From Rhizorhabdus histidinilytica (GTDB lineage: Bacteria > Pseudomonadota > Alphaproteobacteria > Sphingomonadales > Sphingomonadaceae), in the NCBI RefSeq assembly GCF_900167915.1, contig NZ_FUYM01000005.1:310001-374000 (forward strand): 64,000 nucleotides of DNA, in the 5' to 3' direction. Below, in pieces: positions 1 to 64,000 of the stretch (positions are counted from its first letter, which is position 1; every line of letters starts with the position of its first letter). The translations under genes and the position numbers were made by a program. The notes under the pieces were generated by a model that was not told where the DNA came from, made no database searches, and saw only the letters and a list, made by a program, of their open reading frames with translations.

Positions 1-332
1 ATGTCCTGCGCGCTGACGAAGTCGGCGTCATTGTCCTTGATCGACTGACGCCGGGCGATGTCGCCGACCGAGCGCAGCGTGGTGTTGCCGGTCTTGCGGA
101 CCCGCTCGGCGATCACGTCGGTGGTCGCCAGGATCTGCGCCGCCTGATCGTCCATCAACAGGTGATAGTCCCGGAAATGCGGACCCGACACATGCCAGTG
201 GAAATTCTTCGTCTTGAAATAGAGCGCGAAGCTGTCGGCCAGGATGCCGTTCAGCGCGTCGGCGACGCTCATCGCGCTGTTGCTCTGCAGGTCGGTGGGG
301 GTCGCCAGGGCGGACTTCGGTTTCTTGGCCAT
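1..332 (-). CDS. dps: DNA starvation/stationary-phase protection protein Dps (3' end cut by window edge)
   Basis: Ferritin-like Dps protein, which in this family forms a dodecamer that oxidises and stores iron and protects DNA during starvation and peroxide stress. 110 codons are visible from ATG at 332; the C-terminal third lies outside the window. The ferroxidase signature is present: FHWHVSGPHF at residues 44-53 followed by DYHLLMDDQ, then D72 and E76 in TDVIAERVR, which are the inter-subunit iron ligands of the family. The short basic N-terminus (MAKKPKS) is a common DNA-contact tail. It is transcribed away from rpmG. Assignment is firm; only the end is missing. Confidence 0.93.
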   Translation of the reverse strand, partial: MAKKPKSALATPTDLQSNSAMSVADALNGILADSFALYFKTKNFHWHVSGPHFRDYHLLMDDQAAQILATTDVIAERVRKTGNTTLRSVGDIARRQSIKDNDADFVSAQD

Positions 333-471
333 GATCTCGGGTGCTCCCTTCTCGATTCGGCTCGTCAACGATCATCGTGACAAAAGGTGTCGCGAGCGTC
401 GCCTGAAAATCCTCGGTCGCAGAAATCGACCGATTCGATCAGCGGGTCGATCCGGGATATCCACAGCATCC

Positions 472-500
472 TTGACTCTGGCCCCCTTCCGCCATTAAGG
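472..500 (+). promoter_or_regulatory. Candidate sigma-70-type promoter for rpmG
   Basis: TTGACT at 472-477 matches a -35 box; 15-17 bases downstream CATTAA/TTAAGG (493-500) could act as the -10. It points toward rpmG. Pattern match only; the -10 is weak. Confidence 0.3.
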
Positions 501-513
501 GCCCATCCGAACA

Positions 514-540
514 GCGGCGCGCGACGCCGCTTTATTTTTT
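514..540 (+). terminator. Terminator-like hairpin with T-tract in the rpmG leader
   Basis: GCGGCG (514-519), five-base loop, CGCCGC (525-530), then TTTATTTTTT (531-540). This is the form of an intrinsic terminator, but it lies only 25 bases before the rpmG start codon and no plus-strand gene precedes it. It may be a leader attenuator, a terminator of read-through, or chance. Confidence 0.4.
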
Positions 541-565
541 GCACAGCGATTAAGGGTTTCGGGTC

Positions 566-733
566 ATGGCCAAGCCGACCACCGTCAAGATCAAGCTCGT
601 CAGCACCGCCGACACCGGCTTCTTCTACGTCACCAAGAAGAATCCGCGCACCCAGACCGAGAAGCTGAGCTTCCGCAAGTACGATCCGGTCGTGCGCAAG
701 CATGTCGACTTCAAGGAAGCCAAGATCAAGTAA
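566..733 (+). CDS. rpmG: 50S ribosomal protein L33
   Basis: 55-residue ribosomal protein L33, a small component of the large ribosomal subunit near the E site. The sequence [20 protein letters not shown] and the following YVTKKNPR and [10 protein letters not shown] stretches are typical of the Cys-free proteobacterial L33, which ends in ...FKEAKIK as here. Length is normal for the family. It stands alone, with a terminator-like hairpin in its leader and a clear intrinsic terminator 42 bases after the stop codon, so it is probably monocistronic. Confidence 0.96.
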
Positions 734-774
734 GCGCCGCGCGGGCTTCGCGCCCGCGGCCTACCGGTCGAAAG

Positions 775-800
775 ACACCCGCCTTCCGGCGGGTGTTTTC
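775..800 (+). terminator. Intrinsic terminator of rpmG
   Basis: Perfect nine-base stem ACACCCGCC / GGCGGGTGT with a TTCC loop followed by TTTTCGTTT. Position directly after rpmG fits a rho-independent terminator. Confidence 0.85.
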
Positions 801-820
801 GTTTGTTCGGGCTTGTTTGT

Positions 821-916
821 TTAGCCCTCAAGCGCCGGGCGGCCAGCATCCGCTGGCCTTGGCTTTCCTCGCAAAAGCTCGGGCGGCCGTTCGGCCTTGC
901 GGAGCCTGCGGCTCCG
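821..916. repeat. Intergenic repeat, half copy related to the element at 4796-5004
   Basis: This stretch shares long blocks with 4796-4880, for example AGCTCGGGCGGCCGTTCGGC and TTGGCT.TCCTCGCA. Read on the minus strand it gives the misleading peptide ARPNGRPSFCEESQG, a sign of a widespread non-coding repeat rather than a gene. Confidence 0.7.
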
Positions 917-930
917 TTTCCCCCAATTCC

Positions 931-1020
931 CGTCACGCCGGCGGAGGCCGGCATCTCAGGCGGCTCCTGCCTCGGCCTCTTCTCCTCTCTCCCGAGATCC
1001 CGGCCTCCGCCGGGATGACG
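931..1020. repeat. Paired palindromic (REP/BIME-like) repeat, copy 1
   Basis: Left unit CGTCACGCCGGCGGAGGCCG... (931-957) and right unit (994-1020) are inverted relative to each other; each is itself a hairpin. Six other pairs of the same layout occur in the window (9132, 15500, 21061, 28117, 29957, 35865). It sits between genes and holds no ORF of interest. Confidence 0.8.
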
Positions 1021-1038
1021 GGAAGGAGTGCCCCTGCC

Positions 1039-1431
1039 TTATCCCGCGCGGATGAAGCCGCCGAGCGAGCCGGCCAGTTCCTCGACCGCGATCACGAAGC
1101 GCGACACCGAGATCGGCTTCGACACATAGGCGTCGGCGCCCGCCTCGCGCACCCGGCTCTCGTCGCCCTTGCCGGCATAGGCGGTCACCGCCATCACCGG
1201 GATCGCCTCGAGCTGCCCGTCGGCCTTCATCATGCGAATCAGCTCGACCCCGCTGATGTGCGGCAGCTGGATGTCCATGATCACGAGCTGGGGCAGGAAG
1301 AGGCGGATGGCGTCGAGCGCCTCGCGCGCGTCGCGGACCGTCCTGACCTCCGCGCCATGCGCTTCGAGCAGGTCGCGAAAGAGCCGGAGATTCAGCTCAT
1401 TATCCTCGACAATCAGGATTTTTTTCGCCAC
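1039..1431 (-). CDS. divK: Single-domain response regulator DivK
   Basis: 130-residue stand-alone receiver domain closely resembling Caulobacter DivK, the essential regulator that is phosphorylated by DivJ/PleC kinases and controls CckA-CtrA signalling at the poles. Acid pocket E9-D10 (LIVEDNE), phosphoacceptor D53 in MDIQLP, T83 and K105 in VSKPIS are all present; no output domain follows. The start is a GTG at 1431, giving MAKKILIVEDNE, which aligns with the family; another in-frame GTG at 1440 would add three residues. Unlike Caulobacter, no pleD follows; a DUF3572 gene diverges instead. Confidence 0.93.
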   Translation of the reverse strand: MAKKILIVEDNELNLRLFRDLLEAHGAEVRTVRDAREALDAIRLFLPQLVIMDIQLPHISGVELIRMMKADGQLEAIPVMAVTAYAGKGDESRVREAGADAYVSKPISVSRFVIAVEELAGSLGGFIRAG

Positions 1432-1466
1432 GGCAGCCACATCTAACCGAGCGGCGAGCCTACGTC

Positions 1467-1760
1467 ATGCCCTTCGCGGAATCAAATCCCGCAAATTCCC
1501 GCGGTCCCGGCGACGATGCGTCGCTGGTGACCGGGCTCAAGGCGCTCGCCTGGACGCTCGACGACCCGGCCCGCGCGCGCCGGCTGCTCGACCTGACCGG
1601 GCTGACCCCCGATGCGCTGCGCGCCGGCGCGACCGACCCCGCGATCCTCGGCGCGCTGCTTGATTTCCTGTCGGGGCACGAGCCCGACCTTGTCGCCTGC
1701 GCCGAGGCGATCGGCGCGACGCCGACCGAGCTGATCCGCGCGCGGGAGGCGCTGTCGTGA
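1467..1760 (+). CDS. DUF3572 family protein
   Basis: 97-residue acidic, largely helical cytoplasmic protein of the DUF3572 family, known almost only from alphaproteobacteria and of unknown function. Typical features are the central block LDLTGLTPDALRAG and the C-terminal FLSGHEPDLVACAEAIG. It starts 35 bases from the divergent divK start, so the two share a promoter region, and its end overlaps the HAD gene downstream (ATGA). Conserved association with divK suggests, but does not show, a cell-cycle or regulatory link. Confidence 0.8.
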   Translation: MPFAESNPANSRGPGDDASLVTGLKALAWTLDDPARARRLLDLTGLTPDALRAGATDPAILGALLDFLSGHEPDLVACAEAIGATPTELIRAREALS

Positions 1761-2395
1761 CGTCCAACGCGACGATACGCGCGACCGGCGGCCGGCCGTT
1801 GCTGATCACCGACTGCGACGAGGTGCTGCTCCACATGGTCACGCCCTTCGGCGCTTGGCTCGACGAGGCGCACGCGATCGACTTCGCGATGGAGCGGCCC
1901 GACTTCAGCGGCGCGCTCACCCGCCGCGCCGACAGCAGCCCGGTCGAGGAGGAGCATATCGGCCCGCTGCTCGACGCCTTCTTCACCACCGAGATGCACC
2001 GCCAGACGCTGGTCCCCCATGCCGCCCGCGCGCTGGCGACGATCGCCGAACTGGCCGACATCGTCGTCCTCACCAACCTGACCGACCAGTTCCACGCCGG
2101 CCGGGTCGCGCAGCTCGAGGCGGTCGGCATCCGCCACCGCGTCCAGTGCAATCAGGGCGGCAAGGGCCAGCCGGTCGCCGACCTGGTCGCCGAGTACCGG
2201 CCGTCGGCGACGGTGTTCGTCGACGACCTGCCCCACCATCACGCCTCGGTCGCGCGGCACGCGCCGGAGGTCTGGCGGCTGCACATGATCGCCGAGCCGC
2301 GCCTCGCCCGCCACCGCGCGCCCGCCGCCGACGCGCATGCCCGGATCGACGACTGGGCGGAGGCGCTGCCCTGGATCGTCGCGCGCTTCGCCTGA
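1757..2395 (+). CDS. HAD-superfamily hydrolase
   Basis: 212-residue haloacid dehalogenase-type phosphatase of unknown substrate. Motif I is DCD (D19-C20-D21, usual DxD nucleophile/acid pair), motif II T106 in VVLTNLT, motif III K136 in GGKGQPV, and motif IV D156-D157 in VFVDDLPHH, so a complete active site is visible. A helical cap of the C1 type lies between motifs I and II. It overlaps the DUF3572 gene by four bases and is therefore translationally coupled. No substrate can be inferred. Confidence 0.82.
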   Translation: MTSNATIRATGGRPLLITDCDEVLLHMVTPFGAWLDEAHAIDFAMERPDFSGALTRRADSSPVEEEHIGPLLDAFFTTEMHRQTLVPHAARALATIAELADIVVLTNLTDQFHAGRVAQLEAVGIRHRVQCNQGGKGQPVADLVAEYRPSATVFVDDLPHHHASVARHAPEVWRLHMIAEPRLARHRAPAADAHARIDDWAEALPWIVARFA

Positions 2396-2449
2396 GAGTC
2401 TGTTAACAGCCCGCTTGACGCTTGGCGGGGACTACAGGAAAGAAACCCC

Positions 2450-2917
2450 ATGACCATCGACAGCCGCCTTGCCGAACTGGGGATCGAACTTCCGGCCCCC
2501 GCCGCGCCGGTCGCCGCCTATGTGCCGGCGGTCGAGGCGAACGGCCTGCTCCATATCTCGGGCCAGCTCCCCTTCCGCGCCGACGGCAGCCTGATCACCG
2601 GCCGGCTCGGCCAGGACGTGACACTGGAGGAGGGTGCCGAAGCGGCGAAGCGCTGCGGCATCATGCTGATCGCGCAGATCAAGGCGGCGCTGGGCGGCGA
2701 CCTGTCGCGGGTCGAGCGGATCGTCAAGCTGGGCGCCTTCATCGCGTCGACCACCGACTTCACCGACCAGCCCAAGGTCGCCAACGGCGCATCCGAGCTG
2801 ATGCAGGCCGTGTTCGGCGACGCCGGCCGCCATGCGCGCAGTGCGGTCGGGGTTCCGGTGCTGCCGCTCGGCGCGGCCGTGGAGGTCGATGCCATTGTCG
2901 CTGTTCGGACTCTTTGA
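2450..2917 (+). CDS. RidA/YjgF family protein
   Basis: 155-residue RidA-like protein. Founding members deaminate reactive enamine/imine intermediates from PLP enzymes; this one belongs to the longer YjgH-like branch, with an N-terminal extension (SRLAELGIELPAP) before the core (LLHISGQLPF..., GAFIASTTDFTDQP, ARSAVGVPVLPLGAAVEVDA). The Arg in ARSAVGV matches the conserved substrate-binding Arg. Its 3' end overlaps the GDPD-like gene by 29 bases, beginning a three-gene overlapping run. Confidence 0.88.
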   Translation: MTIDSRLAELGIELPAPAAPVAAYVPAVEANGLLHISGQLPFRADGSLITGRLGQDVTLEEGAEAAKRCGIMLIAQIKAALGGDLSRVERIVKLGAFIASTTDFTDQPKVANGASELMQAVFGDAGRHARSAVGVPVLPLGAAVEVDAIVAVRTL

Positions 2918-3656
2918 TCGCTGGCGTTTTCCGGTCCCCGACGCCCGGCGCGTCGGCTTCCTGACGCGCACCCCCTTCGCCAACAGGGGCCTGCACGGCA
3001 GCCGCCATCCCGAGAACAGCCGCGCCGCGATCGAGGCGGCCGTGGCGATGGGCTATGGCGTCAAGGTCGACGTCCAGTTCAGCCTCGACGGCCTGGCCTA
3101 TGTCATCGCCGATCCGACGATCGAGCGGATGACCGGCGAGAGCGGCCAGGTCCGGCATTTGTCGAGCAAGCATCTCGGCGAGGTCCGCCTGCGCGGCAGC
3201 GAGGAGACGATCCCCCAGCTCAAGGAGATATTGGGCCTGGTCGCGGGCCGCACCCCGGTGCTGGTCGAGCTCCGCACGATCGAGGGCCATGTCTCGCAGC
3301 TCTGCGTCGCCGTGCGCCACGCGATCGAAGGCTATCGCGGCGAGGCGGCGGTGATGTCGCTCCATCCCGAGGTGCCGCGCTGGTTCGCCTCGCACGGCAG
3401 TCGCATCACCCGCGGACTGATGCTGTCCGACGACAGTGTCTACGCGCGCGAGGCGGGGGCCGAGCAGATCAAGGCGATCTGGCGTTCGCGCCCCGAATTC
3501 CTGGCGGTCGACATTCGCGACCTGCCGAGCCGCTTCGCCCAGCGCCAGCGCAAGCGCGGCATCCCGATCCTGGCCTGGACGGTCGGATCGGCCGAACAGC
3601 AGGCGATCGCCGCCGATTGCGCCGACCAGATCATCTTCGAGGCGCCGGGATGGTAG
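2889..3656 (+). CDS. Glycerophosphodiester phosphodiesterase-family protein lacking catalytic residues
   Basis: 255-residue TIM-barrel protein of the GDPD family, recognisable from PFANRGLHG, PENSRAAIEAA, DVQFSLDG and the C-terminal PILAWTVGS...ADQIIFEAPGW. In active GDPDs the first motif is HRG, the metal motif ExD and the next motif HD. Here they read N32-R33-G, K59-V-D61 and A74-D75, so catalytic His, metal-binding Glu and the second His are all replaced. The bases were checked (aac, aag, gcc). ATG at 2889 is used because it overlaps ridA. Probably a pseudoenzyme, binding but not hydrolysing; the gene is otherwise intact and overlaps both neighbours. Confidence 0.85.
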   Translation: MPLSLFGLFDRWRFPVPDARRVGFLTRTPFANRGLHGSRHPENSRAAIEAAVAMGYGVKVDVQFSLDGLAYVIADPTIERMTGESGQVRHLSSKHLGEVRLRGSEETIPQLKEILGLVAGRTPVLVELRTIEGHVSQLCVAVRHAIEGYRGEAAVMSLHPEVPRWFASHGSRITRGLMLSDDSVYAREAGAEQIKAIWRSRPEFLAVDIRDLPSRFAQRQRKRGIPILAWTVGSAEQQAIAADCADQIIFEAPGW

Positions 3657-4786
3657 AGCCCGTCACCGCCCGGACGGCGGAGGGGGTATGCAGCATCGAT
3701 CGGGACGCGTGGGACGCGTGCGCGGGCGACGACAACCCGTTCGTCTCGCACGATTTCCTGTCGATCCTGGAGGAGTCGGGCAGCGCCACCGCGCGCACCG
3801 GCTGGCAGCCGATCCCTATCGTCATCGACGGCAATGACGCCCGCCCCGCCGCGATCCTGCCCGCCTATGCGAAGAGCCACAGCCAGGGCGAATATGTGTT
3901 CGACCATGCCTGGGCCGACGCCTGGCAGCGCGCGGGCGGCGACTATTATCCCAAGCTGCAGATCGCGGTGCCGTTCAGCCCGGTGCCTGGGCCCCGGCTG
4001 CTGCTCCGCGATCCCGGCCTCGCCCCGGCGCTGATCGCGGCGGCGGAGGCGCTGGTCGAGCAGCACGGCCTGTCGTCGGCGCACGCCACCTTCGTCGCGC
4101 CCGAGCAAGTGCCGCTGTTCGAGGCGGCGGGCTGGCTGATCCGCACCGACCGCCAGTTCCACTGGGCCAATCGCGGTTATGGCAGCTTCGAAGACTTCCT
4201 CGGCGCGCTCGCGTCGCGCAAGCGCAAGGCGATCCGCAAGGAGCGTGCCGCGGCGGTCGCGGGGCTGGAGATCGTCCACCTGACCGGCGCCGCGATCGAG
4301 GAGCGGCATTGGGACGCCTTCTGGCGCTTCTACCAGGATACCGGATCGCGCAAATGGGGGCGACCCTATCTGACCCGCCACTTCTTCTCGCTGCTCGGGC
4401 GGCGGATGGCGGACAGGGTGCTGCTGATGCTGGCGCTGCGCGATGGCGAGCCGATCGCCGGGGCGCTCAACCTGATCGGCGCCGACACGCTCTACGGCCG
4501 CTACTGGGGCTGTACCGAGGAAGTGCCCTTCCTCCATTTCGAGCTCTGCTACTATCAGGCGATCGACGCCGCGATCGAGCGCGGCCTCGCCCGGGTCGAG
4601 GCGGGGGCGCAGGGCGAGCACAAGCTGGCGCGCGGCTATGAGCCTGTGCCGACCTACTCCGCGCACTTCATCCCCCACGCCGGCTTCCGCCGCGCCGTCG
4701 CCGACTATCTGGACCAGGAGCGCCGAGCGGTGGCCGCGAACATCGAAGGGCTGGAGGAGTATACGCCGTTCCGAAAGGGGGCGTGA
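3650..4786 (+). CDS. FemAB-like acyltransferase (DUF482/PF04339 family, GNAT fold)
   Basis: 378-residue protein of the family variously named peptidoglycan biosynthesis/recognition or GNAT N-acetyltransferase. Diagnostic blocks are NPFVSHDFLSILEESGS near the N-terminus, YPKLQIAVPFSPVPGPRLL in the middle, the RKRKAIRKER basic stretch, then RYWGCTEEVPFLHFELCYYQ and EAGAQGEHKLARGYEPVPT near the C-terminus. Substrate is unknown. ATG at 3650 overlaps the GDPD-like stop codon by seven bases, so RidA, GDPD-like protein and this enzyme form one translationally coupled run. Confidence 0.85.
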   Translation: MVEPVTARTAEGVCSIDRDAWDACAGDDNPFVSHDFLSILEESGSATARTGWQPIPIVIDGNDARPAAILPAYAKSHSQGEYVFDHAWADAWQRAGGDYYPKLQIAVPFSPVPGPRLLLRDPGLAPALIAAAEALVEQHGLSSAHATFVAPEQVPLFEAAGWLIRTDRQFHWANRGYGSFEDFLGALASRKRKAIRKERAAAVAGLEIVHLTGAAIEERHWDAFWRFYQDTGSRKWGRPYLTRHFFSLLGRRMADRVLLMLALRDGEPIAGALNLIGADTLYGRYWGCTEEVPFLHFELCYYQAIDAAIERGLARVEAGAQGEHKLARGYEPVPTYSAHFIPHAGFRRAVADYLDQERRAVAANIEGLEEYTPFRKGA

Positions 4787-4795
4787 GTCTTTGAT

Positions 4796-5004
4796 TAGGC
4801 CTCAGGCGCCGGCGGTCGCATCCGCGACCTTGGCTGTCCTCGCAGTAGCTCGGGCGGCCGTTCGGCCTTGCGGGACGCTGGTGCGTCCCGACGCAGAGCT
4901 GATCGTCGGAGCCCGCCAGGGCTCCGCAAGCGCGAACGCGCGCCCGAGCTTCTGCGAGGATAGCCAAGCGGGCGGATGCCCGCGCCGGCGCCTGAGGCTA
5001 AACA
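4796..5004. repeat. Long inverted intergenic repeat
   Basis: The left arm (4796-4880, with GGCGCCGG, CTTGGCTGTCCTCGCA and AGCTCGGGCGGCCG) returns inverted at 4940-5004 (CGCCCGAGCTTCTGCGAGGA, GCCAAGCG, CCGGCGCCTGAGGC). Related to 821-916. Apparent ORFs across it give ARPNGRPS-type peptides and are not accepted as genes. Confidence 0.75.
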
Positions 5005-5006
5005 AA

Positions 5007-5303
5007 CTACGCCGCCAGGCGGTTTCCGAACCCCAGCATCGCACGCGCCTGGCGCTGCGCTTCGAGCACTTCGCGCGCGGTCATCTCCTCGGCGATCTCG
5101 GCGCGGCACTCGGCGGCGCGGAGGTTGCCGCCGATCGCGGCGATGTTGAACCATTTGTGCGCGGCGACGAGGTCGAGGGGGCAGCCGTCGGCCCCCGCCG
5201 AGAAGGAGACGCCGAGCTGGAAGCAGGCGTCGATGTCCCCCGCCATTGCGTCGCGCAGGCGGGCTTCGGTCAGGAATTGATGCGACTTGAGGCTGTGACC
5301 CAT
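5007..5303 (-). CDS. Small Sel1-repeat-like protein
   Basis: 98-residue protein with one or two Sel1/TPR-like helical repeats: ACFQLGVSFSAG, followed by DLVAAHKWFNIAAIGGNLRAAECRAEI, the AHKWFNIAA...GN.RAA pattern being typical of Sel1 repeats. Such proteins usually act as protein-protein adaptors. The ATG at 5303 is preferred over an in-frame GTG at 5315 because GGAG lies six bases upstream of it. No signal peptide. Flanked by repeats on both sides, so it is probably a one-gene unit. Confidence 0.7.
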   Translation of the reverse strand: MGHSLKSHQFLTEARLRDAMAGDIDACFQLGVSFSAGADGCPLDLVAAHKWFNIAAIGGNLRAAECRAEIAEEMTAREVLEAQRQARAMLGFGNRLAA

Positions 5304-5404
5304 GTCTCGCTCCACTGTTCCCCCGGGAGCGATGACGGCCTCTGCTGGCCGACCGCGCCGTTCCCCAACAAGGTTAACGGCGCAGCGGGGACAGGCTTAA
5401 ATTT

Positions 5405-5544
5405 CCCCTCCCTTTCAAGGGAGGGGCCGGGGGTGGGTGGCGAGTGCAGCGAGCCTCCTCGCTCGTCCCGTAGAACTCCGCCAAGGGGGATCGACCCCTT
5501 GGCTGCGTTACCCACCCCTAACCCCTCCCTTGAAAGGGAGGGGG
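5405..5544. repeat. Nested palindromic intergenic repeat
   Basis: CCCCTCCCTTTCAAGGGAGGGG (5405-5426) returns at the right end as CCCCTCCCTTGAAAGGGAGGGG (within 5520-5544). Inner arms GGGGTGGGT and ACCCACCCC are complementary, and a further hairpin CCAAGGGG...CCCCTTGG lies at 5481-5502. The whole can fold as one large cruciform. It fills the gap between the Sel1-like gene and panC. Confidence 0.8.
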
Positions 5545-5549
5545 ATAGA

Positions 5550-6401
5550 TCAGAGGTCCGGCTCCACCGCGAGATTGTCGATCAGCCGGGTGCCGCCGAG
5601 CTTGGCCGCGGCGATCAGGCGGGCGGGGCCGTCGAGCCGGTCGACCGGTTCGAGGGTCGCCGCGTCGACCAGCGCGACATAGTCGATCGGGTCGAAGCCC
5701 GCCTCGGCCAGCCGCGCGGTCGCCGCCGCGAGTGCCGCCGCGACGTCGCCACCCCGGCCGATCGCCGCCGCCGCCTCGCCGAGCGCGCGGGGCAGGGTGC
5801 GCGCGGTGACGCGCTCCTCGGGGCTCAGATAGGCGTTGCGCGAGGACAGGGCGAGACCATCATCGTCGCGCTGGGTGGGCACGCCGATGATCTCGATGTC
5901 GATGTCGAGATCGGCGACGAAGCGGCGGATCACCGCAAGCTGCTGGAAATCCTTCTCGCCGAAGAAGGCGATGTCCGGCTTCACCTGCTGGAACAGCTTG
6001 GTGACGACAGTGGCGACCCCGGCGAAATGGCCCGGGCGGGCCGCGCCGTCCCAGCGCTCGCTGACCCCGCCGACCGAGATGCTGGTAGCGAAATCCTGCG
6101 GATACATCGTCGCCACGTCGGGCGCCCAGAGCAGCGCGGCGCCGGCGGCCTCGAGCATCGCCACGTCGGCCGCCTCGCGGCGCGGATAGGCGTCGAGATC
6201 CTCATTGGGCCCGAACTGGGTGGGGTTGACGAAGATCGACACCACCACCTGGCAGCCGCGGCTGCGCGCCGCATCCACCAGCGCGACATGGCCGCGATGG
6301 AGCGCACCCATGGTGGGCACCAGCGCCACCGGCGCCCCACTTATCCTCAATTTTGCGACCTCCTGCCGGAGATCGTCTATGTTCCGAACGATTTGCACCA
6401 A
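5550..6401 (-). CDS. panC: Pantoate--beta-alanine ligase
   Basis: 283-residue pantothenate synthetase, which condenses pantoate with beta-alanine using ATP in vitamin B5/coenzyme A synthesis. Nucleotide-binding signature VPTMGALHRGH (HIGH-like) near residue 30, FVNPTQFGPNEDLDAYPR, the KMSKS-like region FGEKDFQQL and SSRNAYLS (ATP/substrate loop) are all present. The first in-frame start is TTG (6401) followed at once by GTG (6398); no ATG is available, and a GGGGA sequence lies six bases before the TTG. It diverges from mipZ across 80 bases. Confidence 0.96.
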   Translation of the reverse strand: MVQIVRNIDDLRQEVAKLRISGAPVALVPTMGALHRGHVALVDAARSRGCQVVVSIFVNPTQFGPNEDLDAYPRREAADVAMLEAAGAALLWAPDVATMYPQDFATSISVGGVSERWDGAARPGHFAGVATVVTKLFQQVKPDIAFFGEKDFQQLAVIRRFVADLDIDIEIIGVPTQRDDDGLALSSRNAYLSPEERVTARTLPRALGEAAAAIGRGGDVAAALAAATARLAEAGFDPIDYVALVDAATLEPVDRLDGPARLIAAAKLGGTRLIDNLAVEPDL

Positions 6402-6481
6402 TTATAGTCCCCGTTTAGTGAGACGCTCCTTGGACAAGGCCGGCCGCTCGATCAAGCGCGGTGCGGCGAAGGGAACATAGT

Positions 6482-7288
6482 TTGCCAAACGCCCATCTCA
6501 TCACCTTCGCCAACGAAAAGGGCGGATCGGGGAAATCGACCACTTCGGTCCACGTCGCGGTCGCGCTCGCGACCGCCGGGCGGCGGGTCGCCGCGATCGA
6601 CCTCGATACGCGCCAGCGCACCCTCGCCCGCTATCTCGAGAACCGGCTGGCGACCGCGCAACGCACCGGCGAGGCGCTGGCCACGCCGAGCTTCGAGACC
6701 TTCGATCCGGCGCGCGGCCATCTGCTCGACGATCTGATCGAGGGCTTCGCCGCCGATCACGAGGTCATCGTCATCGACACGCCGGGCCGCGACGACGAAC
6801 ATGCCCGCGCCGCCATCGTCCGCGCCGATACGCTGGTGACGCCGATCAACGACAGCTTCGTCGACCTCGACCTGATCGGCCAGGTCGACCCCGAGACCTT
6901 CAAGATCCGCCGCCCGAGCTTCTATTCGGAACTGGTCTGGGAGGCACGCAAGGCGCGCGGCCGGATCGACGGCGGCACGGTCGACTGGGTGCTGCTGCGC
7001 AACCGCCTCCAGCACCTCGAGGCGCGCAACATGCGGCGCGTCGCCGACGCGATGCAGGAGCTGTCGAAGCGGGTCGGCTTCCGCGTGATTCCCGGCCTGT
7101 CCGAACGTGTCATCTACCGCGAGCTCTTCCCCAAGGGGCTGACCCTGCTCGATCTCAAGGCGATCGGCAGCGAGGCCGGGATCGGTCATGTCGCCGCGCG
7201 GCAGGAGCTGCGCGAGATGGTCGCGGGCCTCGCACTGTCGCAATGGCCCCAGCATCAGGCCGCGCCCAGCCAGGCGGCGGCCGGATGA
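6482..7288 (+). CDS. mipZ: MipZ-type division-plane positioning ATPase (ParA/MinD family)
   Basis: 268-residue P-loop ATPase. In Caulobacter MipZ binds ParB near the origin and forms polar gradients that keep FtsZ at midcell. Deviant Walker A NEKGGSGKSTTSVHVA begins at residue 11; DLDTRQRTLARYLENR, IDTPGRDD, TPINDSFVDLDLIG, the EARKARG block and RVIYRELFPKGLTLLDL match MipZ specifically and not chromosomal ParA. A TTG start at 6482 is chosen because GAAGGGA lies about eight bases upstream; an in-frame GTG at 6461 lacks such a site. It overlaps the J-domain gene by four bases. Confidence 0.9.
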   Translation: MPNAHLITFANEKGGSGKSTTSVHVAVALATAGRRVAAIDLDTRQRTLARYLENRLATAQRTGEALATPSFETFDPARGHLLDDLIEGFAADHEVIVIDTPGRDDEHARAAIVRADTLVTPINDSFVDLDLIGQVDPETFKIRRPSFYSELVWEARKARGRIDGGTVDWVLLRNRLQHLEARNMRRVADAMQELSKRVGFRVIPGLSERVIYRELFPKGLTLLDLKAIGSEAGIGHVAARQELREMVAGLALSQWPQHQAAPSQAAAG

Positions 7289-7677
7289 TCCTGTTGCTGC
7301 TGGCGGCCGCGGCGGTCGCCTGGTGGCAATGGGGGCGCGGGCTGGACCGCCAGCAGCTCACCGCCGCCGCCTCGGCGCTCGGCGGTCTGCTGCTGCTGAC
7401 CCGCGGCGCGTGGATGATCGCGCTGCCGATGTTCCTGCCCGGCATCTGGCTGCTGATGCGGCCGGACCGCATGGGCGCCGCTTCACCGCCGGCGATGGAC
7501 GGGGAAGAGGCCCGCCGCGTGCTTGGCGTCGCCCCCGGCGCCGATGCCGACGCGATCCGCGCCGCGCACCGCCGGCTGGTCGCGCGGGTCCATCCCGACC
7601 AGGGCGGCTCGGCCGAACTGGCCGGGCGCGTCAACGCGGCGCGCGACATATTGCTGGCGGAACTGCGGAAGCGCTAA
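7285..7677 (+). CDS. Membrane-anchored J-domain protein
   Basis: 130-residue protein with an N-terminal hydrophobic segment ([13 protein letters not shown]), a second hydrophobic stretch ([10 protein letters not shown]...[10 protein letters not shown]), and a C-terminal J domain beginning near residue 75 ([20 protein letters not shown]). The HPD tripeptide that stimulates Hsp70 is present in [10 protein letters not shown]. The layout resembles mitochondrial Pam18/TIM14 and similar bacterial proteins. It starts inside the mipZ stop codon (ATGA), so it is coupled to mipZ. Client or Hsp70 partner unknown. Confidence 0.85.
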
Positions 7678-7735
7678 TCACGTTGAGCGCTCGCCTTACG
7701 GCATCCGCCTGTACCGTCCCTCAACGGAGGATGAT

Positions 7736-9118
7736 TTGACCCATCGTTTCGACCCGACCTCGCTGCGCGAATATGACATCCGCGGAATCGTCGGAAAGAC
7801 GCTGGGGCCCGCCGACGCCTATGCGATCGGCCGCGGCTTCGCGACCCATGTCCGCCGGGCCGGCGGCACCCGGGTCGCGGTCGGGTGGGACGGGCGCGTC
7901 TCGTCCGAATCGCTGCGAGACGAACTGGTCCGCGGCCTGACCGGGAGCGGCGTCGACGTCGTCCGCACCGGCCTCGGCCCGACCCCGATGCTCTATTTCG
8001 CCGAGGCGACGCTCGAGGTGGACGGCGGCATCCAGATCACCGGCAGCCACAATCCGGCCGATTATAACGGCTTCAAGATGGTGCTGCAGCACAAGCCCTT
8101 CTTCGCCGACCAGATCCAGTCGATCGGCCGCATGGCCGCCGAGGGCGAGTGGGAGGAAGGCGCCGGCACCGTCACCGACGCCGATGTCGAGGACCTCTAT
8201 GTCGACCGGCTGCTCCAGGACTTCGCCGGGCCGGCCTTCCGGATCGGCTGGGACAATGGCAACGGCGCGGGCGGCCGCATCCTGGAGAAGCTGGTGAAGC
8301 GCCTGCCCGGCGAGCACCTTGTCCTCTATGCCGAGATCGACGGCCGCTTCCCCAACCATCATCCCGACCCGACCGAGGAGAAGAACCTCGCCGACCTCAA
8401 GGCGCTGGTCGCGGAGAAAGGGCTCGACTTCGGCATCGCCTTCGACGGCGATGCCGACCGGATCGGCGCGATAGACGGTCGGGGCCGGGTGGTGTGGGGC
8501 GACCAGATCCTCTCGATCCTCGCCGAGCCGGTGCTGGAGGAGGTGCCCGGCGGCACGATCATCGCCGACGTCAAGGCCAGCCAGGCGCTGTTCGATCGGA
8601 TCGCCGAGCTCGGCGGGACGCCCTGCATGTGGAAGACCGGCCATAGCCTGATCAAGGTGAAGATGGCCGAGACCGACAGTCCGCTCGCCGGCGAGATGTC
8701 GGGCCACATCTTTTTCAAGCATCGCTGGTACGGCTTCGACGATGCGCTTTATTCGGCGGTCCGCCTGATCGAGGCGATCGGCCGGCTCGGCGGATCGCTG
8801 ACCGCGCTCAAGGACCGGATGCCGGTGCTGGTGAACACCCCCGAGATGCGCTTCCAGGTCGACGAGAGCCGCAAGTTCAAGGTGGTCGAGGAGGTGCTCG
8901 ACCGGCTCGAAGCGGCCGGCGCCAAGGTGAACCGCACCGACGGCGCGCGCGTCGACACCCCCGACGGCTGGTGGCTGCTGCGCGCGTCGAACACCCAGGA
9001 CGTCCTCGTCGCCCGCGCCGAGGCGAAGGACCAGGCCGGACTCGACCGCCTGCTCGCCCAGATCGACGAGCAGCTGGCGCTGTCGGGCCTCGAGCGCGGG
9101 GAACAGGTCGCGCATTGA
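7736..9118 (+). CDS. Phosphoglucomutase/phosphomannomutase
   Basis: 460-residue alpha-D-phosphohexomutase that interconverts hexose 1- and 6-phosphates and so feeds exopolysaccharide and LPS sugar nucleotides; sphingomonad PgmG is a bifunctional relative of this length. Phosphoserine loop [11 protein letters not shown] (S104), metal loop FDGDADR, sugar loop GEMSGH and C-terminal phosphate loop RASNTQDVL are intact. Start is TTG at 7736, supported by GGAGG five bases upstream; the nearer ATG at 7731 runs into a stop after two codons in another frame. Confidence 0.92.
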
Positions 9119-9131
9119 AGCCGAGACCGCC

Positions 9132-9221
9132 CGTCATCCCAGCGAAAGCTGGGATCTCCCTTCTTTCGCCTTGTTCTCCCCGCGCGAAGGCAGTGAGATT
9201 CCAGCTTTCGCTGGAATGACG
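9132..9221. repeat. Paired palindromic (REP/BIME-like) repeat, copy 2
   Basis: Left hairpin CGTCATCCCAGCGAAAGCTG... (9132-9158) and right inverted hairpin ...CCAGCTTTCGCTGGAATGAC (9195-9221). This belongs to the CGAAAG-loop subtype. It fills the gap between the phosphohexomutase and the helicase gene. Confidence 0.85.
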
Positions 9222-9235
9222 GGAGAGGGCGGGCC

Positions 9236-11641
9236 ATGACCGACCTCCCCCCACCCCTCGCCGACTGGTTCGCGGCCAAGGGCTGGGCGCCGCGCCGGCA
9301 CCAGATGGAGATGCTCGCCGCTGCCCGCGCCGGGCAGGACGCGCTGCTCGTCGCGCCGACCGGATCGGGCAAGACCCTCGCCGGCTTCCTGCCCACGCTG
9401 GTCGAACTGGTCGAGGCGCCGCGCGAGGGGCTCCACACCCTCTATGTCTCGCCACTCAAGGCGCTCGCGGTCGACGTCCGCCGCAACCTGCTGACCCCGA
9501 TCGAGGAGATGGGGCTCGACATCCGGGTCGAGACGCGAACCGGCGACACCCCGTCCGACCGCAAGGCACGGCAGCGGGCGAAGCCGCCGCAGATATTGCT
9601 GACCACCCCCGAATCGCTCAGCCTGCTGCTCTCCTATCCCGACAGCGCGGCACTGTTCGCGGGGCTCCGGACGGTGGTGATCGACGAGGTCCACGCCTTC
9701 GCCACCACCAAGCGCGGCGACCTGCTGGCGCTGTCGCTCGCCCGGCTCGGCAGCCTCGCGCCCGGCCTGCGCCGGGTCGCGCTGTCGGCGACGATCGCCG
9801 ACGTCGACGCCTATCGCGGCTGGCTGTCGGGCGACGGCGACTATCGGGCGGTGGCGCTGGTCGAGGGCGATCCCGGCGCGACGCCGCGGATCGACATGCT
9901 GATCCCCGAGGGGCGCATCCCCTGGGCCGGCCATTCGGGGCGCTACGCCGCCGAGCAGGTGATGGCCGAGATCGAGACCCACAAGACGACGATCATCTTC
10001 TGCAACACCCGCAGCCTCGCCGAGCTGATCTTCCAGGACCTGTGGAAGGTCAACGCGATGAGCCTGCCGATCGGCATCCATCACGGATCGCTGTCGCGCG
10101 AGGCGCGCCGCAAGGTGGAGGAGGCGATGGCGGCCGGGCGGCTGCGCGCGCTGGTCGCGACCGCCAGCCTCGACCTCGGCGTCGACTGGGGCGATGTCGA
10201 CCTTGTGATCCAAATGGGGGCGCCCAAGGGCGCCTCGCGCCTGCTCCAGCGGATCGGCCGCGCCAATCACCGGCTCGACGAGCCGAGCGAGGCAGTGATC
10301 GTCCCGGGCAACCGCTTCGAATATCTGGAGGGCCGCGCGGCGCTCGACGCGATCGCGGCGGGAGACCTCGACAATGAGCCGTTCCGCGCCGGCAGCATCG
10401 ACGTGCTCGCCCAGCATGTGCTGGCGATCGCCTGTGCCGGGCCGTTCCGTGCCGAGGATCTGCTCGCCGAGGTCAACCGCGCCGCGCCCTATGCGACGCT
10501 GACCCCCGCGCAGTTCGACCGGGTGCTCGGCTATATCGCCAATGGCGGCTATGCGCTGAAGGCCTATGAGAAATTCCGCCGTCTCACCCGCACGCCGGAC
10601 GGGCAGTGGCGGCTCAGCCACCCCAATTTCGCCGCCCAGCACCGGCTCAATGCCGGGATCATCGTCGAGGCGCCGATGCTCGACGTGCGGTTCCGCAACG
10701 GCCGCAGCCTCGGCAAGGTCGAGGAGGGGTTCGGCACCACATTGTCGCCGGGCGACTGCTTCTTCTTCATGGGCATGGCGCTCGAGGTGCAGAAGATCGA
10801 CCTCACCGACCTGATCGTCCGCGCCACCTCCAAGCCCGCGCGCATCCCGACCTATGGCGGCGCGCGCATGCCGATCTCGACCCACCTCGCCGACCGGGTG
10901 CGCGCCTATCTCCACGACCCGTCGCAATGGCCGCGCTTCCCCGACGACGTCCGCGAATGGCTGGAGATGCAGGACCGCCGATCGCGGCTGCCCGCGCCCG
11001 ACGAACTGCTGGTCGAAACCTTCCCGCACGAGAAGCGCCACTATATGGTGATCTACAGCTTCGAGGGCTGGAACGCGCACCAGTCGCTCGGCATGCTGCT
11101 GACCCGGCGTATGGAGAGCCAGGGTCTGTCGCCGCTCGGCTTCGTCTCCTCCGACTATGCGATCGCCTGCTATTCGATCGAGCCGGTCACCGACCCCGCC
11201 AGCCTGTTCTCGCCCGAGATATTGGAGGAGGAGTTCGTCGACTGGGTCGAGGGGTCGGCGCTGCTCAAGCGCGCCTTCCGCGAGGTGGCGGTGATCGGCG
11301 GGCTGGTCGAGCGCCAGCATCCCGGCAAGAAGAAATCAGGCCGGCAGGTCACCTTCTCGACCGACCTGATCTACGACGTGCTGCGCCGCTACGAACCCGA
11401 CCACCTCCTGCTCGACGCCGCCTGGGCCGATGCGCGGGCGAAGATGACCGACGTCGGCCGGCTCGGCGCGCTGATCGAGCGCGCGGCCGAGCATATCGTC
11501 CATGTGCAGCTCGACCGCGTCTCCCCGCTCGCGGTGCCGGTGCTGGTGCTGATCGGCCGGGAGACGGTCGCCCAGGGCCTCGCCGACGACGTGCTGCTGA
11601 TCGAGGCCGACGCCCTCGCGGCCGAGGCGATGCGGGAGTGA
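9236..11641 (+). CDS. Ligase-associated DNA damage response DEXH-box helicase (Lhr-like)
   Basis: 801-residue superfamily 2 helicase of the type usually found beside an ATP-dependent DNA ligase, an exonuclease-like protein and a metallophosphoesterase in a DNA-repair cluster. Motif I is APTGSGKT (around residue 42), motif II IDEVHAF (DEVH), motif III SATI, motif V/VI region LGVDWGDVD and QRIGRANHR; a Lhr-type C-terminal domain follows. Length fits that family (about 800-830). None of the usual partners is adjacent here, so it is isolated. Start ATG at 9236 just after a repeat. Confidence 0.88.
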   Translation: MTDLPPPLADWFAAKGWAPRRHQMEMLAAARAGQDALLVAPTGSGKTLAGFLPTLVELVEAPREGLHTLYVSPLKALAVDVRRNLLTPIEEMGLDIRVETRTGDTPSDRKARQRAKPPQILLTTPESLSLLLSYPDSAALFAGLRTVVIDEVHAFATTKRGDLLALSLARLGSLAPGLRRVALSATIADVDAYRGWLSGDGDYRAVALVEGDPGATPRIDMLIPEGRIPWAGHSGRYAAEQVMAEIETHKTTIIFCNTRSLAELIFQDLWKVNAMSLPIGIHHGSLSREARRKVEEAMAAGRLRALVATASLDLGVDWGDVDLVIQMGAPKGASRLLQRIGRANHRLDEPSEAVIVPGNRFEYLEGRAALDAIAAGDLDNEPFRAGSIDVLAQHVLAIACAGPFRAEDLLAEVNRAAPYATLTPAQFDRVLGYIANGGYALKAYEKFRRLTRTPDGQWRLSHPNFAAQHRLNAGIIVEAPMLDVRFRNGRSLGKVEEGFGTTLSPGDCFFFMGMALEVQKIDLTDLIVRATSKPARIPTYGGARMPISTHLADRVRAYLHDPSQWPRFPDDVREWLEMQDRRSRLPAPDELLVETFPHEKRHYMVIYSFEGWNAHQSLGMLLTRRMESQGLSPLGFVSSDYAIACYSIEPVTDPASLFSPEILEEEFVDWVEGSALLKRAFREVAVIGGLVERQHPGKKKSGRQVTFSTDLIYDVLRRYEPDHLLLDAAWADARAKMTDVGRLGALIERAAEHIVHVQLDRVSPLAVPVLVLIGRETVAQGLADDVLLIEADALAAEAMRE

Positions 11642-11650
11642 CTCCCAGGT

Positions 11651-11671
11651 CCCCTCCCCGCAAGGGAGGGG
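11651..11671. repeat. Short palindrome CCCCTCCC...GGGAGGGG
   Basis: A near-perfect hairpin with GCAA-type loop between the convergent helicase and IalB-like genes. It matches the arms of the nested repeat at 5405-5544 and may act as a transcription barrier, though no T-tract follows on either strand. Confidence 0.6.
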
Positions 11672-11675
11672 AATG

Positions 11676-12164
11676 TCACCGCCCCGCGCACCCCAGCGTT
11701 GCCGCATCGATCGCGGTGGCGACGCCCTTGAGCAGATAGCCGTCGGAGCGGTTGCGGCCGTCGTTCGACACCCAGGCGATCCGCATCGAGGTCGCGCCGC
11801 GCATCGCCCCGATGATCGCGGCGTCGGCGCGGGGGTCGGGGGCCCAGGCGTCCAGGCTCGCCGCGACCAAGGGGAAGCTGCGGTCGCCGAAGATCAGCCG
11901 GATGGGGCTGTTCGGCCGGCGGGGCTCGCGCAGGCGGAAATGGACCTGCCCGCCGATCTTCTGCCGCGGCCAGACCGCGACCGACGCGAAGCTGCGCCAT
12001 TCGCCCGAACCGCGCCGTTCCGGCGTCGCGATCGCATAGCAGCGCAGCGGTCGCGCATCACGGAACGCGCCCCAATTGCCGAAAATTCCCAGTGGTACCC
12101 GGCCCGGCGGGGCCGCCGAAACGAGCACCGGCAGGGCGAACAGCCAGCAAATCCGCGCCTTCAA
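11676..12164 (-). CDS. Invasion-associated locus B (IalB)-like exported protein
   Basis: 162-residue protein with a Sec signal peptide (ICWLFALPVLVSAAPPG). The mature part has the IalB-family pattern: GNWGAFRDARPLRCYAIATP, a central PIRLIFGD, AAIIGAMRGATSMRI and the C-terminal YLLKGVATAIDAATLGC, corresponding to the SLKGF..A...C motif of the family. The molecular role is unknown. Start is TTG at 12164, with an AGGGGG sequence six to seven bases upstream. It converges with the helicase gene. Confidence 0.72.
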   Translation of the reverse strand: MKARICWLFALPVLVSAAPPGRVPLGIFGNWGAFRDARPLRCYAIATPERRGSGEWRSFASVAVWPRQKIGGQVHFRLREPRRPNSPIRLIFGDRSFPLVAASLDAWAPDPRADAAIIGAMRGATSMRIAWVSNDGRNRSDGYLLKGVATAIDAATLGCAGR

Positions 12165-12313
12165 CTGTCAACCCCCTGCTCGTACGACTGTAGCAAAAAT
12201 ATCACAAATTCCGTTGTTTATCTGGCGTTCATGCAACAACTCGCGCTTTGGTGCACTAGGCCACCCACGTCTCCGGCACCAAAAGGGGACGAGGTTAGAA
12301 ATGGAGTTATACT

Positions 12314-12880
12314 ATGCGTAGCATCGTTGTCGCCGCCCTCCTCGCGGCCAGCGCAGCCACCCCGGCCCTCGCCCAGGACAATGCGCCGTTCACCGGCCCC
12401 CGCGTCGAAGGCATCGTCGGGTGGGATCGCGTTTCCAACAACGGGCATGACGACGCCGTGACCTACGGTCTCGGCGCCGGATACGATTTCCAGATGGGCG
12501 GCGCGGTCCTCGGCGTCGAGGCGGAAGCCTCGGATTCGAGCGCCAAGAGCTGCATCGGTTCCGCCACCGCCGCCGATCCGCGGCTCTGCGCCAAGGCCGG
12601 CCGTGACCTCTATGTCGGCGGCCGCGTCGGCACCGTCGTCGGCGGCAAGGCCCTGCTCTATGCCAAGGCGGGCTACACCAACGCGCGCGCCAAGGCGTCG
12701 CTCGACGACGGCACCACGGTGCTGCGCGACAGCGGCAACTATGACGGCGTCCGCGTCGGCGCCGGCGTCGAATATGCCCTCGGCACCAACGCCTATGTGA
12801 AGGCAGAGTATCGCTACTCGAACTATGAGCAGGGCTTCTCGCGCAATCAGGTCGTGGGCGGCTTCGGTTTCCGCTTCTGA
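12314..12880 (+). CDS. Outer-membrane beta-barrel protein (opacity/OmpA-like porin family)
   Basis: 188-residue small barrel protein. A signal peptide (RSIVVAALLAASAATPALA) ends at an ALA-Q cleavage site near residue 21. The mature part alternates hydrophobic and polar residues in eight expected strands, for example VTYGLGAGYDFQMGG, YVGGRVGTVVGGKALLYAKAG and NAYVKAEYRYSNYE, and ends in GGFGFRF, the terminal aromatic signature for Bam-mediated insertion. Two Cys (K-SC-IG and RLC-AK) could form a loop disulfide. An A+T-richer stretch precedes it and an intrinsic terminator follows, so it is monocistronic. Confidence 0.88.
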   Translation: MRSIVVAALLAASAATPALAQDNAPFTGPRVEGIVGWDRVSNNGHDDAVTYGLGAGYDFQMGGAVLGVEAEASDSSAKSCIGSATAADPRLCAKAGRDLYVGGRVGTVVGGKALLYAKAGYTNARAKASLDDGTTVLRDSGNYDGVRVGAGVEYALGTNAYVKAEYRYSNYEQGFSRNQVVGGFGFRF

Positions 12881-12907
12881 TCACCCGTTGTTCGTTGCGT
12901 AGCATGG

Positions 12908-12940
12908 AAGGGCCCGGCGGCGACGCCGGGCCCTTTTCCT
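12908..12940 (+). terminator. Intrinsic terminator after the beta-barrel gene
   Basis: Stem GGGCCCGGCG (12910-12919) / CGCCGGGCCC (12924-12933), loop GCGA, then TTTTCCTTT. Clear rho-independent form. Confidence 0.88.
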
Positions 12941-13076
12941 TTGCCCGGAAGCGGGGGAGCGAATACGCGACGAACGCCCGCGATTTATCCCCAGCTTTTG
13001 ACGCTTTGGGCTGGCGGGGCCGCAAAGCCGCGCTATAACCATCCTCCATTTGACATCGGGGATACCGGGGCAGTCT

Positions 13077-14189
13077 ATGAAGGCTACGATCGAACGCGCG
13101 ACGCTTCTCAAGAGTCTGGGTCACGTCCAGTCGGTCGTCGAACGGCGCAACACCATCCCGATCCTGTCGAACGTGCTGATCGAGGCAACGCCCGAAGGCA
13201 CGCTCCGCCTGATGGCGACCGACCTCGACCTGCAGATCGTCGAGGCCGTTCCCGCCGCGGTCGATCAGCCGGGCGCCACCACCGTGTCGGCGCACACGCT
13301 GTTCGACATCGCCCGCAAGCTGCCCGAAGGGTCGCAGGTCCAGCTCTCGGCCGCCGAGGGCAAGATGCAGGTCGTCGCCGGCCGCGCCCGCTTCAACCTG
13401 CAGACCCTGCCCAAGGACGATTTCCCGATGATCGCCGAGGGCGAGCTGCCGACCCGGTTCGAGCTGCCCGCCGAGACGCTCAAGCAGCTCATCGACAAGA
13501 CCCGCTTCGCGATCTCGACCGAAGAGACCCGCTATTATCTCAACGGCATCTTCTTCCACGTGCAGGACGAGGGGTCGCCGGTGCTGAAGGCCGCGGCGAC
13601 CGACGGCCATCGTCTCGCCCGCGTCACCATCGCCCGCCCCGACGGCGCCGAGGGGATGCCCGACATCATCATCCCGCGCAAATGCGTGGGCGAGTTGCGC
13701 AAGCTGCTCGACGAGGTCGACGGCTCGGTCGACATCACCCTGTCGTCGACCAAGATCCGCTTCGGCCTCGGTACCGCGATCCTGACCTCGAAGCTGATCG
13801 ACGGCACCTTCCCCGATTACAACCGGGTGATCCCGACCGCGAACGACAAGCTGCTCAAGATCGATCCGAAGAGCTTCATGGAGGGCGTCGACCGCGTCGC
13901 CACCATCGCCTCGGAAAAGACCCGCGCGGTCAAGATGGCGCTCGACCGCGACAAGATCACCCTGTCGGTGACGAGCCCCGAGAACGGCACCGCGGCCGAG
14001 GAAGTCCCCGGCGACTATGCCGCCCCCGGCTTCGAGATCGGCTTCAACGCGCGCTATCTGCTCGACATCCTCGGCCAGATCGACGGCGACACGGTCGAGG
14101 TCCATCTGGCCGACGCCGCCGCGCCGACGCTGATCCGCGAGAACGACAAGGCGCCCGCGCTCTACGTCCTGATGCCGATGCGGGTCTGA
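13077..14189 (+). CDS. dnaN: DNA polymerase III beta subunit (sliding clamp)
   Basis: 370-residue ring-forming processivity clamp. All three clamp domains can be followed: N-terminal MKATIERATLLKSLGHVQ with VVERRNTIPILSNVLIEA, middle TEETRYYLNGIFFHV and ATDGHRLARV, and C-terminal GFNARYLLDIL ending in the conserved ALYVLMPMRV. ATG at 13077 is chosen; upstream in-frame codons do not match the family. A DnaA-box-like TTATCCCCA lies at 12985. dnaA is not in the window; recF and gyrB follow only after 3 kb of unrelated genes. Confidence 0.97.
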   Translation: MKATIERATLLKSLGHVQSVVERRNTIPILSNVLIEATPEGTLRLMATDLDLQIVEAVPAAVDQPGATTVSAHTLFDIARKLPEGSQVQLSAAEGKMQVVAGRARFNLQTLPKDDFPMIAEGELPTRFELPAETLKQLIDKTRFAISTEETRYYLNGIFFHVQDEGSPVLKAAATDGHRLARVTIARPDGAEGMPDIIIPRKCVGELRKLLDEVDGSVDITLSSTKIRFGLGTAILTSKLIDGTFPDYNRVIPTANDKLLKIDPKSFMEGVDRVATIASEKTRAVKMALDRDKITLSVTSPENGTAAEEVPGDYAAPGFEIGFNARYLLDILGQIDGDTVEVHLADAAAPTLIRENDKAPALYVLMPMRV

Positions 14190-14227
14190 TCGCGACGCGG
14201 GGGCGATAGCCGGGGAGGAGGACGCAG

Positions 14228-15184
14228 ATGCCGGTCACGGTCGCGCCCGATCTCCAGGCCATCGTCGACCGCATCGCCGCGGAAATGGCCGGCCGCGAGG
14301 AACGCGGCAAGGTCGCCGACTATATTCCCGGCCTCGCCCGGGTCGATCCGAAGCATTTCGGCATCGCCGTCGCCACCCATGACGGCCGCATGTTCGCGGC
14401 CGGCGACGCCGACGCCGCCTTCTCGATCCAGTCGGTGTCGAAGGTGTTCGCGCTGACCATCGCGCTCGGCAAGGTCGGCGACGCGCTGTGGAAGCGGGTG
14501 GGGCGCGAGCCGTCGGGCAACGCCTTCAACTCGATCGTCCAGCTCGAGGCCGAGCAGGGCATCCCGCGCAACCCGTTCATCAACGCCGGGGCGATCGTCG
14601 TGTCCGACGTGGTCCTCGCCGGCCATGCGCCGAAGGAGGCGATTGGCGAGATATTGCGCTTCGTCCGCGATCTCGCCGGCGACGACGGCATCGTCATCGA
14701 CGACGAGGTGGCGCAGGGCGAGGCCGATACCGGCTTCCGCAACGCCGCGCTCGCCAACTACATGCGCAGCTTCGGCAATATCCACCATCCGGTCGATCAG
14801 GTGCTGGGAGTCTATTTCCACCAGTGCGCGCTGGCGATGAGCTGCCGCCAGCTCGCCCGCGCCGGCCGCTTCCTGATGCACGAGGGTCAGCACCCCGACA
14901 CCGGCTTCAACATCGTCTCGCCAATGCGCGCGCGCCGGATCAACGCGCTGATGATGCTGTGCGGCCATTATGACGGATCGGGCGAGTTCGCCTTCCGGGT
15001 CGGCATCCCCGGCAAGTCGGGGGTGGGCGGCGGCATCCTCTGCGTGGTGCCGGGCATCGCCTCGATCGCGGTATGGTCCCCCGGCCTCAACGAGCGCGGC
15101 AACTCGACCCTCGGCTCCCTCGCCCTCGAACGCCTCGCCGCGGCGACAGGCTGGTCGGTGTTCAACCAGCGCGAGCCGGGGTAA
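14228..15184 (+). CDS. glsA: Glutaminase
   Basis: 318-residue glutaminase of the serine-beta-lactamase-like fold, hydrolysing glutamine to glutamate and ammonia in the cytoplasm. The nucleophile motif SVSK lies in [13 protein letters not shown] (S-x-x-K); other conserved blocks are [34 protein letters not shown] and the C-terminal GKSGVGGGI...[13 protein letters not shown]. Length is typical (about 310). It lies 38 bases after dnaN on the same strand and may be cotranscribed, an association that looks positional rather than functional. Confidence 0.95.
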
Positions 15185-15190
15185 AGCGAT

Positions 15191-15480
15191 CTAGCTCAAG
15201 ATCGTCTCGAACTGGTCGCGCCATTGCGGATTGAGGACCTCGACCAGATCGATCTTCCACGACCGCTTCCAGGCCTTGAGCGCCTTCTCGCGGGCGATGG
15301 CTTCAGCGATCGTCGCATGCGGTTCGGCGAGCACCAGCCGGCCCAGCTTGTAGCGGGCGCAGAAATCCGAACCCTGGCCGCTCCGGTGCTGATGATGCGC
15401 GCGGGCAGGTCGGCGGTCACGCCGACATAAAGGACATCGCGAACCCGATTGGTCATGACGTAGGTCCAACCGCCGTTCAT
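15191..15480 (-). pseudogene. GIY-YIG nuclease-family gene broken by a single-base frameshift
   Basis: The reading frame opens at ATG 15480 with MNGGWTYVMTNRVRDVLYVG VTADLPARI, the GIY-YIG domain start (WTY...LYVG). Around 15391-15396 the homology moves to another frame, continuing QHRSGQGSDFCARYKLGRLV and AIAREKALKAWKRSWK, then ending at 15191. Restoring one missing base near that point rejoins both halves into a normal protein of about 95 residues. Family members are small predicted endonucleases of unknown role. Either a recent pseudogene or a sequence error. A palindromic repeat lies immediately upstream of its start. Confidence 0.8.
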
Positions 15481-15499
15481 GGCTTCATACGCCCCCCAT

Positions 15500-15598
15500 C
15501 GTCATCCCAGCGAAAGCTGGGATCTCACTTTTCTTTGTTCCTCGCCCTTGTCGGGAGCGTGAAAAGGCAGGGAGATCCCAGCTTTCGCTGGGATGACG
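15500..15598. repeat. Paired palindromic (REP/BIME-like) repeat, copy 3
   Basis: Left hairpin 15500-15526 (CGTCATCCCAGCGAAAGCTG...) and an inverted, nearly identical right hairpin 15572-15598. CGAAAG-loop subtype. It separates the GIY-YIG remnant from the next minus-strand gene. Confidence 0.87.
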
Positions 15599-15617
15599 GC
15601 GTGTTTTCGGCCCGCGC

Positions 15618-16007
15618 CTATTTCGTATAGGGCACGAATTCGCCCAGCCCGCAGGCGCCGTAGGTGATCGGCGAGCTCGGCTCGGCGATCGTCACCAAGT
15701 CGTTGCCGCAGAGCTGGCTGGTGTTGGTGTGGGTGATCAGCACCCGGTTGGGACGGAGCAGCGCGCAGCGGCCGCCATCGGGCTGGTTGACGTACCAGCG
15801 GCGCGATGATTCCTTATAGATGATCGCGGTCTCGTCGACGATCCGGATCGACTGGATGCGGCGGAGCTGGACGCATGACACCGGCGCCCCAGCGGTGCGG
15901 CCCGCCAGTTCCTTCTGCGCCTTGGCGGAGAGCGGCTGCGGCGCGTCCGACGCAGCGAGCAGCAGCGGCAATGCGAACAGGGGAAGGAGCGAACGGGCTC
16001 GGGGCAT
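15618..16007 (-). CDS. Exported protein, DUF6491-like
   Basis: 129-residue protein with a signal peptide (RARSLLPLFALPLLLAASDA). The mature region shows the pattern CVQLRRIQSIRIVDETAIIY, RRWYVNQPDGGRCALLRP and SQLCGNDLVTI, i.e. three Cys spaced as in the DUF6491 family of periplasmic proteins of unknown function, ending GACGLGEFVPY. ATG at 16007 is chosen because AGGAGAG lies six bases upstream; a longer reading from 16046 has no such site and would bury the signal peptide. Confidence 0.65.
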   Translation of the reverse strand: MPRARSLLPLFALPLLLAASDAPQPLSAKAQKELAGRTAGAPVSCVQLRRIQSIRIVDETAIIYKESSRRWYVNQPDGGRCALLRPNRVLITHTNTSQLCGNDLVTIAEPSSPITYGACGLGEFVPYTK

Positions 16008-16042
16008 GGCGACTCTCCTCGATCTTCCGATCATAGACGGAA

Positions 16043-16774
16043 TCACCCGCGGAAAACATCTTTCGCCGCGCGCCGCCGGGCCAGTTCCTCGACGCTGCCC
16101 GCGCGCATGAAGGGGTTGGTTTCGCGTTCGAGGCCGATCGTCGTCGGCACCGTCGCCTCACCCCTCGCCCGCGCCGCGTCGACCTGCTCCATCCGCGCCC
16201 GGATCGCGCCGTTATCAGGTTCGGCGACGAGCGCGTAGCGGCCGTTGGACTGGGTATATTCGTGCGCGCAATAGACGCGGGTCGCATCGGGCAGCGCCGC
16301 CAGCCGGTCCATGTTCGCGTGCATCTGCGCGGGCGTGCCCTCGAACAGCCGGCCGCAGCCCATCGCGAACAGCGTGTCGCCGACGAACACCGCCTGCTCG
16401 CCGGGCAGGTGGATGGCGATATGGCCGGCGGTGTGCGCGGGCACCTCCATCACCGTCCCCTCGACCGCGCCGATCCGGACGGAATCGCCCTCGCGCAGCG
16501 GCACGTCGAGCGAGGGGATCTTCGCCGCCTCGGCCGCCGGCGCGCTCACCCGCGCGCCGGTCGCCGCCTTGATCGCGTCGTTGCCGCCGATATGGTCGCC
16601 ATGCCAGTGGGTGTTCCAGATCTGGCCGATCGTCCAGCCGCGCCGTTCCGCCTCCGCCAGCACCGGCTCGGCCACCGCCGGATCGACCGCGACGGTCTCT
16701 CCCGACGCCGGCTCGTGCAGCAGCCAGACATAATTGTCGCTGAGCACCGGGATGCGGACGATCTCGACGCTCAT
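16043..16774 (-). CDS. gloB: Hydroxyacylglutathione hydrolase (glyoxalase II)
   Basis: 243-residue metallo-beta-lactamase-fold enzyme that hydrolyses S-D-lactoylglutathione to D-lactate and glutathione in methylglyoxal detoxification. Zinc motif THWHGDHIGG (HxHxDH), the later VPAHTAGH and FVGDTLFAMGCGRLFEG, and the C-terminal HEYTQSNGRYAL and glyoxalase II cap with ERETNPFMR are all present. The ATG at 16774 lies one base after the gloA stop codon, so gloA and gloB form a compact operon. Confidence 0.95.
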   Translation of the reverse strand: MSVEIVRIPVLSDNYVWLLHEPASGETVAVDPAVAEPVLAEAERRGWTIGQIWNTHWHGDHIGGNDAIKAATGARVSAPAAEAAKIPSLDVPLREGDSVRIGAVEGTVMEVPAHTAGHIAIHLPGEQAVFVGDTLFAMGCGRLFEGTPAQMHANMDRLAALPDATRVYCAHEYTQSNGRYALVAEPDNGAIRARMEQVDAARARGEATVPTTIGLERETNPFMRAGSVEELARRRAAKDVFRG

Positions 16775-16775
16775 C

Positions 16776-17192
16776 TCACCAATGGCCCGTGTTCGGCATC
16801 GATGCCCAGGGCTCGGCCGGGGCAAGCCGCTCGCCGGCCTGGAGCAGCTCGATCGAGATGTTGTCGGGGGTGCGGACGAAGGCCATGTGCCCGTCGCGCG
16901 GCGGCCGGTTGATCGTCACGCCGGCGTCCATCAGCCGCTGGCAGACCGCGTAGATATCGTCGACGCGATAGGCGAGATGGCCGAAATTGCGCCCCTCGCC
17001 ATAGCCCTTCTCGTCCCAGTTGTGGGTGAGCTCGACCTGGGCCTGCTCGTCGCCCGGGGCGGCGAGGAAGATCAGGCTGAAGCGTCCCGCCTCATTGTCC
17101 ATGCGATCGATCTGGCGCAGGCCGAGCAGCTCGAAGAAGCGGATCGTCTCCTCGGGATCGGACACGCGGATCATGGTGTGGAGATATTTCAT
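16776..17192 (-). CDS. gloA: Lactoylglutathione lyase (glyoxalase I)
   Basis: 138-residue VOC-fold metalloenzyme that isomerises the methylglyoxal-glutathione hemithioacetal to lactoylglutathione. The four metal ligands of the family are visible: H5 in MKYLHTMIRV, Glu in VELTHNWD, His in GHLAYRVDDI and Glu in SIELLQ. GEGRNFGHLAY is a typical signature. It is first of the pair with gloB, one base apart, so the pathway enzymes are made together. Confidence 0.94.
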   Translation of the reverse strand: MKYLHTMIRVSDPEETIRFFELLGLRQIDRMDNEAGRFSLIFLAAPGDEQAQVELTHNWDEKGYGEGRNFGHLAYRVDDIYAVCQRLMDAGVTINRPPRDGHMAFVRTPDNISIELLQAGERLAPAEPWASMPNTGHW

Positions 17193-17273
17193 TCGCCCTA
17201 TCTAGGAGCCGGCGCCGGCGATGCAAAGAGGCGCGGGAGACTGGGACGCTATCTTCTGGATAGGCATATCTAA

Positions 17274-17314
17274 CCGTTCGTCCCGAGCGCAGTCGCGGGG
17301 CTCGGGACGAACGG
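17274..17314. repeat. Intergenic hairpin of the CCGTTCGTCCCGAGC family
   Basis: Perfect 15-base inverted arms CCGTTCGTCCCGAGC (17274-17288) and GCTCGGGACGAACGG (17300-17314) with an 11-base loop. A related longer copy is at 60788-60858. No T-tract follows, so a repeat is more likely than a terminator. It lies between the divergent gloA and recF. Confidence 0.75.
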
Positions 17315-17333
17315 AAAATATCAACTGGCTTGA

Positions 17334-21044
<3,711 letters not shown>

Positions 21045-21060
21045 CCTGCCCCCGCTCCAT

Positions 21061-21140
21061 CGTCATCCCGGCGAAAGCCGGGATCTCCCTTCCATTGTCT
21101 CGATAAAGGCAGGGAGATTCCAGCTTTCGCTGGAATGACG
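21061..21140. repeat. Paired palindromic (REP/BIME-like) repeat, copy 4
   Basis: Left hairpin CGTCATCCCGGCGAAAGCCG... (21061-21087), right inverted hairpin ...CAGCTTTCGCTGGAATGACG (21114-21140). It fills the gap between the convergent gyrB and DUF3999 genes. Confidence 0.87.
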
Positions 21141-21141
21141 G

Positions 21142-22491
21142 TCAGGACGGGCCCGGCTTCCACAGCCGCCACACCATCGCCGCGAGCACCGCGACGCCGA
21201 ACAGCAGCAGCCCCCACAGCACCGCCTTGCGCGGGCTGAACAGGCTGTCGTCGGGCTGGGCGAGGCTCAGCATCGGCGCCGCCGCGGCGGCGACCGTCGC
21301 CCGGGGCAGCGCGTCCTCCGCGCCGGGGCGGTAGCCGGGGACCAGCTCGCCGATCGCGAGATAGCGGCTCTCGGCCCCCGCCGCGCCGGCGGCCAGCGTA
21401 TAGGGCGGCTTGCCGTCGAACAGCACCGCGAGCCGGGCCGGTTCGAACAATAAAGTCAGCCGGGGCGTGGCGGCAAAGCCGGCCGTACGGCGGTCGGCCT
21501 CGATTCGGTAGTCGCTGAAGGCCCCGCCCGACAGCTCGACCGGCGCGGAGGATCCGGCCCGCAGGCTGCCTGATCCGATCGGCGTCCAGGGCTGATCGGG
21601 CGCGTTGCGGCCCGACAGCGTGACCGGCACCAGCATCTCGCCCGCCGCCGGCGCGATCGCCACCGCCCCAAGGATGGCGGGGCGGGGCAGGGTGAAGCGG
21701 ATATCATGCGCGTCGATCCGACGCGGCGGGCTGGTGGCGATGGCGGGCCGGTCGTCGGCGTCGAGCCGCCGGGCGACGCCGATCGTCGCGCCGCGCAGCT
21801 CGACCGGCGCCAGCAGCCGCTGCGGGCTCGTCCAGGTCACGCGCAGATAGCGGCCCTTCAGGTCGAGGTCGTCGAGCGGGATCGCCTCGGGGCCCAAGGC
21901 GCCCACGCGGTCGCCTTCCCGCCGATAGAGGATCTTGCCGCCGGCCGGCGTCCAGTCGGCGAGGTCTGCGCTCGTCTCGACCGTGAAGCGCACCGGCTGC
22001 TGCGGGGGCAGCACCGCGTCGAGGCGCAGGCTGCGCACCCTCGCTGCGATCGCGCGCGTGTCGAACAGCGCGCCGAGCGTGACCGGTTTCGACGGCGCGA
22101 CGGGCCCGCGCACCACGGTGACGACGCGGTCGCCGTCGCGCTGCTCGACGCGGAGCTCCGCCCCCTCTGCGGCGAGCGCCCCGGCCGGGCCGACGATCGG
22201 GAAGGCGCCGAGCCGCACTTCATCGAGCGCGGCGCGGCCTGCCGCCGGGCCGGTGATCGCCATGGCGAGCGGCGCGCCCGCGCCGTCGAACACGCGGATG
22301 TCGGCGCGGTTGGGGGAGCGCAGCGCCGCCAGCGCCTCGGCCGGGAGGTCGATCCGCTGCACCGCGCCGCCCGCCGCCGGGATCACCGCCAGCCGCACCG
22401 CATAGGCGGAGGGATCGGCGGGGTTCGCCGCCTCCTGCCCCGAACAGCCGGCGAGCAGCGCCAGCGCCGCCGCCGTCATCGCCCGGATCAT
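21142..22491 (-). CDS. DUF3999 family lipoprotein-like envelope protein
   Basis: 449-residue predicted envelope protein. An N-terminal lipobox LLAGCS marks a lipoprotein signal; a long beta-rich periplasmic part follows (for example VQRIDLPAEALAALRSPNRADIRVFDGAG, typical of DUF3999), and a C-terminal transmembrane helix (VLWGLLLFGVAVLAAMVW) precedes a short basic tail. Function unknown. It overlaps the upstream DUF2339 gene by four bases; DUF2339-DUF3999 pairs recur in proteobacteria, which suggests one complex. Confidence 0.85.
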   Translation of the reverse strand: MIRAMTAAALALLAGCSGQEAANPADPSAYAVRLAVIPAAGGAVQRIDLPAEALAALRSPNRADIRVFDGAGAPLAMAITGPAAGRAALDEVRLGAFPIVGPAGALAAEGAELRVEQRDGDRVVTVVRGPVAPSKPVTLGALFDTRAIAARVRSLRLDAVLPPQQPVRFTVETSADLADWTPAGGKILYRREGDRVGALGPEAIPLDDLDLKGRYLRVTWTSPQRLLAPVELRGATIGVARRLDADDRPAIATSPPRRIDAHDIRFTLPRPAILGAVAIAPAAGEMLVPVTLSGRNAPDQPWTPIGSGSLRAGSSAPVELSGGAFSDYRIEADRRTAGFAATPRLTLLFEPARLAVLFDGKPPYTLAAGAAGAESRYLAIGELVPGYRPGAEDALPRATVAAAAAPMLSLAQPDDSLFSPRKAVLWGLLLFGVAVLAAMVWRLWKPGPS

Positions 22492-25307
22492 GCCGCGACC
22501 TCCTTCGTCTCCTCATCCTTCGGCGCGTCGCCGCGCGGCGGCAGCGGCGCGAAATAGCCGACCACCAGCATCAACGCGCCGACGACGATGAAGGTCACGA
22601 TCCGCGCGCCGCCGCTGGCGTTCGACAGGTCGACGAAGAACAGCTTGAGTATGACGACGACGAGCAGCGCCGCTCCCGCGATCCAGACGCCGCGATGCGC
22701 CCGGCGATGCGCGAACAGCATCAGGCCTAGCGAGAGCAGCGTCCACAGGATGGTGAGTCCCGCCTCCACCACGGCCGACCCGAGCAGCGCGTCAGCATCC
22801 CAGGCGACGCCCAGATAGTGGTGGGCGAAGCGCAGCCACAGCATGTTGACGTCGACGAAGCCGAGCCCCGCCAGCGCCATCCACGCACCGCGTCCCGCAA
22901 CCCAGCCGAAGCCGGCATAGGGCGGGGCGACCGCGATCAGGCTGCGCCGCCACAGCACCAGCACCGCGAGCGCCAGCGCCAGGGTCAGCTCGACCGGATT
23001 GAGCAGCGGCACATAGGGCAGTGGCGCGGCGTCACCCTCGGCAAGCAGCGCGGCGGCGAGCGAGCCGCCATAGACGAGCGTCGCGACCGGCAGCGCCGCT
23101 TGCGCATGATAGCCGGCGAGGTGGCGGTCGAGCGGCCAGCGCCGTTCGCCGGCCGGCCGCCGCGCCGCGCCGCCCGCCCAGAGGACGAGCAGGGCGAGCA
23201 CCGCCACCGCCGCGACCAGGAACACGACCCCGGCCCAGCTGCTGTCCCACAGCGCGGCACGGTCGATCCCCAGCCACAGCGCGTCGGCGAGCAGCGCCAC
23301 CGCCAGCCACACCCCGCCGACATGGCCCAGCCGCTGGAGCAGGCGCCGGCCGGCGCCCTCCGCATCATGGTCGTTGGCATGGAGCAGGTGGAGGTGCAGC
23401 CCGATCGCGACGATCCAGGCGATCCAGCCGGGATGGTAGAGGATATGGTGGTTGAGCGCGGCCTGCCCGACCCAGGTCCCGGCGAGCACCACCAGCGTGA
23501 CCCGGCCGGGCCAGGTCGCGACGTCCCAGCGCAGCCGCCGCCCGACCAGGGCCGCGGCCCCCGCGCTGGCGACGAGCGCGACCATCGTCAGAAGCTGCTG
23601 CGTCGCCGCCGCGAACACCGGCACCGCGCCGTCCCCCGGCGATGGCACGGTGCGGCAGATCTCGGCGATCAACGCCAGCGACCAGAGCAGGAAGCCGGCC
23701 AGGAAGACGGGCTTGCCGACCATCGCCTCCACCCCCGCATAGGCGCGGGCGGGGAGCGACCCGCTGTGCGGCAGCGGCGCGGCGCGCAGCCACCAGGCGG
23801 TGAGCAGCACCGGCAGCGCCGCGAGCAGCCCGGTCAGGAAGACCGGATTGACGATCGGCAGCGCCTGCGGCCCGCTATCGAGCAGGGCGAGGAACATCAG
23901 CGCGGCGACGCCCTGGAGCAGCAGGCCGAAGGCGCGTGGCATCCAGCGCGCCTGCCGCATCCCCACCCAGAAGGCGCCTGCGCCTTCGAGCGCCCAGGCC
24001 GATCCGGTCCAGCGGGCGCCGAGCGCGAGCGGAATGGCGAGGGTGACGAAGCCGACGCCGACCGCCAGCATCGTCTCCGCGAGCAACCGATAGCCGTCAT
24101 CGCCGCGCCGCCGCACCGCGACCGCGAGAACCAGGTAGAGCGCCGCGAAGCCGAGCGCCGCGAAGGCCGCGCCATAGTCGAAGGCCGCGACCAACCCTGC
24201 CTCCAGCCCGAAGCCGGCGAGCGCGGTGCCGAACAGCAGGCTGCTGTCGACGAAGCGCCCTACCCGGCTCTCGCTGTTGCGCGCATAGAGGATCGCGATG
24301 GCGAGGTAGATCAGCACCGAGACGATCAGGAAGGACTGCGCGACCGCATAATCCTGCGGCTGGTAGCTGGTCGCGCCCCACAGGACGGCAACCCCGAAGG
24401 TGGCGGCGAAGCCGATCAGGTTGATGCTGCGCCACGCCTTCTTCCAGGCGAGCGCGAGCACGCCGAAGTTGAGCAGCAGGTGATAGCCGAACATCACCGC
24501 CACCGGCCCGCCGTCGCCACCGAGCAGCAGCGGTACCGCATAGCCGCCCGCGAAGGCCGCGGCGGCGAGGCCCTGCGCGTCCTGGAGCAGCGCCAGCGCG
24601 ACGGCGGCGGCGCAGACCAGCACCATCAGCACGAAGGCCCCGGGCAGCGGCAGGATCGGGTAGAGCGCCGCCGCGGCGAAGATCGTCAGGTAGAGGATGG
24701 CGACGCCGCCGCCCTGCAGGGCAAGCGCGAAGCCGGGCCGCGCGATCCGCCGGTTGAAGCCGACCGCGAGCAGCGCGATCCCCGCCGCTGCGACCAGCGC
24801 CAGCCGCACCTCGATCGGCAGCAGCCCGGCCCCGGCCGCCCAGCGCGCGAGGAAGGCGAGGCCGATGAACAACACGACGAGGCCGGCGCGGACGATGGTG
24901 TTGCCGCCCAGCAGCCATTCGCGCGCGGCCGCGAAGCCACGCTCGACGATACCGGGCTCGGCCGGCTCGGCAGGGGCGGCAGGAGGAGCGGTCCGCTCGG
25001 GAAGCCGGACGACCGTCGGCTGCGGCGGCCGTTCGGGCTCGACCGCAACGGGCGCTTCGACCGCCGGGCGCGGCGCCGCCGTCTCATTGACGATCCGGAC
25101 CCCGCCTCGTTCGGCCGGTTCGGCAGGAACGGGAGCGGCCTCGACGCCGCGATCGGCGAGCATCGCCCGGACCTCGGCGCGCACCGCAGCGCGCAGGCCC
25201 CAGCCGGCCCCAACCCCGACGATCGCGCCGAGGATCATGCCATATTGCTCGAAATCGGCGGCGAACAGGCCCAGCAGCCCCCCGACGATCAACCCCCACA
25301 GGATCAT
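22488..25307 (-). CDS. DUF2339 family polytopic membrane protein
   Basis: 939-residue membrane protein of the DUF2339 family. The first helix is MILWGLIVGGLLGLF; a Pro/Ala/Glu-rich linker (residues about 60-130, e.g. APVPAEPAERGG) follows; then some 25 or more hydrophobic helices run to the C-terminus, which ends in a short charged tail (APKDEETKEVAA). Conserved core blocks include ARWAAGAGLLPIEVRL and GAFWVGMRQARWMPRAFG. Function unknown. ATG at 25307 is chosen because GGGAGG lies six to seven bases upstream; an in-frame GTG-type extension to 25337 lacks support. Confidence 0.87.
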   Translation of the reverse strand: MILWGLIVGGLLGLFAADFEQYGMILGAIVGVGAGWGLRAAVRAEVRAMLADRGVEAAPVPAEPAERGGVRIVNETAAPRPAVEAPVAVEPERPPQPTVVRLPERTAPPAAPAEPAEPGIVERGFAAAREWLLGGNTIVRAGLVVLFIGLAFLARWAAGAGLLPIEVRLALVAAAGIALLAVGFNRRIARPGFALALQGGGVAILYLTIFAAAALYPILPLPGAFVLMVLVCAAAVALALLQDAQGLAAAAFAGGYAVPLLLGGDGGPVAVMFGYHLLLNFGVLALAWKKAWRSINLIGFAATFGVAVLWGATSYQPQDYAVAQSFLIVSVLIYLAIAILYARNSESRVGRFVDSSLLFGTALAGFGLEAGLVAAFDYGAAFAALGFAALYLVLAVAVRRRGDDGYRLLAETMLAVGVGFVTLAIPLALGARWTGSAWALEGAGAFWVGMRQARWMPRAFGLLLQGVAALMFLALLDSGPQALPIVNPVFLTGLLAALPVLLTAWWLRAAPLPHSGSLPARAYAGVEAMVGKPVFLAGFLLWSLALIAEICRTVPSPGDGAVPVFAAATQQLLTMVALVASAGAAALVGRRLRWDVATWPGRVTLVVLAGTWVGQAALNHHILYHPGWIAWIVAIGLHLHLLHANDHDAEGAGRRLLQRLGHVGGVWLAVALLADALWLGIDRAALWDSSWAGVVFLVAAVAVLALLVLWAGGAARRPAGERRWPLDRHLAGYHAQAALPVATLVYGGSLAAALLAEGDAAPLPYVPLLNPVELTLALALAVLVLWRRSLIAVAPPYAGFGWVAGRGAWMALAGLGFVDVNMLWLRFAHHYLGVAWDADALLGSAVVEAGLTILWTLLSLGLMLFAHRRAHRGVWIAGAALLVVVILKLFFVDLSNASGGARIVTFIVVGALMLVVGYFAPLPPRGDAPKDEETKEVAA

Positions 25308-25437
25308 CCCTGCCTCCCTGTTGTCGCCCCCGCTCAAGGTCTAGAACGGACGGTTGTTCGCCGAAACAATTATTTGGCCCCTCCCGGCGATGTCGAAACA
25401 GGTTCGGCATGCCGGAAAGGGGAGCTATGAGCGCATC

Positions 25438-25929
25438 ATGACCCAGCCCATCCATATCCTCGTCGACGCCGACGCCTGCCCGGTGAAGGAGGAGATCTAC
25501 AAGGTCGCCTGGCGGCACGAGCTGCCGGTCACGCTGGTCAGCAACCAGCATCTGCGCGTGCCCCAGCATCCCCTTGTCGACAAGGTGGTGGTGGGCAGCG
25601 GCTTCGACGCCGCCGACGACTGGATCGCCGAGGCGAGCCGCCCCGGCGTGGTGGTGGTCACCGCCGACATATTGCTCGCCGACCGCTGCCTGAAAGCCGG
25701 CGCCGCCGCGATCTCGCCCGCCGGCAAGCCCTTCACGGTCCAGTCGATCGGATCGGCGGTCGCCACCCGCGCGATCATGGCCGACCTGCGCGCGGGGATG
25801 ACGGGCGAGGGGATCGGGGGCCCGCCGCCCTTCTCCAAAGCCGACCGCTCGCGCTTCCTGTCGGCGCTCGACGATGTGCTGGTGCGGCTGAAGCGGCTCT
25901 TCCCTACCGCTTCTCCGCCAGCGCCTTGA
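25438..25929 (+). CDS. YaiI/YqxD family protein (DUF188)
   Basis: 163-residue cytoplasmic protein of the UPF0178/DUF188 family, related to PIN/NYN-type nuclease folds but with no proven activity. Diagnostic blocks are ILVDADACPVKEEIYKVAWR at the N-terminus, VTLVSNQHLRVP, VVTADILLADRCLKAGAAAISPAG and the C-terminal GPPPFSKADRSRFLSALDDVL. Acidic residues in VDADACPVKEE and VVTADILLADR cluster as in the family. Its 3' end overlaps the convergent SRPBCC gene by 26 bases. Confidence 0.92.
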   Translation: MTQPIHILVDADACPVKEEIYKVAWRHELPVTLVSNQHLRVPQHPLVDKVVVGSGFDAADDWIAEASRPGVVVVTADILLADRCLKAGAAAISPAGKPFTVQSIGSAVATRAIMADLRAGMTGEGIGGPPPFSKADRSRFLSALDDVLVRLKRLFPTASPPAP

Positions 25930-26434
25930 GCCGGGCCGCCTGGCCGCCCATCACCCCGTCGACCACCGGCGCCAGCGCCGCGCCGCCGCCGGGAATGTGG
26001 CCGCCGACCGCATAGGTCTGGCGGAACTCGGTGCCGCCCGCGACCGGCTTCAGCTCCCAGCTCAGCGTCCCCGCCACGCCCATCGCCTGGAACGGGCCGA
26101 GCGCGCCGTCGAGCCGGATCATATGGTTGGGATCGATCGCGATTACCCGCATATGCGCCGATTCGCCGCCGGTCTTCGGCAGCTTCTCGCAGAAGCAGCC
26201 GCCGACCGCCGGTTCGAGCCGCATGTTCGCGGCGTCGCCCGACCAACTGTGCGCCGGATCCCACCAGCGGCCGGGGACGAGCAGCGCCGCATAGACCGCC
26301 TCGGGCGGGGCGGCGATCGTCAGCACGGTGCGCACCGCGAAGCCCGAGCCATCGGCCGACACGACCTCTGCCCCGGCCGGAGCCGTCACGGACAGCAGCG
26401 TCGCGACCGCGACGGCCCTCGCCCGTGCGGTCAT
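25904..26434 (-). CDS. SRPBCC (START/Bet v1-like) family protein with signal peptide
   Basis: 176-residue protein with an N-terminal export signal (RAVAVATLLSVTAPAGA) and one SRPBCC ligand-binding domain: AVRTVLTIAAPPEAVYAALLVP, the WWDPAHSWSG loop, GGCFCEKLP and GTLSWELKPVAGGTEFRQTY. Family members bind hydrophobic ligands; a ligand cannot be predicted. It overlaps the upstream DUF1993 gene by four bases (ATGA), so the two are coupled. Confidence 0.82.
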   Translation of the reverse strand: MTARARAVAVATLLSVTAPAGAEVVSADGSGFAVRTVLTIAAPPEAVYAALLVPGRWWDPAHSWSGDAANMRLEPAVGGCFCEKLPKTGGESAHMRVIAIDPNHMIRLDGALGPFQAMGVAGTLSWELKPVAGGTEFRQTYAVGGHIPGGGAALAPVVDGVMGGQAARLKALAEKR

Positions 26435-26964
26435 GCCGCCACGCGCGGGCGGATGTCGAGCTCGCCGAGGAAATCGCGCTTGCCGATGGGCACGCCACGG
26501 TTGCGCAGGATCGCATAGGCGGTCGTCACGTGGAACAGGATGTTGGGCAGCACGAAGTCGCGGACATAGCTGGCACCCGTGAAATGGAGCGCGAGGTCTC
26601 CGATCTCGAGCACGATCGGCGCCTCCTCACGCCCGACGATCGCCGCGGCGGGGACGCTGTCGAGATAGGCGATCGTCCGCGCGATCCGGTCTCGCAGCTC
26701 GGCGACGCTCGTCTCCTCGTCGGGGAAGCTCGGCGGGGTCTGGCCCGACAGGCGCGCCGCCGCGCCCTTGGCACCGTCGCTCGCGATCTGGACCTGGCGG
26801 AGCAGCGGGTACATGTCGTCGGCCAGCCGGTAGCCGAGCCATTCGTCCTCGGCCACGCCTGCCGCGGCGAAATGCTCCGCGCCCTTGTCGAGCAGGGTCG
26901 AGAGATTGGCGAGGCTCCTGCGGATCACCGGGATCGAAGCCTCGTAGAGTGTGGTCGCGGTCAT
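26431..26964 (-). CDS. DUF1993 family protein
   Basis: 177-residue helical protein of the DUF1993 family, distantly related to DinB-like four-helix proteins. Features are SIPVIRRSLANLSTLLDKGAEH near the N-terminus, LADDMYPLLRQVQIASDGAKG, and YVRDFVLPNILFHVTTAYAILRNRGV near the C-terminus, where the His of FHVTTAYAIL is conserved in the family. No signal peptide. Function unknown. First gene of a two-gene unit with the SRPBCC protein. Confidence 0.85.
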   Translation of the reverse strand: MTATTLYEASIPVIRRSLANLSTLLDKGAEHFAAAGVAEDEWLGYRLADDMYPLLRQVQIASDGAKGAAARLSGQTPPSFPDEETSVAELRDRIARTIAYLDSVPAAAIVGREEAPIVLEIGDLALHFTGASYVRDFVLPNILFHVTTAYAILRNRGVPIGKRDFLGELDIRPRVAA

Positions 26965-27044
26965 GGCATCCCCTTCGGATATGGTTCGCCATCGCTATAG
27001 CCCGCGATCGTCGCGGGCAGAAGCGAGGTCCGCCCGAAAGCAAA

Positions 27045-27076
27045 CCGCCCGCTCCCCGCGGACGGGAAACGGGCGG
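27045..27076 (-). terminator. Probable intrinsic terminator on the minus strand
   Basis: Arms CCGCCCG (27045-27051) and CGGGCGG (27070-27076). Read on the minus strand the stem is followed by TTTGCTTTC. It lies just beyond the end of the minus-strand gene at 27125 and before the DUF1993 gene. Confidence 0.5.
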
Positions 27077-27124
27077 CGCGGATGCTGCGGGAGGGGGGCA
27101 TTGCCCGCAGCAACAGCTTGCCGG

Positions 27125-27448
27125 TCAGCGGGCGAGCATCGCCACCGCCGAAATCTGGCCGGGATGGAAGCCGAGCTCGATCAGCCGGGGGCCGAGATCG
27201 GACACGTCGGCCCGATCGCGCACCTGGCCGACGAAGCGCCGCAGCGTCTCGAGCCGCGGATCGGCGAGCGGCAGCCTGGGCCGCAGCCCCGCCGCCGAGC
27301 CGACCAGCCGGGTCAGCCAGCTGCGCCGGCCGGCGCCGCCATCCTCGCCCGCCTCGCGAATCGCCAGGCTGACGACCTTCCATTCGAGCGGCGAGAGCGG
27401 CGGAAAATCCGCATCGGTCCCGGTCCTGATCGCAACGGCAGTCGTCAT
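27125..27448 (-). CDS. Conserved hypothetical protein
   Basis: 107-residue cytoplasmic protein that I do not recognise beyond a resemblance to small uncharacterised sphingomonad proteins. It contains FPPLSPLEWKVVSLAIREAG, a basic linker, and a C-terminal helical half (ETLRRFVGQVRDRADVSDLG, ELGFHPGQISAVAMLAR). The SPLEWKVVSLA...GFHP.Q pattern and third-position G+C bias support real coding. No signal peptide or membrane segment. It lies 31 bases downstream of wrbA on the same strand and may be cotranscribed. Confidence 0.6.
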   Translation of the reverse strand: MTTAVAIRTGTDADFPPLSPLEWKVVSLAIREAGEDGGAGRRSWLTRLVGSAAGLRPRLPLADPRLETLRRFVGQVRDRADVSDLGPRLIELGFHPGQISAVAMLAR

Positions 27449-27479
27449 CTCTTCCTCCTCTTGGAAAGCTGTCTACGAC

Positions 27480-28079
27480 TCAGCCGACCAGCTTGGCTGT
27501 GATCTCGGCCACATGCCGGCCCTGGAATCGCGCGCCATCCAGATCGGCTGCGCTCGGCTGGCGCGAACCGTCGCCGTCGGCGATGGTGGTGGCGCCATAA
27601 GGAGCGCCGCCCTTGACCTCCTCGACGCCCATCTGGCCCTGATAGGCATAGGGCAGGCCGACAATCGTCATGCCGAAGTGCAGCAGGTTGGTGATGATCG
27701 AGAAGAGCGTGGTCTCCTGCCCGCCGTGCTGGGTCGCGGTCGAGGTGAAGGCCGCGCCGACCTTGCCGTTGAGCGCGCCGCGCGCCCACAGGCCGCCCGC
27801 GCCGTCGAGGAACGCCGCCATCTGGCTCGACATCCGCCCGAAGCGGGTGCCGGTGCCGACGATGATCGCGTCGTAATTCTCCAGCTCGGCGACGGTCGCG
27901 ACCGGGGCCTTCTGATCGAGCTTGAAATGATTCTTCTCGGCGATGTCGAGCGGCACCGTCTCGGGCACGCGCTTGACGTCGACGTCGGCGCCGGCCGAGC
28001 GCGCGCCTTCGGCGACGGCTTCGGCCATCGTCTCGATATGGCCGTAGGTCGAATAATAGAGGACGAGGATCTTGGGCAT
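27480..28079 (-). CDS. wrbA: NAD(P)H:quinone oxidoreductase, WrbA type
   Basis: 199-residue flavodoxin-like FMN enzyme that reduces quinones by two electrons, limiting redox stress. The FMN phosphate loop is [12 protein letters not shown] at residues 8-19; [18 protein letters not shown] and [15 protein letters not shown] (NADH/FMN-binding regions) and [10 protein letters not shown] are standard for WrbA. Length matches the family (about 198). Lies next to the pirin gene and the divergent LysR gene; WrbA/pirin/LysR neighbourhoods are common in proteobacteria and suggest a shared electrophile or oxidant response. Confidence 0.94.
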
Positions 28080-28116
28080 GTCGGTGACTCCGATGGGATG
28101 GATGGATTTCCTTTTC

Positions 28117-28197
28117 CGTCACCCCGGCGGAGGCCGGGGTCTCGGGAGGCTCACGCGCTGCGCTGCTCCCGAGGTGCCGGCCTCCGCCGGCACGACG
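28117..28197. repeat. Paired palindromic (REP/BIME-like) repeat, copy 5
   Basis: Left hairpin CGTCACCCCGGCGGAGGCCG... (28117-28143) and right inverted hairpin (28171-28197), GGAGGCC-loop subtype. It separates pirin and wrbA, so these two may not be one transcript. Confidence 0.85.
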
Positions 28198-28208
28198 GAG
28201 GATGGTTG

Positions 28209-28907
28209 CTACGCCACGTCGACCAGGACGATCTCGGCATCGTCGATCGCCTTGACCTCGATCGTGTCGAGATCGGCGATCGCCACGCCGTCACGCGGAT
28301 CGGCAGCGACGCCGTTGACCTCGATCCGGCCTTCGGTCGCGACCAGATAGGCCTTGCGGTCGCGGCCGATCGCGTGGGTCGCGGTCTCGCCGGCCTTGAG
28401 CGTCGCACCGATCACCCGGGCGTTCGCCCGGATCGGCAGCGCGTCGCCGTCGCCCGCGATGCCGCTCGCCAGGGTGACGAACTGACCGGCGCGGTCGCCC
28501 TTGGGGAAGGGGCGGGCGCCCCAGCCGGGCTTGTCACCCTGCCGATCGGGAATGATCCAGATCTGGAACAGGGTGGTGTCGACATCCTCCTCGTTCCGTT
28601 CGGAATGGACGATGCCGGTGCCGGCGGACATCACCTGAACGTCGCCCGCCTCGGTGCGGCCGGCATTGCCCAGGCTGTCGCGATGGGTGATCGCGCCGCG
28701 GCGGACATAGGTGATGATCTCCATGTCGTTGTGCGGGTGCGGCGCGAAGCCGGTGTGCGGAGCGATGGTGTCGTCGTTCCAGACGCGCAGCGCGCCCCAA
28801 TGGACCCGCTGCGGATCGCGATAGTCGGCAAAGGAGAAATGATGCTTGGCGTCGAGCCAGCCATGGTTGGCACCGCCGAGCGACGAAAAGGGGCGGACTT
28901 CGATCAT
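28209..28907 (-). CDS. Pirin family protein
   Basis: 232-residue bicupin of the pirin family; some members (YhhW) have quercetinase activity. Metal ligands of the N-terminal cupin are recognisable in FAPHPHNDMEIITYV (His, His, and Glu) and the later GTGIVHSERNEE. Typical start SSLGGANHGWLDAKHHFSFADY. ATG at 28907 is used: AGGAG lies eight bases upstream, and homology begins there, although the frame stays open much further. It diverges from a LysR regulator that probably controls it. Confidence 0.92.
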   Translation of the reverse strand: MIEVRPFSSLGGANHGWLDAKHHFSFADYRDPQRVHWGALRVWNDDTIAPHTGFAPHPHNDMEIITYVRRGAITHRDSLGNAGRTEAGDVQVMSAGTGIVHSERNEEDVDTTLFQIWIIPDRQGDKPGWGARPFPKGDRAGQFVTLASGIAGDGDALPIRANARVIGATLKAGETATHAIGRDRKAYLVATEGRIEVNGVAADPRDGVAIADLDTIEVKAIDDAEIVLVDVA

Positions 28908-29030
28908 CGTGCTTACTCCTCTGGCCACCCGATGGGGCGGCCTCTTCGAAAACCAATCTAGGCTTGCGCATCGGCAAATAAATGGAGATGATCGAAACCC
29001 ATCGTTTCCATTTTCGACCTTTGAGGGTCT

Positions 29031-29948
29031 ATGCCGCGCCTTCCCGATTTCGAGGCCTGGGCGATCTTCGCCAAGGTAGCCGAGCTGGGCAGCTTCTCCG
29101 CCGCCGCCGACGAGCTGGCGCTGTCGAAGGCGACCGTCTCCAAGGCGGTGTCGCGGCTCGAGCAGCGGCTGGCGGCGCCGCTGTTCCACCGCAGCTCGCG
29201 CAAATTGTCGCTGACCGAAAGCGGGCAGATGGCGCAGGAGCGCGCGGCGCTGCTGCTTGCCGAGGGCGAAGCGATCGAGGAGGCGATCTCCGAGCGCGGC
29301 GCGGTGCCGCGCGGGCTGGTCCGGCTGGCCGCGCCGATGTCGTTCGGTATCGCGCATCTGCGCCCGATCCTGCCGCTGTTCCACCAGGCCTATCCTGAGG
29401 TGGTGATCGACCTCCACCTGTCCGACGAGCAGGTCGACCTGATCGAGCGGGGTTTCGACGTCGCGCTGCGGATCGGCCAGCTGGAGGATTCGGCGCTCAA
29501 GGCGCGGCGGCTGTTCCCGGTGCGGCTGCCGCTGGTCGGCGCGCCCGCGCTGTTCGACCGGCTCGGCCGGCCGGGACATCCGCGTGACCTCGTCCGTTAC
29601 CCGGCCTTCGTCTACACCCATGTGCGCCATCCCGGCCGCTGGCATTTCCGCCATCCGGTAGAAGGCGAGCTGTCGGTCGAGCTCAACGGGCCGATCCGCG
29701 CCAACAATGGCGACGTGCTGATCGACGCGCTGGTCGCGGGTGCCGGCATCGCGCCGCTGCCCGACTTCCTCGCCTGGCGATGCCTGGCCGAGGGCAGCCT
29801 GGAGGAGGTGCTGCCCGACTGGACGTCGGGGCCGAGCATCGCGCTCCACGTCGTCACCCCGCCGACCCCGCTACGCCCGGCGCGGGTCAAGGTGCTGATC
29901 GACTTCCTCGCCGCCGCTTTCCTCAAGCCCCCCTGGACGACGAGCTGA
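29031..29948 (+). CDS. LysR-family transcriptional regulator
   Basis: 305-residue LysR regulator. N-terminal winged helix-turn-helix: FAKVAELGSFSAAADELALS then KATVSKAVSRLEQRLAAPLF and HRSSRKLSLTESG, residues about 10-65; C-terminal effector domain with PLFHQAYPEVVIDLHLSDEQ and the GFDVALRIGQLEDSALKARR block typical of the CrgA/AaeR-like branch. Divergent to pirin with 123 bases between the starts, an arrangement in which LysR members usually regulate the neighbouring gene and themselves. The inducer is unknown. Confidence 0.92.
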   Translation: MPRLPDFEAWAIFAKVAELGSFSAAADELALSKATVSKAVSRLEQRLAAPLFHRSSRKLSLTESGQMAQERAALLLAEGEAIEEAISERGAVPRGLVRLAAPMSFGIAHLRPILPLFHQAYPEVVIDLHLSDEQVDLIERGFDVALRIGQLEDSALKARRLFPVRLPLVGAPALFDRLGRPGHPRDLVRYPAFVYTHVRHPGRWHFRHPVEGELSVELNGPIRANNGDVLIDALVAGAGIAPLPDFLAWRCLAEGSLEEVLPDWTSGPSIALHVVTPPTPLRPARVKVLIDFLAAAFLKPPWTTS

Positions 29949-29956
29949 GCATCTTT

Positions 29957-30038
29957 CGTCATTCCGGCGGAGGCCGGAATCTCCGGAGATGAAGGACCGC
30001 GCGACTCTCCCGAGGTTCCGCCCCCCGCCTGAACGACG
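29957..30038. repeat. Paired palindromic (REP/BIME-like) repeat, copy 6 (right arm decayed)
   Basis: Left hairpin CGTCATTCCGGCGGAGGCCG... (29957-29983) is intact; the right unit (30012-30038) keeps GAGGTTCCG and ACGACG but has lost pairing. Useful as a mutated copy for judging how the elements decay. Confidence 0.75.
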
Positions 30039-30122
30039 CCTTGGCATGGGGATGGGAGCGGTTGAGCCCATGCCCAAAGCTGGCTAAAGCCGCCCCCATT
30101 CCCCCTGAACCGGACCGCAGCC

Positions 30123-30371
30123 ATGACCGACACGATGCCCGACCGCCTCTCGATCAACCCGTCGAGCCCGCATTTCAACGCCGAGCTGCTCGAGCGCGGC
30201 GTCGGTATCCGCTTCAAGGGGGTCGAGAAGACCAATGTCGAGGAATATTGCGTCAGCGAGGGCTGGGTCCGCGTCGCGGTCGGCAATACCCGCGACCGCA
30301 AGGGCAACCCGCTGACGATCAAGCTGAGCGGCCCGGTGGAGCCCTATCTGAAAGATACCGCCGAAGGCTGA
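30123..30371 (+). CDS. DUF3297 family protein
   Basis: 82-residue small basic-core protein of the DUF3297 family (often mislabelled glutathione peroxidase). It shows the family's near-invariant DRLSINPSSPHFN, GVGIRFKGVEKTNVEEYCVSEGW and TRDRKGNPLTIKLSGPVEPYL blocks. Length is normal and function unknown. Single gene after the LysR gene and a repeat. Confidence 0.9.
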   Translation: MTDTMPDRLSINPSSPHFNAELLERGVGIRFKGVEKTNVEEYCVSEGWVRVAVGNTRDRKGNPLTIKLSGPVEPYLKDTAEG

Positions 30372-30511
30372 TCCATCCCGGATCGGAAAAATTCGTCGAA
30401 TCCCGTCAAGGGTTTGGCTGGCATCTTGACGGAAGCCGGCGGCGAACCAAATTCGCCTCCGGCGTTTCCGCCGCAATGGAAGGAGTGACTGGAAGAAAGG
30501 AGGCATATCCC

Positions 30512-30715
30512 ATGTCCTTCTCCACTTTTCGCCGCCCGTTCGACGTGGCGCGGCACCCCACCCTCGAGCCCGAGGTCAAACGGGCGATCCTCGCATCCTG
30601 GGCTTCCGACGCTGCCGCGGTCCCCGACCGCCCGGCACTCCGCCGCCCGCACCGACGCGGCAAGCCGATTCCGGTCGACGACGTGCTGTCGGCACTCAAG
30701 TCGCTCGACAGCTGA
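30512..30715 (+). CDS. Small conserved hypothetical protein
   Basis: 67-residue basic protein: SFSTFRRPFDVARHPTLEPE, VKRAILASWASDAAAVPDRP, ending PIPVDDVLSALKSLD. The pattern PEVKRAILASWASDA...DRPALRRP...DDVLSAL.SLD recurs in short uncharacterised alphaproteobacterial proteins. A strong AAAGGAGG ribosome-binding sequence lies eight bases before ATG 30512, which settles the start and supports translation. Twelve bases separate it from the DUF465 gene, so they probably form a bicistron. Function unknown. Confidence 0.72.
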   Translation: MSFSTFRRPFDVARHPTLEPEVKRAILASWASDAAAVPDRPALRRPHRRGKPIPVDDVLSALKSLDS

Positions 30716-30727
30716 ACGGAGGAAGGC

Positions 30728-30913
30728 ATGTCAGACCGATTCTTCCATTATCTCACGCGCGAGCATGCGCGGCTCGAGGCGCTGATCGAGGAGCAGCGCC
30801 GCCGCCCGCTTCCCGACGACATGGAGATCGCCCGGCTCAAGAAGGCGAAGCTGGTGGTCAAGGACCAGATCGCGCGCTGGCGGGCGGACCGGGACGAGAG
30901 CGTCGCCGCCTGA
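30728..30913 (+). CDS. YdcH family protein (DUF465)
   Basis: 61-residue helical-hairpin protein of the DUF465/YdcH family. The pattern LTREHARLEALIEEQ, then PDDMEIARLKKAKLVVKDQI and ARWR, matches the conserved H..L...I......D...I..LKK.KL.LKD.I. Probably an antiparallel coiled coil. GGAGGAAGGC precedes the ATG. Follows a similarly small gene within 12 bases. Function unknown. Confidence 0.85.
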   Translation: MSDRFFHYLTREHARLEALIEEQRRRPLPDDMEIARLKKAKLVVKDQIARWRADRDESVAA

Positions 30914-31009
30914 CGCCACGGGGCGGAGCGGCCGCGCCGGCCGCCCGTCCCGGGCATTGCCACCGGCGGCAAGACATGATGAGATCGACGCTCCACCATC
31001 GGAGCGACC

Positions 31010-31450
31010 ATGCCCAAAGCGCGCACGCCCGGCCCGATCTGGAAACAGGTGACCGCCTATGGCGGGCTGCTCGCCGCCGGCACCCTGGCATTGCAATGGC
31101 TCGACTATCGCCGGTTCGCCCGGTCGCAGACCGACGAGATCGCCGTCGCGCTGGTCGCCGGGGGCTTTCTGGTGCTCGGCATCGTCATCGGTATCCGCGC
31201 CTTTGCGCCTCGCGCGCCCATACCGTTCGACGGGAATCCGCAGGCGATCGAGTCACTCGGCATCACCCCGCGCGAGCTGGCGGTGCTGCATGAACTCGCC
31301 GCCGGCCGATCGAACAAGGAGATCGCCATCCGGCTCGCCGTCTCCCCCAATACGATCAAGACGCATGTCACCCGGCTGTTCGAAAAGCTCGGCGCCGCGC
31401 GACGCACGGATGCGCTGGCCCGCGCCCGCGAACTGGGCATCCTGCCGTGA
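31010..31450 (+). CDS. Membrane-anchored LuxR-type helix-turn-helix regulator
   Basis: 146-residue protein with two predicted transmembrane helices (AYGGLLAAGTLALQWL and EIAVALVAGGFLVLGIVIGI) and a C-terminal LuxR/GerE DNA-binding domain, residues about 85-142: LGITPRELAVLHELAAGRSN, KEIAIRLAVSPNTIKTHVTR, LFEKLGA. No receiver or ligand domain is present. It lies 104 bases upstream of the DUF4199 gene, and such HTH/DUF4199 pairs are repeated in sphingomonads and xanthomonads, which suggests the membrane protein is its partner or target. Confidence 0.85.
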   Translation: MPKARTPGPIWKQVTAYGGLLAAGTLALQWLDYRRFARSQTDEIAVALVAGGFLVLGIVIGIRAFAPRAPIPFDGNPQAIESLGITPRELAVLHELAAGRSNKEIAIRLAVSPNTIKTHVTRLFEKLGAARRTDALARARELGILP

Positions 31451-31554
31451 CGACCCGACATTTTTCGGGCGATTGCGGCCGAATCACCCTTTTGGGCGAT
31501 TGCATCCGCGCTGCAGCCGTCCTTCGATGCCGCCGGCCCTGACAGGAGGACGCC

Positions 31555-32097
31555 ATGATCCGCACCATCCTGACCTATGGAAGCATCGCCGGCCTGATCG
31601 TCGGCATCCCGCTCTTCGCCATGGCGGTCGTGCTCGCCGGGCGGCCGCCGCTGCCCTATGGCGTGGCGCTCGGCTATCTGATCATGCTGGTCGCGCTCAG
31701 CACCGTCTTCGTCGCGATCAAGCGACGGCGCGACACGGCGCTGGGCGGGGCGATCCGCTTCTGGCCCGCCTTCGGCATGGGCCTCGCGATCAGCCTGGTC
31801 GCCAGCCTGTTCTACGTCGTTGCGTGGGAAGCCGCGCTGACGGTGACGGGGATGGGCTTCATCGACGATTATGCGAAGGCCGCGATCGCGGAGCAGCGCG
31901 CCGCGGGCGCCGGGCCCGAGGCGCTGGCCAGGCTCTCCGCCGAGATGGAGCAGTTCAAGGCCGACTATGCCGATCCGCTGTTCCGCCTGCCGATCACGCT
32001 GACCGAGATCCTGCCGATCGGCATCCTCGTCTCGCTGGCGTCGGCGGCGCTGCTGCGCAACGCGCGCTTCCTGCCGGCGCGGCCGCTCCCAGCCTGA
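31555..32097 (+). CDS. DUF4199 family membrane protein
   Basis: 180-residue inner-membrane protein with four hydrophobic helices: TYGSIAGLIVGIPLFAMAVV, YGVALGYLIMLVALSTVFVA, FWPAFGMGLAISLVASLFYV and a final one around LTEILPIGILVSLASAALL. Between helices 3 and 4 lies a charged amphipathic stretch (FIDDYAKAAIAEQRAAG...), the DUF4199 hallmark. Function unknown. AGGAGG lies close upstream of ATG 31555. It pairs with the membrane LuxR-type regulator upstream. Confidence 0.83.
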   Translation: MIRTILTYGSIAGLIVGIPLFAMAVVLAGRPPLPYGVALGYLIMLVALSTVFVAIKRRRDTALGGAIRFWPAFGMGLAISLVASLFYVVAWEAALTVTGMGFIDDYAKAAIAEQRAAGAGPEALARLSAEMEQFKADYADPLFRLPITLTEILPIGILVSLASAALLRNARFLPARPLPA

Positions 32098-32102
32098 GCG
32101 CG

Positions 32103-32537
32103 TCAGCCCTCGAATTCGATCGTCACGCTATCGGCCGAGCGCCTGGCCGGACCATGGTGGACCGCCTCGATATTGTTGCCGTCGGGATCGATCAGGAAGG
32201 CGGCATAATAGCCCGGATGATAGGATCGCTCGCCCGGCGCGCCATTGTCGACGCCGCCTGCGGCGAGGCCGGCCCGGTGGAAGGCGTCGACCATGGGCCG
32301 GTCGGCGGCCTGGAAGGCGAGATGGTGGCGGCCGGTGAGCCGGCCCTGCGCCGCCGCGCTGTCGGCGGTCGAGACGAACAGTTCGTCGGCCCAGAAATAG
32401 TCGGCGCCCGATCCGGCGATGGGGATGCCGAGCACGTCGAATATCGCTGTGTAGAAGCGCCGGCTGGCGTCGAGATCGACGACGACAAGCTGGATATGAT
32501 CGATCAGCCGGCCGCGTTCGAGGCGTTGGGTTTCCAT
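32103..32537 (-). CDS. VOC-family (glyoxalase/bleomycin resistance-like) protein
   Basis: 144-residue single-domain VOC protein: LIDHIQLVVVDLDASRRFY at the N-terminus, ADELFVSTADS, RHHLAFQAADRPMVDAFHRA and YYAAFLIDPDGNNIEAVHHG at the C-terminus. Metal-ligand positions are H (DHIQL), H (RHHLAF) and E (NIEAVH), so a metal site is plausible. Substrate unknown. ATG 32537 is used with a CAGGAGC sequence just upstream; the frame is open further upstream but without homology. Confidence 0.85.
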   Translation of the reverse strand: METQRLERGRLIDHIQLVVVDLDASRRFYTAIFDVLGIPIAGSGADYFWADELFVSTADSAAAQGRLTGRHHLAFQAADRPMVDAFHRAGLAAGGVDNGAPGERSYHPGYYAAFLIDPDGNNIEAVHHGPARRSADSVTIEFEG

Positions 32538-32673
32538 GGTCCTGCTCCTGTGTGTCGGGATAACCGGGCGGGGGACCGGCGGTTCCACCGTCCGTCGCGG
32601 GCGCGGGAACCATTCGCCGCCGCCGGGCGTCCTGCGGCCGACGACCGAAAAGCGGCTTAGGCGAGGCCCCGCC

Positions 32674-32964
32674 ATGATCCGACCAAGCGACTGGATGTCC
32701 CTGGCTTTCGACGGTTGGCGCCTCGGCGCCGAGGCATCGGCGGTGATCGCGATGCGGCTCGCCAAGCTCGCCGCAGGCGACGCCGCCGCGATGGTCGAGG
32801 CGCAGCGCATGATCGCCGAGAAGGTGGAGGCGGCTGTCGCCCTGCAAAGCGGCGCGCTGGCCGGGCGGCTGGGAACGACGCCGGCCCGGCGCGCGAAGGC
32901 GACGATCGGCCATTACCGCCGGGCGGTGGCGAAGAACCGGAAACGGCTGCGACGCGGGCGCTGA
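32674..32964 (+). CDS. Conserved hypothetical protein, weakly phasin-like
   Basis: 96-residue helical protein. WMSLAFDGWRLGAEASAVIA, MRLAKLAAGDAAAMVEAQRM, IAEKVEAAVALQSGALAG form long amphipathic helices and a basic tail (KNRKRLRRGR) follows. The composition and MRL.KLA.GD...EA.RM..EK..A pattern resemble phasin-like proteins common in sphingomonads, but no firm family assignment is made. Divergent to the VOC gene by 136 bases. No signal peptide. Confidence 0.6.
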   Translation: MIRPSDWMSLAFDGWRLGAEASAVIAMRLAKLAAGDAAAMVEAQRMIAEKVEAAVALQSGALAGRLGTTPARRAKATIGHYRRAVAKNRKRLRRGR

Positions 32965-33227
32965 ACCCGCCCGGGCCGGCCAGGCAGCCCGGTCCGGCGG
33001 TAGAGCCATCACCGCCGGGCCGGGCGCCACTCCAGAGAAGGTGGGGGCGATTCCCCTGCGCCCCCATACGCCTACGCAACCACTCGGACGCCATGCAACG
33101 CCGGACACCGGGCTACTATGGTTGACGGAGCGCGGCAGTGATGCGCGTCACAGTCGCGAAAAACCGCTACGGACGATGGTTGACGCGAGCGCTTGACCCA
33201 GGGGCCGGCGCCACCCACATTCGCGTC

Positions 33228-33620
33228 ATGGACAAGGTCGACCTCAGCGACGCCGAATGGCGCGAGAAGCTCAGCCCCGAGCAATATCATGTGCTCCGCC
33301 AGGCCGGGACCGAGCGTGCCTTCACCGGCAAATATTGGAACACCAAGGACGCCGGCAGCTATCGCTGCGCCGGCTGCGGCGAGTTGCTGTTCGACAGCGA
33401 TACCAAGTTCGATTCGGGCTGCGGCTGGCCCAGCTTCACCGCCCCGGCCGAGGGCGAGGTGGTGACCGAGCATCGCGACACCAGCCATGGCATGATCCGC
33501 ACCGAAGTCCGCTGCGCTCGGTGCGAGGGGCATCTCGGCCATGTCTTCCCCGACGGGCCCGGCCCGACCGGGCTGCGCTACTGCATCAACTCGGCATCGA
33601 TCGACTTCGAGAAGAAATGA
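33228..33620 (+). CDS. msrB: Peptide-methionine (R)-S-oxide reductase
   Basis: 130-residue MsrB, repairing methionine-R-sulfoxide in oxidised proteins. Structural zinc is bound by two CxxC motifs, CAGC and CARC; the catalytic Cys is in [10 protein letters not shown]; substrate motif GWPSFTAP and [10 protein letters not shown] are conserved. ATG 33228 gives the usual length. The typical N-terminal [20 protein letters not shown] is complete. Stand-alone gene. Confidence 0.95.
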
Positions 33621-33742
33621 GGCAGGGAGCCGGCGTTCATCGCCCCGTCATCGCTCCTGGTCGATAGGGCTGGACGATCGGTCGAAATCGGGGGCGTTCC
33701 GCTTGGCAGAGTCGGGGATAAAGGCTAATCGGACGGTCGCGC

Positions 33743-35860
33743 ATGTCGACCAAACCGAACCCCAGGAAAAAGCCTAGCCGTATGGGCTGGCTCCGCACCC
33801 TCTTCAAGATCGGCCTTTTCACCGCGCTCGCCGGCCTCGGCGCGCTGGTGATCGCCGTGCTGATCGCGATGGCCTCGCTGCCCGGCTTCGAGGAGCTGAA
33901 GTCGAGCCCGAACGGGCAGACGGTGCGCGTCCGCGCCGCCGACGGATCGGTGATCGTCGCGCTCGGGCCGAGCTATGGCGACTGGCTGCCGATCGCGCAG
34001 ATCCCCGATCCGATGAAGAAGGCGATGGTCGCGGTCGAGGACCGGCGCTTCTACATGCATCCCGGCATCGACCCGATCGGCATGGCCCGCGCCGCCTGGG
34101 TCGGCTTCCAGCGCAAGGGCGAGGGCCGCCGCCTGCAGGGTGCGTCGACGATCACCCAGCAGCTCGCCCGCAACATCTTCCTGACCAACGCCTACAGCTT
34201 CGGCCGCAAGTTCCGCGAGGTGATCCTGGCACTGGCGATGGAGCGCAAATTCTCGAAGGAGCAGATCCTCGAGCTCTATCTCAACCGGGTCTATTTTGGC
34301 GGCGGCGCCTATGGCATCGACGCCGCGGCGCGCAAATTCTTCGACCATTCGGCGACCACGCTGAACCTTGGCGAGAGCGCGATCATCGCCGGGCTGGTCA
34401 AGGCGCCATCGCATTATTCGCCGACCGCCGACCGCGAAGCCGCGATCGACCGCGCCAAGGTGGTGCTGGAGGTGATGCAGGACGCGGGGGCGATCACGCC
34501 GTCCGAGGCCGAAGCTATCGATCTCGACAAGGTGCGCCTCGCCCCCGAGCGCGACCAGAACGCGGTCCGCTACTTCACCGACTGGGCGCTCGCGCAGCTG
34601 GACGATCTGGTCGACGAGCAGGTCCAGCCGATCGACGTGTGGACGACCATCGATCCGGTGATGCAGAAGGCCGCCGACGCGGCGATCCGCGCCAATGCCC
34701 CGCCGGGCGCGCAAGGCGCGCTGGTCGCGCTCGATCGCGACGGCGCGGTCCGCGCGATGGTTGGCGGGCGCGACTATGTCAGCTCGATCTACAACCGCGC
34801 GACCCAGGCAGAGCGGCAGCCCGGCTCCGCCTTCAAGCTGTTCGTATATCTGGCGGCGATGGAGGCCGGGATGAAGCCCGACACGCCCGTCACCGACGAG
34901 CCGATCGACATCGACGGCTGGAGCCCGCGCAACAGCAACCGCGAATATGCAGGCCCGATCGACATCCGCACCGCCTTTGCCTTCTCGGTCAACACCGTGG
35001 CCGCCAAGATCGGCCAGCAGGTCGGCTTCGACACCGTCGCCGACATGGCACACCGCTTCGGCATCGGCACCAAGCTCAACACCCATCCGTCGATGGTGCT
35101 CGGCACCTCCGACGTGCGGCTGATCGACATGACCCGCGCCTTTGCCGCAGTCGCGCGCAAGGGCGTAGCCGTGGTTCCCTATGGCATCGTCAAGGTGACT
35201 ACCGCCAAGGGCGACCTGCTCTACGAGCATCGCGCCGACGACAATCGCGTGCTGGTCGCGCCCTGGGTCGCCGCCGAGGTGACCGACCTGCTCCAGACCG
35301 CGGTCAACACCGGCACCGCGCGCGCCGCGCAGATCGGCCGCCCGGTCGCGGGCAAGACCGGCACCACCTCGTCGAACAAGGACGGCTGGTTCCTGGGCTT
35401 CTCGTCGGGCATCACCGCGGGCGTGTGGATGGGCCGCGATGACGCCAAGACGGTCGGCGGCCTGCAGGGCGGCCGCGCGCCCGCCCGCGCCTTCGCCGAT
35501 TTCATGCGGGTCGCGGTCGCCAAACGCCCGGTCGAGCCGTTCGAGACGCAGGTGACGCTCCCCGAATTCCAGATAGAGCCCGACGACGAGGCCTTCTTCG
35601 GCGCGCCCGACGACAGCTTCGTCAACCCCGACGGCTTGCCCGCGGACCAGGATATCGAACCGCAGGCCGACCCCGAGGACGGTTTCGAGCCCCAGGCGAC
35701 GGCCCCGGTAGCCCCGGCTGCGGCGCCTCCTCGCGTCCAACCGGGCGCACCGCCGTCCACCCAGCCGCGCCCGCAGCAGCAACAGCGTCCCTCGCTCGGC
35801 TCGGATTTCCTGAGCGGCATCGACCAGCCCCGCCGCAACGCGGACCGTCCGCGGCCCTGA
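33743..35860 (+). CDS. mrcA: Penicillin-binding protein 1A (bifunctional glycosyltransferase/transpeptidase)
   Basis: 705-residue class A PBP that polymerises and cross-links peptidoglycan in the periplasm. Cytoplasmic basic tail, one transmembrane helix (about residues 22-44), GT51 domain with catalytic E99 in AVEDRRFYMHPGID and ASTITQQLARNIFL, then the transpeptidase with S362-x-x-K365 (SAFK), S415-V-N and K538-T-G. The last 90 residues are a Pro/Gln/Ala-rich tail of low complexity. Shorter than E. coli PBP1A (850) because it lacks most of the inter-domain insert. Monocistronic, followed by a palindromic repeat. Confidence 0.95.
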   Translation: MSTKPNPRKKPSRMGWLRTLFKIGLFTALAGLGALVIAVLIAMASLPGFEELKSSPNGQTVRVRAADGSVIVALGPSYGDWLPIAQIPDPMKKAMVAVEDRRFYMHPGIDPIGMARAAWVGFQRKGEGRRLQGASTITQQLARNIFLTNAYSFGRKFREVILALAMERKFSKEQILELYLNRVYFGGGAYGIDAAARKFFDHSATTLNLGESAIIAGLVKAPSHYSPTADREAAIDRAKVVLEVMQDAGAITPSEAEAIDLDKVRLAPERDQNAVRYFTDWALAQLDDLVDEQVQPIDVWTTIDPVMQKAADAAIRANAPPGAQGALVALDRDGAVRAMVGGRDYVSSIYNRATQAERQPGSAFKLFVYLAAMEAGMKPDTPVTDEPIDIDGWSPRNSNREYAGPIDIRTAFAFSVNTVAAKIGQQVGFDTVADMAHRFGIGTKLNTHPSMVLGTSDVRLIDMTRAFAAVARKGVAVVPYGIVKVTTAKGDLLYEHRADDNRVLVAPWVAAEVTDLLQTAVNTGTARAAQIGRPVAGKTGTTSSNKDGWFLGFSSGITAGVWMGRDDAKTVGGLQGGRAPARAFADFMRVAVAKRPVEPFETQVTLPEFQIEPDDEAFFGAPDDSFVNPDGLPADQDIEPQADPEDGFEPQATAPVAPAAAPPRVQPGAPPSTQPRPQQQQRPSLGSDFLSGIDQPRRNADRPRP

Positions 35861-35864
35861 TCTC

Positions 35865-35953
35865 CGTCATGCCGGCAGGGGCCGGCATCTCGGCAGGGAG
35901 GAGAAAGGTCGAGGCAGGAGCCGCCCGAGATTCCCAACCCCCGCCGGGACGAT
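35865..35953. repeat. Paired palindromic (REP/BIME-like) repeat, copy 7
   Basis: Left hairpin CGTCATGCCGGCAGGGGCCG... (35865-35891), right inverted unit (35927-35953) partly decayed. Between convergent mrcA and the YgjP-like gene. Confidence 0.75.
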
Positions 35954-35956
35954 GGG

Positions 35957-36679
35957 TCAGGCCTCGCGCCCCAGCCAGTAGAGCTCACGCCCGCGGCGGC
36001 GCAGCCAGCCGCGCTCGGGCATCGGGTCGCGGCCCAGCAGCCGTTCGACGGCGGCGTGGAAATCGGGGCTGTGGTCCATGTGCAGGCGGTGCGCGACCTC
36101 ATGCGCGACCGTCGCCTCGAGCACTTGGGGCGGGGCGAGGATCAGCCGCCAGCTGTACCGGATGTCGCCGCTCGCCGAGCAGCTTCCCCAGCGCGCGCGC
36201 GGATCGCCGACCGAGACCCGGCCGATCGTAACCCCGGCGATCGCCCCGAAGCGCGCCGTCTCCGCTTCCAGCCGGGCGAGCGCCTGCGCGCGCAGCCAGC
36301 GGATCACCCGCGCCGCGAGCATGTCGGCGGGCGGCGGCACGACCAGCCGATCACCTATCCGGCGGACGATCCGTCCGCCGTCGCCCAGCTCGATCGTCAG
36401 CCGCTCGCCCGCCACGTCGATGGCCAGGCCCGGCACGATCGGCCGCGCGACCGGCAGCGCGCCGAGCGCCTCCTCGATCCAGTCGCGCTTGCTCTCGACC
36501 CATTTGAGCGCCTGGCGCAGTGACGCCTGGGCGGGCAGCACCAGCCGGACCCCACCATCGCGCGGATCGACGCTGAGCCGCATTCGCCGCGCCTGCGCCA
36601 TGCGCCGCACCTCGAGCGGACGACTGCGCCCGCCCGCTTCGAACAGCATCACTGGCTCGGGCTTGCGGCGGAAGATCAT
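35957..36679 (-). CDS. YgjP-like zinc metallopeptidase (SprT/DUF45 family)
   Basis: 240-residue predicted zinc peptidase. Catalytic motif HEVAHRLHMDHSPDFH contains HExxH plus the downstream His; the conserved lead-in RARWGSCSASGDIRYSWRLI is diagnostic for the YgjP/DUF45 family. The N-terminal half is beta-rich. Related genes often lie beside type I restriction systems, but none occurs here. Cytoplasmic; substrate unknown. Confidence 0.9.
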   Translation of the reverse strand: MIFRRKPEPVMLFEAGGRSRPLEVRRMAQARRMRLSVDPRDGGVRLVLPAQASLRQALKWVESKRDWIEEALGALPVARPIVPGLAIDVAGERLTIELGDGGRIVRRIGDRLVVPPPADMLAARVIRWLRAQALARLEAETARFGAIAGVTIGRVSVGDPRARWGSCSASGDIRYSWRLILAPPQVLEATVAHEVAHRLHMDHSPDFHAAVERLLGRDPMPERGWLRRRGRELYWLGREA

Positions 36680-36764
36680 GCGCGGGAGTCTAGCGCCTTA
36701 TCATGTCGGTTGGAATCGGGCTGGTCATCACCGGTCATGCTGAGCGCGTTTCAGCATGGCGGCC

Positions 36765-36793
36765 TTTCGTAGGGATGCGGCATCCCTACGAAA
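36765..36793. repeat. Perfect 14-base palindrome
   Basis: TTTCGTAGGGATGC (36765-36778), one base, GCATCCCTACGAAA (36780-36793). A smaller inverted pair ATGCTGA...TCAGCAT lies just left of it (36737-36756). It lies just past the 3' end of the minus-strand YcgN-like gene; no T-tract. Confidence 0.75.
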
Positions 36794-36796
36794 CCT

Positions 36797-37237
36797 CTAC
36801 AGATCGCGGTCGACCAGATGATGTTCGAGGTCGCCGGCCTCATCCTCCGACACGGTCCAGCCGCGCACCGACACGCCGGCCTTGTGGACCGATTCGGGAT
36901 CGCCGCTGACCAGCGGGTGCCAGTCGGGCAGCGGCTGTCCCTCGTCGAGCAGCCGGTAGGCGCAGGTCGAAGGCAGCCAGTCGATCTCGCGCAGGACGCG
37001 TGGGGTCAGCCGCACGCATTCGGGAACGAAGGTGCGGCGGTGCTTATAGTCCTTGCACAGGCCGGTACGGCGATCGAGCAGGCGGCAGGCGACGTTGGTC
37101 GCCATCAGTTCGCCCGTCTCCTCGTCCTCCAACTTGTGGAGGCAGCATTTTCCGCAGCCGTCGCACAGCGACTCCCACTCGGCCCGCGTCATCTCGTCGA
37201 GCCGCTTGGTCTCCCAGAACGGCTTGTCGTTTGCCAT
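36797..37237 (-). CDS. YcgN family cysteine cluster protein (UPF0260)
   Basis: 146-residue protein with the CxxCxxCC-type cluster [20 protein letters not shown] near residue 24 and further Cys in [19 protein letters not shown] and FVPECVRLT, as in YcgN/UPF0260 proteins, probably binding metal or an iron-sulfur cluster. The C-terminal half ([20 protein letters not shown]) is also conserved in the family. Its ATG directly abuts the stop codon of the upstream SCO gene, so both are cotranscribed. Confidence 0.92.
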
Positions 37238-37843
37238 CTACCTTGCCCAGCGCTCGATGTCGGCGGCGACCGCGTCGGCATCCTTGTCCTGGGCCACCAG
37301 CGCCAGCGGCTTGCCCTGCGGATCGAACAGCATCGCCTGGCGGCTATGGTCGACCAGATAGCCGGGGGTGCCGGGCGTACCGTCCTGCTTCTTGTAATAG
37401 ATCGCGAATTCCTTGGCCACGGCGGCGATCTCGGCCTCGCTGCCGGTCAGGCCGATCAGCTTGGGATGGAAGGCGCGGACGAACTGCCTGAGCACCGGCG
37501 GGGTGTCGCGCGCGGGATCGACGGTGATGAAGATCGGCTGGATCTTCGCCGCCAGCGCCGGGTTCGACGCCTCGATCTTCCGATATCCCTTCATCAGGGT
37601 CTGCACGTCGACCGGGCAGACGTCGGGGCAGAAGGTGTAGCCGAAATAGATCAGCCGGTACTTGCCCGCGAAATCGCCGTCGCTGATCTTGCGGCCGTCC
37701 TGGTCGGTCAGGGTGAAGGGGCCGCCGATCTTCGCGTCGGCCAGCGGCGGCGTCTCGGCCGCAGGGCCGCAACCCGACAGGAGCGGCGGTGCCGCGAACA
37801 AGAGCAGCGCGGCGAGCGCGCGCGACAGGATCGGATTGTTCAT
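37238..37843 (-). CDS. SCO1/SenC family copper chaperone lipoprotein
   Basis: 201-residue thioredoxin-fold SCO protein that delivers copper to, or reduces thiols in, the CuA site of cytochrome c oxidase. Lipobox LLSGCG after an N-terminal hydrophobic helix indicates a periplasm-facing lipoprotein. Copper ligands are C and C in FCPDVCPVD and the distal His in LVDHSRQAM; YFGYTFCPDVCP is the SCO signature. ATG 37843 is preferred because the signal peptide then begins normally; ATG 37858 would add five residues. Immediately upstream of ycgN-like. Confidence 0.92.
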   Translation of the reverse strand: MNNPILSRALAALLLFAAPPLLSGCGPAAETPPLADAKIGGPFTLTDQDGRKISDGDFAGKYRLIYFGYTFCPDVCPVDVQTLMKGYRKIEASNPALAAKIQPIFITVDPARDTPPVLRQFVRAFHPKLIGLTGSEAEIAAVAKEFAIYYKKQDGTPGTPGYLVDHSRQAMLFDPQGKPLALVAQDKDADAVAADIERWAR

Positions 37844-37911
37844 GGTGCGGCCAGCCATGCTTTGCTATTGGCCCAGGCGCAAGGGCGTTTCATAACAGGG
37901 ACATGCCACAT

Positions 37912-38523
37912 ATGATGATCCGCCGCCACCTGCTGGCCGCTGGCGTCGCCGCCACGATCGGTCTCGCCGCCGCACCCGCCGCCGCCCAGTTCTCGGACAG
38001 CTACAATTTCCTCAACGCGGTTCGCCAGTCCGACGGGACCAAGGCGACCAAGGCGCTCGAGGGCAATGGCGCGACGCTGGTCAACACGCGCGACTATTCG
38101 ACCGGCGAGACCGCGCTGATGATCACGATCAAACGGCGCGACCTGACCTGGTCGAGCTTCCTGCTCGGCAAGGGCGCCAACCCCAATGTCCGCGACGCGC
38201 AGGGCAATGCCCCGCTCCACGCCGCGGCGCTGCTCGGCTTCACCGAAGGGGCCGAACTGCTGCTGGGCCGTCGGGCGCAGGTCAATATGGCCAACAACAG
38301 CGGGGAGACGCCGCTGATCATCGCCGTGCAGCAGCGCAACGTGCCGATGGTCCGCCTGCTGCTGATGAACGGCGCCGACCCGAAGATCGCCGATCGCATC
38401 GCCGGCAAGTCCGCCCGGGACTATGCCTCCGAAGACCCGCGCGGCAGCGCCGTGCTCAAGGTGATCGACGAGACCAAGTCGACCGTCGCGCCAAAGAAGA
38501 ACATCGCGGGGCCGGGGCTTTAA
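37912..38523 (+). CDS. Exported ankyrin-repeat protein
   Basis: 203-residue protein with a signal peptide (RRHLLAAGVAATIGLAAAPAAAQ) and three to four ankyrin repeats: GETALMITIKRRDLTWSSFL, then GNAPLHAAALLGFTEGAELL and GETPLIIAVQQRNVPMVRLL, each followed by G.A....N.. turns. A Lys-rich tail ends the protein. Likely a periplasmic protein-binding scaffold. ATG 37912 is chosen because an ACAGGGA sequence is ten bases upstream; ATG 37903 is in frame but too close to it. It diverges from the SCO gene. Confidence 0.85.
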   Translation: MMIRRHLLAAGVAATIGLAAAPAAAQFSDSYNFLNAVRQSDGTKATKALEGNGATLVNTRDYSTGETALMITIKRRDLTWSSFLLGKGANPNVRDAQGNAPLHAAALLGFTEGAELLLGRRAQVNMANNSGETPLIIAVQQRNVPMVRLLLMNGADPKIADRIAGKSARDYASEDPRGSAVLKVIDETKSTVAPKKNIAGPGL

Positions 38524-38972
38524 GCCTGGAATAGCGGCCGGTCGAGCAGCAGATGGACGAGCGGATAGGGGCGCCCCTGTCCGTCGCGGTCCGAGCGGCC
38601 GGTCGGCACGAAGCCGAGCCGCCGATAGAAGCCCACCGCCTGCCCGTTCTGCTCATTGACGTCGGTGGTGACCGCACCGTGCAGCGCCGCCGCATGATCG
38701 ACCAGCGCGCGGCCGACGCCGGCGCCGCGATGCCGCGGATCGACGAACAGCGCCTCCATGTGCGAATCGTTCATCAGCAGGAAGCCGATCGCGTGGTCGT
38801 CTTCGCCGACCGCCAGCCAGAGCGGCGCGCCCGGCAGGAATTCCGCGACCTCACGGCCGATCGCGGCGCGATCCTCAGGCGTCAGGAAATCATGGGTGGC
38901 GTCGACCGCATCGCCCCAGATCTCCACCGCGCGGGCGCCTTCCGCGGGTCGCATCGGCCTGATCCTGATCAT
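38520..38972 (-). CDS. GNAT-family N-acetyltransferase
   Basis: 150-residue acetyltransferase resembling YjaB. Acetyl-CoA motif A is LFVDPRHRGAGVGRALVDHA (R/QxxGxG/A); motif B is NEQNGQAVGFYRRLGFVPTG. N-terminal IRPMRPAEGARAVEIWGDAV is usual for this branch. The acceptor is unknown. Its end overlaps the convergent ankyrin gene by four bases. Confidence 0.88.
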   Translation of the reverse strand: MIRIRPMRPAEGARAVEIWGDAVDATHDFLTPEDRAAIGREVAEFLPGAPLWLAVGEDDHAIGFLLMNDSHMEALFVDPRHRGAGVGRALVDHAAALHGAVTTDVNEQNGQAVGFYRRLGFVPTGRSDRDGQGRPYPLVHLLLDRPLFQA

Positions 38973-39026
38973 CGGCGCGGCTGATAGCGGCGCTGGCAGG
39001 CGCCGGCAACGGGTCCGGAGCCTCTC

Positions 39027-39512
39027 CTATACGCAGCTTTCCGGAAACGGGTCGAGGTCGCCCCACAACCGGCGCGCGGCGCGACGGGCGAAGCGGAGGG
39101 TTTCGGCCTTGCGGCGTGCGCCCGGCAGCGGGCGGTGGAGCGGTTCGCGCAGGACCGCGGCCTCGTAGCGGTCGGCGACGATCAGCCCGCAGCAGTCGGG
39201 GCGGAACGGGTCGGTGCCGAACGGCGACAGATCGAACCCGCCGGGCACCGCCCAGAAGAAACGGTCGCAATAGTCGAGGTAGAAGGGCCATTTGGCGTCA
39301 CCGAGCAGGTCGGCGCGCGACACCTTGATCTCGACGATGGTGATGCAGCCCTTCGCGTCGATCGCCATGATATCGGCGCGCCGGCCGTTGCCGAGCGGAA
39401 CCTCGGGCAGCGGAGTCAGCTCGGCCTGAAGGAACATCCGCGCCACCCCACGCGCGACATCGGCCGCAACCATCGGGGCGAGCGAATCGATCGAGTCGGG
39501 GGCACTGGCCAT
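39027..39512 (-). CDS. mmcB: MmcB family DNA repair protein
   Basis: 161-residue protein of the MmcB family (PF06319), a predicted PD-(D/E)xK nuclease-like protein; in Caulobacter MmcB acts in mitomycin C damage repair. Candidate active-site residues are D in RRADIMAID and E-x-K in TIVEIKVSRADLLGD; the block DAKWPFYLDYCDRFFWAVP is diagnostic. The ATG at 39512 is used; 39530 gives six more residues and cannot be excluded. Confidence 0.9.
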   Translation of the reverse strand: MASAPDSIDSLAPMVAADVARGVARMFLQAELTPLPEVPLGNGRRADIMAIDAKGCITIVEIKVSRADLLGDAKWPFYLDYCDRFFWAVPGGFDLSPFGTDPFRPDCCGLIVADRYEAAVLREPLHRPLPGARRKAETLRFARRAARRLWGDLDPFPESCV

Positions 39513-39556
39513 GGTTCGGAAATAGAACATTGCGGGAACGATGGGAAGGCCCGTCG

Positions 39557-39895
39557 TCAGAGCAACACCTCGCCGGCGATACGCCCGGCCTCGGGATGAT
39601 CGATCTCGACCGCCCATAGGTCGGGGTCGGAGCGCCGCCGCCGCGCGACATAGTCGCCGGCGGCGCCCGGTTCGTCGGGATCGGCGGGCCCGACCGGCTC
39701 GAGGCCATGTCCGCCCTCGAACCGCCACACCCGCTCGACGATCGCGCCGAGCACGCCGCGATCGGCCAGCAGCAGCAGGATCGCGCCGGCGATCGCGTCG
39801 CCGCGATGGATGACCATCGCCGATCCGCCCTCGGCCTCGATCCGGCGGATCAGCGCCGAGACCAGCAGCCCGGACGCCGCCCGCGGCTCGGTCAT
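39557..39895 (-). CDS. DUF1491 family protein
   Basis: 112-residue cytoplasmic protein of the alphaproteobacterial DUF1491 family: SGLLVSALIRRIEAEGGSAM, VIHRGDAIAGAILLLL and the C-terminal RRRSDPDLWAVEIDHPEAG, each conserved. Function unknown. ATG 39895 overlaps the stop codon of the upstream thioesterase gene (ATGA), so the pair is coupled; ptsN lies just above them. Confidence 0.9.
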   Translation of the reverse strand: MTEPRAASGLLVSALIRRIEAEGGSAMVIHRGDAIAGAILLLLADRGVLGAIVERVWRFEGGHGLEPVGPADPDEPGAAGDYVARRRRSDPDLWAVEIDHPEAGRIAGEVLL

Positions 39896-40347
39896 AGGCG
39901 CGCGTAACCCGGCAGGGTAGCGAGCGGGATGCGCGATCGCATGAAGGTCCCGGTGCCCCGCGCGACCTCCTCCCCCTCCGCGTCGATCAGCCGCGCGTCG
40001 GCGACCAGCACGCGGCGGCGGCCGTTGACCCAGCGGCCCTCGGCGGTCACCGGTCCCTCCTTCATCGGCCGGGTGAGCAGCAGGTTGAAGGCGGTGGTGA
40101 GCAGGAAGAAATCGTTGACCAGGCTGTTCGCCGCATAGAAGGCGGCATCGTCGAGCATCTTGAAATAGGTGGTGCCGTGCGCCGCGCCGGCGGCGTGGAA
40201 ATGAACCGGATCGACGGTGAAGTGGATTCGCGACACCCCTTCGCCACCGATCTCCAGCCGCGACTGGAACAGTCGGTTGATCGGCGCCGCCGCATAGAGC
40301 GACTCGAGCGCGCGATAATGCGCTTCCGCCCCGGTCTCGCCGCTCAT
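39892..40347 (-). CDS. PaaI-type hotdog-fold thioesterase
   Basis: 151-residue hotdog protein of the PaaI/acyl-CoA thioesterase group. The core carries GVSRIHFTVDPVHFHAAGAAHGT with the HG(T)xxxxMxDDAA signature (TTYFKMLDDAAFYAAN), in which the Asp/Asn is the usual catalytic position, and GRWVNGRRRVLVADARL. Substrate unknown. It sits between ptsN and the DUF1491 gene. Confidence 0.85.
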   Translation of the reverse strand: MSGETGAEAHYRALESLYAAAPINRLFQSRLEIGGEGVSRIHFTVDPVHFHAAGAAHGTTYFKMLDDAAFYAANSLVNDFFLLTTAFNLLLTRPMKEGPVTAEGRWVNGRRRVLVADARLIDAEGEEVARGTGTFMRSRIPLATLPGYARL

Positions 40348-40369
40348 CGCCCGATTCCCATCGGCGGCG

Positions 40370-40855
40370 TCAGGCCGCGTGCCGGGCCTCGCCGGCCGCG
40401 AACAGCGCGTAGAGCGCATCGTCCGACCCGGCGCCGCGGAGCTTCGCGACGAACGCCTTGTCGCGCATCCGCCGGCTGACGCGGGCGAGCGCCTTGAGAT
40501 GCTCGACCCCGGCGTCGACCGGCGAGAGCAGCAGGAAGACCAGGTCGACCGGCAGGTCGTCGATCGCCGCGAAGTCGATCGGATTGGCGAGTCGGGCGAA
40601 CAGGCCGACGACTCGATCGAGTCCCTCGATCTTGCCGTGGGGAATCGCGACGCCGCCACCGAAGCCGGTCGATCCCAGCCGCTCGCGCTCCACCAACCGT
40701 TCGACGATCACCCGCGCCTCGCCGTCGACGAGCTTCGCGGCGACGCCCGCAAGCTGCTGGAACAGGGCCTTCTTGTTGGGGACGACCAATGCGGCCTGCA
40801 CCGCCTGAGGCGATAGCAGGTCGCTCAGGTCGTCCATCGATTTGTTGTCAGTCAT
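40370..40855 (-). CDS. ptsN: Nitrogen regulatory phosphotransferase EIIA (PtsN)
   Basis: 161-residue EIIA-Ntr protein, the terminal phosphoacceptor of the nitrogen PTS, regulating potassium uptake, stress and carbon/nitrogen balance by its phosphorylation state. The phosphorylated His lies in GGVAIPHGKIEG; PVDLVFLLLSPVDAGVEHLKALARVSR is diagnostic. It directly follows hpf on the same strand, the order hpf-ptsN being conserved in many proteobacteria. A second in-frame ATG at 40837 is possible. Confidence 0.95.
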   Translation of the reverse strand: MTDNKSMDDLSDLLSPQAVQAALVVPNKKALFQQLAGVAAKLVDGEARVIVERLVERERLGSTGFGGGVAIPHGKIEGLDRVVGLFARLANPIDFAAIDDLPVDLVFLLLSPVDAGVEHLKALARVSRRMRDKAFVAKLRGAGSDDALYALFAAGEARHAA

Positions 40856-40875
40856 TCGACGGGGTTCGCTATTCC

Positions 40876-41457
40876 TTATCCGGCCGCCCGGCTCGGCTCC
40901 ACCCAGCCGATCGTGCCGTCGGTGCGCCGATACACCATATTGAAGGCGCCCGTACCAGAATTTCGGAAGAGAAGCGCGGTCGTATTTCGAAGGTCGAGCA
41001 TCATCACCGCGTCGGACACGCTGGCGTCGGGAACGTCGACCCGCGTTTCGGCGATGATCACCGGGCTGTCGCCGGCGGCCTCGTCCTCGCTCGGCGCCTC
41101 GAACACGGTATAGCCAGCATTCTCGTCGATCGCGTCGACGAGCTGCGGCGTCGCGGGAACCCGCGACTTGAGCCGGTTCATATAGCGGCGGAGCTGGGTT
41201 TCGATCCGGTCGGCGGCCTGGTCGAAGGCCGGATGCGCATCCATCGCCTGGCCCGATCCCTTCAGGATCACGCCGTGCATGACATGGGCGACGATGTCGC
41301 AGGAAAAACCGTTGCCGTGCTGGCCGCGCCCGAAGGTCACATGGGCGGAGAGGCTTCGGGAGAAGAATTTGTCGGCGATCGCGTGGAGCCGGGTCTCGAC
41401 ATGGGTCCGGAGGGCGTTGCCCGTATCAACCTGATGTCCCGAAACACGAATTTCCAT
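40876..41457 (-). CDS. hpf: Ribosome hibernation-promoting factor (long form)
   Basis: 193-residue long HPF that dimerises 70S ribosomes into inactive 100S particles in stationary phase. N-terminal S30AE domain (MEIRVSGHQVDTGNALRTHV, HVTFGRGQHGNGFSCDIVAH, ADRIETQLRRYMNRLKSR) and a C-terminal dimerisation domain (MMLDLRNTTALLFRNSGTGA then FNMVYRRTDGTIGWVEP), linked by an acidic spacer. ATG 41457 has GGAG eight bases upstream. The frame extends further upstream but without homology. Confidence 0.95.
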   Translation of the reverse strand: MEIRVSGHQVDTGNALRTHVETRLHAIADKFFSRSLSAHVTFGRGQHGNGFSCDIVAHVMHGVILKGSGQAMDAHPAFDQAADRIETQLRRYMNRLKSRVPATPQLVDAIDENAGYTVFEAPSEDEAAGDSPVIIAETRVDVPDASVSDAVMMLDLRNTTALLFRNSGTGAFNMVYRRTDGTIGWVEPSRAAG

Positions 41458-41537
41458 GGCAATTCTCCAACTTCTGGTGTGCCGGTGGTGGACCGCCCCG
41501 TGGCTTGCCGCCATCCGGACATTATCGGATTGTCTTC

Positions 41538-42242
41538 TCAGCCCGTTGCACCCTCCAACCAGAGCGGCGCATCAAGCTTCTCAACAAAGGCCTTGTGTCG
41601 TTCCAGTTCCTCCTCGCTCGCAAAATGGGGGCGGATCGCCCGGATCGTCCTGCTCGCCGCCACGACCGCACGGGGGGTGGCGACGACAACGACCTCCTCG
41701 ACCACGGCCTCGCCGATCGACAGGCCGATCTGGCGGCCGCCGGTCAGCTCGACATAGAGTTGGGCAAGGAGCTGTGCATCGAGCAGCGCGCCATGCTTGA
41801 CCCGGTGGCTGCGGTCGATCCCGTAGCGGCTGCACAATGCGTCGAGGCTGTGCTTGGCGCCCGGGTGGATCTTGCGGGCGATCTGCAGCGTGTCGACCAT
41901 CCGGCCCATGTCGACGATCGGCCGGCCGCAGGCGCCCAGCTCCCAGTTGAGGAAGCCGAAGTCGAAGCTGGCATTATGCGCGACCAGCGGTGCGTCGCCG
42001 ATGAAGTCGAGCAGCTCCTCGACCTTGTCGGCGAACAGCGGCTTGTCGCTCAGGAAGCGTTCGGACAGGCCGTGGACCTGTTCGGCCTCGAACGGCATCG
42101 GCCGCTGCGGGTTGAAATAGCAGTGGAAGCTGTTGCCAGTTTCGACCCGGTTGACCAGTTCGACGCAGCCTATCTCGACCAGCCGATCGCCCGTTGCGGG
42201 GTTCAGGCCGGTTGTTTCGGTGTCGAAGACGATTTCACGCAT
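41538..42242 (-). CDS. dnaQ: DNA polymerase III epsilon subunit (proofreading exonuclease)
   Basis: 234-residue 3'-5' exonuclease of the replicative polymerase. Exo I FDTETTGLNP (D7-x-E9), Exo II VAHNASFDFGFLNWEL and Exo III region DRSHRVKHGALLDAQLLAQL (H...D) are all intact; the C-terminal tail contacts the alpha subunit. Its ATG overlaps the coaE end by eight bases, so coaE and dnaQ are coupled, an arrangement common in alphaproteobacteria (aroE-coaE-dnaQ). Confidence 0.96.
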   Translation of the reverse strand: MREIVFDTETTGLNPATGDRLVEIGCVELVNRVETGNSFHCYFNPQRPMPFEAEQVHGLSERFLSDKPLFADKVEELLDFIGDAPLVAHNASFDFGFLNWELGACGRPIVDMGRMVDTLQIARKIHPGAKHSLDALCSRYGIDRSHRVKHGALLDAQLLAQLYVELTGGRQIGLSIGEAVVEEVVVVATPRAVVAASRTIRAIRPHFASEEELERHKAFVEKLDAPLWLEGATG

Positions 42243-42843
42243 GCCGGCAATATCGGACTCCGCGCGCGGTGAGGCAAGAGACGAGATGACGGACGGCCCC
42301 ACGGGTCCGGTCGATCGTGCCGCCCGTGTCGATCACCATGTCGGCGCGCGCGCGCTTCTGGTGATCGGGCAGTTGCAGCGAGCGGATATGCTTGAGTTTC
42401 AACGGATTCATTCCCGGCCGCGCGAGCACCCGGCGGGCCTGCTTCCACGCCGGGGCCGACACCACGGCGATCGCGTCGACCTGTCGCCAGCCCTTCTTCT
42501 CGAACAGCAGCGGGATGTCGAGCACCACCAGCGGGCGCGATCGGTGCCGTCGGAGGAAGAGTCGGCGCGACTCGACCAGTGCGGGATGGATGATCCGTTC
42601 GAGTCGGTGGAGCGCCGCCTTGTCGCCGAGCACCGCCTTGCCGAGCACCGTACGGTCGATGCCGTGCGGCCCCGCCGTGCCGGGAAAGGCCGCCTCGATC
42701 GCCGCGACCAGCTTGCCGCCGCGGCCCTGGAGGCGGTGGACCTCGGCATCGGCGTCGTAGACCGGGACACCGAGGCGGCGGAACATCGCCGCCACGGTCG
42801 ACTTGCCCATGCCGATCGATCCGGTGAGGCCGAGGACGATCAT
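42235..42843 (-). CDS. coaE: Dephospho-CoA kinase
   Basis: 202-residue kinase catalysing the last step of coenzyme A synthesis. P-loop GLTGSIGMGKST starts at residue 5; VPVYDADAEVHRL (substrate Asp), LERIIHPALVESRR, LVVLDIPLLFEKKGW are characteristic. ATG 42843 follows the aroE stop by 14 bases. Overlaps dnaQ downstream. Confidence 0.95.
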   Translation of the reverse strand: MIVLGLTGSIGMGKSTVAAMFRRLGVPVYDADAEVHRLQGRGGKLVAAIEAAFPGTAGPHGIDRTVLGKAVLGDKAALHRLERIIHPALVESRRLFLRRHRSRPLVVLDIPLLFEKKGWRQVDAIAVVSAPAWKQARRVLARPGMNPLKLKHIRSLQLPDHQKRARADMVIDTGGTIDRTRGAVRHLVSCLTARGVRYCRHA

Positions 42844-42857
42844 CGCGACCCCGTGCC

Positions 42858-43712
42858 TCAGCCGACCAGCAGCGCGCGCAACGCGTCGTCCGCGTCGCGC
42901 GGCGCGGGCCGGCCGAAGAAGCGCTCGAACGCCGCCGCCGCCTGGCCGATCAGCATGTGAAGCCCGTCGATCGTCCGCAGCCCCCGGCGCTTCGCCTCGG
43001 CAAGCAGCGGGGTTTCGAGCGGGGCGTAGACGATGTCGTAGATCACCGCGTTGGGCGGGACATGGCTGAAGTCGAGCGCCAGCGGCGGCTGTCCGCTCAT
43101 GCCGAGCGAGGTGGTGTTGACGACAAGGTCGAGGATGCCTTCGCGGTCGTCGAACGGGAAATCGGTCGGGTGGGCGAAGATCTCGATCGGCGCGATCAGG
43201 CGCTCGTCGGGCTCGAACGCTTCCCGCAGCGAACGCGCCTTGGCGAGGTCGCGGGCAGCGATGACGATGGTGAAGCCATGGTCGTGGAGCGCCAGCACCA
43301 CCGCCTTGGCCGCGCCGCCGGTGCCGAACACCCGCGCCATGCGGAACAGGTGCTGCTGCGCGAGCAGCGGTTGGATCGGCTCCAGGAATCCCGCATAATC
43401 GGTGTTGTAGCCGACCAGCTCGCCATGCTCCGGCACCACCGTGTTGACCGCGCCGATCCGCTCGGCGGCGGGATCGATCCGGTCGATCAGCTTCATCACC
43501 GCCTGCTTGTGCGGGATGGTGACGTTGCAGCCGCGCCAGGCGGGATCGCGGCGGCGCTCCTCGAAGTAGATCCAAAGGTCTTCGGGCTTCACATGCGCCG
43601 CGCGATAGTCCGCTGCGAGTCCGGCCCGGTCGAGCCAGAATTTGTGGATCGTCGGCGACTTCGAATGGCCGATCGGATCGCCGATCACCTCTGCGAATGG
43701 CAGTTCGCTCAT
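42858..43712 (-). CDS. aroE: Shikimate dehydrogenase
   Basis: 284-residue NADP-dependent enzyme reducing 3-dehydroshikimate in aromatic amino acid synthesis. Substrate site AEVIGDPIGHSKSPTIHKFW (S-x-S) and GCNVTIPHKQAVM (catalytic Lys), later GAVNTVV and GYNTDYAGFL, nucleotide motif VFGTGGAAKAVVLAL, and C-terminal DGLHMLIGQAAAAFE are conserved. Start ATG 43712 overlaps the maf stop by four bases. Confidence 0.95.
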   Translation of the reverse strand: MSELPFAEVIGDPIGHSKSPTIHKFWLDRAGLAADYRAAHVKPEDLWIYFEERRRDPAWRGCNVTIPHKQAVMKLIDRIDPAAERIGAVNTVVPEHGELVGYNTDYAGFLEPIQPLLAQQHLFRMARVFGTGGAAKAVVLALHDHGFTIVIAARDLAKARSLREAFEPDERLIAPIEIFAHPTDFPFDDREGILDLVVNTTSLGMSGQPPLALDFSHVPPNAVIYDIVYAPLETPLLAEAKRRGLRTIDGLHMLIGQAAAAFERFFGRPAPRDADDALRALLVG

Positions 43713-44302
43713 GACGGCATCACCCCCCGAAGGCGCAGATAGTCGAGCAGCGGCAGCAGCGGCAGCCCCAATATGGTGAACTGGCTGCCCTCGATCCGCG
43801 CAAAGAGCTGGGCGCCGCGTCCCTCGATCCGGTAGCCGCCGACGCAATGGCCGATCTCGGGCCATTCGGCATCCAGATAGGCGTCGACGAACGCCTCGCC
43901 GAGCGGCCGGACGTGGAGGATCGCAGTATCGACATGGCGCCACACCGGCGCGCCGCCCTCGCAGATCACCGCCGCGCTGTGGAGCTTGTGGCGCTTGCCC
44001 GACAGCCGCAGCAGCAGGTCGCGCTGCGCCGCGCGCGTCTCGGCCTTGTCGATCATCGTGCCGTCGTCGAACGCAACGGTCGAATCGCAGCCGAGCACCA
44101 GGTCGGTCGGATGGCGCCGCGACAGCTTGGTCGCCTTGAGCTCGGCCAGCGCGTCGGCGAGATTGCGTGGCGACACACCCTCGGCACGCAGGCCGGCCTT
44201 CATGGAATCCTCGTCGACCCCGGCCGCCATCGCGGTGAACGGTACCCCAGCGGCATCGAGCATCCCCCGCCGCGATGCGGATTGCGAGGCGAGGATCAGC
44301 AT
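43709..44302 (-). CDS. maf: Maf family nucleotide pyrophosphatase
   Basis: 197-residue Maf protein, which hydrolyses non-canonical or pyrimidine nucleoside triphosphates to monophosphates. Opening LILASQSASRRGML, EDSMKAGLRAEGVSPRNLAD, the catalytic region LVLGCDSTV and GGYRIEGRGAQLFARIEGSQ-F are family hallmarks. Overlaps aroE by ATGA; maf-aroE-coaE-dnaQ form one minus-strand operon near the origin, as in many alphaproteobacteria. Confidence 0.94.
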   Translation of the reverse strand: MLILASQSASRRGMLDAAGVPFTAMAAGVDEDSMKAGLRAEGVSPRNLADALAELKATKLSRRHPTDLVLGCDSTVAFDDGTMIDKAETRAAQRDLLLRLSGKRHKLHSAAVICEGGAPVWRHVDTAILHVRPLGEAFVDAYLDAEWPEIGHCVGGYRIEGRGAQLFARIEGSQFTILGLPLLPLLDYLRLRGVMPS

Positions 44303-44354
44303 GGCTGCGCCTCCCGTCCCCTCGTTCCGGGGAGGAACGGAGCCGGAGTGTCCC

Positions 44355-45179
44355 TCACTTCGCTTCTTCCTTCGCCGAGCGTTCGTTGACGAGATTGATG
44401 ATCGCGGCCGCCGTCTCCTCGATCGAGCGGCGGGTGACGTCGATCACCGGCCATCCCTGGTCGGAGAAGATGCGCCGCGCGAAGCTCAGTTCGGCGGCGA
44501 CCTTCTCATGGTCGACATAGGCGGTCTCGGGCGACTGGTTGAGCGACAGCAACCGGTTGCGGCGGATCTGGACGAGCCGCTCGGGGCTGGTGGTCAATCC
44601 GACGATCAACGGGTGGACCAGCGCGTAGAAGGAGGGCGGCGGCGGGGATTCGACCACCAGCGGCACATTGGCGACCTTGTAGCCGCGATTGGCGAGGTAG
44701 ATCGAAGTCGGCGTCTTCGACGATCGCGATACGCCGGTCAGGATGATGTCCGCCTCCTCCCAGTCCTCGGAGGCGATGCCGTCGTCATGCGCGATCGTGT
44801 ACTGGATCGCCTCGACCCGCGCATAATAGGCGGCATCCAGGATGTGCTGCCGTCCCGGCCGGGCAAGCGCCTGCTGGCCGAGCAGCTGCGACAAGGCGTC
44901 GATCACCGGATCGAGGGCCGAGACGCTGGGCAGACCGAGCGCGTGGCACCGCGATTCGAGCCGGGTGCGGATGTCGTTGTTGACCAGGGTGAAGATCACC
45001 AGCCCCGGCCGCTGCGCGATTTCGAGAAGGATGCGGTCGAGGTGCCCCTGGCTGCGCACCATCGGCCAGAAATGCTTGATCGTCTCGACTCCCTCGAACT
45101 GGGCGAGCCCCGCCTTGGCGATGTTCTCGAGCGTCTCGCCGGTCGAATCCGACAGGAGGTGGAGATGGAGGCGGATCAT
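44355..45179 (-). CDS. ppsR: Bifunctional kinase/pyrophosphorylase regulating pyruvate, water/phosphate dikinase (DUF299)
   Basis: 274-residue regulatory protein that phosphorylates (with ADP) and dephosphorylates PEP synthase or PPDK. The P-loop GVSRSSKTPTSIYLAN near residue 150 is diagnostic; LHLLSDSTGETLENIAKAGL at the N-terminus and VGLTTSPERLVQIRRNRL are also conserved. Its start borders the proposed replication origin, and it is transcribed away from it. Neighbouring hemE on the other side reproduces the alphaproteobacterial origin context. Confidence 0.94.
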   Translation of the reverse strand: MIRLHLHLLSDSTGETLENIAKAGLAQFEGVETIKHFWPMVRSQGHLDRILLEIAQRPGLVIFTLVNNDIRTRLESRCHALGLPSVSALDPVIDALSQLLGQQALARPGRQHILDAAYYARVEAIQYTIAHDDGIASEDWEEADIILTGVSRSSKTPTSIYLANRGYKVANVPLVVESPPPPSFYALVHPLIVGLTTSPERLVQIRRNRLLSLNQSPETAYVDHEKVAAELSFARRIFSDQGWPVIDVTRRSIEETAAAIINLVNERSAKEEAK

Positions 45180-45506
45180 CGATCGTTTGATCCACTGACG
45201 TGGAGCGCGATACCCAAGGGGACGGATCTGTGGAAAACCATGCGGATGGAGCTAGCGGAAGGGCGGGGACGCTTTCAAGCGGCGGATTCATCCCCGCTGA
45301 CCGAGCCGATCTCCGGCGATCCATCCACAGGGGATAGGATCGATCCACAGGCTGTGGATAATGGGAATGGCGTGAGGGACTCGGAAGGGCGCCGCGATTC
45401 CGCGTGAGTCAAGCTGTTGGCAATCGCGCCAACTGTGAATAAACCCCGGCACCCAACGCCCTACAAACCTCTTCAGTTCCTCTTCAAAGAATCAATAAGG
45501 AAGATA
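45180..45506. other. oriC: Probable chromosomal replication origin (ppsR-hemE interval)
   Basis: 327 bases without a gene. DnaA-box-like sequences (consensus TTATCCACA): 45353-45361 TGTGGATAA perfect on the reverse strand; 45229-45237 and 45434-45442 with one mismatch; 45188-45196, 45321-45329 and 45341-45349 with two. ATCCACAG (45343-45350) and CTGTGGAT (45352-45359) form an inverted pair. GANTC sites lie at 45285, 45378, 45396, 45406 and 45489. Bases 45411-45506 are about 47% G+C by hand count, well below the surroundings, and may be the unwinding element. The hemE promoter must also lie here. In Caulobacter the origin lies beside hemE. No clear paired CtrA box (TTAA-N7-TTAA) was seen. Confidence 0.82.
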
Positions 45507-46541
45507 ATGGCTGCCCTTCCCGCCGAGACGCGCCCCCTGCTCGCCGTGCTCCGGGGTGAGCGCCGCGATCCCCCGCCGGTCTGGCTCATGCGCCAGGCTG
45601 GCCGCTATCTTCCCGAATATCGCGCGCTGCGGGAAACCAAGGGCGGCTTCCTCGAGCTGGCCTATGACAGCGACGCCGCAGCCGAGATCACCTTGCAGCC
45701 GATCCGCCGCTTCGGCTTCGACGGCGCCATCCTCTTCTCCGACATCCTGATCATTCCGCACGCGCTGGGCCAGGACCTGCGCTTCGAGGCGGGCGAGGGG
45801 CCACGCCTGTCGCCAACCCTGGTCGACCGGACGCTCGCCGATCTCGAACCGGTGCCGGCGCGGCTCGAACCGATCTACGGCACCGTCCGCCGGGTCCGCG
45901 CGGCGCTGCCGTCCGAGACGACCTTCCTCGGCTTCGCGGGCAGCCCATGGACCGTCGCCACCTATATGGTGGCCGGGCAAGGCAGCCGCGAGCAGGCCGA
46001 GACACGGCGCAAGGCCTATCGCGATCCTTCCGGCTTCCAGGCGATCGTCGACGCGCTGGTCGATGCCACTGCCGACTATCTGTCGAAGCAGATCGAAGCG
46101 GGAGTCGACGCGGTGCAGCTGTTCGACAGCTGGGCTGGCAGCCTCGCCCCGCGCGAGTTCGAACGCTGGGTGATCGCCCCCACCGCCGAGCTGGTCCGCC
46201 GGCTTCATGCGCGGCATCCGGGCGTGCCGGTGATCGGCTTTCCGAAGGGTGCGGGTGGCAAGCTCCCCGCCTATGCGCGTGAGACCGGCGTCGACGCGGT
46301 CGGGCTCGATGAGACCGTCGACCCGGCCTGGGCCCACGCCAACCTGCCCCAGGGATTGACTGTGCAAGGCAATCTCGACCCGCTCGCGCTGGTATCGGGG
46401 GGCGAGGGGCTCGACGCCGCGGTCGATGCGATCCTGGGGGCTTTCCCCGGGCGCCCGCATGTGTTCAACCTGGGACACGGAATCCTGCTCGACACGCCGA
46501 TCGCCCATGTCGAGCGGCTGCTCGCGCGAGTCAGGGGATGA
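45507..46541 (+). CDS. hemE: Uroporphyrinogen decarboxylase
   Basis: 344-residue enzyme converting uroporphyrinogen III to coproporphyrinogen III in haem synthesis. Signature WLMRQAGRYLPEYR (substrate Arg), ILFSDILIIPHALG (with the catalytic Asp), GFAGSPWTVATYMVAGQGS, and VQLFDSWAGSLAP, ending with FNLGHGILLDTPI. ATG 45507 is preceded by AAGGAAG. It borders the origin on the right and is transcribed away from it; hemJ follows after four bases. Confidence 0.97.
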   Translation: MAALPAETRPLLAVLRGERRDPPPVWLMRQAGRYLPEYRALRETKGGFLELAYDSDAAAEITLQPIRRFGFDGAILFSDILIIPHALGQDLRFEAGEGPRLSPTLVDRTLADLEPVPARLEPIYGTVRRVRAALPSETTFLGFAGSPWTVATYMVAGQGSREQAETRRKAYRDPSGFQAIVDALVDATADYLSKQIEAGVDAVQLFDSWAGSLAPREFERWVIAPTAELVRRLHARHPGVPVIGFPKGAGGKLPAYARETGVDAVGLDETVDPAWAHANLPQGLTVQGNLDPLALVSGGEGLDAAVDAILGAFPGRPHVFNLGHGILLDTPIAHVERLLARVRG

Positions 46542-46545
46542 GGCC

Positions 46546-46998
46546 ATGACGACGATGATGGGTTTTCTGGGCAACGCCTACCCCTGGGTGAAGGCGGCGC
46601 ACCTCATCTTCGTCATCTTCTGGATGGCGGGGCTGTTCATGCTGCCCCGCTTCTTCATCTACCACCATGCCGCGGCGCCGGGATCGGCCGAGGACCGCGC
46701 GTGGATCGAGCGCGAGCGGCGGTTGCGCTCGATCATCATCACCCCGGCGATGATCCTGGTCTGGCTGTTCGGACTGATGCTGGCGTTCGACCAGGCGCTG
46801 TGGAGCGTCCACTGGTTCCAGGCGAAGTTCGCCACCGTCTTCCTGCTGTCGGGTTTCCACGGCTGGGCGGTCGGCTATGGCCGGCGGATGGCGGCGGGCT
46901 ACCGCGCCCCGTCGGACAAGGCACTGCGCTTCATGAACGAGATTCCCGGCATCGCCACGGCGGTGATCGTGATCCTGGTGATCGTCCGGCCGTTCTGA
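46546..46998 (+). CDS. hemJ: Protoporphyrinogen oxidase HemJ
   Basis: 150-residue inner-membrane haem protein that oxidises protoporphyrinogen IX. Four transmembrane helices: PWVKAAHLIFVIFWMAGLFM, IIITPAMILVWLFGLMLAF, FATVFLLSGFHGWAVGYG and ATAVIVILVIVRPF. Conserved His in KAAHLIF and a conserved Lys/Arg near FQAKFATV match HemJ (UPF0093). It lies four bases after hemE, so two haem steps are cotranscribed. Confidence 0.93.
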   Translation: MTTMMGFLGNAYPWVKAAHLIFVIFWMAGLFMLPRFFIYHHAAAPGSAEDRAWIERERRLRSIIITPAMILVWLFGLMLAFDQALWSVHWFQAKFATVFLLSGFHGWAVGYGRRMAAGYRAPSDKALRFMNEIPGIATAVIVILVIVRPF

Positions 46999-47188
46999 GT
47001 CGCCACCACCTGCGAACCATCGCCGGACTCTTGACTTGAACCCGGGCCGCGCTTACCTCCCGGCCAAGAACAGGCCCGCCGTTCGAGCGGGGACCCTTTC
47101 TCCTGCCAAAAACCGAAGCGGCTCCTTTCCCATCGCCGCCCGAGACTTCTCCCGACCGATCTGAAGACCCAGACCAGGAATTCCCTCG

Positions 47189-48445
47189 ATGCACCTGAAG
47201 GACCTCAAGAAGAAGAGCCCCGCCGATCTCGTCAGCATGGCCGAGGAGCTCGGAGTCGAGGGCGCGTCGACGATGCGCAAGCAGGACCTGATGTTCGCCA
47301 TCCTCAAGGTCGAGGCGGAGAATGGCGAGCAGATCATGGGCGAGGGCACGATCGAGGTGCTGCCCGACGGCTTCGGCTTCCTGCGCAGCCCGGAGGCGAA
47401 CTATCTCGCCGGTCCCGACGACATCTACGTCTCGCCCAACCAGGTGCGGAAGTTCGGCCTGCGCACCGGCGACACCGTCGAAGGCGAGATTCGCGCACCC
47501 AAGGACGGCGAGCGCTATTTCGCGCTGACCCGGTTGGCGTCGATCAACTTCGACGATCCCGACGTGGTCCGCCACCGCGTCAACTTCGACAATCTCACCC
47601 CGCTCTATCCGGAAGAGAAGCTGCGGCTCGACACGCTCGACCCGACCGTCAAGGACAAGTCGGCGCGCGTCATCGACATCGTCTCGCCGCAGGGCAAGGG
47701 CCAGCGCGCGCTGATCGTCGCGCCGCCGCGCGTCGGCAAGACGGTGCTGCTCCAGAACATCGCCAAGGCGATCACCGACAACCATCCGGAGGTCTTCCTG
47801 ATCGTGCTGCTGATCGACGAGCGGCCCGAGGAAGTCACCGATATGCAGCGTTCGGTGAAGGGCGAGGTGATCAGCTCGACCTTCGACGAGCCGGCGCAGC
47901 GCCACGTCCAGGTCGCCGAGATGGTGATCGAGAAGGCCAAGCGCCTCGTCGAGCACAAGAAGGACGTGGTGATCCTGCTCGACTCGATCACCCGTCTCGG
48001 CCGGGCCTACAACACCGTGGTTCCCTCGTCGGGCAAGGTGCTGACCGGCGGTGTCGACGCCAATGCTCTGCAGCGGCCGAAGCGCTTCTTCGGCGCCGCG
48101 CGCAACATCGAGGAGGGCGGATCGCTCTCGATCATCGCCACCGCGCTGATCGACACCGGCAGCCGCATGGACGAGGTGATCTTCGAGGAATTCAAGGGCA
48201 CCGGCAATTCGGAGATCGTGCTCGACCGCAAGGTCGCCGACAAGCGCATCTTCCCGGCGATGGACGTCGGCAAGTCGGGCACTCGCAAGGAAGAGCTGCT
48301 GGTCGACAAGGGCAAGCTGTCGAAGATGTGGGTGCTCCGTCGCATCCTCATGCAGATGGGCACCGTCGACGCGATGGAGTTCCTGCTCGACAAGATGAAG
48401 GATTCGAAGACCAACGAGGATTTCTTCGACTCGATGAACCAATAA
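47189..48445 (+). CDS. rho: Transcription termination factor Rho
   Basis: 418-residue hexameric RNA helicase ending untranslated transcripts. N-terminal helical Rho_N ([20 protein letters not shown]), cold-shock-like RNA-binding domain ([20 protein letters not shown]), ATPase domain with Walker [17 protein letters not shown], Walker [13 protein letters not shown]-loop [15 protein letters not shown] and R-loop [20 protein letters not shown]. Length is typical. A 190-base leader precedes it, in which TTGACT at 47031 followed by CTTACC could be a promoter; long rho leaders often serve autoregulation. Confidence 0.97.
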
Positions 48446-48463
48446 GCGGGAAGGGAGCGGCGC

Positions 48464-49168
48464 TTGGGGGGGCTGACCGACTGGACCTACAAGCGCTTCT
48501 GGGCGCATGTCGAGCATCCCTATCGCCGCCTGCGCCGCCGGTTGCTCGAACTGGCCGGCCCCGGCCTGACCATCCTCGACGCGGGCTGCGGCCACACCGC
48601 GCCCAACCTCCAGGAGCTGCGCGACAGCGGCGCGACGCTGATCGGCGTCGACCTCGTCCATCTCGAGCCGCAGCCGGGCATGGAGCTGATCGAGGCCGAT
48701 CTTGGCCGGATTCCGCTGCCCGACGCCTCAGTCGACCTGATCTATTCGCGTTCGGTGATGGAGCATGTCGTCGATCCCGACGCGGTCTATGGCGAGGCGG
48801 CGCGGCTGCTCAAGCAGGGCGGGCGCTGGATCTTCCTTACCGCCAACCGCTGGGACTATGTCTCGATCGTCTCGCGGCTGACCCCCAACCGCTTCCACGC
48901 CGGCATCGTCCGCCGCTTCGAGGGCCGGGACGAGATCGACGTCTTCCCGACCGCCTACCGCACCAACGACCGTAGCCAGATCGCCCATTACGCGGCCGCG
49001 CATGGCTTCCGCATCGACGCGTTCGAGCGGCACGGCCAATATCCGGCGATGTTCTACCGGGTAGGCCCGCTCTTCCTGCTCGCCACCTTCTTCGAGAAGG
49101 CGGTGATCAAGCTCCCCTTCCTCGCCGGCCTGCGCGGCTGGCTCTATGTCGAGCTGGTCAAGCGCTAG
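48464..49168 (+). CDS. Class I SAM-dependent methyltransferase
   Basis: 234-residue methyltransferase with motif I LTILDAGCGHTAPNL, acidic loop end VDLVHL, DLGRIPLPDASVDLIYSRSV (motif IV region) and a hydrophobic C-terminus (VGPLFLLATFFEKAVIKLPF) that may associate with the membrane. The order resembles Methyltransf_11 members that modify lipids or glycans; substrate unknown. TTG start at 48464 is supported by AAGGGAG six bases upstream; no ATG fits. Follows rho by 18 bases. Confidence 0.84.
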   Translation: MGGLTDWTYKRFWAHVEHPYRRLRRRLLELAGPGLTILDAGCGHTAPNLQELRDSGATLIGVDLVHLEPQPGMELIEADLGRIPLPDASVDLIYSRSVMEHVVDPDAVYGEAARLLKQGGRWIFLTANRWDYVSIVSRLTPNRFHAGIVRRFEGRDEIDVFPTAYRTNDRSQIAHYAAAHGFRIDAFERHGQYPAMFYRVGPLFLLATFFEKAVIKLPFLAGLRGWLYVELVKR

Positions 49169-49172
49169 ATAT

Positions 49173-49574
49173 TCAGGCCGTCCGCCGTCGCGCATTGATC
49201 CGCAGGATCCGGCGGAATTTCGGGCATTGTAGCTGATCGGGCTCGGGACAGGCGGCGGCATGCCGCAGGCCGTCGCGCAGCATGCCGAGCCGGCGGATCA
49301 TGCGGTCGAGCTCGTCCGCCTTGTCGAGCAGTTTCGCCCGATCGATGTGCGGTGCCGCGTCGGGACGGACCATCGGCACGATGTCGTCGAGCGGGAATCC
49401 GGCGGCGCGGCCGAGCGCGATGAGGTCGAGCCTTTCGAGCACGCCGGGATCGAACAGCCGCCGCAGCCCGCGCCGGCCGATCGCGGCGATCAGCCCGCGT
49501 TCCTCATAATAGCGCAGCGTCGATGCGGGGACGCCCGATCGCTTCGCCACCTCTGATATGTCCAGGTCGCGCAT
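49173..49574 (-). CDS. MerR-family transcriptional regulator
   Basis: 133-residue MerR regulator. N-terminal winged HTH (DISEVAKRSGVPASTLRYYE then ERGLIAAIGRRGLRRLFDPG), a dimerisation helix (KLLDKADELDRMIRRLGMLR) and a short C-terminus with two Cys (HAAACPEPDQLQCPKFR), spaced CxxxxxxxC, which could sense metal or redox state. It diverges from a methyltransferase gene across a 20-base perfect palindrome matching SoxR-type operators, so it probably regulates both genes. Confidence 0.9.
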   Translation of the reverse strand: MRDLDISEVAKRSGVPASTLRYYEERGLIAAIGRRGLRRLFDPGVLERLDLIALGRAAGFPLDDIVPMVRPDAAPHIDRAKLLDKADELDRMIRRLGMLRDGLRHAAACPEPDQLQCPKFRRILRINARRRTA

Positions 49575-49581
49575 GGTCTTG

Positions 49582-49601
49582 ACCTCAAGCCGGCTTGAGG
49601 T
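49582..49601. promoter_or_regulatory. SoxR/MerR-type operator palindrome
   Basis: ACCTCAAGCCGGCTTGAGGT, a perfect 20-base palindrome between the divergent merR-type gene and the methyltransferase gene. TTGACC at 49579-49584 fits a -35 box with a spacer of about 19 bases to CAAGCT, the lengthened spacing characteristic of MerR-controlled promoters. The CCTCAAG/CTTGAGG half-sites equal those of the known SoxR box. Confidence 0.78.
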
Positions 49602-49647
49602 GGCAAGCTAGGCCAAAGTCGATTCGCGGACAATGCAGGAGAAGGTA

Positions 49648-50505
49648 ATGACCGATGCCGAGACGGTGCGCGCCGAGCAGCAGGCGCTGTGGAACGGGAT
49701 TGCCGGACAGGCCTGGGTCGACGAGCAGGCGCTGCTCGACCGGCTGTTCGCGCCGTTCGCGGCGCTGCTGGCCGAGGCGGCGCACGAGGTCCATGGCGGG
49801 CGGGTGCTCGACGTCGGCTGCGGGACGGGGGCGACGACGTTGGCGATCGCAGCGGCGCTTGGACCCGGCGGGGAGTGCGTCGGCGCCGATATTTCGGGTC
49901 CGATGATCGACTTGGCGCGGGCGCGTGCGGAACGGGCCGGGGTCGCCGCAGCTTTCGTCCAGGCCGACGTCGAAAGCCATGATTTCGCCCGGGCGAGCTT
50001 CGACCTCGTCATCTCTCGCTTCGGGGTGATGTTCTTCGGCGATCCGGTGCGGGCCTTCGCCAATCTGCGGAGGGCGGTGCGGGATGGCGGCGGCCTTGTC
50101 CTGCTGGCATGGCGCGGCACCGACGAGAACGGTTTCATGACCGCGGCCGAGCGCGCCGCGGCGCCCCTGCTGCCGCCGCAACCGCCGCGTGACCCCGGTG
50201 CGCCCGGCCAGTTTGCCTTCGCCGATCCCGATCGGGTGCGCGCGATCCTGACGGCGGCCGGCTGGACCGGGGTGGAGATCGAGCCGGTCGACGTCGATTG
50301 CACCATGTCCGACGCCGAACTCGACAATTATGCGGTCCGCCTCGGCTCGCTCGCGCGGGTCCTGCCAACCCTCGACGAGGCGCTGCGGGCCCGCGTCGTC
50401 GCGGCGGTGCGGGCGGGATTCAATCCCTATCGCCACGACGGCCAGGTGCGCTTCACCGCGGCCTGCTGGCTGATCCGCGTCCGTCCGGCCCGTCCGACGG
50501 GCTGA
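49648..50505 (+). CDS. Class I SAM-dependent methyltransferase, putative MerR-regulator target
   Basis: 285-residue methyltransferase: motif I GGRVLDVGCGTGATTLAIAA, post-I GADISGPMIDLARARAERAG, motif II DLVISRFGVMFFGDPVRAFA, motif III RRAVRDGGGLVLLAWRG. A mobile C-terminal domain follows with WRGTDENGFMTAAERAA. Related to UbiE/COQ5-like and small-molecule methyltransferases; substrate unknown. ATG 49648 is chosen because AGGAG lies six bases upstream; the first ATG (49633) overlaps that site. Divergent from and probably controlled by the MerR-type regulator. Confidence 0.85.
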   Translation: MTDAETVRAEQQALWNGIAGQAWVDEQALLDRLFAPFAALLAEAAHEVHGGRVLDVGCGTGATTLAIAAALGPGGECVGADISGPMIDLARARAERAGVAAAFVQADVESHDFARASFDLVISRFGVMFFGDPVRAFANLRRAVRDGGGLVLLAWRGTDENGFMTAAERAAAPLLPPQPPRDPGAPGQFAFADPDRVRAILTAAGWTGVEIEPVDVDCTMSDAELDNYAVRLGSLARVLPTLDEALRARVVAAVRAGFNPYRHDGQVRFTAACWLIRVRPARPTG

Positions 50506-50554
50506 TCACGGTTACAGGCTCGACAGCGACCCGCTTTCGATTAGGGAGGGGGGA

Positions 50555-51205
50555 ATGATCGATCTCTGGAATCATATCGTCGCGGATTTCTCCAACATCA
50601 CCAGCCCGGCGGCGATGGCCGCCTTCGTGCAGGTGCTGATGATCGACATCATGCTGGCCGGCGACAATGCGATCGTGGTCGGTGCGCTGGCGGCGGGGCT
50701 GCCCGCCGACCAGCGGCGCAAGGTGATCCTGATCGGCATCATCGCCGCGCTCGTCCTGCGCATCGTCTTCGCGGTCAGCGTCAGCCTGCTGATGGGCATC
50801 GTCGGGCTCGTCCTCGCCGGCGGGCTGTTGCTGCTCTGGGTGTCGTGGAAGATGTTCCGCGAGCTGCGTCACGCCGGCGCCCCGGCGGGCGCGGACCCGA
50901 CCGAGCATGACGGCATCCCGCAGAGCAAGACCTTCCTCGGCGCGGCCTGGGCCGTCGCTGTCGCCGACGTGTCGATGAGCCTCGACAACGTCCTCGCGGT
51001 CGCTGGCGCGGCGCGCGAGCATCCCGGCATCCTCGTCATCGGCCTGCTGCTCTCGGTCGCGCTGATGGGCGTCGCCGCCAACCTGATCGCCCGCTACATC
51101 GAGCGCTACCGCTGGATCGCATATGGCGGCCTCGCGGTGATCCTCTATGTCGCGGTCAAGATGATCTGGGAAGGCAGCCACCAGGTCTGGCCGCTGATCG
51201 CCTGA
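50555..51205 (+). CDS. TerC family integral membrane protein (YjbE-like)
   Basis: 216-residue membrane protein with seven predicted helices. The two TerC acidic motifs are MIDIMLAGDNAIVVGALAAG in helix 1-2 and VAVADVSMSLDNVLAVAGAA in helix 4-5; conserved Asp pairs suggest metal-ion transport, and related proteins export manganese during or after secretion. GGGAGGGGGGA precedes the ATG. Monocistronic, followed by an A+T-rich intergenic stretch. Confidence 0.9.
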   Translation: MIDLWNHIVADFSNITSPAAMAAFVQVLMIDIMLAGDNAIVVGALAAGLPADQRRKVILIGIIAALVLRIVFAVSVSLLMGIVGLVLAGGLLLLWVSWKMFRELRHAGAPAGADPTEHDGIPQSKTFLGAAWAVAVADVSMSLDNVLAVAGAAREHPGILVIGLLLSVALMGVAANLIARYIERYRWIAYGGLAVILYVAVKMIWEGSHQVWPLIA

Positions 51206-51316
51206 ATCCTCTTCAGTGCCGGCTTTTTCGACGTGGGAAGGCGCTTTCCCGCGCCGATTCATGTTGCAATGCTTTACGATTCTCATCTTGTTAGATCTTA
51301 TAGTATTGGTGAACTG

Positions 51317-51357
51317 ACTTCAGTTTAACGGTATTTTTACTGAAGTGTCGGATTTTT
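51317..51357 (+). terminator. Stem-loop followed by a T-tract
   Basis: ACTTCAGT (51317-51324) and ACTGAAGT (51339-51346) pair perfectly around a 14-base loop; GTCGGATTTTTTT follows. Could end terC transcription or act in the leader of a longer PEP-CTERM transcript. Confidence 0.5.
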
Positions 51358-51390
51358 TTACAATTACCGTCCGGGCGATCGCGACGATAT

Positions 51391-51406
51391 TGGCGCGATA
51401 ACGGCA
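51391..51406 (+). promoter_or_regulatory. Candidate sigma-54 promoter
   Basis: TGGCGC-GATAA-CGGCA has the GG-N10-GC spacing of RpoN promoters (consensus TGGCAC-N5-TTGCA) with one mismatch in the -24 box and two in the -12 box. It would start transcription about 70 bases before the PEP-CTERM gene. PEP-CTERM genes in other bacteria are often RpoN-controlled, but the match is imperfect. Confidence 0.35.
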
Positions 51407-51489
51407 TTTATTACTGGAAAACGCTACGTTCTTCTGATAGGCGACGATCGATGGCGACGTTTGCGCCTATCGGTTGTAGGGATGAAACG

Positions 51490-52548
51490 ATGCGTGGGTT
51501 CCGTGCTTTTCCGATCATCGTCGCCGGCTTGATGGCCGTCGCCCATGCAGGGCAAGCGTCTGCCGCGCTGGTCGGCCAGTCGGTCTCGACGGGTATCGCC
51601 GCGCTCAAGGAATGGAACGTCGTCTCGTTCAACAACTTCACGTCGTACAACCATGTCGATGGGCGCGTGTTCGCGGGCGGCAGCTTCACTGCCGGCGGCA
51701 ACTTCACCATCCAGAATAACAACATCCCGTCGTCGAGCTACGGCACCCCGGCGCTGACCGTGGTCGGCAGCGCCGCGCTCAACGGCAGCATCAACGCGGG
51801 CGGCGGCATCAGCGTCGGCGGCAGCGTCAGCGGTTCGTTCAACAACAATGGCCAGAACGTCGTCACCTACGGCGGCTCCAGCAGCGCCTGGGCGAACAAC
51901 ACCACTTTCACCAAGGGCGCGTCGGACTTCACCAGCACGCTGCAGAACCAGTCGAACGACATCAAGGCGTCGCTGATCAGCCTCAGCCAGAATCTCGCCG
52001 CGCTCGGCAACACCAGCGGGGTGAGCGTCGGCGGCGACAGCAACAACCAGCAGATCACCGTGACCGGCAGCGGCCTTCAGGTGCTCAACTGGTCGGAGGC
52101 GATGTTCGAGGGCAACAGCAATCAGCAGCTGCTTGTCAGCCTGCCCAGCGACGCGACGCTGGTCATCAACGTCGCCGGCACCGACATCGACTTCAACCGC
52201 AATTTCAACCGTTTCAGCGGTGACAACCGGGTGCTGTTCAACTTCTACGAGGCGAACACGGTCGATATCGGCCGCCAGTTCAGCGGCTCGATCCTCGGCG
52301 TCTTCGCCGACATCACCGGCGGCAACAGCGGCAATATCGACGGCACGGTGATCGGCAACAACGTCCGCCAGAATTCGAACGGCGAAATCCACAACAATTA
52401 TTTCCAGGGTGACCTGTCGAGCATCAACGGCCCCGTGTCGGTCGCGCCCGAGCCGTCGACCTGGGCGATGCTGATCCTCGGCTTCGGCCTGGTCGGTGCG
52501 ATGATGCGCAGCCGCAACCGCCGGACGCTGGTCATCCAGGCCGCCTGA
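51490..52548 (+). CDS. Choice-of-anchor A family protein with PEP-CTERM sorting signal
   Basis: 352-residue exported protein. Signal peptide FPIIVAGLMAVAHAGQASA, then a choice-of-anchor A domain rich in Asn, Ser and Gly (EWNVVSFNNFTSYNHVDGRV, GGSFTAGGNFTIQNN, GVFADITGGNSGNIDGTVIG). The C-terminus VAPEPSTWAMLILGFGLVGA plus MMRSRNRR is a complete PEP-CTERM signal: PEP motif, hydrophobic helix, Arg-rich tail, which directs sorting by an exosortase in bacteria that make exopolysaccharide. The exosortase is not in this window. ATG 51490 is preceded by AGGGA. Confidence 0.9.
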   Translation: MRGFRAFPIIVAGLMAVAHAGQASAALVGQSVSTGIAALKEWNVVSFNNFTSYNHVDGRVFAGGSFTAGGNFTIQNNNIPSSSYGTPALTVVGSAALNGSINAGGGISVGGSVSGSFNNNGQNVVTYGGSSSAWANNTTFTKGASDFTSTLQNQSNDIKASLISLSQNLAALGNTSGVSVGGDSNNQQITVTGSGLQVLNWSEAMFEGNSNQQLLVSLPSDATLVINVAGTDIDFNRNFNRFSGDNRVLFNFYEANTVDIGRQFSGSILGVFADITGGNSGNIDGTVIGNNVRQNSNGEIHNNYFQGDLSSINGPVSVAPEPSTWAMLILGFGLVGAMMRSRNRRTLVIQAA

Positions 52549-52576
52549 ACGATCCCCCGGATCATCGGACAAAGCA

Positions 52577-52606
52577 AAGGGCCCGCCTTGGCGGGCCCTT
52601 CATTTT
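52577..52606 (+). terminator. Intrinsic terminator of the PEP-CTERM gene
   Basis: Stem AAGGGCCCGCC (52577-52587) / GGCGGGCCCTT (52590-52600), then CATTTTT. Could also work in the reverse direction for the convergent qor gene. Confidence 0.88.
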
Positions 52607-52650
52607 TCGATTCCCTGTCTTCCTGGCGGAAACCGGGATGACATCGGGAC

Positions 52651-53643
52651 TCAGGGCAGCAGGACGATCGACCCCGTGGTGCGCCGCCCCTCGAGCGCGC
52701 GGTGCGCGTCGGCGGCCTGGTCGAGCGGGAGCCGCAGGCCGATCTCGACACCGAGCTTGCCCTTTTCGAGCATCGCGAACAGGTCGGCGGCGGCGGCGTC
52801 CATCTCGGCGCCGGTCGCGACATAGTCGAACGCGCGCGGGCGGGTCAGGAACAGCGATCCGCGCTTGGTCAGTTCGAGCGGGCTGGTCGGCGGGACCGGG
52901 CCGGACGCATTGCCGAAGCTGACCATCAGCCCGCGTGGGCGCAGGCTGTCGAGCGAGGCTTCCCAGCTCGCCGCACCGACCCCGTCGAACACCACGTCGA
53001 CCCCTTCACCACCGGTCGCCGCACGAACGGCGGCGGCGAGTTCGCCATAGGGACAATCGAGCGCGACGTCGGCACCGAGGCCATGTGCGATCGCCGCCTT
53101 GTCGGCGTTGCCGGCATGGGCGATCACCCGTACCCCGATCGCCACGAGCCACGGTACCATCAGTCGCCCGACCCCGCCGGCCGCGGCATGGACCAGCGCG
53201 GTCTGCCCAGCTTCCATCCGGGCGCAGCCATGGACGAGCGTCTGGACGGTCACGCCCTTGAGCAGTACGGCCGCCGCCGTCTCGTCGTCGATCGCGTCGG
53301 GGAGCGCCACCAGGATCGCGGGATCGACATCGGCCCACGTGGCATAGGCACCGGGCTGGGCGGCCATATAGGCGACCCGCTGCCCGATCGCGACCCCGGC
53401 GACCCCCGCGCCGATTGCCTCGACCACGCCCGCCGCCTCGACGCCGAGCGGGGCGGGGAGCGGCTGCGGGTAGAGGCCGGTGCGGTGATAGGTGTCGATG
53501 AAGTTGACCCCGATCGCGCGGTGCCGGACGCGGACCTTGCCCGCCGCGACGGGCGTGTCCGCCAGCGGCTCGGCCTCGATCACCTCGGGACCGCCGAACC
53601 GGCTGGCGACGAGCCTATGGTCGGATGCCCTATGGTCGGACAT
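52651..53643 (-). CDS. qor: NADPH:quinone reductase (zeta-crystallin-like MDR)
   Basis: 330-residue medium-chain dehydrogenase/reductase without zinc ligands. Features: GVNFIDTYHRTGLYPQPLPA near the N-terminus, PLGVEAAGVVEAIGAGV, the quinone oxidoreductase signature TALVHAAAGGVGRLMVPWLV with the nucleotide AAxGGVG motif, and DVVFDGVGAASWEASLDSLR. E. coli QorA is 327 residues. Near a dienelactone hydrolase-like gene and ogt on the same strand. Confidence 0.92.
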   Translation of the reverse strand: MSDHRASDHRLVASRFGGPEVIEAEPLADTPVAAGKVRVRHRAIGVNFIDTYHRTGLYPQPLPAPLGVEAAGVVEAIGAGVAGVAIGQRVAYMAAQPGAYATWADVDPAILVALPDAIDDETAAAVLLKGVTVQTLVHGCARMEAGQTALVHAAAGGVGRLMVPWLVAIGVRVIAHAGNADKAAIAHGLGADVALDCPYGELAAAVRAATGGEGVDVVFDGVGAASWEASLDSLRPRGLMVSFGNASGPVPPTSPLELTKRGSLFLTRPRAFDYVATGAEMDAAAADLFAMLEKGKLGVEIGLRLPLDQAADAHRALEGRRTTGSIVLLP

Positions 53644-53649
53644 GCGCGA

Positions 53650-54348
53650 TCAGGCCAGGTGCTGGGCGAAGAAGGCCTCGGTCCGCTCGTCGGCGAGCTG
53701 CGCGGCGGCCTCGACGCGGCGCTTGCCCATCGTCGTCGCGAAGCCATGATCGACGCCGGGATAGTCGAACAGCGTCACCTTGGCATGACTGTCGAGCCCC
53801 TCGTGCATCTTTCGCTGGACCTCGGCCGGCACAAAGCCGTCGTCGCCCGCGATGTGGAGCGCCAGCGGGTGTGCGATCGCATGCGCCTCGCCGAGCAAGC
53901 CGTCGATGCCGACCGCATAATAGCCGACGCTCGCGTTGATGTCGGTACGCGCGGCGGTCATGTAGGCGAGCCGGCCGCCCAGGCAGTAGCCGACCGCGCC
54001 GACCTTGCCGCCATGGATCATCGCGCGGGTATCGCGGATCGTCGCCTCGATGTCGCGGATGCCCTGGTCCTGGTCGAACTGGCCGAACAGGTTAAGGCCC
54101 TCCTGCATCTCCTCGGGCACATCGGGGTCGAGCTCGATGCCAGGGCGGATCCGCCAGAACAGGTCGGGCGCCACCGCCAGATAGCCCTTCGCGGCCCATT
54201 GGTCGCACTTGATGCGGATGCCGTCGTTCACCCCGAAGATTTCCTGGATGACGATGATCGCCGCCTTGGGCTCGGAGACGGGCTGCGAGGTGTAGGCGAG
54301 GAATTCGTCGTCGCCGTGCAAGGTCTTGATTTCGGTATAGCTTTTCAC
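53650..54348 (-). CDS. Dienelactone hydrolase family protein
   Basis: 232-residue alpha/beta-hydrolase. Nucleophile Cys in VGAVGYCLGGRLAYM, acid Asp in HIAGDDGFVPAEV, and His in PGVDHGFATTMGKRR form the Cys-His-Asp triad of dienelactone hydrolases; KAAIIVIQEIFGVNDGIRIK is the usual opening. Members act on cyclic esters in aromatic breakdown, but many are general. Start GTG 54348 overlaps the ogt stop (GTGA), and GAGGAGG lies six bases upstream. Confidence 0.9.
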   Translation of the reverse strand: MKSYTEIKTLHGDDEFLAYTSQPVSEPKAAIIVIQEIFGVNDGIRIKCDQWAAKGYLAVAPDLFWRIRPGIELDPDVPEEMQEGLNLFGQFDQDQGIRDIEATIRDTRAMIHGGKVGAVGYCLGGRLAYMTAARTDINASVGYYAVGIDGLLGEAHAIAHPLALHIAGDDGFVPAEVQRKMHEGLDSHAKVTLFDYPGVDHGFATTMGKRRVEAAAQLADERTEAFFAQHLA

Positions 54349-54833
54349 AGAAGGCCTCCTCGTCTCTCAGGGCGTCTCTCATGGTCGAGCAACCATGTCT
54401 TCGTGATGATCCCGCGTCCGCCGGAATAATGACCGATCGTGCCGCCGCTGCCTACCACCCGGTGACAGGGGACGACGATCGGGAAGGGATTGCGGGCGCA
54501 GGCCTGGCCGATCGCGCGCGGCGCCGACCCGGCGATCCGCGCGAGCGCGCCGTAGCTCAGCGTGTCGCCGGACGGGATCGCGGTGATTGCATCGCGCAGC
54601 GCCGCCCCGCGCGGCGTCGCGGCGGGGAGCAGCGGCAGCTCGAACGTCGCCGCGCCGTCCTCGAAATAGGCGTGGAGCTGGCGGATCGCCTCGGCCGCCG
54701 GTCCCTCCGCCGGCGCGTCGTCGATATCGTCGGGCGCGGTGCGATCGCCGAGGATGTGGATCGCGCGCAGCCAATGCGCATCGGCCTCGATCAGGATCGG
54801 GCCGAGCGGGGAGGGAAGCAGGGTCGTCGTCAT
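54345..54833 (-). CDS. ogt: Methylated-DNA--[protein]-cysteine S-methyltransferase
   Basis: 162-residue suicidal repair protein that removes alkyl groups from O6-alkylguanine. The acceptor Cys lies in IVVPCHRVVGSGGTIGHYSG; helix-turn-helix region DTLSYGALARIAGSAPRAIG and Asn-x-x-P in ARNPFPIV are conserved. No Ada regulatory domain is fused. ATG 54833 is chosen; the frame continues upstream without homology. Four-base overlap with the hydrolase gene. Confidence 0.93.
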   Translation of the reverse strand: MTTTLLPSPLGPILIEADAHWLRAIHILGDRTAPDDIDDAPAEGPAAEAIRQLHAYFEDGAATFELPLLPAATPRGAALRDAITAIPSGDTLSYGALARIAGSAPRAIGQACARNPFPIVVPCHRVVGSGGTIGHYSGGRGIITKTWLLDHERRPERRGGLL

Positions 54834-54934
54834 CGGGGCATCTTCGCGGAGATCAAGGGGGCGGGCAATATGGACAGAGGCTCCGCGAAACTCTAGCCAT
54901 GGGGCGGGACGTTTCAATGACCCGGAGGGCGTGC

Positions 54935-55180
54935 ATGAAGATCACCGTCGACGTCGATTGCACGCCCGAGGAGGCGCGCCGCTTCATGGGGCTGCCCGAC
55001 CTGTCGAGCGTCCATGACGCCTATGTCGAGAAGATGAAGAAGACGATCGAGGAGGGGGTGACCCCCGACACGCTCGACACGATGATGCGCAACTGGATGC
55101 CGATGGGCGAGGCCGGCATGAACATGTGGCGCACGATGTTCGACCAGATCGGCCGTGCCGCCGGCACCCCTGGAAAATAG
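54935..55180 (+). CDS. DUF6489 family protein
   Basis: 81-residue protein: MKITVDVDCTPEEARRFMGL, PDLSSVHDAYVEKMKKTIEE, then DTMMRNWMPMGEAGMNMWRT and a short end. The CTPEEARRFMGLPD block is distinctive of DUF6489, a sphingomonad and related alphaproteobacterial family of unknown function. GGAGG lies six bases before ATG 54935. Its 3' end overlaps the mnmE start by 26 bases. Confidence 0.83.
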   Translation: MKITVDVDCTPEEARRFMGLPDLSSVHDAYVEKMKKTIEEGVTPDTLDTMMRNWMPMGEAGMNMWRTMFDQIGRAAGTPGK

Positions 55181-56477
55181 CCCCGGCGCTTCGGCGTCCG
55201 ACACGATCTTCGCGCTGTCGAGCGGCGCCCCGCCGGCGGGGGTCGCGGTGGTGCGGGTCAGCGGACCGATGGCGGGCGCGGCGATCGACCGGCTGACCGG
55301 CGGCCGGCCGCGCCCCGCCGCGCGCCGCGCGAGCCTGCGCATCCTGACCGATCCCGCCAGCGGGACGACGCTCGACCGGGCGCTGCTGCTCTGGCTGCCC
55401 GGGCCCGGCACCGCCACCGGGGAGGACATGGCAGAGCTCCATCTCCATGGCGGCCGCGCGGTGACGGCGGCGGTGCTCGCGGCGCTCGGCCGGCTGCCGG
55501 GCCTGCGTCCCGCCGTGGCCGGCGAGTTCACCCGCCGCGCCTTCGAGACAGGGCGGATCGACCTCAACGAGGCCGAGGCGCTCGGCGACCTGCTCGCCGC
55601 CGAGACCGAGGCGCAGCGCCGCAACGCGATGCTGCTCGCGGGCGGGGCACTGAGCCGTGCTCTGGAGGGCTGGCAGCATCGGGTGCTGTCGCTGGCGGCG
55701 CGGCTTGAGGCGCAGCTCGACTTTTCCGACGAGGAGGACGTCGCGCCGCTCGACCCCGGCTTTGCCTCGGAGCTCGCCGCACTCGACGCCGAGGTGGCGC
55801 GCTGGCGCGGCCGGCTTCCCGTGGAACGCCTGCGCGACGGCGTCCGGGTGGTGCTCGCGGGCCCGCCCAATGCCGGCAAGTCGACGCTGCTCAACGCCTT
55901 GGCCGGGCGCGAGGCGGCGATCGTCACGCCGATCGCCGGGACGACGCGCGACCTGATCGAGGCGCCGGTGGCGTTGGGCGGCGTGCCCTTCCTGCTCACC
56001 GATACCGCCGGGCTCCACGCGGGGACGGGCGACGCGGTCGAGGCGATCGGCATCGATCGCGCGGCCCAGGCGATCGCCGCCGCCGACATCGTCCTCTGGC
56101 TCGGCGATCCCGGATCGGCGCCGGCGGGCGCGGTCCGGGTCGGCGCCCAGGCCGACCGGCGAACGCTCGACCCTGCCGCGCACGACCTGCTCGTCTCCGC
56201 GCAGAGCGGCGCGGGGATGGACGAGCTCGTCACGCTGCTGCTTGATTGCGCCGCGACGCTGCTGCCGGGGGAAGGCGAGGCGGCGCTGTCGGCGCGGCAG
56301 CGCGCGGCGCTCGACCGGCTTGGCGAGGCGCTGGCGCTGGCGCAGGGGGAGGGCGATCCGATCCTCGTCGCCGAGGGACTGCGCCTCGCCCGCGCCGCGA
56401 TCGACGCGTTGACCGGGCGTGCTGGCACCGAGGACATGCTCGACGGCCTGTTCGGCCGCTTCTGCATCGGCAAATGA
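55155..56477 (+). CDS. mnmE: tRNA uridine-5-carboxymethylaminomethyl modification GTPase MnmE
   Basis: 440-residue GTPase that with MnmG modifies U34 of several tRNAs. N-terminal folate-binding domain (IFALSSGAPPAGVAVVRVSG, AELHLHGGRAVTAAVL, FTRRAFETGRIDLNEAEAL), G domain with G1 GPPNAGKSTLLNAL, G2 TTRD, G3 DTAGLH; the C-terminus ends FCIGK, carrying the conserved C(I/L/V)GK. The G4 NKxD motif is not obvious: AQADRRTLDP occupies that place. Start GTG 55155 inside the DUF6489 gene. A parS site lies between it and mnmG. Confidence 0.95.
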   Translation: MPPAPLENSPGASASDTIFALSSGAPPAGVAVVRVSGPMAGAAIDRLTGGRPRPAARRASLRILTDPASGTTLDRALLLWLPGPGTATGEDMAELHLHGGRAVTAAVLAALGRLPGLRPAVAGEFTRRAFETGRIDLNEAEALGDLLAAETEAQRRNAMLLAGGALSRALEGWQHRVLSLAARLEAQLDFSDEEDVAPLDPGFASELAALDAEVARWRGRLPVERLRDGVRVVLAGPPNAGKSTLLNALAGREAAIVTPIAGTTRDLIEAPVALGGVPFLLTDTAGLHAGTGDAVEAIGIDRAAQAIAAADIVLWLGDPGSAPAGAVRVGAQADRRTLDPAAHDLLVSAQSGAGMDELVTLLLDCAATLLPGEGEAALSARQRAALDRLGEALALAQGEGDPILVAEGLRLARAAIDALTGRAGTEDMLDGLFGRFCIGK

Positions 56478-56480
56478 GGA

Positions 56481-56496
56481 TGTTCCACGTGGAACA
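56481..56496. promoter_or_regulatory. parS: parS site 1
   Basis: TGTTCCACGTGGAACA, a perfect 16-base palindrome and the alphaproteobacterial variant of the ParB-binding centromere. Located in the 57-base gap between mnmE and mnmG, 2.5 kb before parA. Confidence 0.92.
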
Positions 56497-56534
56497 TTTT
56501 TGACTCCGGCGGCAGGGTCGGATAGCGCGCTCGC

Positions 56535-58394
56535 ATGGCGGACAGCTTCGATGTGATCGTGGTCGGCGGCGGCCATGCCGGCTGCGAGGCGGCGGCGGCG
56601 GCGGCGCGGATGGGCGCGCGCACCGCGCTCGTCAGCATGCGGCGCGACATGATCGGGGCCATGTCCTGCAACCCTGCGATCGGAGGACTCGGCAAGGGCC
56701 ATCTCGTTCGCGAGGTCGATGCCTGCGATGGGCTGATCGCCCGCGCCGCGGATCGTGCCGCGATCCATTATCGCATGCTCAACAGCAGCAAGGGCGCGGC
56801 GGTTCATGGGCCACGCATTCAGGCCGACCGCAAGCTCTATAAGGCAGCGATTCACGACCTGCTCGCCGAGCTCCCGATGCTGGAAATCATTGAAGGCGCG
56901 GCTGAGAGGTTGCTGGTTGAGGATGTTTCACGTGGAACATCCGGCCTGGTCCTGGCCGACGGGCGGAGGTTGACGGCACGAGCGGTGGTGCTTGCGACGG
57001 GAACCTTCCTCAACGCCAGGCTTCACTTCGGGATGGACTGCCGCGCCGGCGGACGTGTGGGGGAGGCGGCGGCCGTCGAACTTGCCGAGCAGCTGCGCGC
57101 CCTTGATCTGCCGATCGCCCGGCTCAAGACCGGGACTCCGCCGCGGCTCGATGGACGGACGATCGACTGGGCCCAGCTCGACCGCCAGCCTTCGGACGAG
57201 GGGAGGTGGACCTTCTCGGCGCTCACGCCGCGCCGCCTCGTTCCGCAGCTCGCCTGCGCGATCACCCGGACCAATCAGCGCACCCATGACGTGATCCGCG
57301 CTGGACTCGACCGGTCGCCGCTCTACTCGGGCGCGATAACCGGCGTCGGGCCGCGCTATTGCCCGTCGATCGAGGACAAGGTCCACCGCTTCGGCGATCG
57401 CGACGGGCACCAGATATTCCTCGAACCCGAGGGCCTCGACGATCACACCATCTATCCCAATGGCGTCTCGACCTCGCTGCCCGAGGATGTTCAACGCGCG
57501 ATGCTGCGGACCGTGCCGGGGCTCGAGCGGGTCGAGATTCTCCAGCCCGGCTATGCCGTCGAATATGATTATATCGATCCACGTGCGCTGACCGCCGGGC
57601 TTGGGCTGCGGGCTCTGCCGGGCCTGTTCTGCGCCGGGCAGATCAACGGCACCACCGGTTATGAGGAGGCCGCCGCGCAGGGGCTCGCCGCCGGGATGAA
57701 TGCAGCCGCCTTCGCGGCCGGCCAGCCCGAAATCCATTTCGACCGGGCGACCAGCTATATCGGCGTTATGATCGACGACCTTACGCTGCAGGGCGTGTCC
57801 GAACCTTATCGCATGCTCACCGCCCGCGCCGAGTATCGGCTGCGGCTGCGCGCCGACAACGCCGGCAGCCGCCTGACCGGCTGGGCAGACTCGCATGGCG
57901 CGATCTCGGCTACGCGCCGGATGTTCCACGTGGAACGTGAAGCGCACCGCATGGCTATGGCCGATCGCCTCGCGACGCGCATCGCCGGGTCAGGCGAGCT
58001 GGTCGCGGCCGGCGCGGCGGTCGCCGACGACCATGGCCGGCGGTCGCTGGCCGAGTGGCTGCGGTTCCCCGAGGTCGGCGACGCCACACTGATTGCCCTG
58101 GCGCCCGAGCTCGCCGCGGTCCCGGAGGATGTCCGCGCCGAGGTGATCCAGGACGGCCGCTACGCGCCCTATCTCGCTCGCCAGGACCAGGAGATCGCTC
58201 GGCTGCGCGCCGATGAGCGGATCGGTCTCGCCGCGATCGCGGACTATGGTGCGATCGCCGGACTGTCGAACGAGATGGTCGAGCGCCTCAACGTAGCGCG
58301 TCCCGCCGATCTCGCCGCGGCGGGGCGGGTGCGCGGCGTCACCCCGGCCGCGCTCGCCGCCATCATGGTCCACGCCCGGCGGCTCGCGGCATGA
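56535..58394 (+). CDS. mnmG: tRNA uridine-5-carboxymethylaminomethyl modification enzyme MnmG
   Basis: 619-residue FAD enzyme, partner of MnmE. FAD motif [20 protein letters not shown], then [45 protein letters not shown] and [21 protein letters not shown]-terminal tRNA-binding helical domain ending [15 protein letters not shown]. Length typical. Two parS sites lie inside it: 56924-56939, read as DVSRGT, and 57922-57937, read as FHVER; both fall in loops or variable regions. Overlaps rsmG by four bases. Confidence 0.97.
56924..56939. promoter_or_regulatory. parS: parS site 2, inside mnmG
   Basis: TGTTTCACGTGGAACA differs from site 1 at one base, giving an asymmetric TTTCACGTGGAA core that matches the Caulobacter consensus GTTTCACGTGGAAC. 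Read in frame as D-V-S-R-G-T. Confidence 0.9.
57922..57937. promoter_or_regulatory. parS: parS site 3, inside mnmG
   Basis: TGTTCCACGTGGAACG, 15 of 16 bases of site 1. Read in frame as M-F-H-V-E-R. Confidence 0.88.
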
Positions 58395-59044
58395 GCATGA
58401 CCGAGCAGGAGGCGCGCGCCTGGATCGAGGGGTGTGTTCCACGTGGAACAATGACGGGGCTGGAAAAATTCGTCGCGATGATCCTCGACGAGATGCCGCG
58501 ACAGAACCTCATCGCGGCCTCGACCGCCGAGCATATCTGGAGCCGCCATATCGTCGATTCGGCGCAGCTCGTGCCGATGGTCGGCGGGGGCGGTCCGCTG
58601 CGCTGGATCGATCTCGGTTCGGGCGCCGGCTTCCCCGGCATGGTCGTGGCGCTGATGCTGCCAGAGGTCCGCATGACGCTGGTCGAGTCGCGCCGCAAGC
58701 GGATCGACTTTCTGCGCTTCATGGCCGAATCGCTCGGTATCGCTGATCGGGTGGCGGTGGCGGGCCAGCGGCTCGAGATGCTCGACTCGAGCCCGTATGA
58801 CGTGATCAGCGCCCGGGCTTTCGCTCCGCTCGATCGGCTGTTGCCGCTCGCGCACCGTTTTTCGCACGATGCCACGCTCTGGCTGTTGCCGAAGGGACGT
58901 AGCGCTGCATCCGAACTGGAAGCCGTAACCACTTCGTGGCAGGGTGATTTCCGGGTCGTGCCAAGCAAGACCGACCCGGACGCGGCGATCATCGTCGCGT
59001 CGCAGGTTCAGCCGCAGGGCAAAGGTCAAAAGGGACGCCGATGA
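58391..59044 (+). CDS. rsmG: 16S rRNA (guanine527-N7)-methyltransferase RsmG
   Basis: 217-residue methyltransferase. Motif [41 protein letters not shown], then [20 protein letters not shown] and [35 protein letters not shown] is the usual opening block. A parS site near its start is read C-V-P-R-G-T, equivalent to the V-S-R-E-T found at this point in many RsmG proteins whose genes contain parS. Overlaps mnmG and parA by four bases each. Confidence 0.95.
58435..58450. promoter_or_regulatory. parS: parS site 4, inside rsmG
   Basis: TGTTCCACGTGGAACA, perfect and identical to site 1, 44 bases into rsmG and 0.6 kb before parA. Confidence 0.92.
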
Positions 59045-59816
59045 TCCGCATCGCGATCGCCAACCAGAAGGGCGGGGTGGGCAAGACGACCACCGCGATC
59101 AACCTCGCCACCGCGCTGGCGGCGACCGGCTGGCGGGTGCTGCTCGTCGACTTCGACCCGCAGGGCAACGCGTCGACCGGGCTCGGCGTCGAGCAGGCGT
59201 CGCGGGAGCGGTCGAGCTATGAGCTGCTTCGCCGCGACTGCTCGCTCGGCGAGGCGGTGGTCGCGACCAGGATCCCGCGGCTCGATATCGTGCCGGCGAC
59301 GGTCGACCTGACCGGCGCCGAGATCGAGCTGATCGACGTCGAGAAGCGTACCCACCGGCTCCACGATGCGCTCGCCCAGGACGAGAATCGCTGGGACGTC
59401 TGTCTGATCGATTGTCCGCCTTCGCTCGGCCTGTTGACCGTCAACGCGCTGGTCGCGGCGAACATGATGCTGGTGCCGCTGCAGTGCGAATTCTTCGCAC
59501 TGGAGGGGCTGACCCAGCTGCTCCAGACGATCGAGCGGGTGCGCGCGCGCTTCAATCCGCAGCTCTCGATCCTGGGAGTCGCGCTGACCATGTACGACCG
59601 GCGCAATCGGCTGTCCGAACAGGTGGCCGCCGATGTGCGCGATGTTCTGGGGAATGTGGTGTTCGATACGGTGATCCCGCGCAACGTCCGCCTGTCCGAA
59701 GCGCCGAGCCATGGTGTGCCGGCGCTGATCTACGACCATCGCTGCCCGGGGTCCGAGGCCTATATCGCCCTTGCGCGCGAGTGCATCGCCCGGCTCACCA
59801 ACAAGGCGCAGGCGGC

Positions 59817-59820
<4 letters not shown>
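59041..59820 (+). CDS. parA: Chromosome partitioning ATPase ParA
   Basis: 259-residue Walker-type ATPase that moves ParB-parS complexes to segregate the origin. Deviant Walker A NQKGGVGKTTTAINLATAL from residue 8, DFDPQGNASTGLG, Walker B LIDCPPSLGLLTVNALVAAN, and C-terminal IPRNVRLSEAPSHGVPALIY, all typical of chromosomal ParA/Soj. Overlaps rsmG (ATGA) and parB (ATGA), so rsmG-parA-parB are coupled. Distinct from MipZ at 6482. Confidence 0.97.
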
Positions 59821-60716
<896 letters not shown>

Positions 60717-60787
60717 GACGGCGTGCGAAGCGCCTCGGATGGGGTGGCGGTTCCTGCGGCCAAGTCCTTGATTTCGAATCGGTGAAA

Positions 60788-60858
60788 CCGTTCGTCCCGA
60801 GCGAAGTCGAGGGACGTTTGCTCCCGGAACGTGTCTCGACTGCGCTGGACACGAACGG
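60788..60858. repeat. Paired repeat of the CCGTTCGTCCCGAGC family
   Basis: CCGTTCGTCCCGAGCGAAGT... (60788-60816) returns inverted as ...CTGGACACGAACGG (to 60858). Related to the hairpin at 17274-17314. The rest of the parB-holA gap (60717-60970) shows no gene; a degenerate hairpin CTCCAGCCTCTGCTGGAG lies at 60907-60924. Confidence 0.72.
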
Positions 60859-60970
60859 ACCTTCCGTTCAGTGCTTCACACGGCGTCTCAACATCGAATA
60901 GATATGGGCTCCAGCCTCTGCTGGAGCGACGGGGTGTTGAGACTTTGGTCGAGCTACCTCACAGCCGGTC

Positions 60971-61993
60971 TCAGCGGCGAGCCGAGGCCGCGACCCGCGC
61001 GATGGTGAGAAGTTCCTCGCCGATCAATATCATGCCGGGCGATCCTGAGCGCTTATAGGCGCGTTCGAGCGCGGCGAGGCGGGTGGTGGCGGTGGCGATG
61101 CGGTCCGGCGACCAGCGCTGAAGAAGCCCGGCCACCACCTTCTGATCCTTCCAGAAGATCGCCTTGCCGGCGCCCGCCATCACTGCGTCGACGCTCTGGC
61201 CAGCGGCGACCTCGGCCCGCAACGGGGCGATCTGGGCCAGGCGGCGGAGCACCGCGCGGACCGCGCCGATCGCTTCGGGGGCGCCGATCAGCGCCAGCTC
61301 GGCCGCCGCCTGTTCGGGCCGTCCGCCCATCACCGCGTCGACGATCGCGCTGAGGTCGCTCTCGTCGTTGACCGCGCCGACCGTCTCGAAGGCGGCCGCA
61401 TCGGCGGGCCTGGGATCGTCCGGGCTGGCGTCGAGGAACAGCGCCAGCTTCTCCAGCTCGCGGGCGATCAGCGCCCGATCGGCATTGGTCGCGGCGACGA
61501 TCGCCTGCGCGGCGCGCGGATCGAGCCGCAGCCCCAGCTCGCGGGCGATCTCGACCGCAACCTGGTCGGCGGCGCGGCCCTCGGGCAGGTAGGAGGCGAA
61601 GGCGAGCGCCATCGGCGAGGCGAGGGCGAGCTTCACCAGCTTCGCGTCCTTGCGCAGGTTCCCCGCGACCACGACCACCGGATTGCCGGCCGAGGGTGCT
61701 TCCAGCAGCGCCTGCGCGGCATCGATGATCTCGTCGCCGGCCGGATCGACGCGGATGTGGCGGGCGCCGCCGAACAGCGAGATCGAGGCGGCCTCGTCGG
61801 CGAGCCGCGCCGGGTCCTCCTTGAGCTGCGCGCCGGCGATGTCGATCCGCTCGGCCTCGGCGCCCATCGCCTTGTCGATACGCGCGGCGAGGGCGCGCGA
61901 TCCCGACTCGTCGGGGCCGTAGAGGAGGATCAGCCGGACGGCGGGATCGGGCCGGTCGAGCGCCCGCTGGATCTGGCCGGCATCGGCTTTCAT
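60971..61993 (-). CDS. holA: DNA polymerase III delta subunit
   Basis: 340-residue clamp-loader subunit that opens the DnaN ring. N-terminal ATPase-like domain: VRLILLYGPDESGSRALAAR with a degenerate P-loop, VVVVAGNLRKDAKLVKLALA, and helical domains ARELEKLALF, GAVRAVLRRLAQIAPLRAEV. Length typical. Start ATG 61993 is 24 bases downstream of the lptE stop; leuS-lptE-holA is a conserved operon order in proteobacteria. Convergent with parB. Confidence 0.93.
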   Translation of the reverse strand: MKADAGQIQRALDRPDPAVRLILLYGPDESGSRALAARIDKAMGAEAERIDIAGAQLKEDPARLADEAASISLFGGARHIRVDPAGDEIIDAAQALLEAPSAGNPVVVVAGNLRKDAKLVKLALASPMALAFASYLPEGRAADQVAVEIARELGLRLDPRAAQAIVAATNADRALIARELEKLALFLDASPDDPRPADAAAFETVGAVNDESDLSAIVDAVMGGRPEQAAAELALIGAPEAIGAVRAVLRRLAQIAPLRAEVAAGQSVDAVMAGAGKAIFWKDQKVVAGLLQRWSPDRIATATTRLAALERAYKRSGSPGMILIGEELLTIARVAASARR

Positions 61994-62017
61994 GGGGCGC
62001 TCATCGGCATCGCGCGC

Positions 62018-62524
62018 TCACTGGCCCGCGCTGCGCCCCGCATAGGTGGCGAGGCGCGCGACGATCTGGTCGGCGAGATTCTCGGTCAGCCGTTCGAGCG
62101 CGGTCTGCTCGGCGGCGACGGTGGCATATTCGGAGCCGGTGACATCGATCCCGGCGTCGGCCGCGGCGGTCTGGTCAAGCAGCACGCCGCCGGTCGCCGC
62201 ATCGAGCAGGCGGTAGCGCGCGCGCAACGTGCGCCGCTCGCGGCTTACCGCATTGTCCTGGCGGATACCGAAGCCGGTGATCTGGTCGTCGAGCTCGACT
62301 TCAAGCCGGAAGCGCGGGGTCGTCTCGCCCTGGCGATGGAGCCGGTCGTTGAGCGCGTTGCGGATCAGCCAGCCGCTCTGGCCGCCGACCGGCGCGACCT
62401 CGACCGCGCGCAGGGATGAGGCGACCGATCCGGCGCCGCCGTCGGCGTAGAGCGGCCGGAGCGCGCAGCCGGGCAACGCCGCGACAGCAGCGGCGAGGGC
62501 GATCAGGGCCGCCAGCCGCTTCAT
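62018..62524 (-). CDS. lptE: LPS-assembly lipoprotein LptE
   Basis: 168-residue outer-membrane lipoprotein that plugs LptD during LPS insertion. Lipobox [15 protein letters not shown], in which CGFxLR-like CALRPLY is typical of Lpt[21 protein letters not shown] and the C-terminal helix [16 protein letters not shown] follow. Size matches alphaproteobacterial LptE. Overlaps leuS by four bases and precedes holA, the usual order. Confidence 0.92.
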
Positions 62525-64000
62525 GCGACGATGTTCACCAGGCGGTCGGGCACGACGATCACCTTGCGCGGCGCGGCACCTTCGAGCAGCCGGGCGATCT
62601 TCTCGGATTCGAGCGCCATCCGTTCGAGCGCGTCCTTCGGGGCGCCCTTGGGAGCGGTCAGCGTGTCGCGCAGCTTGCCGTTGACCTGCACCGCGATCGT
62701 CACCTCGTCGTCGACCAGCAGCGCGGGATCATGCGCCGGCCAGGCGGCGTCGGCAACCAGTCCCTGTTCGCCGAGCCGGGCCCAGGCCTCCTCGGCCAGA
62801 TGCGGTACCATCGGCGCGACCAGGCGGACCAGCGTGCGCGCGGCGGCGGTGCGGCTGGCCGAAGGCTGAGCCTTCTCGATCGCGTTGGCCAGCTCGTGGA
62901 CCTTGGCGACGGCGCGGTTGAAGCCGAGCGCCTCGATGTCGACGGCGATACCGGCGATTGCCTTGTGGAGCTTGCGGTCGAGATCCTTATCCTCGCCCTC
63001 AGCCGCCTCGGCCGGATCGGTGATCCGCCACAGCCGGTTGACGAAGCGCCAGCAGCCCTCGATGCCGCTCTCGGTCCATTCGAGGTCGCGCTCGGGCGGG
63101 CTGTCGGACAGCATGAACCAGCGCACCGCGTCCGCGCCATACTGCTCGACGATCGGGCCCGGATCGACGACGTTCTTCTTCGACTTGGACATCTTCTCGA
63201 TGCGGCCAACCGTCACCGGCGCGCCGGTCGCGACGACGATGCCGTCGGAGACCTCCTCGGGGCTCAGCCACTGTCCGGCCGGGTCCTTGTAGGTCTCGTG
63301 CGTCACCATGCCCTGGGTGAACAGCCCGGTGAACGGCTCCTTGACCCCGATCCGGCCGATCCGTTCGAGCGCGCGGGTCCAGAAGCGCGCGTAGAGCAGG
63401 TGGAGGATCGCATGCTCGACCCCGCCGATATACTGGCCGACCGGCATCCAGCTTTCGGCGACGGCACGGTCGAACGGCTTGTCCGACGGCTGGCTGGCGA
63501 AGCGGATGAAATACCAGGAGGAATCGACGAAGGTGTCGAGCGTGTCGGTCTCGCGCCGCGCAGGCTCGCCGCAGCTCGGGCAGTCGACATGCTTCCAGGT
63601 CGGATGACGATCGAGCGGATTGCCGGGGATGTCGAAGGCGACGTCCTCGGGCAGAACGACGGGGAGCTGGTCGTGCGGCACGGGAACCGCGCCGCAGCCT
63701 TCGCAATGGATGATCGGGATCGGCGTGCCCCAATAGCGCTGGCGCGACACGCCCCAGTCGCGCAGCCGCCACACGGTGGTGCCCTGGCCCCAGCCCTCGG
63801 CCTCGGCGCGCGCGATCACCGCGGCCTTCGCCTCCTCGACCGACAGGCCGTCGAGGAAGGCCGAATTGACGATGCGGCCGGGCCCGACATAGGCCTCGTC
63901 GCCGATCGGCGCGGCGGCTTCCTCGGGGGAGGGGGCGACGACCCGCTTGACCGGCAGCGCATATTTGCGCGCGAAGTCGAGGTCGCGCTGGTCATGCGCC
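62521..64000 (-). CDS. leuS: Leucine--tRNA ligase (5' part outside the window)
   Basis: The C-terminal 492 codons are visible; the reading frame is open to the window edge, and the usual enzyme is about 840-860 residues. Present are part of the editing region ([20 protein letters not shown] at the edge), the [18 protein letters not shown] zinc/catalytic region, [20 protein letters not shown] (KMSKS loop), the anticodon-binding helical domain, and the C-terminal [11 protein letters not shown]...[14 protein letters not shown] segment. Overlaps lptE by four bases. Confidence 0.96.

Follow-up and report, generated by a model that had tools for sequence, protein, structure and literature searches.

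A probable chromosomal replication origin between ppsR and hemE in a Sphingomonadales bacterium, and its excess of GANTC sites

The window analyzed here is a stretch of 64,000 nucleotides from Rhizorhabdus histidinilytica, in which a 327-base interval between the divergent genes ppsR and hemE carries DnaA boxes, GANTC sites and an A+T-rich stretch. A 9-mer with at most two mismatches from TTATCCACA was counted as a DnaA-box-like site. The features of the locus are, by window position:

44355..45179, minus strand: ppsR (DUF299, kinase/pyrophosphorylase), divergent left flank (Pfam PF03618, E 4.3e-92)
45180..45506, no strand: proposed oriC interval, the 327-base ppsR-hemE gap (from box cluster, skew and synteny)
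45188..45196, plus strand: weak DnaA-box-like site TGATCCACT, 2 mismatches
45229..45237, minus strand: DnaA box TTTTCCACA, 1 mismatch
45285..45289, no strand: GANTC site (motif scan)
45321..45329, plus strand: weak DnaA-box-like site CCATCCACA, 2 mismatches
45341..45349, plus strand: weak DnaA-box-like site CGATCCACA, left half of the inverted pair, 2 mismatches
45353..45361, minus strand: perfect DnaA box TTATCCACA, right half of the inverted pair, 0 mismatches
45378..45410, no strand: three GANTC sites that begin at 45378, 45396, and 45406, after the perfect box and before the A+T-rich stretch (motif scan)
45434..45442, minus strand: DnaA box TTATTCACA, 1 mismatch
45460..45506, no strand: A+T-rich stretch adjoining hemE, candidate unwinding element, 36.2% G+C, with a GANTC site at 45489
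45507..46541, plus strand: hemE, uroporphyrinogen decarboxylase, right flank (Pfam PF01208, E 5.3e-113)

The interval is bounded by the ppsR start at 45179 on the minus strand and the hemE ATG at 45507. The latter position is a choice; the mechanical open reading frame of hemE opens at a TTG at 45417, and homology to relatives is found only from residues 1-11 counted from 45507. With these edges, and with both flanking genes identified by their Pfam domains, the gene-free 327-base interval beside hemE that was described in an earlier, sequence-only reading of the window was confirmed. No Rfam family reached its gathering score in the window, and a structured RNA was therefore rejected. The position between hemE and a DUF299 gene (ppsR) is that of the alphaproteobacterial hemE-type oriC; for both Caulobacter and Rickettsia the origin is known to be located in the space that separates hemE from COG1806 (PMC1914354). 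The likeness of the hemE context to that of the Caulobacter origin, also proposed in that reading, holds as well, as hemE and the COG1806/DUF299 gene flank both (PMC1914354).

All six DnaA-box-like sequences expected in the interval, one of them perfect, were recovered (at 45188, 45229, 45321, 45341, 45353, and 45434), and so was the inverted DnaA-box pair at 45343-45359, which reads ATCCACAGGCTGTGGAT. As TCCACANNNTGTGGA the inverted pair is found once in the whole assembly (5,473,339 bases in 59 contigs). It could be argued that a gap of lower G+C content simply holds accidental box matches, as three of the six boxes carry two mismatches. However, when the contig was cut into 1252 tiles of 327 bp, a count of six loose boxes was reached by only one, i.e., the tile over this interval. 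The stricter sequence TTNTNCACA has 97 sites in the assembly, three of which lie within 214 bp at this interval only, and random placement of the 97 sites gave such a cluster anywhere in 21 of 20,000 trials. The box cluster is in other words unusual for the genome and, with gene order and boxes preserved among relatives (see below), an origin of the pattern by chance has a negligible probability. The perfect box alone is not over-represented, with 8 occurrences in the assembly vs. 17 for its reversed control. The downstream stretch described as having about 47% G+C was found to have 47.4% over 45410-45506, decreasing to 36.2% over 45460-45506, compared to 68.9% for the whole window, and this last segment is the candidate for unwinding.

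The arrangement is conserved among relatives, here the best 80 by hemE search. Among these 80, the named organism with the closest hemE was Sphingomonas sp. Root720, at 92% identity; Sphingomonadales names are carried by most of the 79 further matches listed. In 75 of the best 80 relatives hemE has a divergent ppsR as its neighbor, with a gap of about 260-420 bases as measured by homology edges. ppsR was not found in the other five: the contig of L017 stops 130 bases before hemE, and in L020, L024, L029, and L061 ppsR is absent from the stretch of the locus that was covered. Upstream of hemE there are six GANTC sites and one TTNTNCACA in each of L029 and L061, four GANTC sites and no box in L024, and neither in L020, where hemE may no longer be at the origin. 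In two records, L052 and L032 (titled Bacillus sp. 2B10 and Microvirga sp. SRT01), hemE is 70-72% identical to that of the window and adjoined by ppsR as in Sphingomonadales; these titles look wrong.

The gap set used below consists of the window and 74 relatives, leaving out the five without ppsR and L004, in which ppsR aligned only from residue 80. The TCCACA core was present in all 75 gaps, and 73 had two or more. The sequence TTNTNCACA was present in 60 gaps and absent from 15, with a mean of 1.55 per gap vs. 0.018 per 327-bp background window. A relaxed inverted pair, CCACA-N2-4-TGTG, occurred in 33 of 75 gaps but in only 4 of 3694 background windows, and the strict pair in 12 of 75 gaps. 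In the alignment of the 75 gaps the TGTGGA core of the box at 45229..45237 is marked as identical in at least 90%. Mean A+T content over the 75 gaps was highest in the final 40-60 bases before hemE.

GC skew was profiled in the strain over contig C30 (409,683 bp) and 400 kb of contig C24, i.e., about 0.81 of 5.47 Mb. Cumulative skew of C30 falls to a minimum at C30:351714 (window position 41714), 3.5 kb from the gap, and then rises, with six of six bins after 350 kb being positive. The skew is shallow (means -0.016 and +0.014), and the change-point statistic, with the best split at 351 kb, was matched by 21 of 5000 block permutations. An origin next to dnaA is a common arrangement in bacteria outside this class, and it is therefore conceivable that the origin adjoins dnaA here as well. 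The dnaA gene is located on another contig than the interval (C24:315016), and the 20-kb bin starting at dnaA is one of two slightly negative bins of C24 (-0.006). One Novosphingobium origin has been predicted near both hemE and a DnaA gene (PMC4059872). On the other hand, 18 of the 20 bins in the 400 kb around dnaA are positive, the skew climbs on both sides of dnaA with no minimum around it, and cumulative skew is lowest at the left end of the 400 kb. On each side of the dnaA domain of C24, about 16 kb separate it from the nearest TTNTNCACA site (C24:298608 and C24:331275). The same was seen in G010, a one-contig chromosome of the same family whose skew was sampled as 60 stretches of 20 kb. 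At this resolution its minimum is between 2,158,260 and 2,194,531, i.e., 14-50 kb from the ppsR-hemE gap (at about 2,208,500), and the maximum, near 470 kb, is separated from the minimum by almost half the chromosome, while its dnaA, at about position 500, is 1.17 Mb from the gap and about equally far from the skew minimum. As skew and box distribution both fail to support it, an origin near dnaA was rejected as extremely unlikely, and GC skew favors an origin at the interval, as the sequence-only reading had supposed.

The skew also bears on a third explanation, i.e., that boxes and GANTC sites belong to a promoter region that serves hemE and ppsR under cell-cycle control, with the origin being elsewhere. 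Caulobacter promoters are governed by DnaA, GcrA, and CcrM, and GANTC is over-represented intergenically in the class (PMC3973325, PMC8116508). A role as promoter only is nevertheless very unlikely, given a skew minimum at or near the interval both in the contig of the strain and in the one-contig relative. In addition, no sigma-70-like promoter was found at 45100-45600 by a simple scan, which is weak evidence for this class. It is possible that the interval has a promoter role in addition to the origin role. A plasmid origin was rejected, as there was no plasmid match for the gap among 72,556 plasmid records and the context is one of core genes.

A partition locus is found to the right of the interval:

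56481..58450, no strand: four parS-like sites (starts 56481, 56924, 57922, 58435), at most 1 mismatch from TGTTCCACGTGGAACA
59041..60716, plus strand: parA (Pfam AAA_31/CbiA) and parB (Pfam ParB_N, HTH_ParB, ParB_C)

The parA gene begins at 59041 and the frame of parB runs to 60716, with the true parB start being later than the listed TTG. Apart from the four parS-like sites, no sequence in the assembly comes within one mismatch of TGTTCCACGTGGAACA. One of the four is located in the short gap before the frame at 56535-58394, two are within that frame and one is in rsmG (58391-59044, Pfam GidB), so that three of the four are embedded in coding frames. parAB-parS had been placed 11 kb away; this distance stands for the nearest parS site (56481), while ParAB-parS taken together are 11-15 kb off.

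The CtrA box is TTAA-N7-TTAA, and the G-box of the Caulobacter origin, Cori, is TGATCCACA. Neither of these features of the Cori subtype was found: there is no CtrA box in the interval, not even a TTAA, and among the 75 gaps a full CtrA box was found in 1, a relaxed one in 3, and the G-box in none. Cori is otherwise similar, with the same two flanking genes, DnaA boxes, an A+T-rich region and a similar size (404 bp; PMC1914354) as well as several GANTC sites (PMC3973325), but it has moderate G-boxes and very weak W-boxes (PMC4468827) where a canonical DnaA box is found here. The Rickettsia prowazekii origin shares the flanking genes hemE and COG1806 (PMC1914354) but belongs to an A+T-rich genome, and Rickettsiales are a named exception to CcrM methylation (PMC11514494). 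Closer to the present strain, the origin of Sphingopyxis granuli TFA was predicted near hemE with DnaA boxes and a putative unwinding element, and most Sphingomonadaceae in DoriC have the origin predicted beside hemE with conserved gene order (PMC4741004). These oriC regions, including that of TFA, are from other species, and the excerpted text of PMC4741004 makes no mention of GANTC. Origins beside hemE are thus already known, and the interval is one more member.

Taking together the sequence anatomy, its uniqueness in the assembly, the conservation and the skew, the interval very probably serves this Sphingomonadales bacterium as its DnaA-dependent chromosomal origin (oriC). The C30 skew minimum, the lack of a minimum around dnaA and the skew of G010 all support the chromosomal origin first proposed from the sequence. 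The steps of binding, unwinding and firing can be predicted from the arrangement of sites. DnaA would bind mid-interval, at the perfect box and the inverted pair (45341-45361), and then spread over the weaker boxes, upon which the A+T-rich stretch next to hemE (45460-45506) would melt and the helicase be loaded there. The newly copied origin would then be moved by ParAB-parS, 11-15 kb off. In a second and more speculative layer, CcrM-methylated GANTC sites would turn hemimethylated upon passage of the fork, and hemimethylation could act on GcrA-dependent hemE transcription or on DnaA binding.

The number of GANTC sites in the proposed origin, here and in most related species examined, is unusual and goes beyond the earlier reading. 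There are 5 in the interval and up to 11 in about 300 bp among relatives. In the 75 Sphingomonadales gaps the excess of cognate methylation sites, a feature of a methylation-clocked origin, was 3.2-fold: 333 sites vs. a shuffle mean of 103 (sd 9.9, the largest of 200 shuffles being 130). The next-commonest of the 16 palindromic words of this form reached 170, making GANTC almost twofold higher. The mean was 4.44 per gap vs. 0.66 per background window. The excess is not a mere effect of lower G+C content, as windows of at most 60% G+C had a mean of 0.80 in this genome (119 windows, none with five or more) and 0.77 in relatives (762 windows), these control windows being chosen by G+C content and not by gene calls, so that promoters do not form a separate class in them. 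All four bases occur at similar frequency in the middle position (T 95, A 83, C 82, G 73), which fits the methylase site itself being kept. That the excess stems from one inherited word was weighed against this evenness and the 80 alignment columns at which sites start, and was rejected. GANTC starts at the columns of 45378, 45396, and 45406 in 48, 39, and 24 of the 75 gaps, respectively, and the three commonest columns account for 111 of the 333 sites. Among 53 representatives less than 65% identical to each other the mean was 4.30, and 45 had three or more; a count of 11 was found in four gaps, which form two pairs with shared site positions. GANTC is most frequent in the segment that runs from the perfect box to the A+T-rich stretch (147 of 333 sites in the bins 45360-45419), with a second peak adjoining hemE (59 in the last bin). 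Against this trend, the gaps of G010 and G125, of the same family, have only 2 and 1 sites. GANTC density alone does not mark an origin, as the 810 kb covered of this genome contain four further places with five or more sites within 327 bp, two of them with open frames listed. The densest of these, with 7 sites in 327 bp (C24:427045-427599), is within a 299-codon open frame and thus not in an evident gap.

The genome encodes CcrM (best match 6pbd, modification methylase CcrMI, E 8.6e-159), and a GcrA gene is found about 4 kb away on the same contig as the interval. For the class at large, 80 genomes were picked manually from 153 that bear hemE; a GcrA match was present for 40 of them, and the other 40 did not appear in the GcrA match list. 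A divergent ppsR was lacking in 23 (including one cut contig), which were removed, and G010 and G125, belonging to the same family, were kept apart. Outside Sphingomonadales, gaps with GcrA (n = 33) had 110 GANTC sites vs. 63 shuffled (ratio 1.74), and gaps without GcrA (n = 22) had 56 vs. 44 shuffled (sd 6.3, ratio 1.27), the groups being small, hand-chosen and unmatched for relatedness, the GcrA-negative label coming from one profile search, and three of the 22 GcrA-negative "gaps" spanning 864-1094 bases that may hold a gene. The intergenic GANTC excess of the class is above 1.5-fold (PMC3973325).

It may be speculated that Sphingomonadales origins are methylation-clocked, the cluster of CcrM sites signaling recent firing by hemimethylation and restraining refiring via GcrA or altered DnaA binding, although this is unlikely. 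In the same doubtful reading selection would act on the GA-N-TC word itself and keep it, with its highest density in the segment from the perfect DnaA box to the unwinding stretch. The E. coli oriC, which is subject to Dam/SeqA control, holds 11 GATC and resembles the interval in having many adenine-methylation sites in the origin, but methylase and site are different. The repABC origins of secondary replicons (Agrobacterium ori2) also have higher-than-expected GANTC numbers, and hemimethylation has been proposed to hold back refiring at ori2 (PMC11514494); these are however plasmid-type replicons, while the interval is located between chromosomal core genes and has no plasmid match. In contrast to Dam/SeqA control, deletion of ccrM left initiation normal in Caulobacter, where DNA content after rifampicin run-out was normal and the authors concluded that control of initiation does not need CcrM (PMC3973325). 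These data speak against methylation timing the origin in Caulobacter. Furthermore, an influence of CtrA on replication was reported for Sphingomonas melonis (PMC8116508), so the absence of CtrA boxes need not mean absence of CtrA control. This report and the G010 and G125 origins with one or two sites slightly lower the weight given to methylation clocking. The excerpts available from the open-licence literature were found to contain no mention of GANTC being in excess at the origins of Sphingomonadales.

An origin at this position fixes the chromosome start for the strain, which is of use in orienting the assembly and reading gene dosage, and it adds one case to the hemE rule. If the origin is indeed clocked by methylation, this would replace the CtrA boxes of Caulobacter Cori and the Dam/SeqA system of E. 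coli. The excess of GANTC sites and the absence of CtrA boxes raise the testable question of whether methylation is used in this order where Caulobacter uses CtrA.
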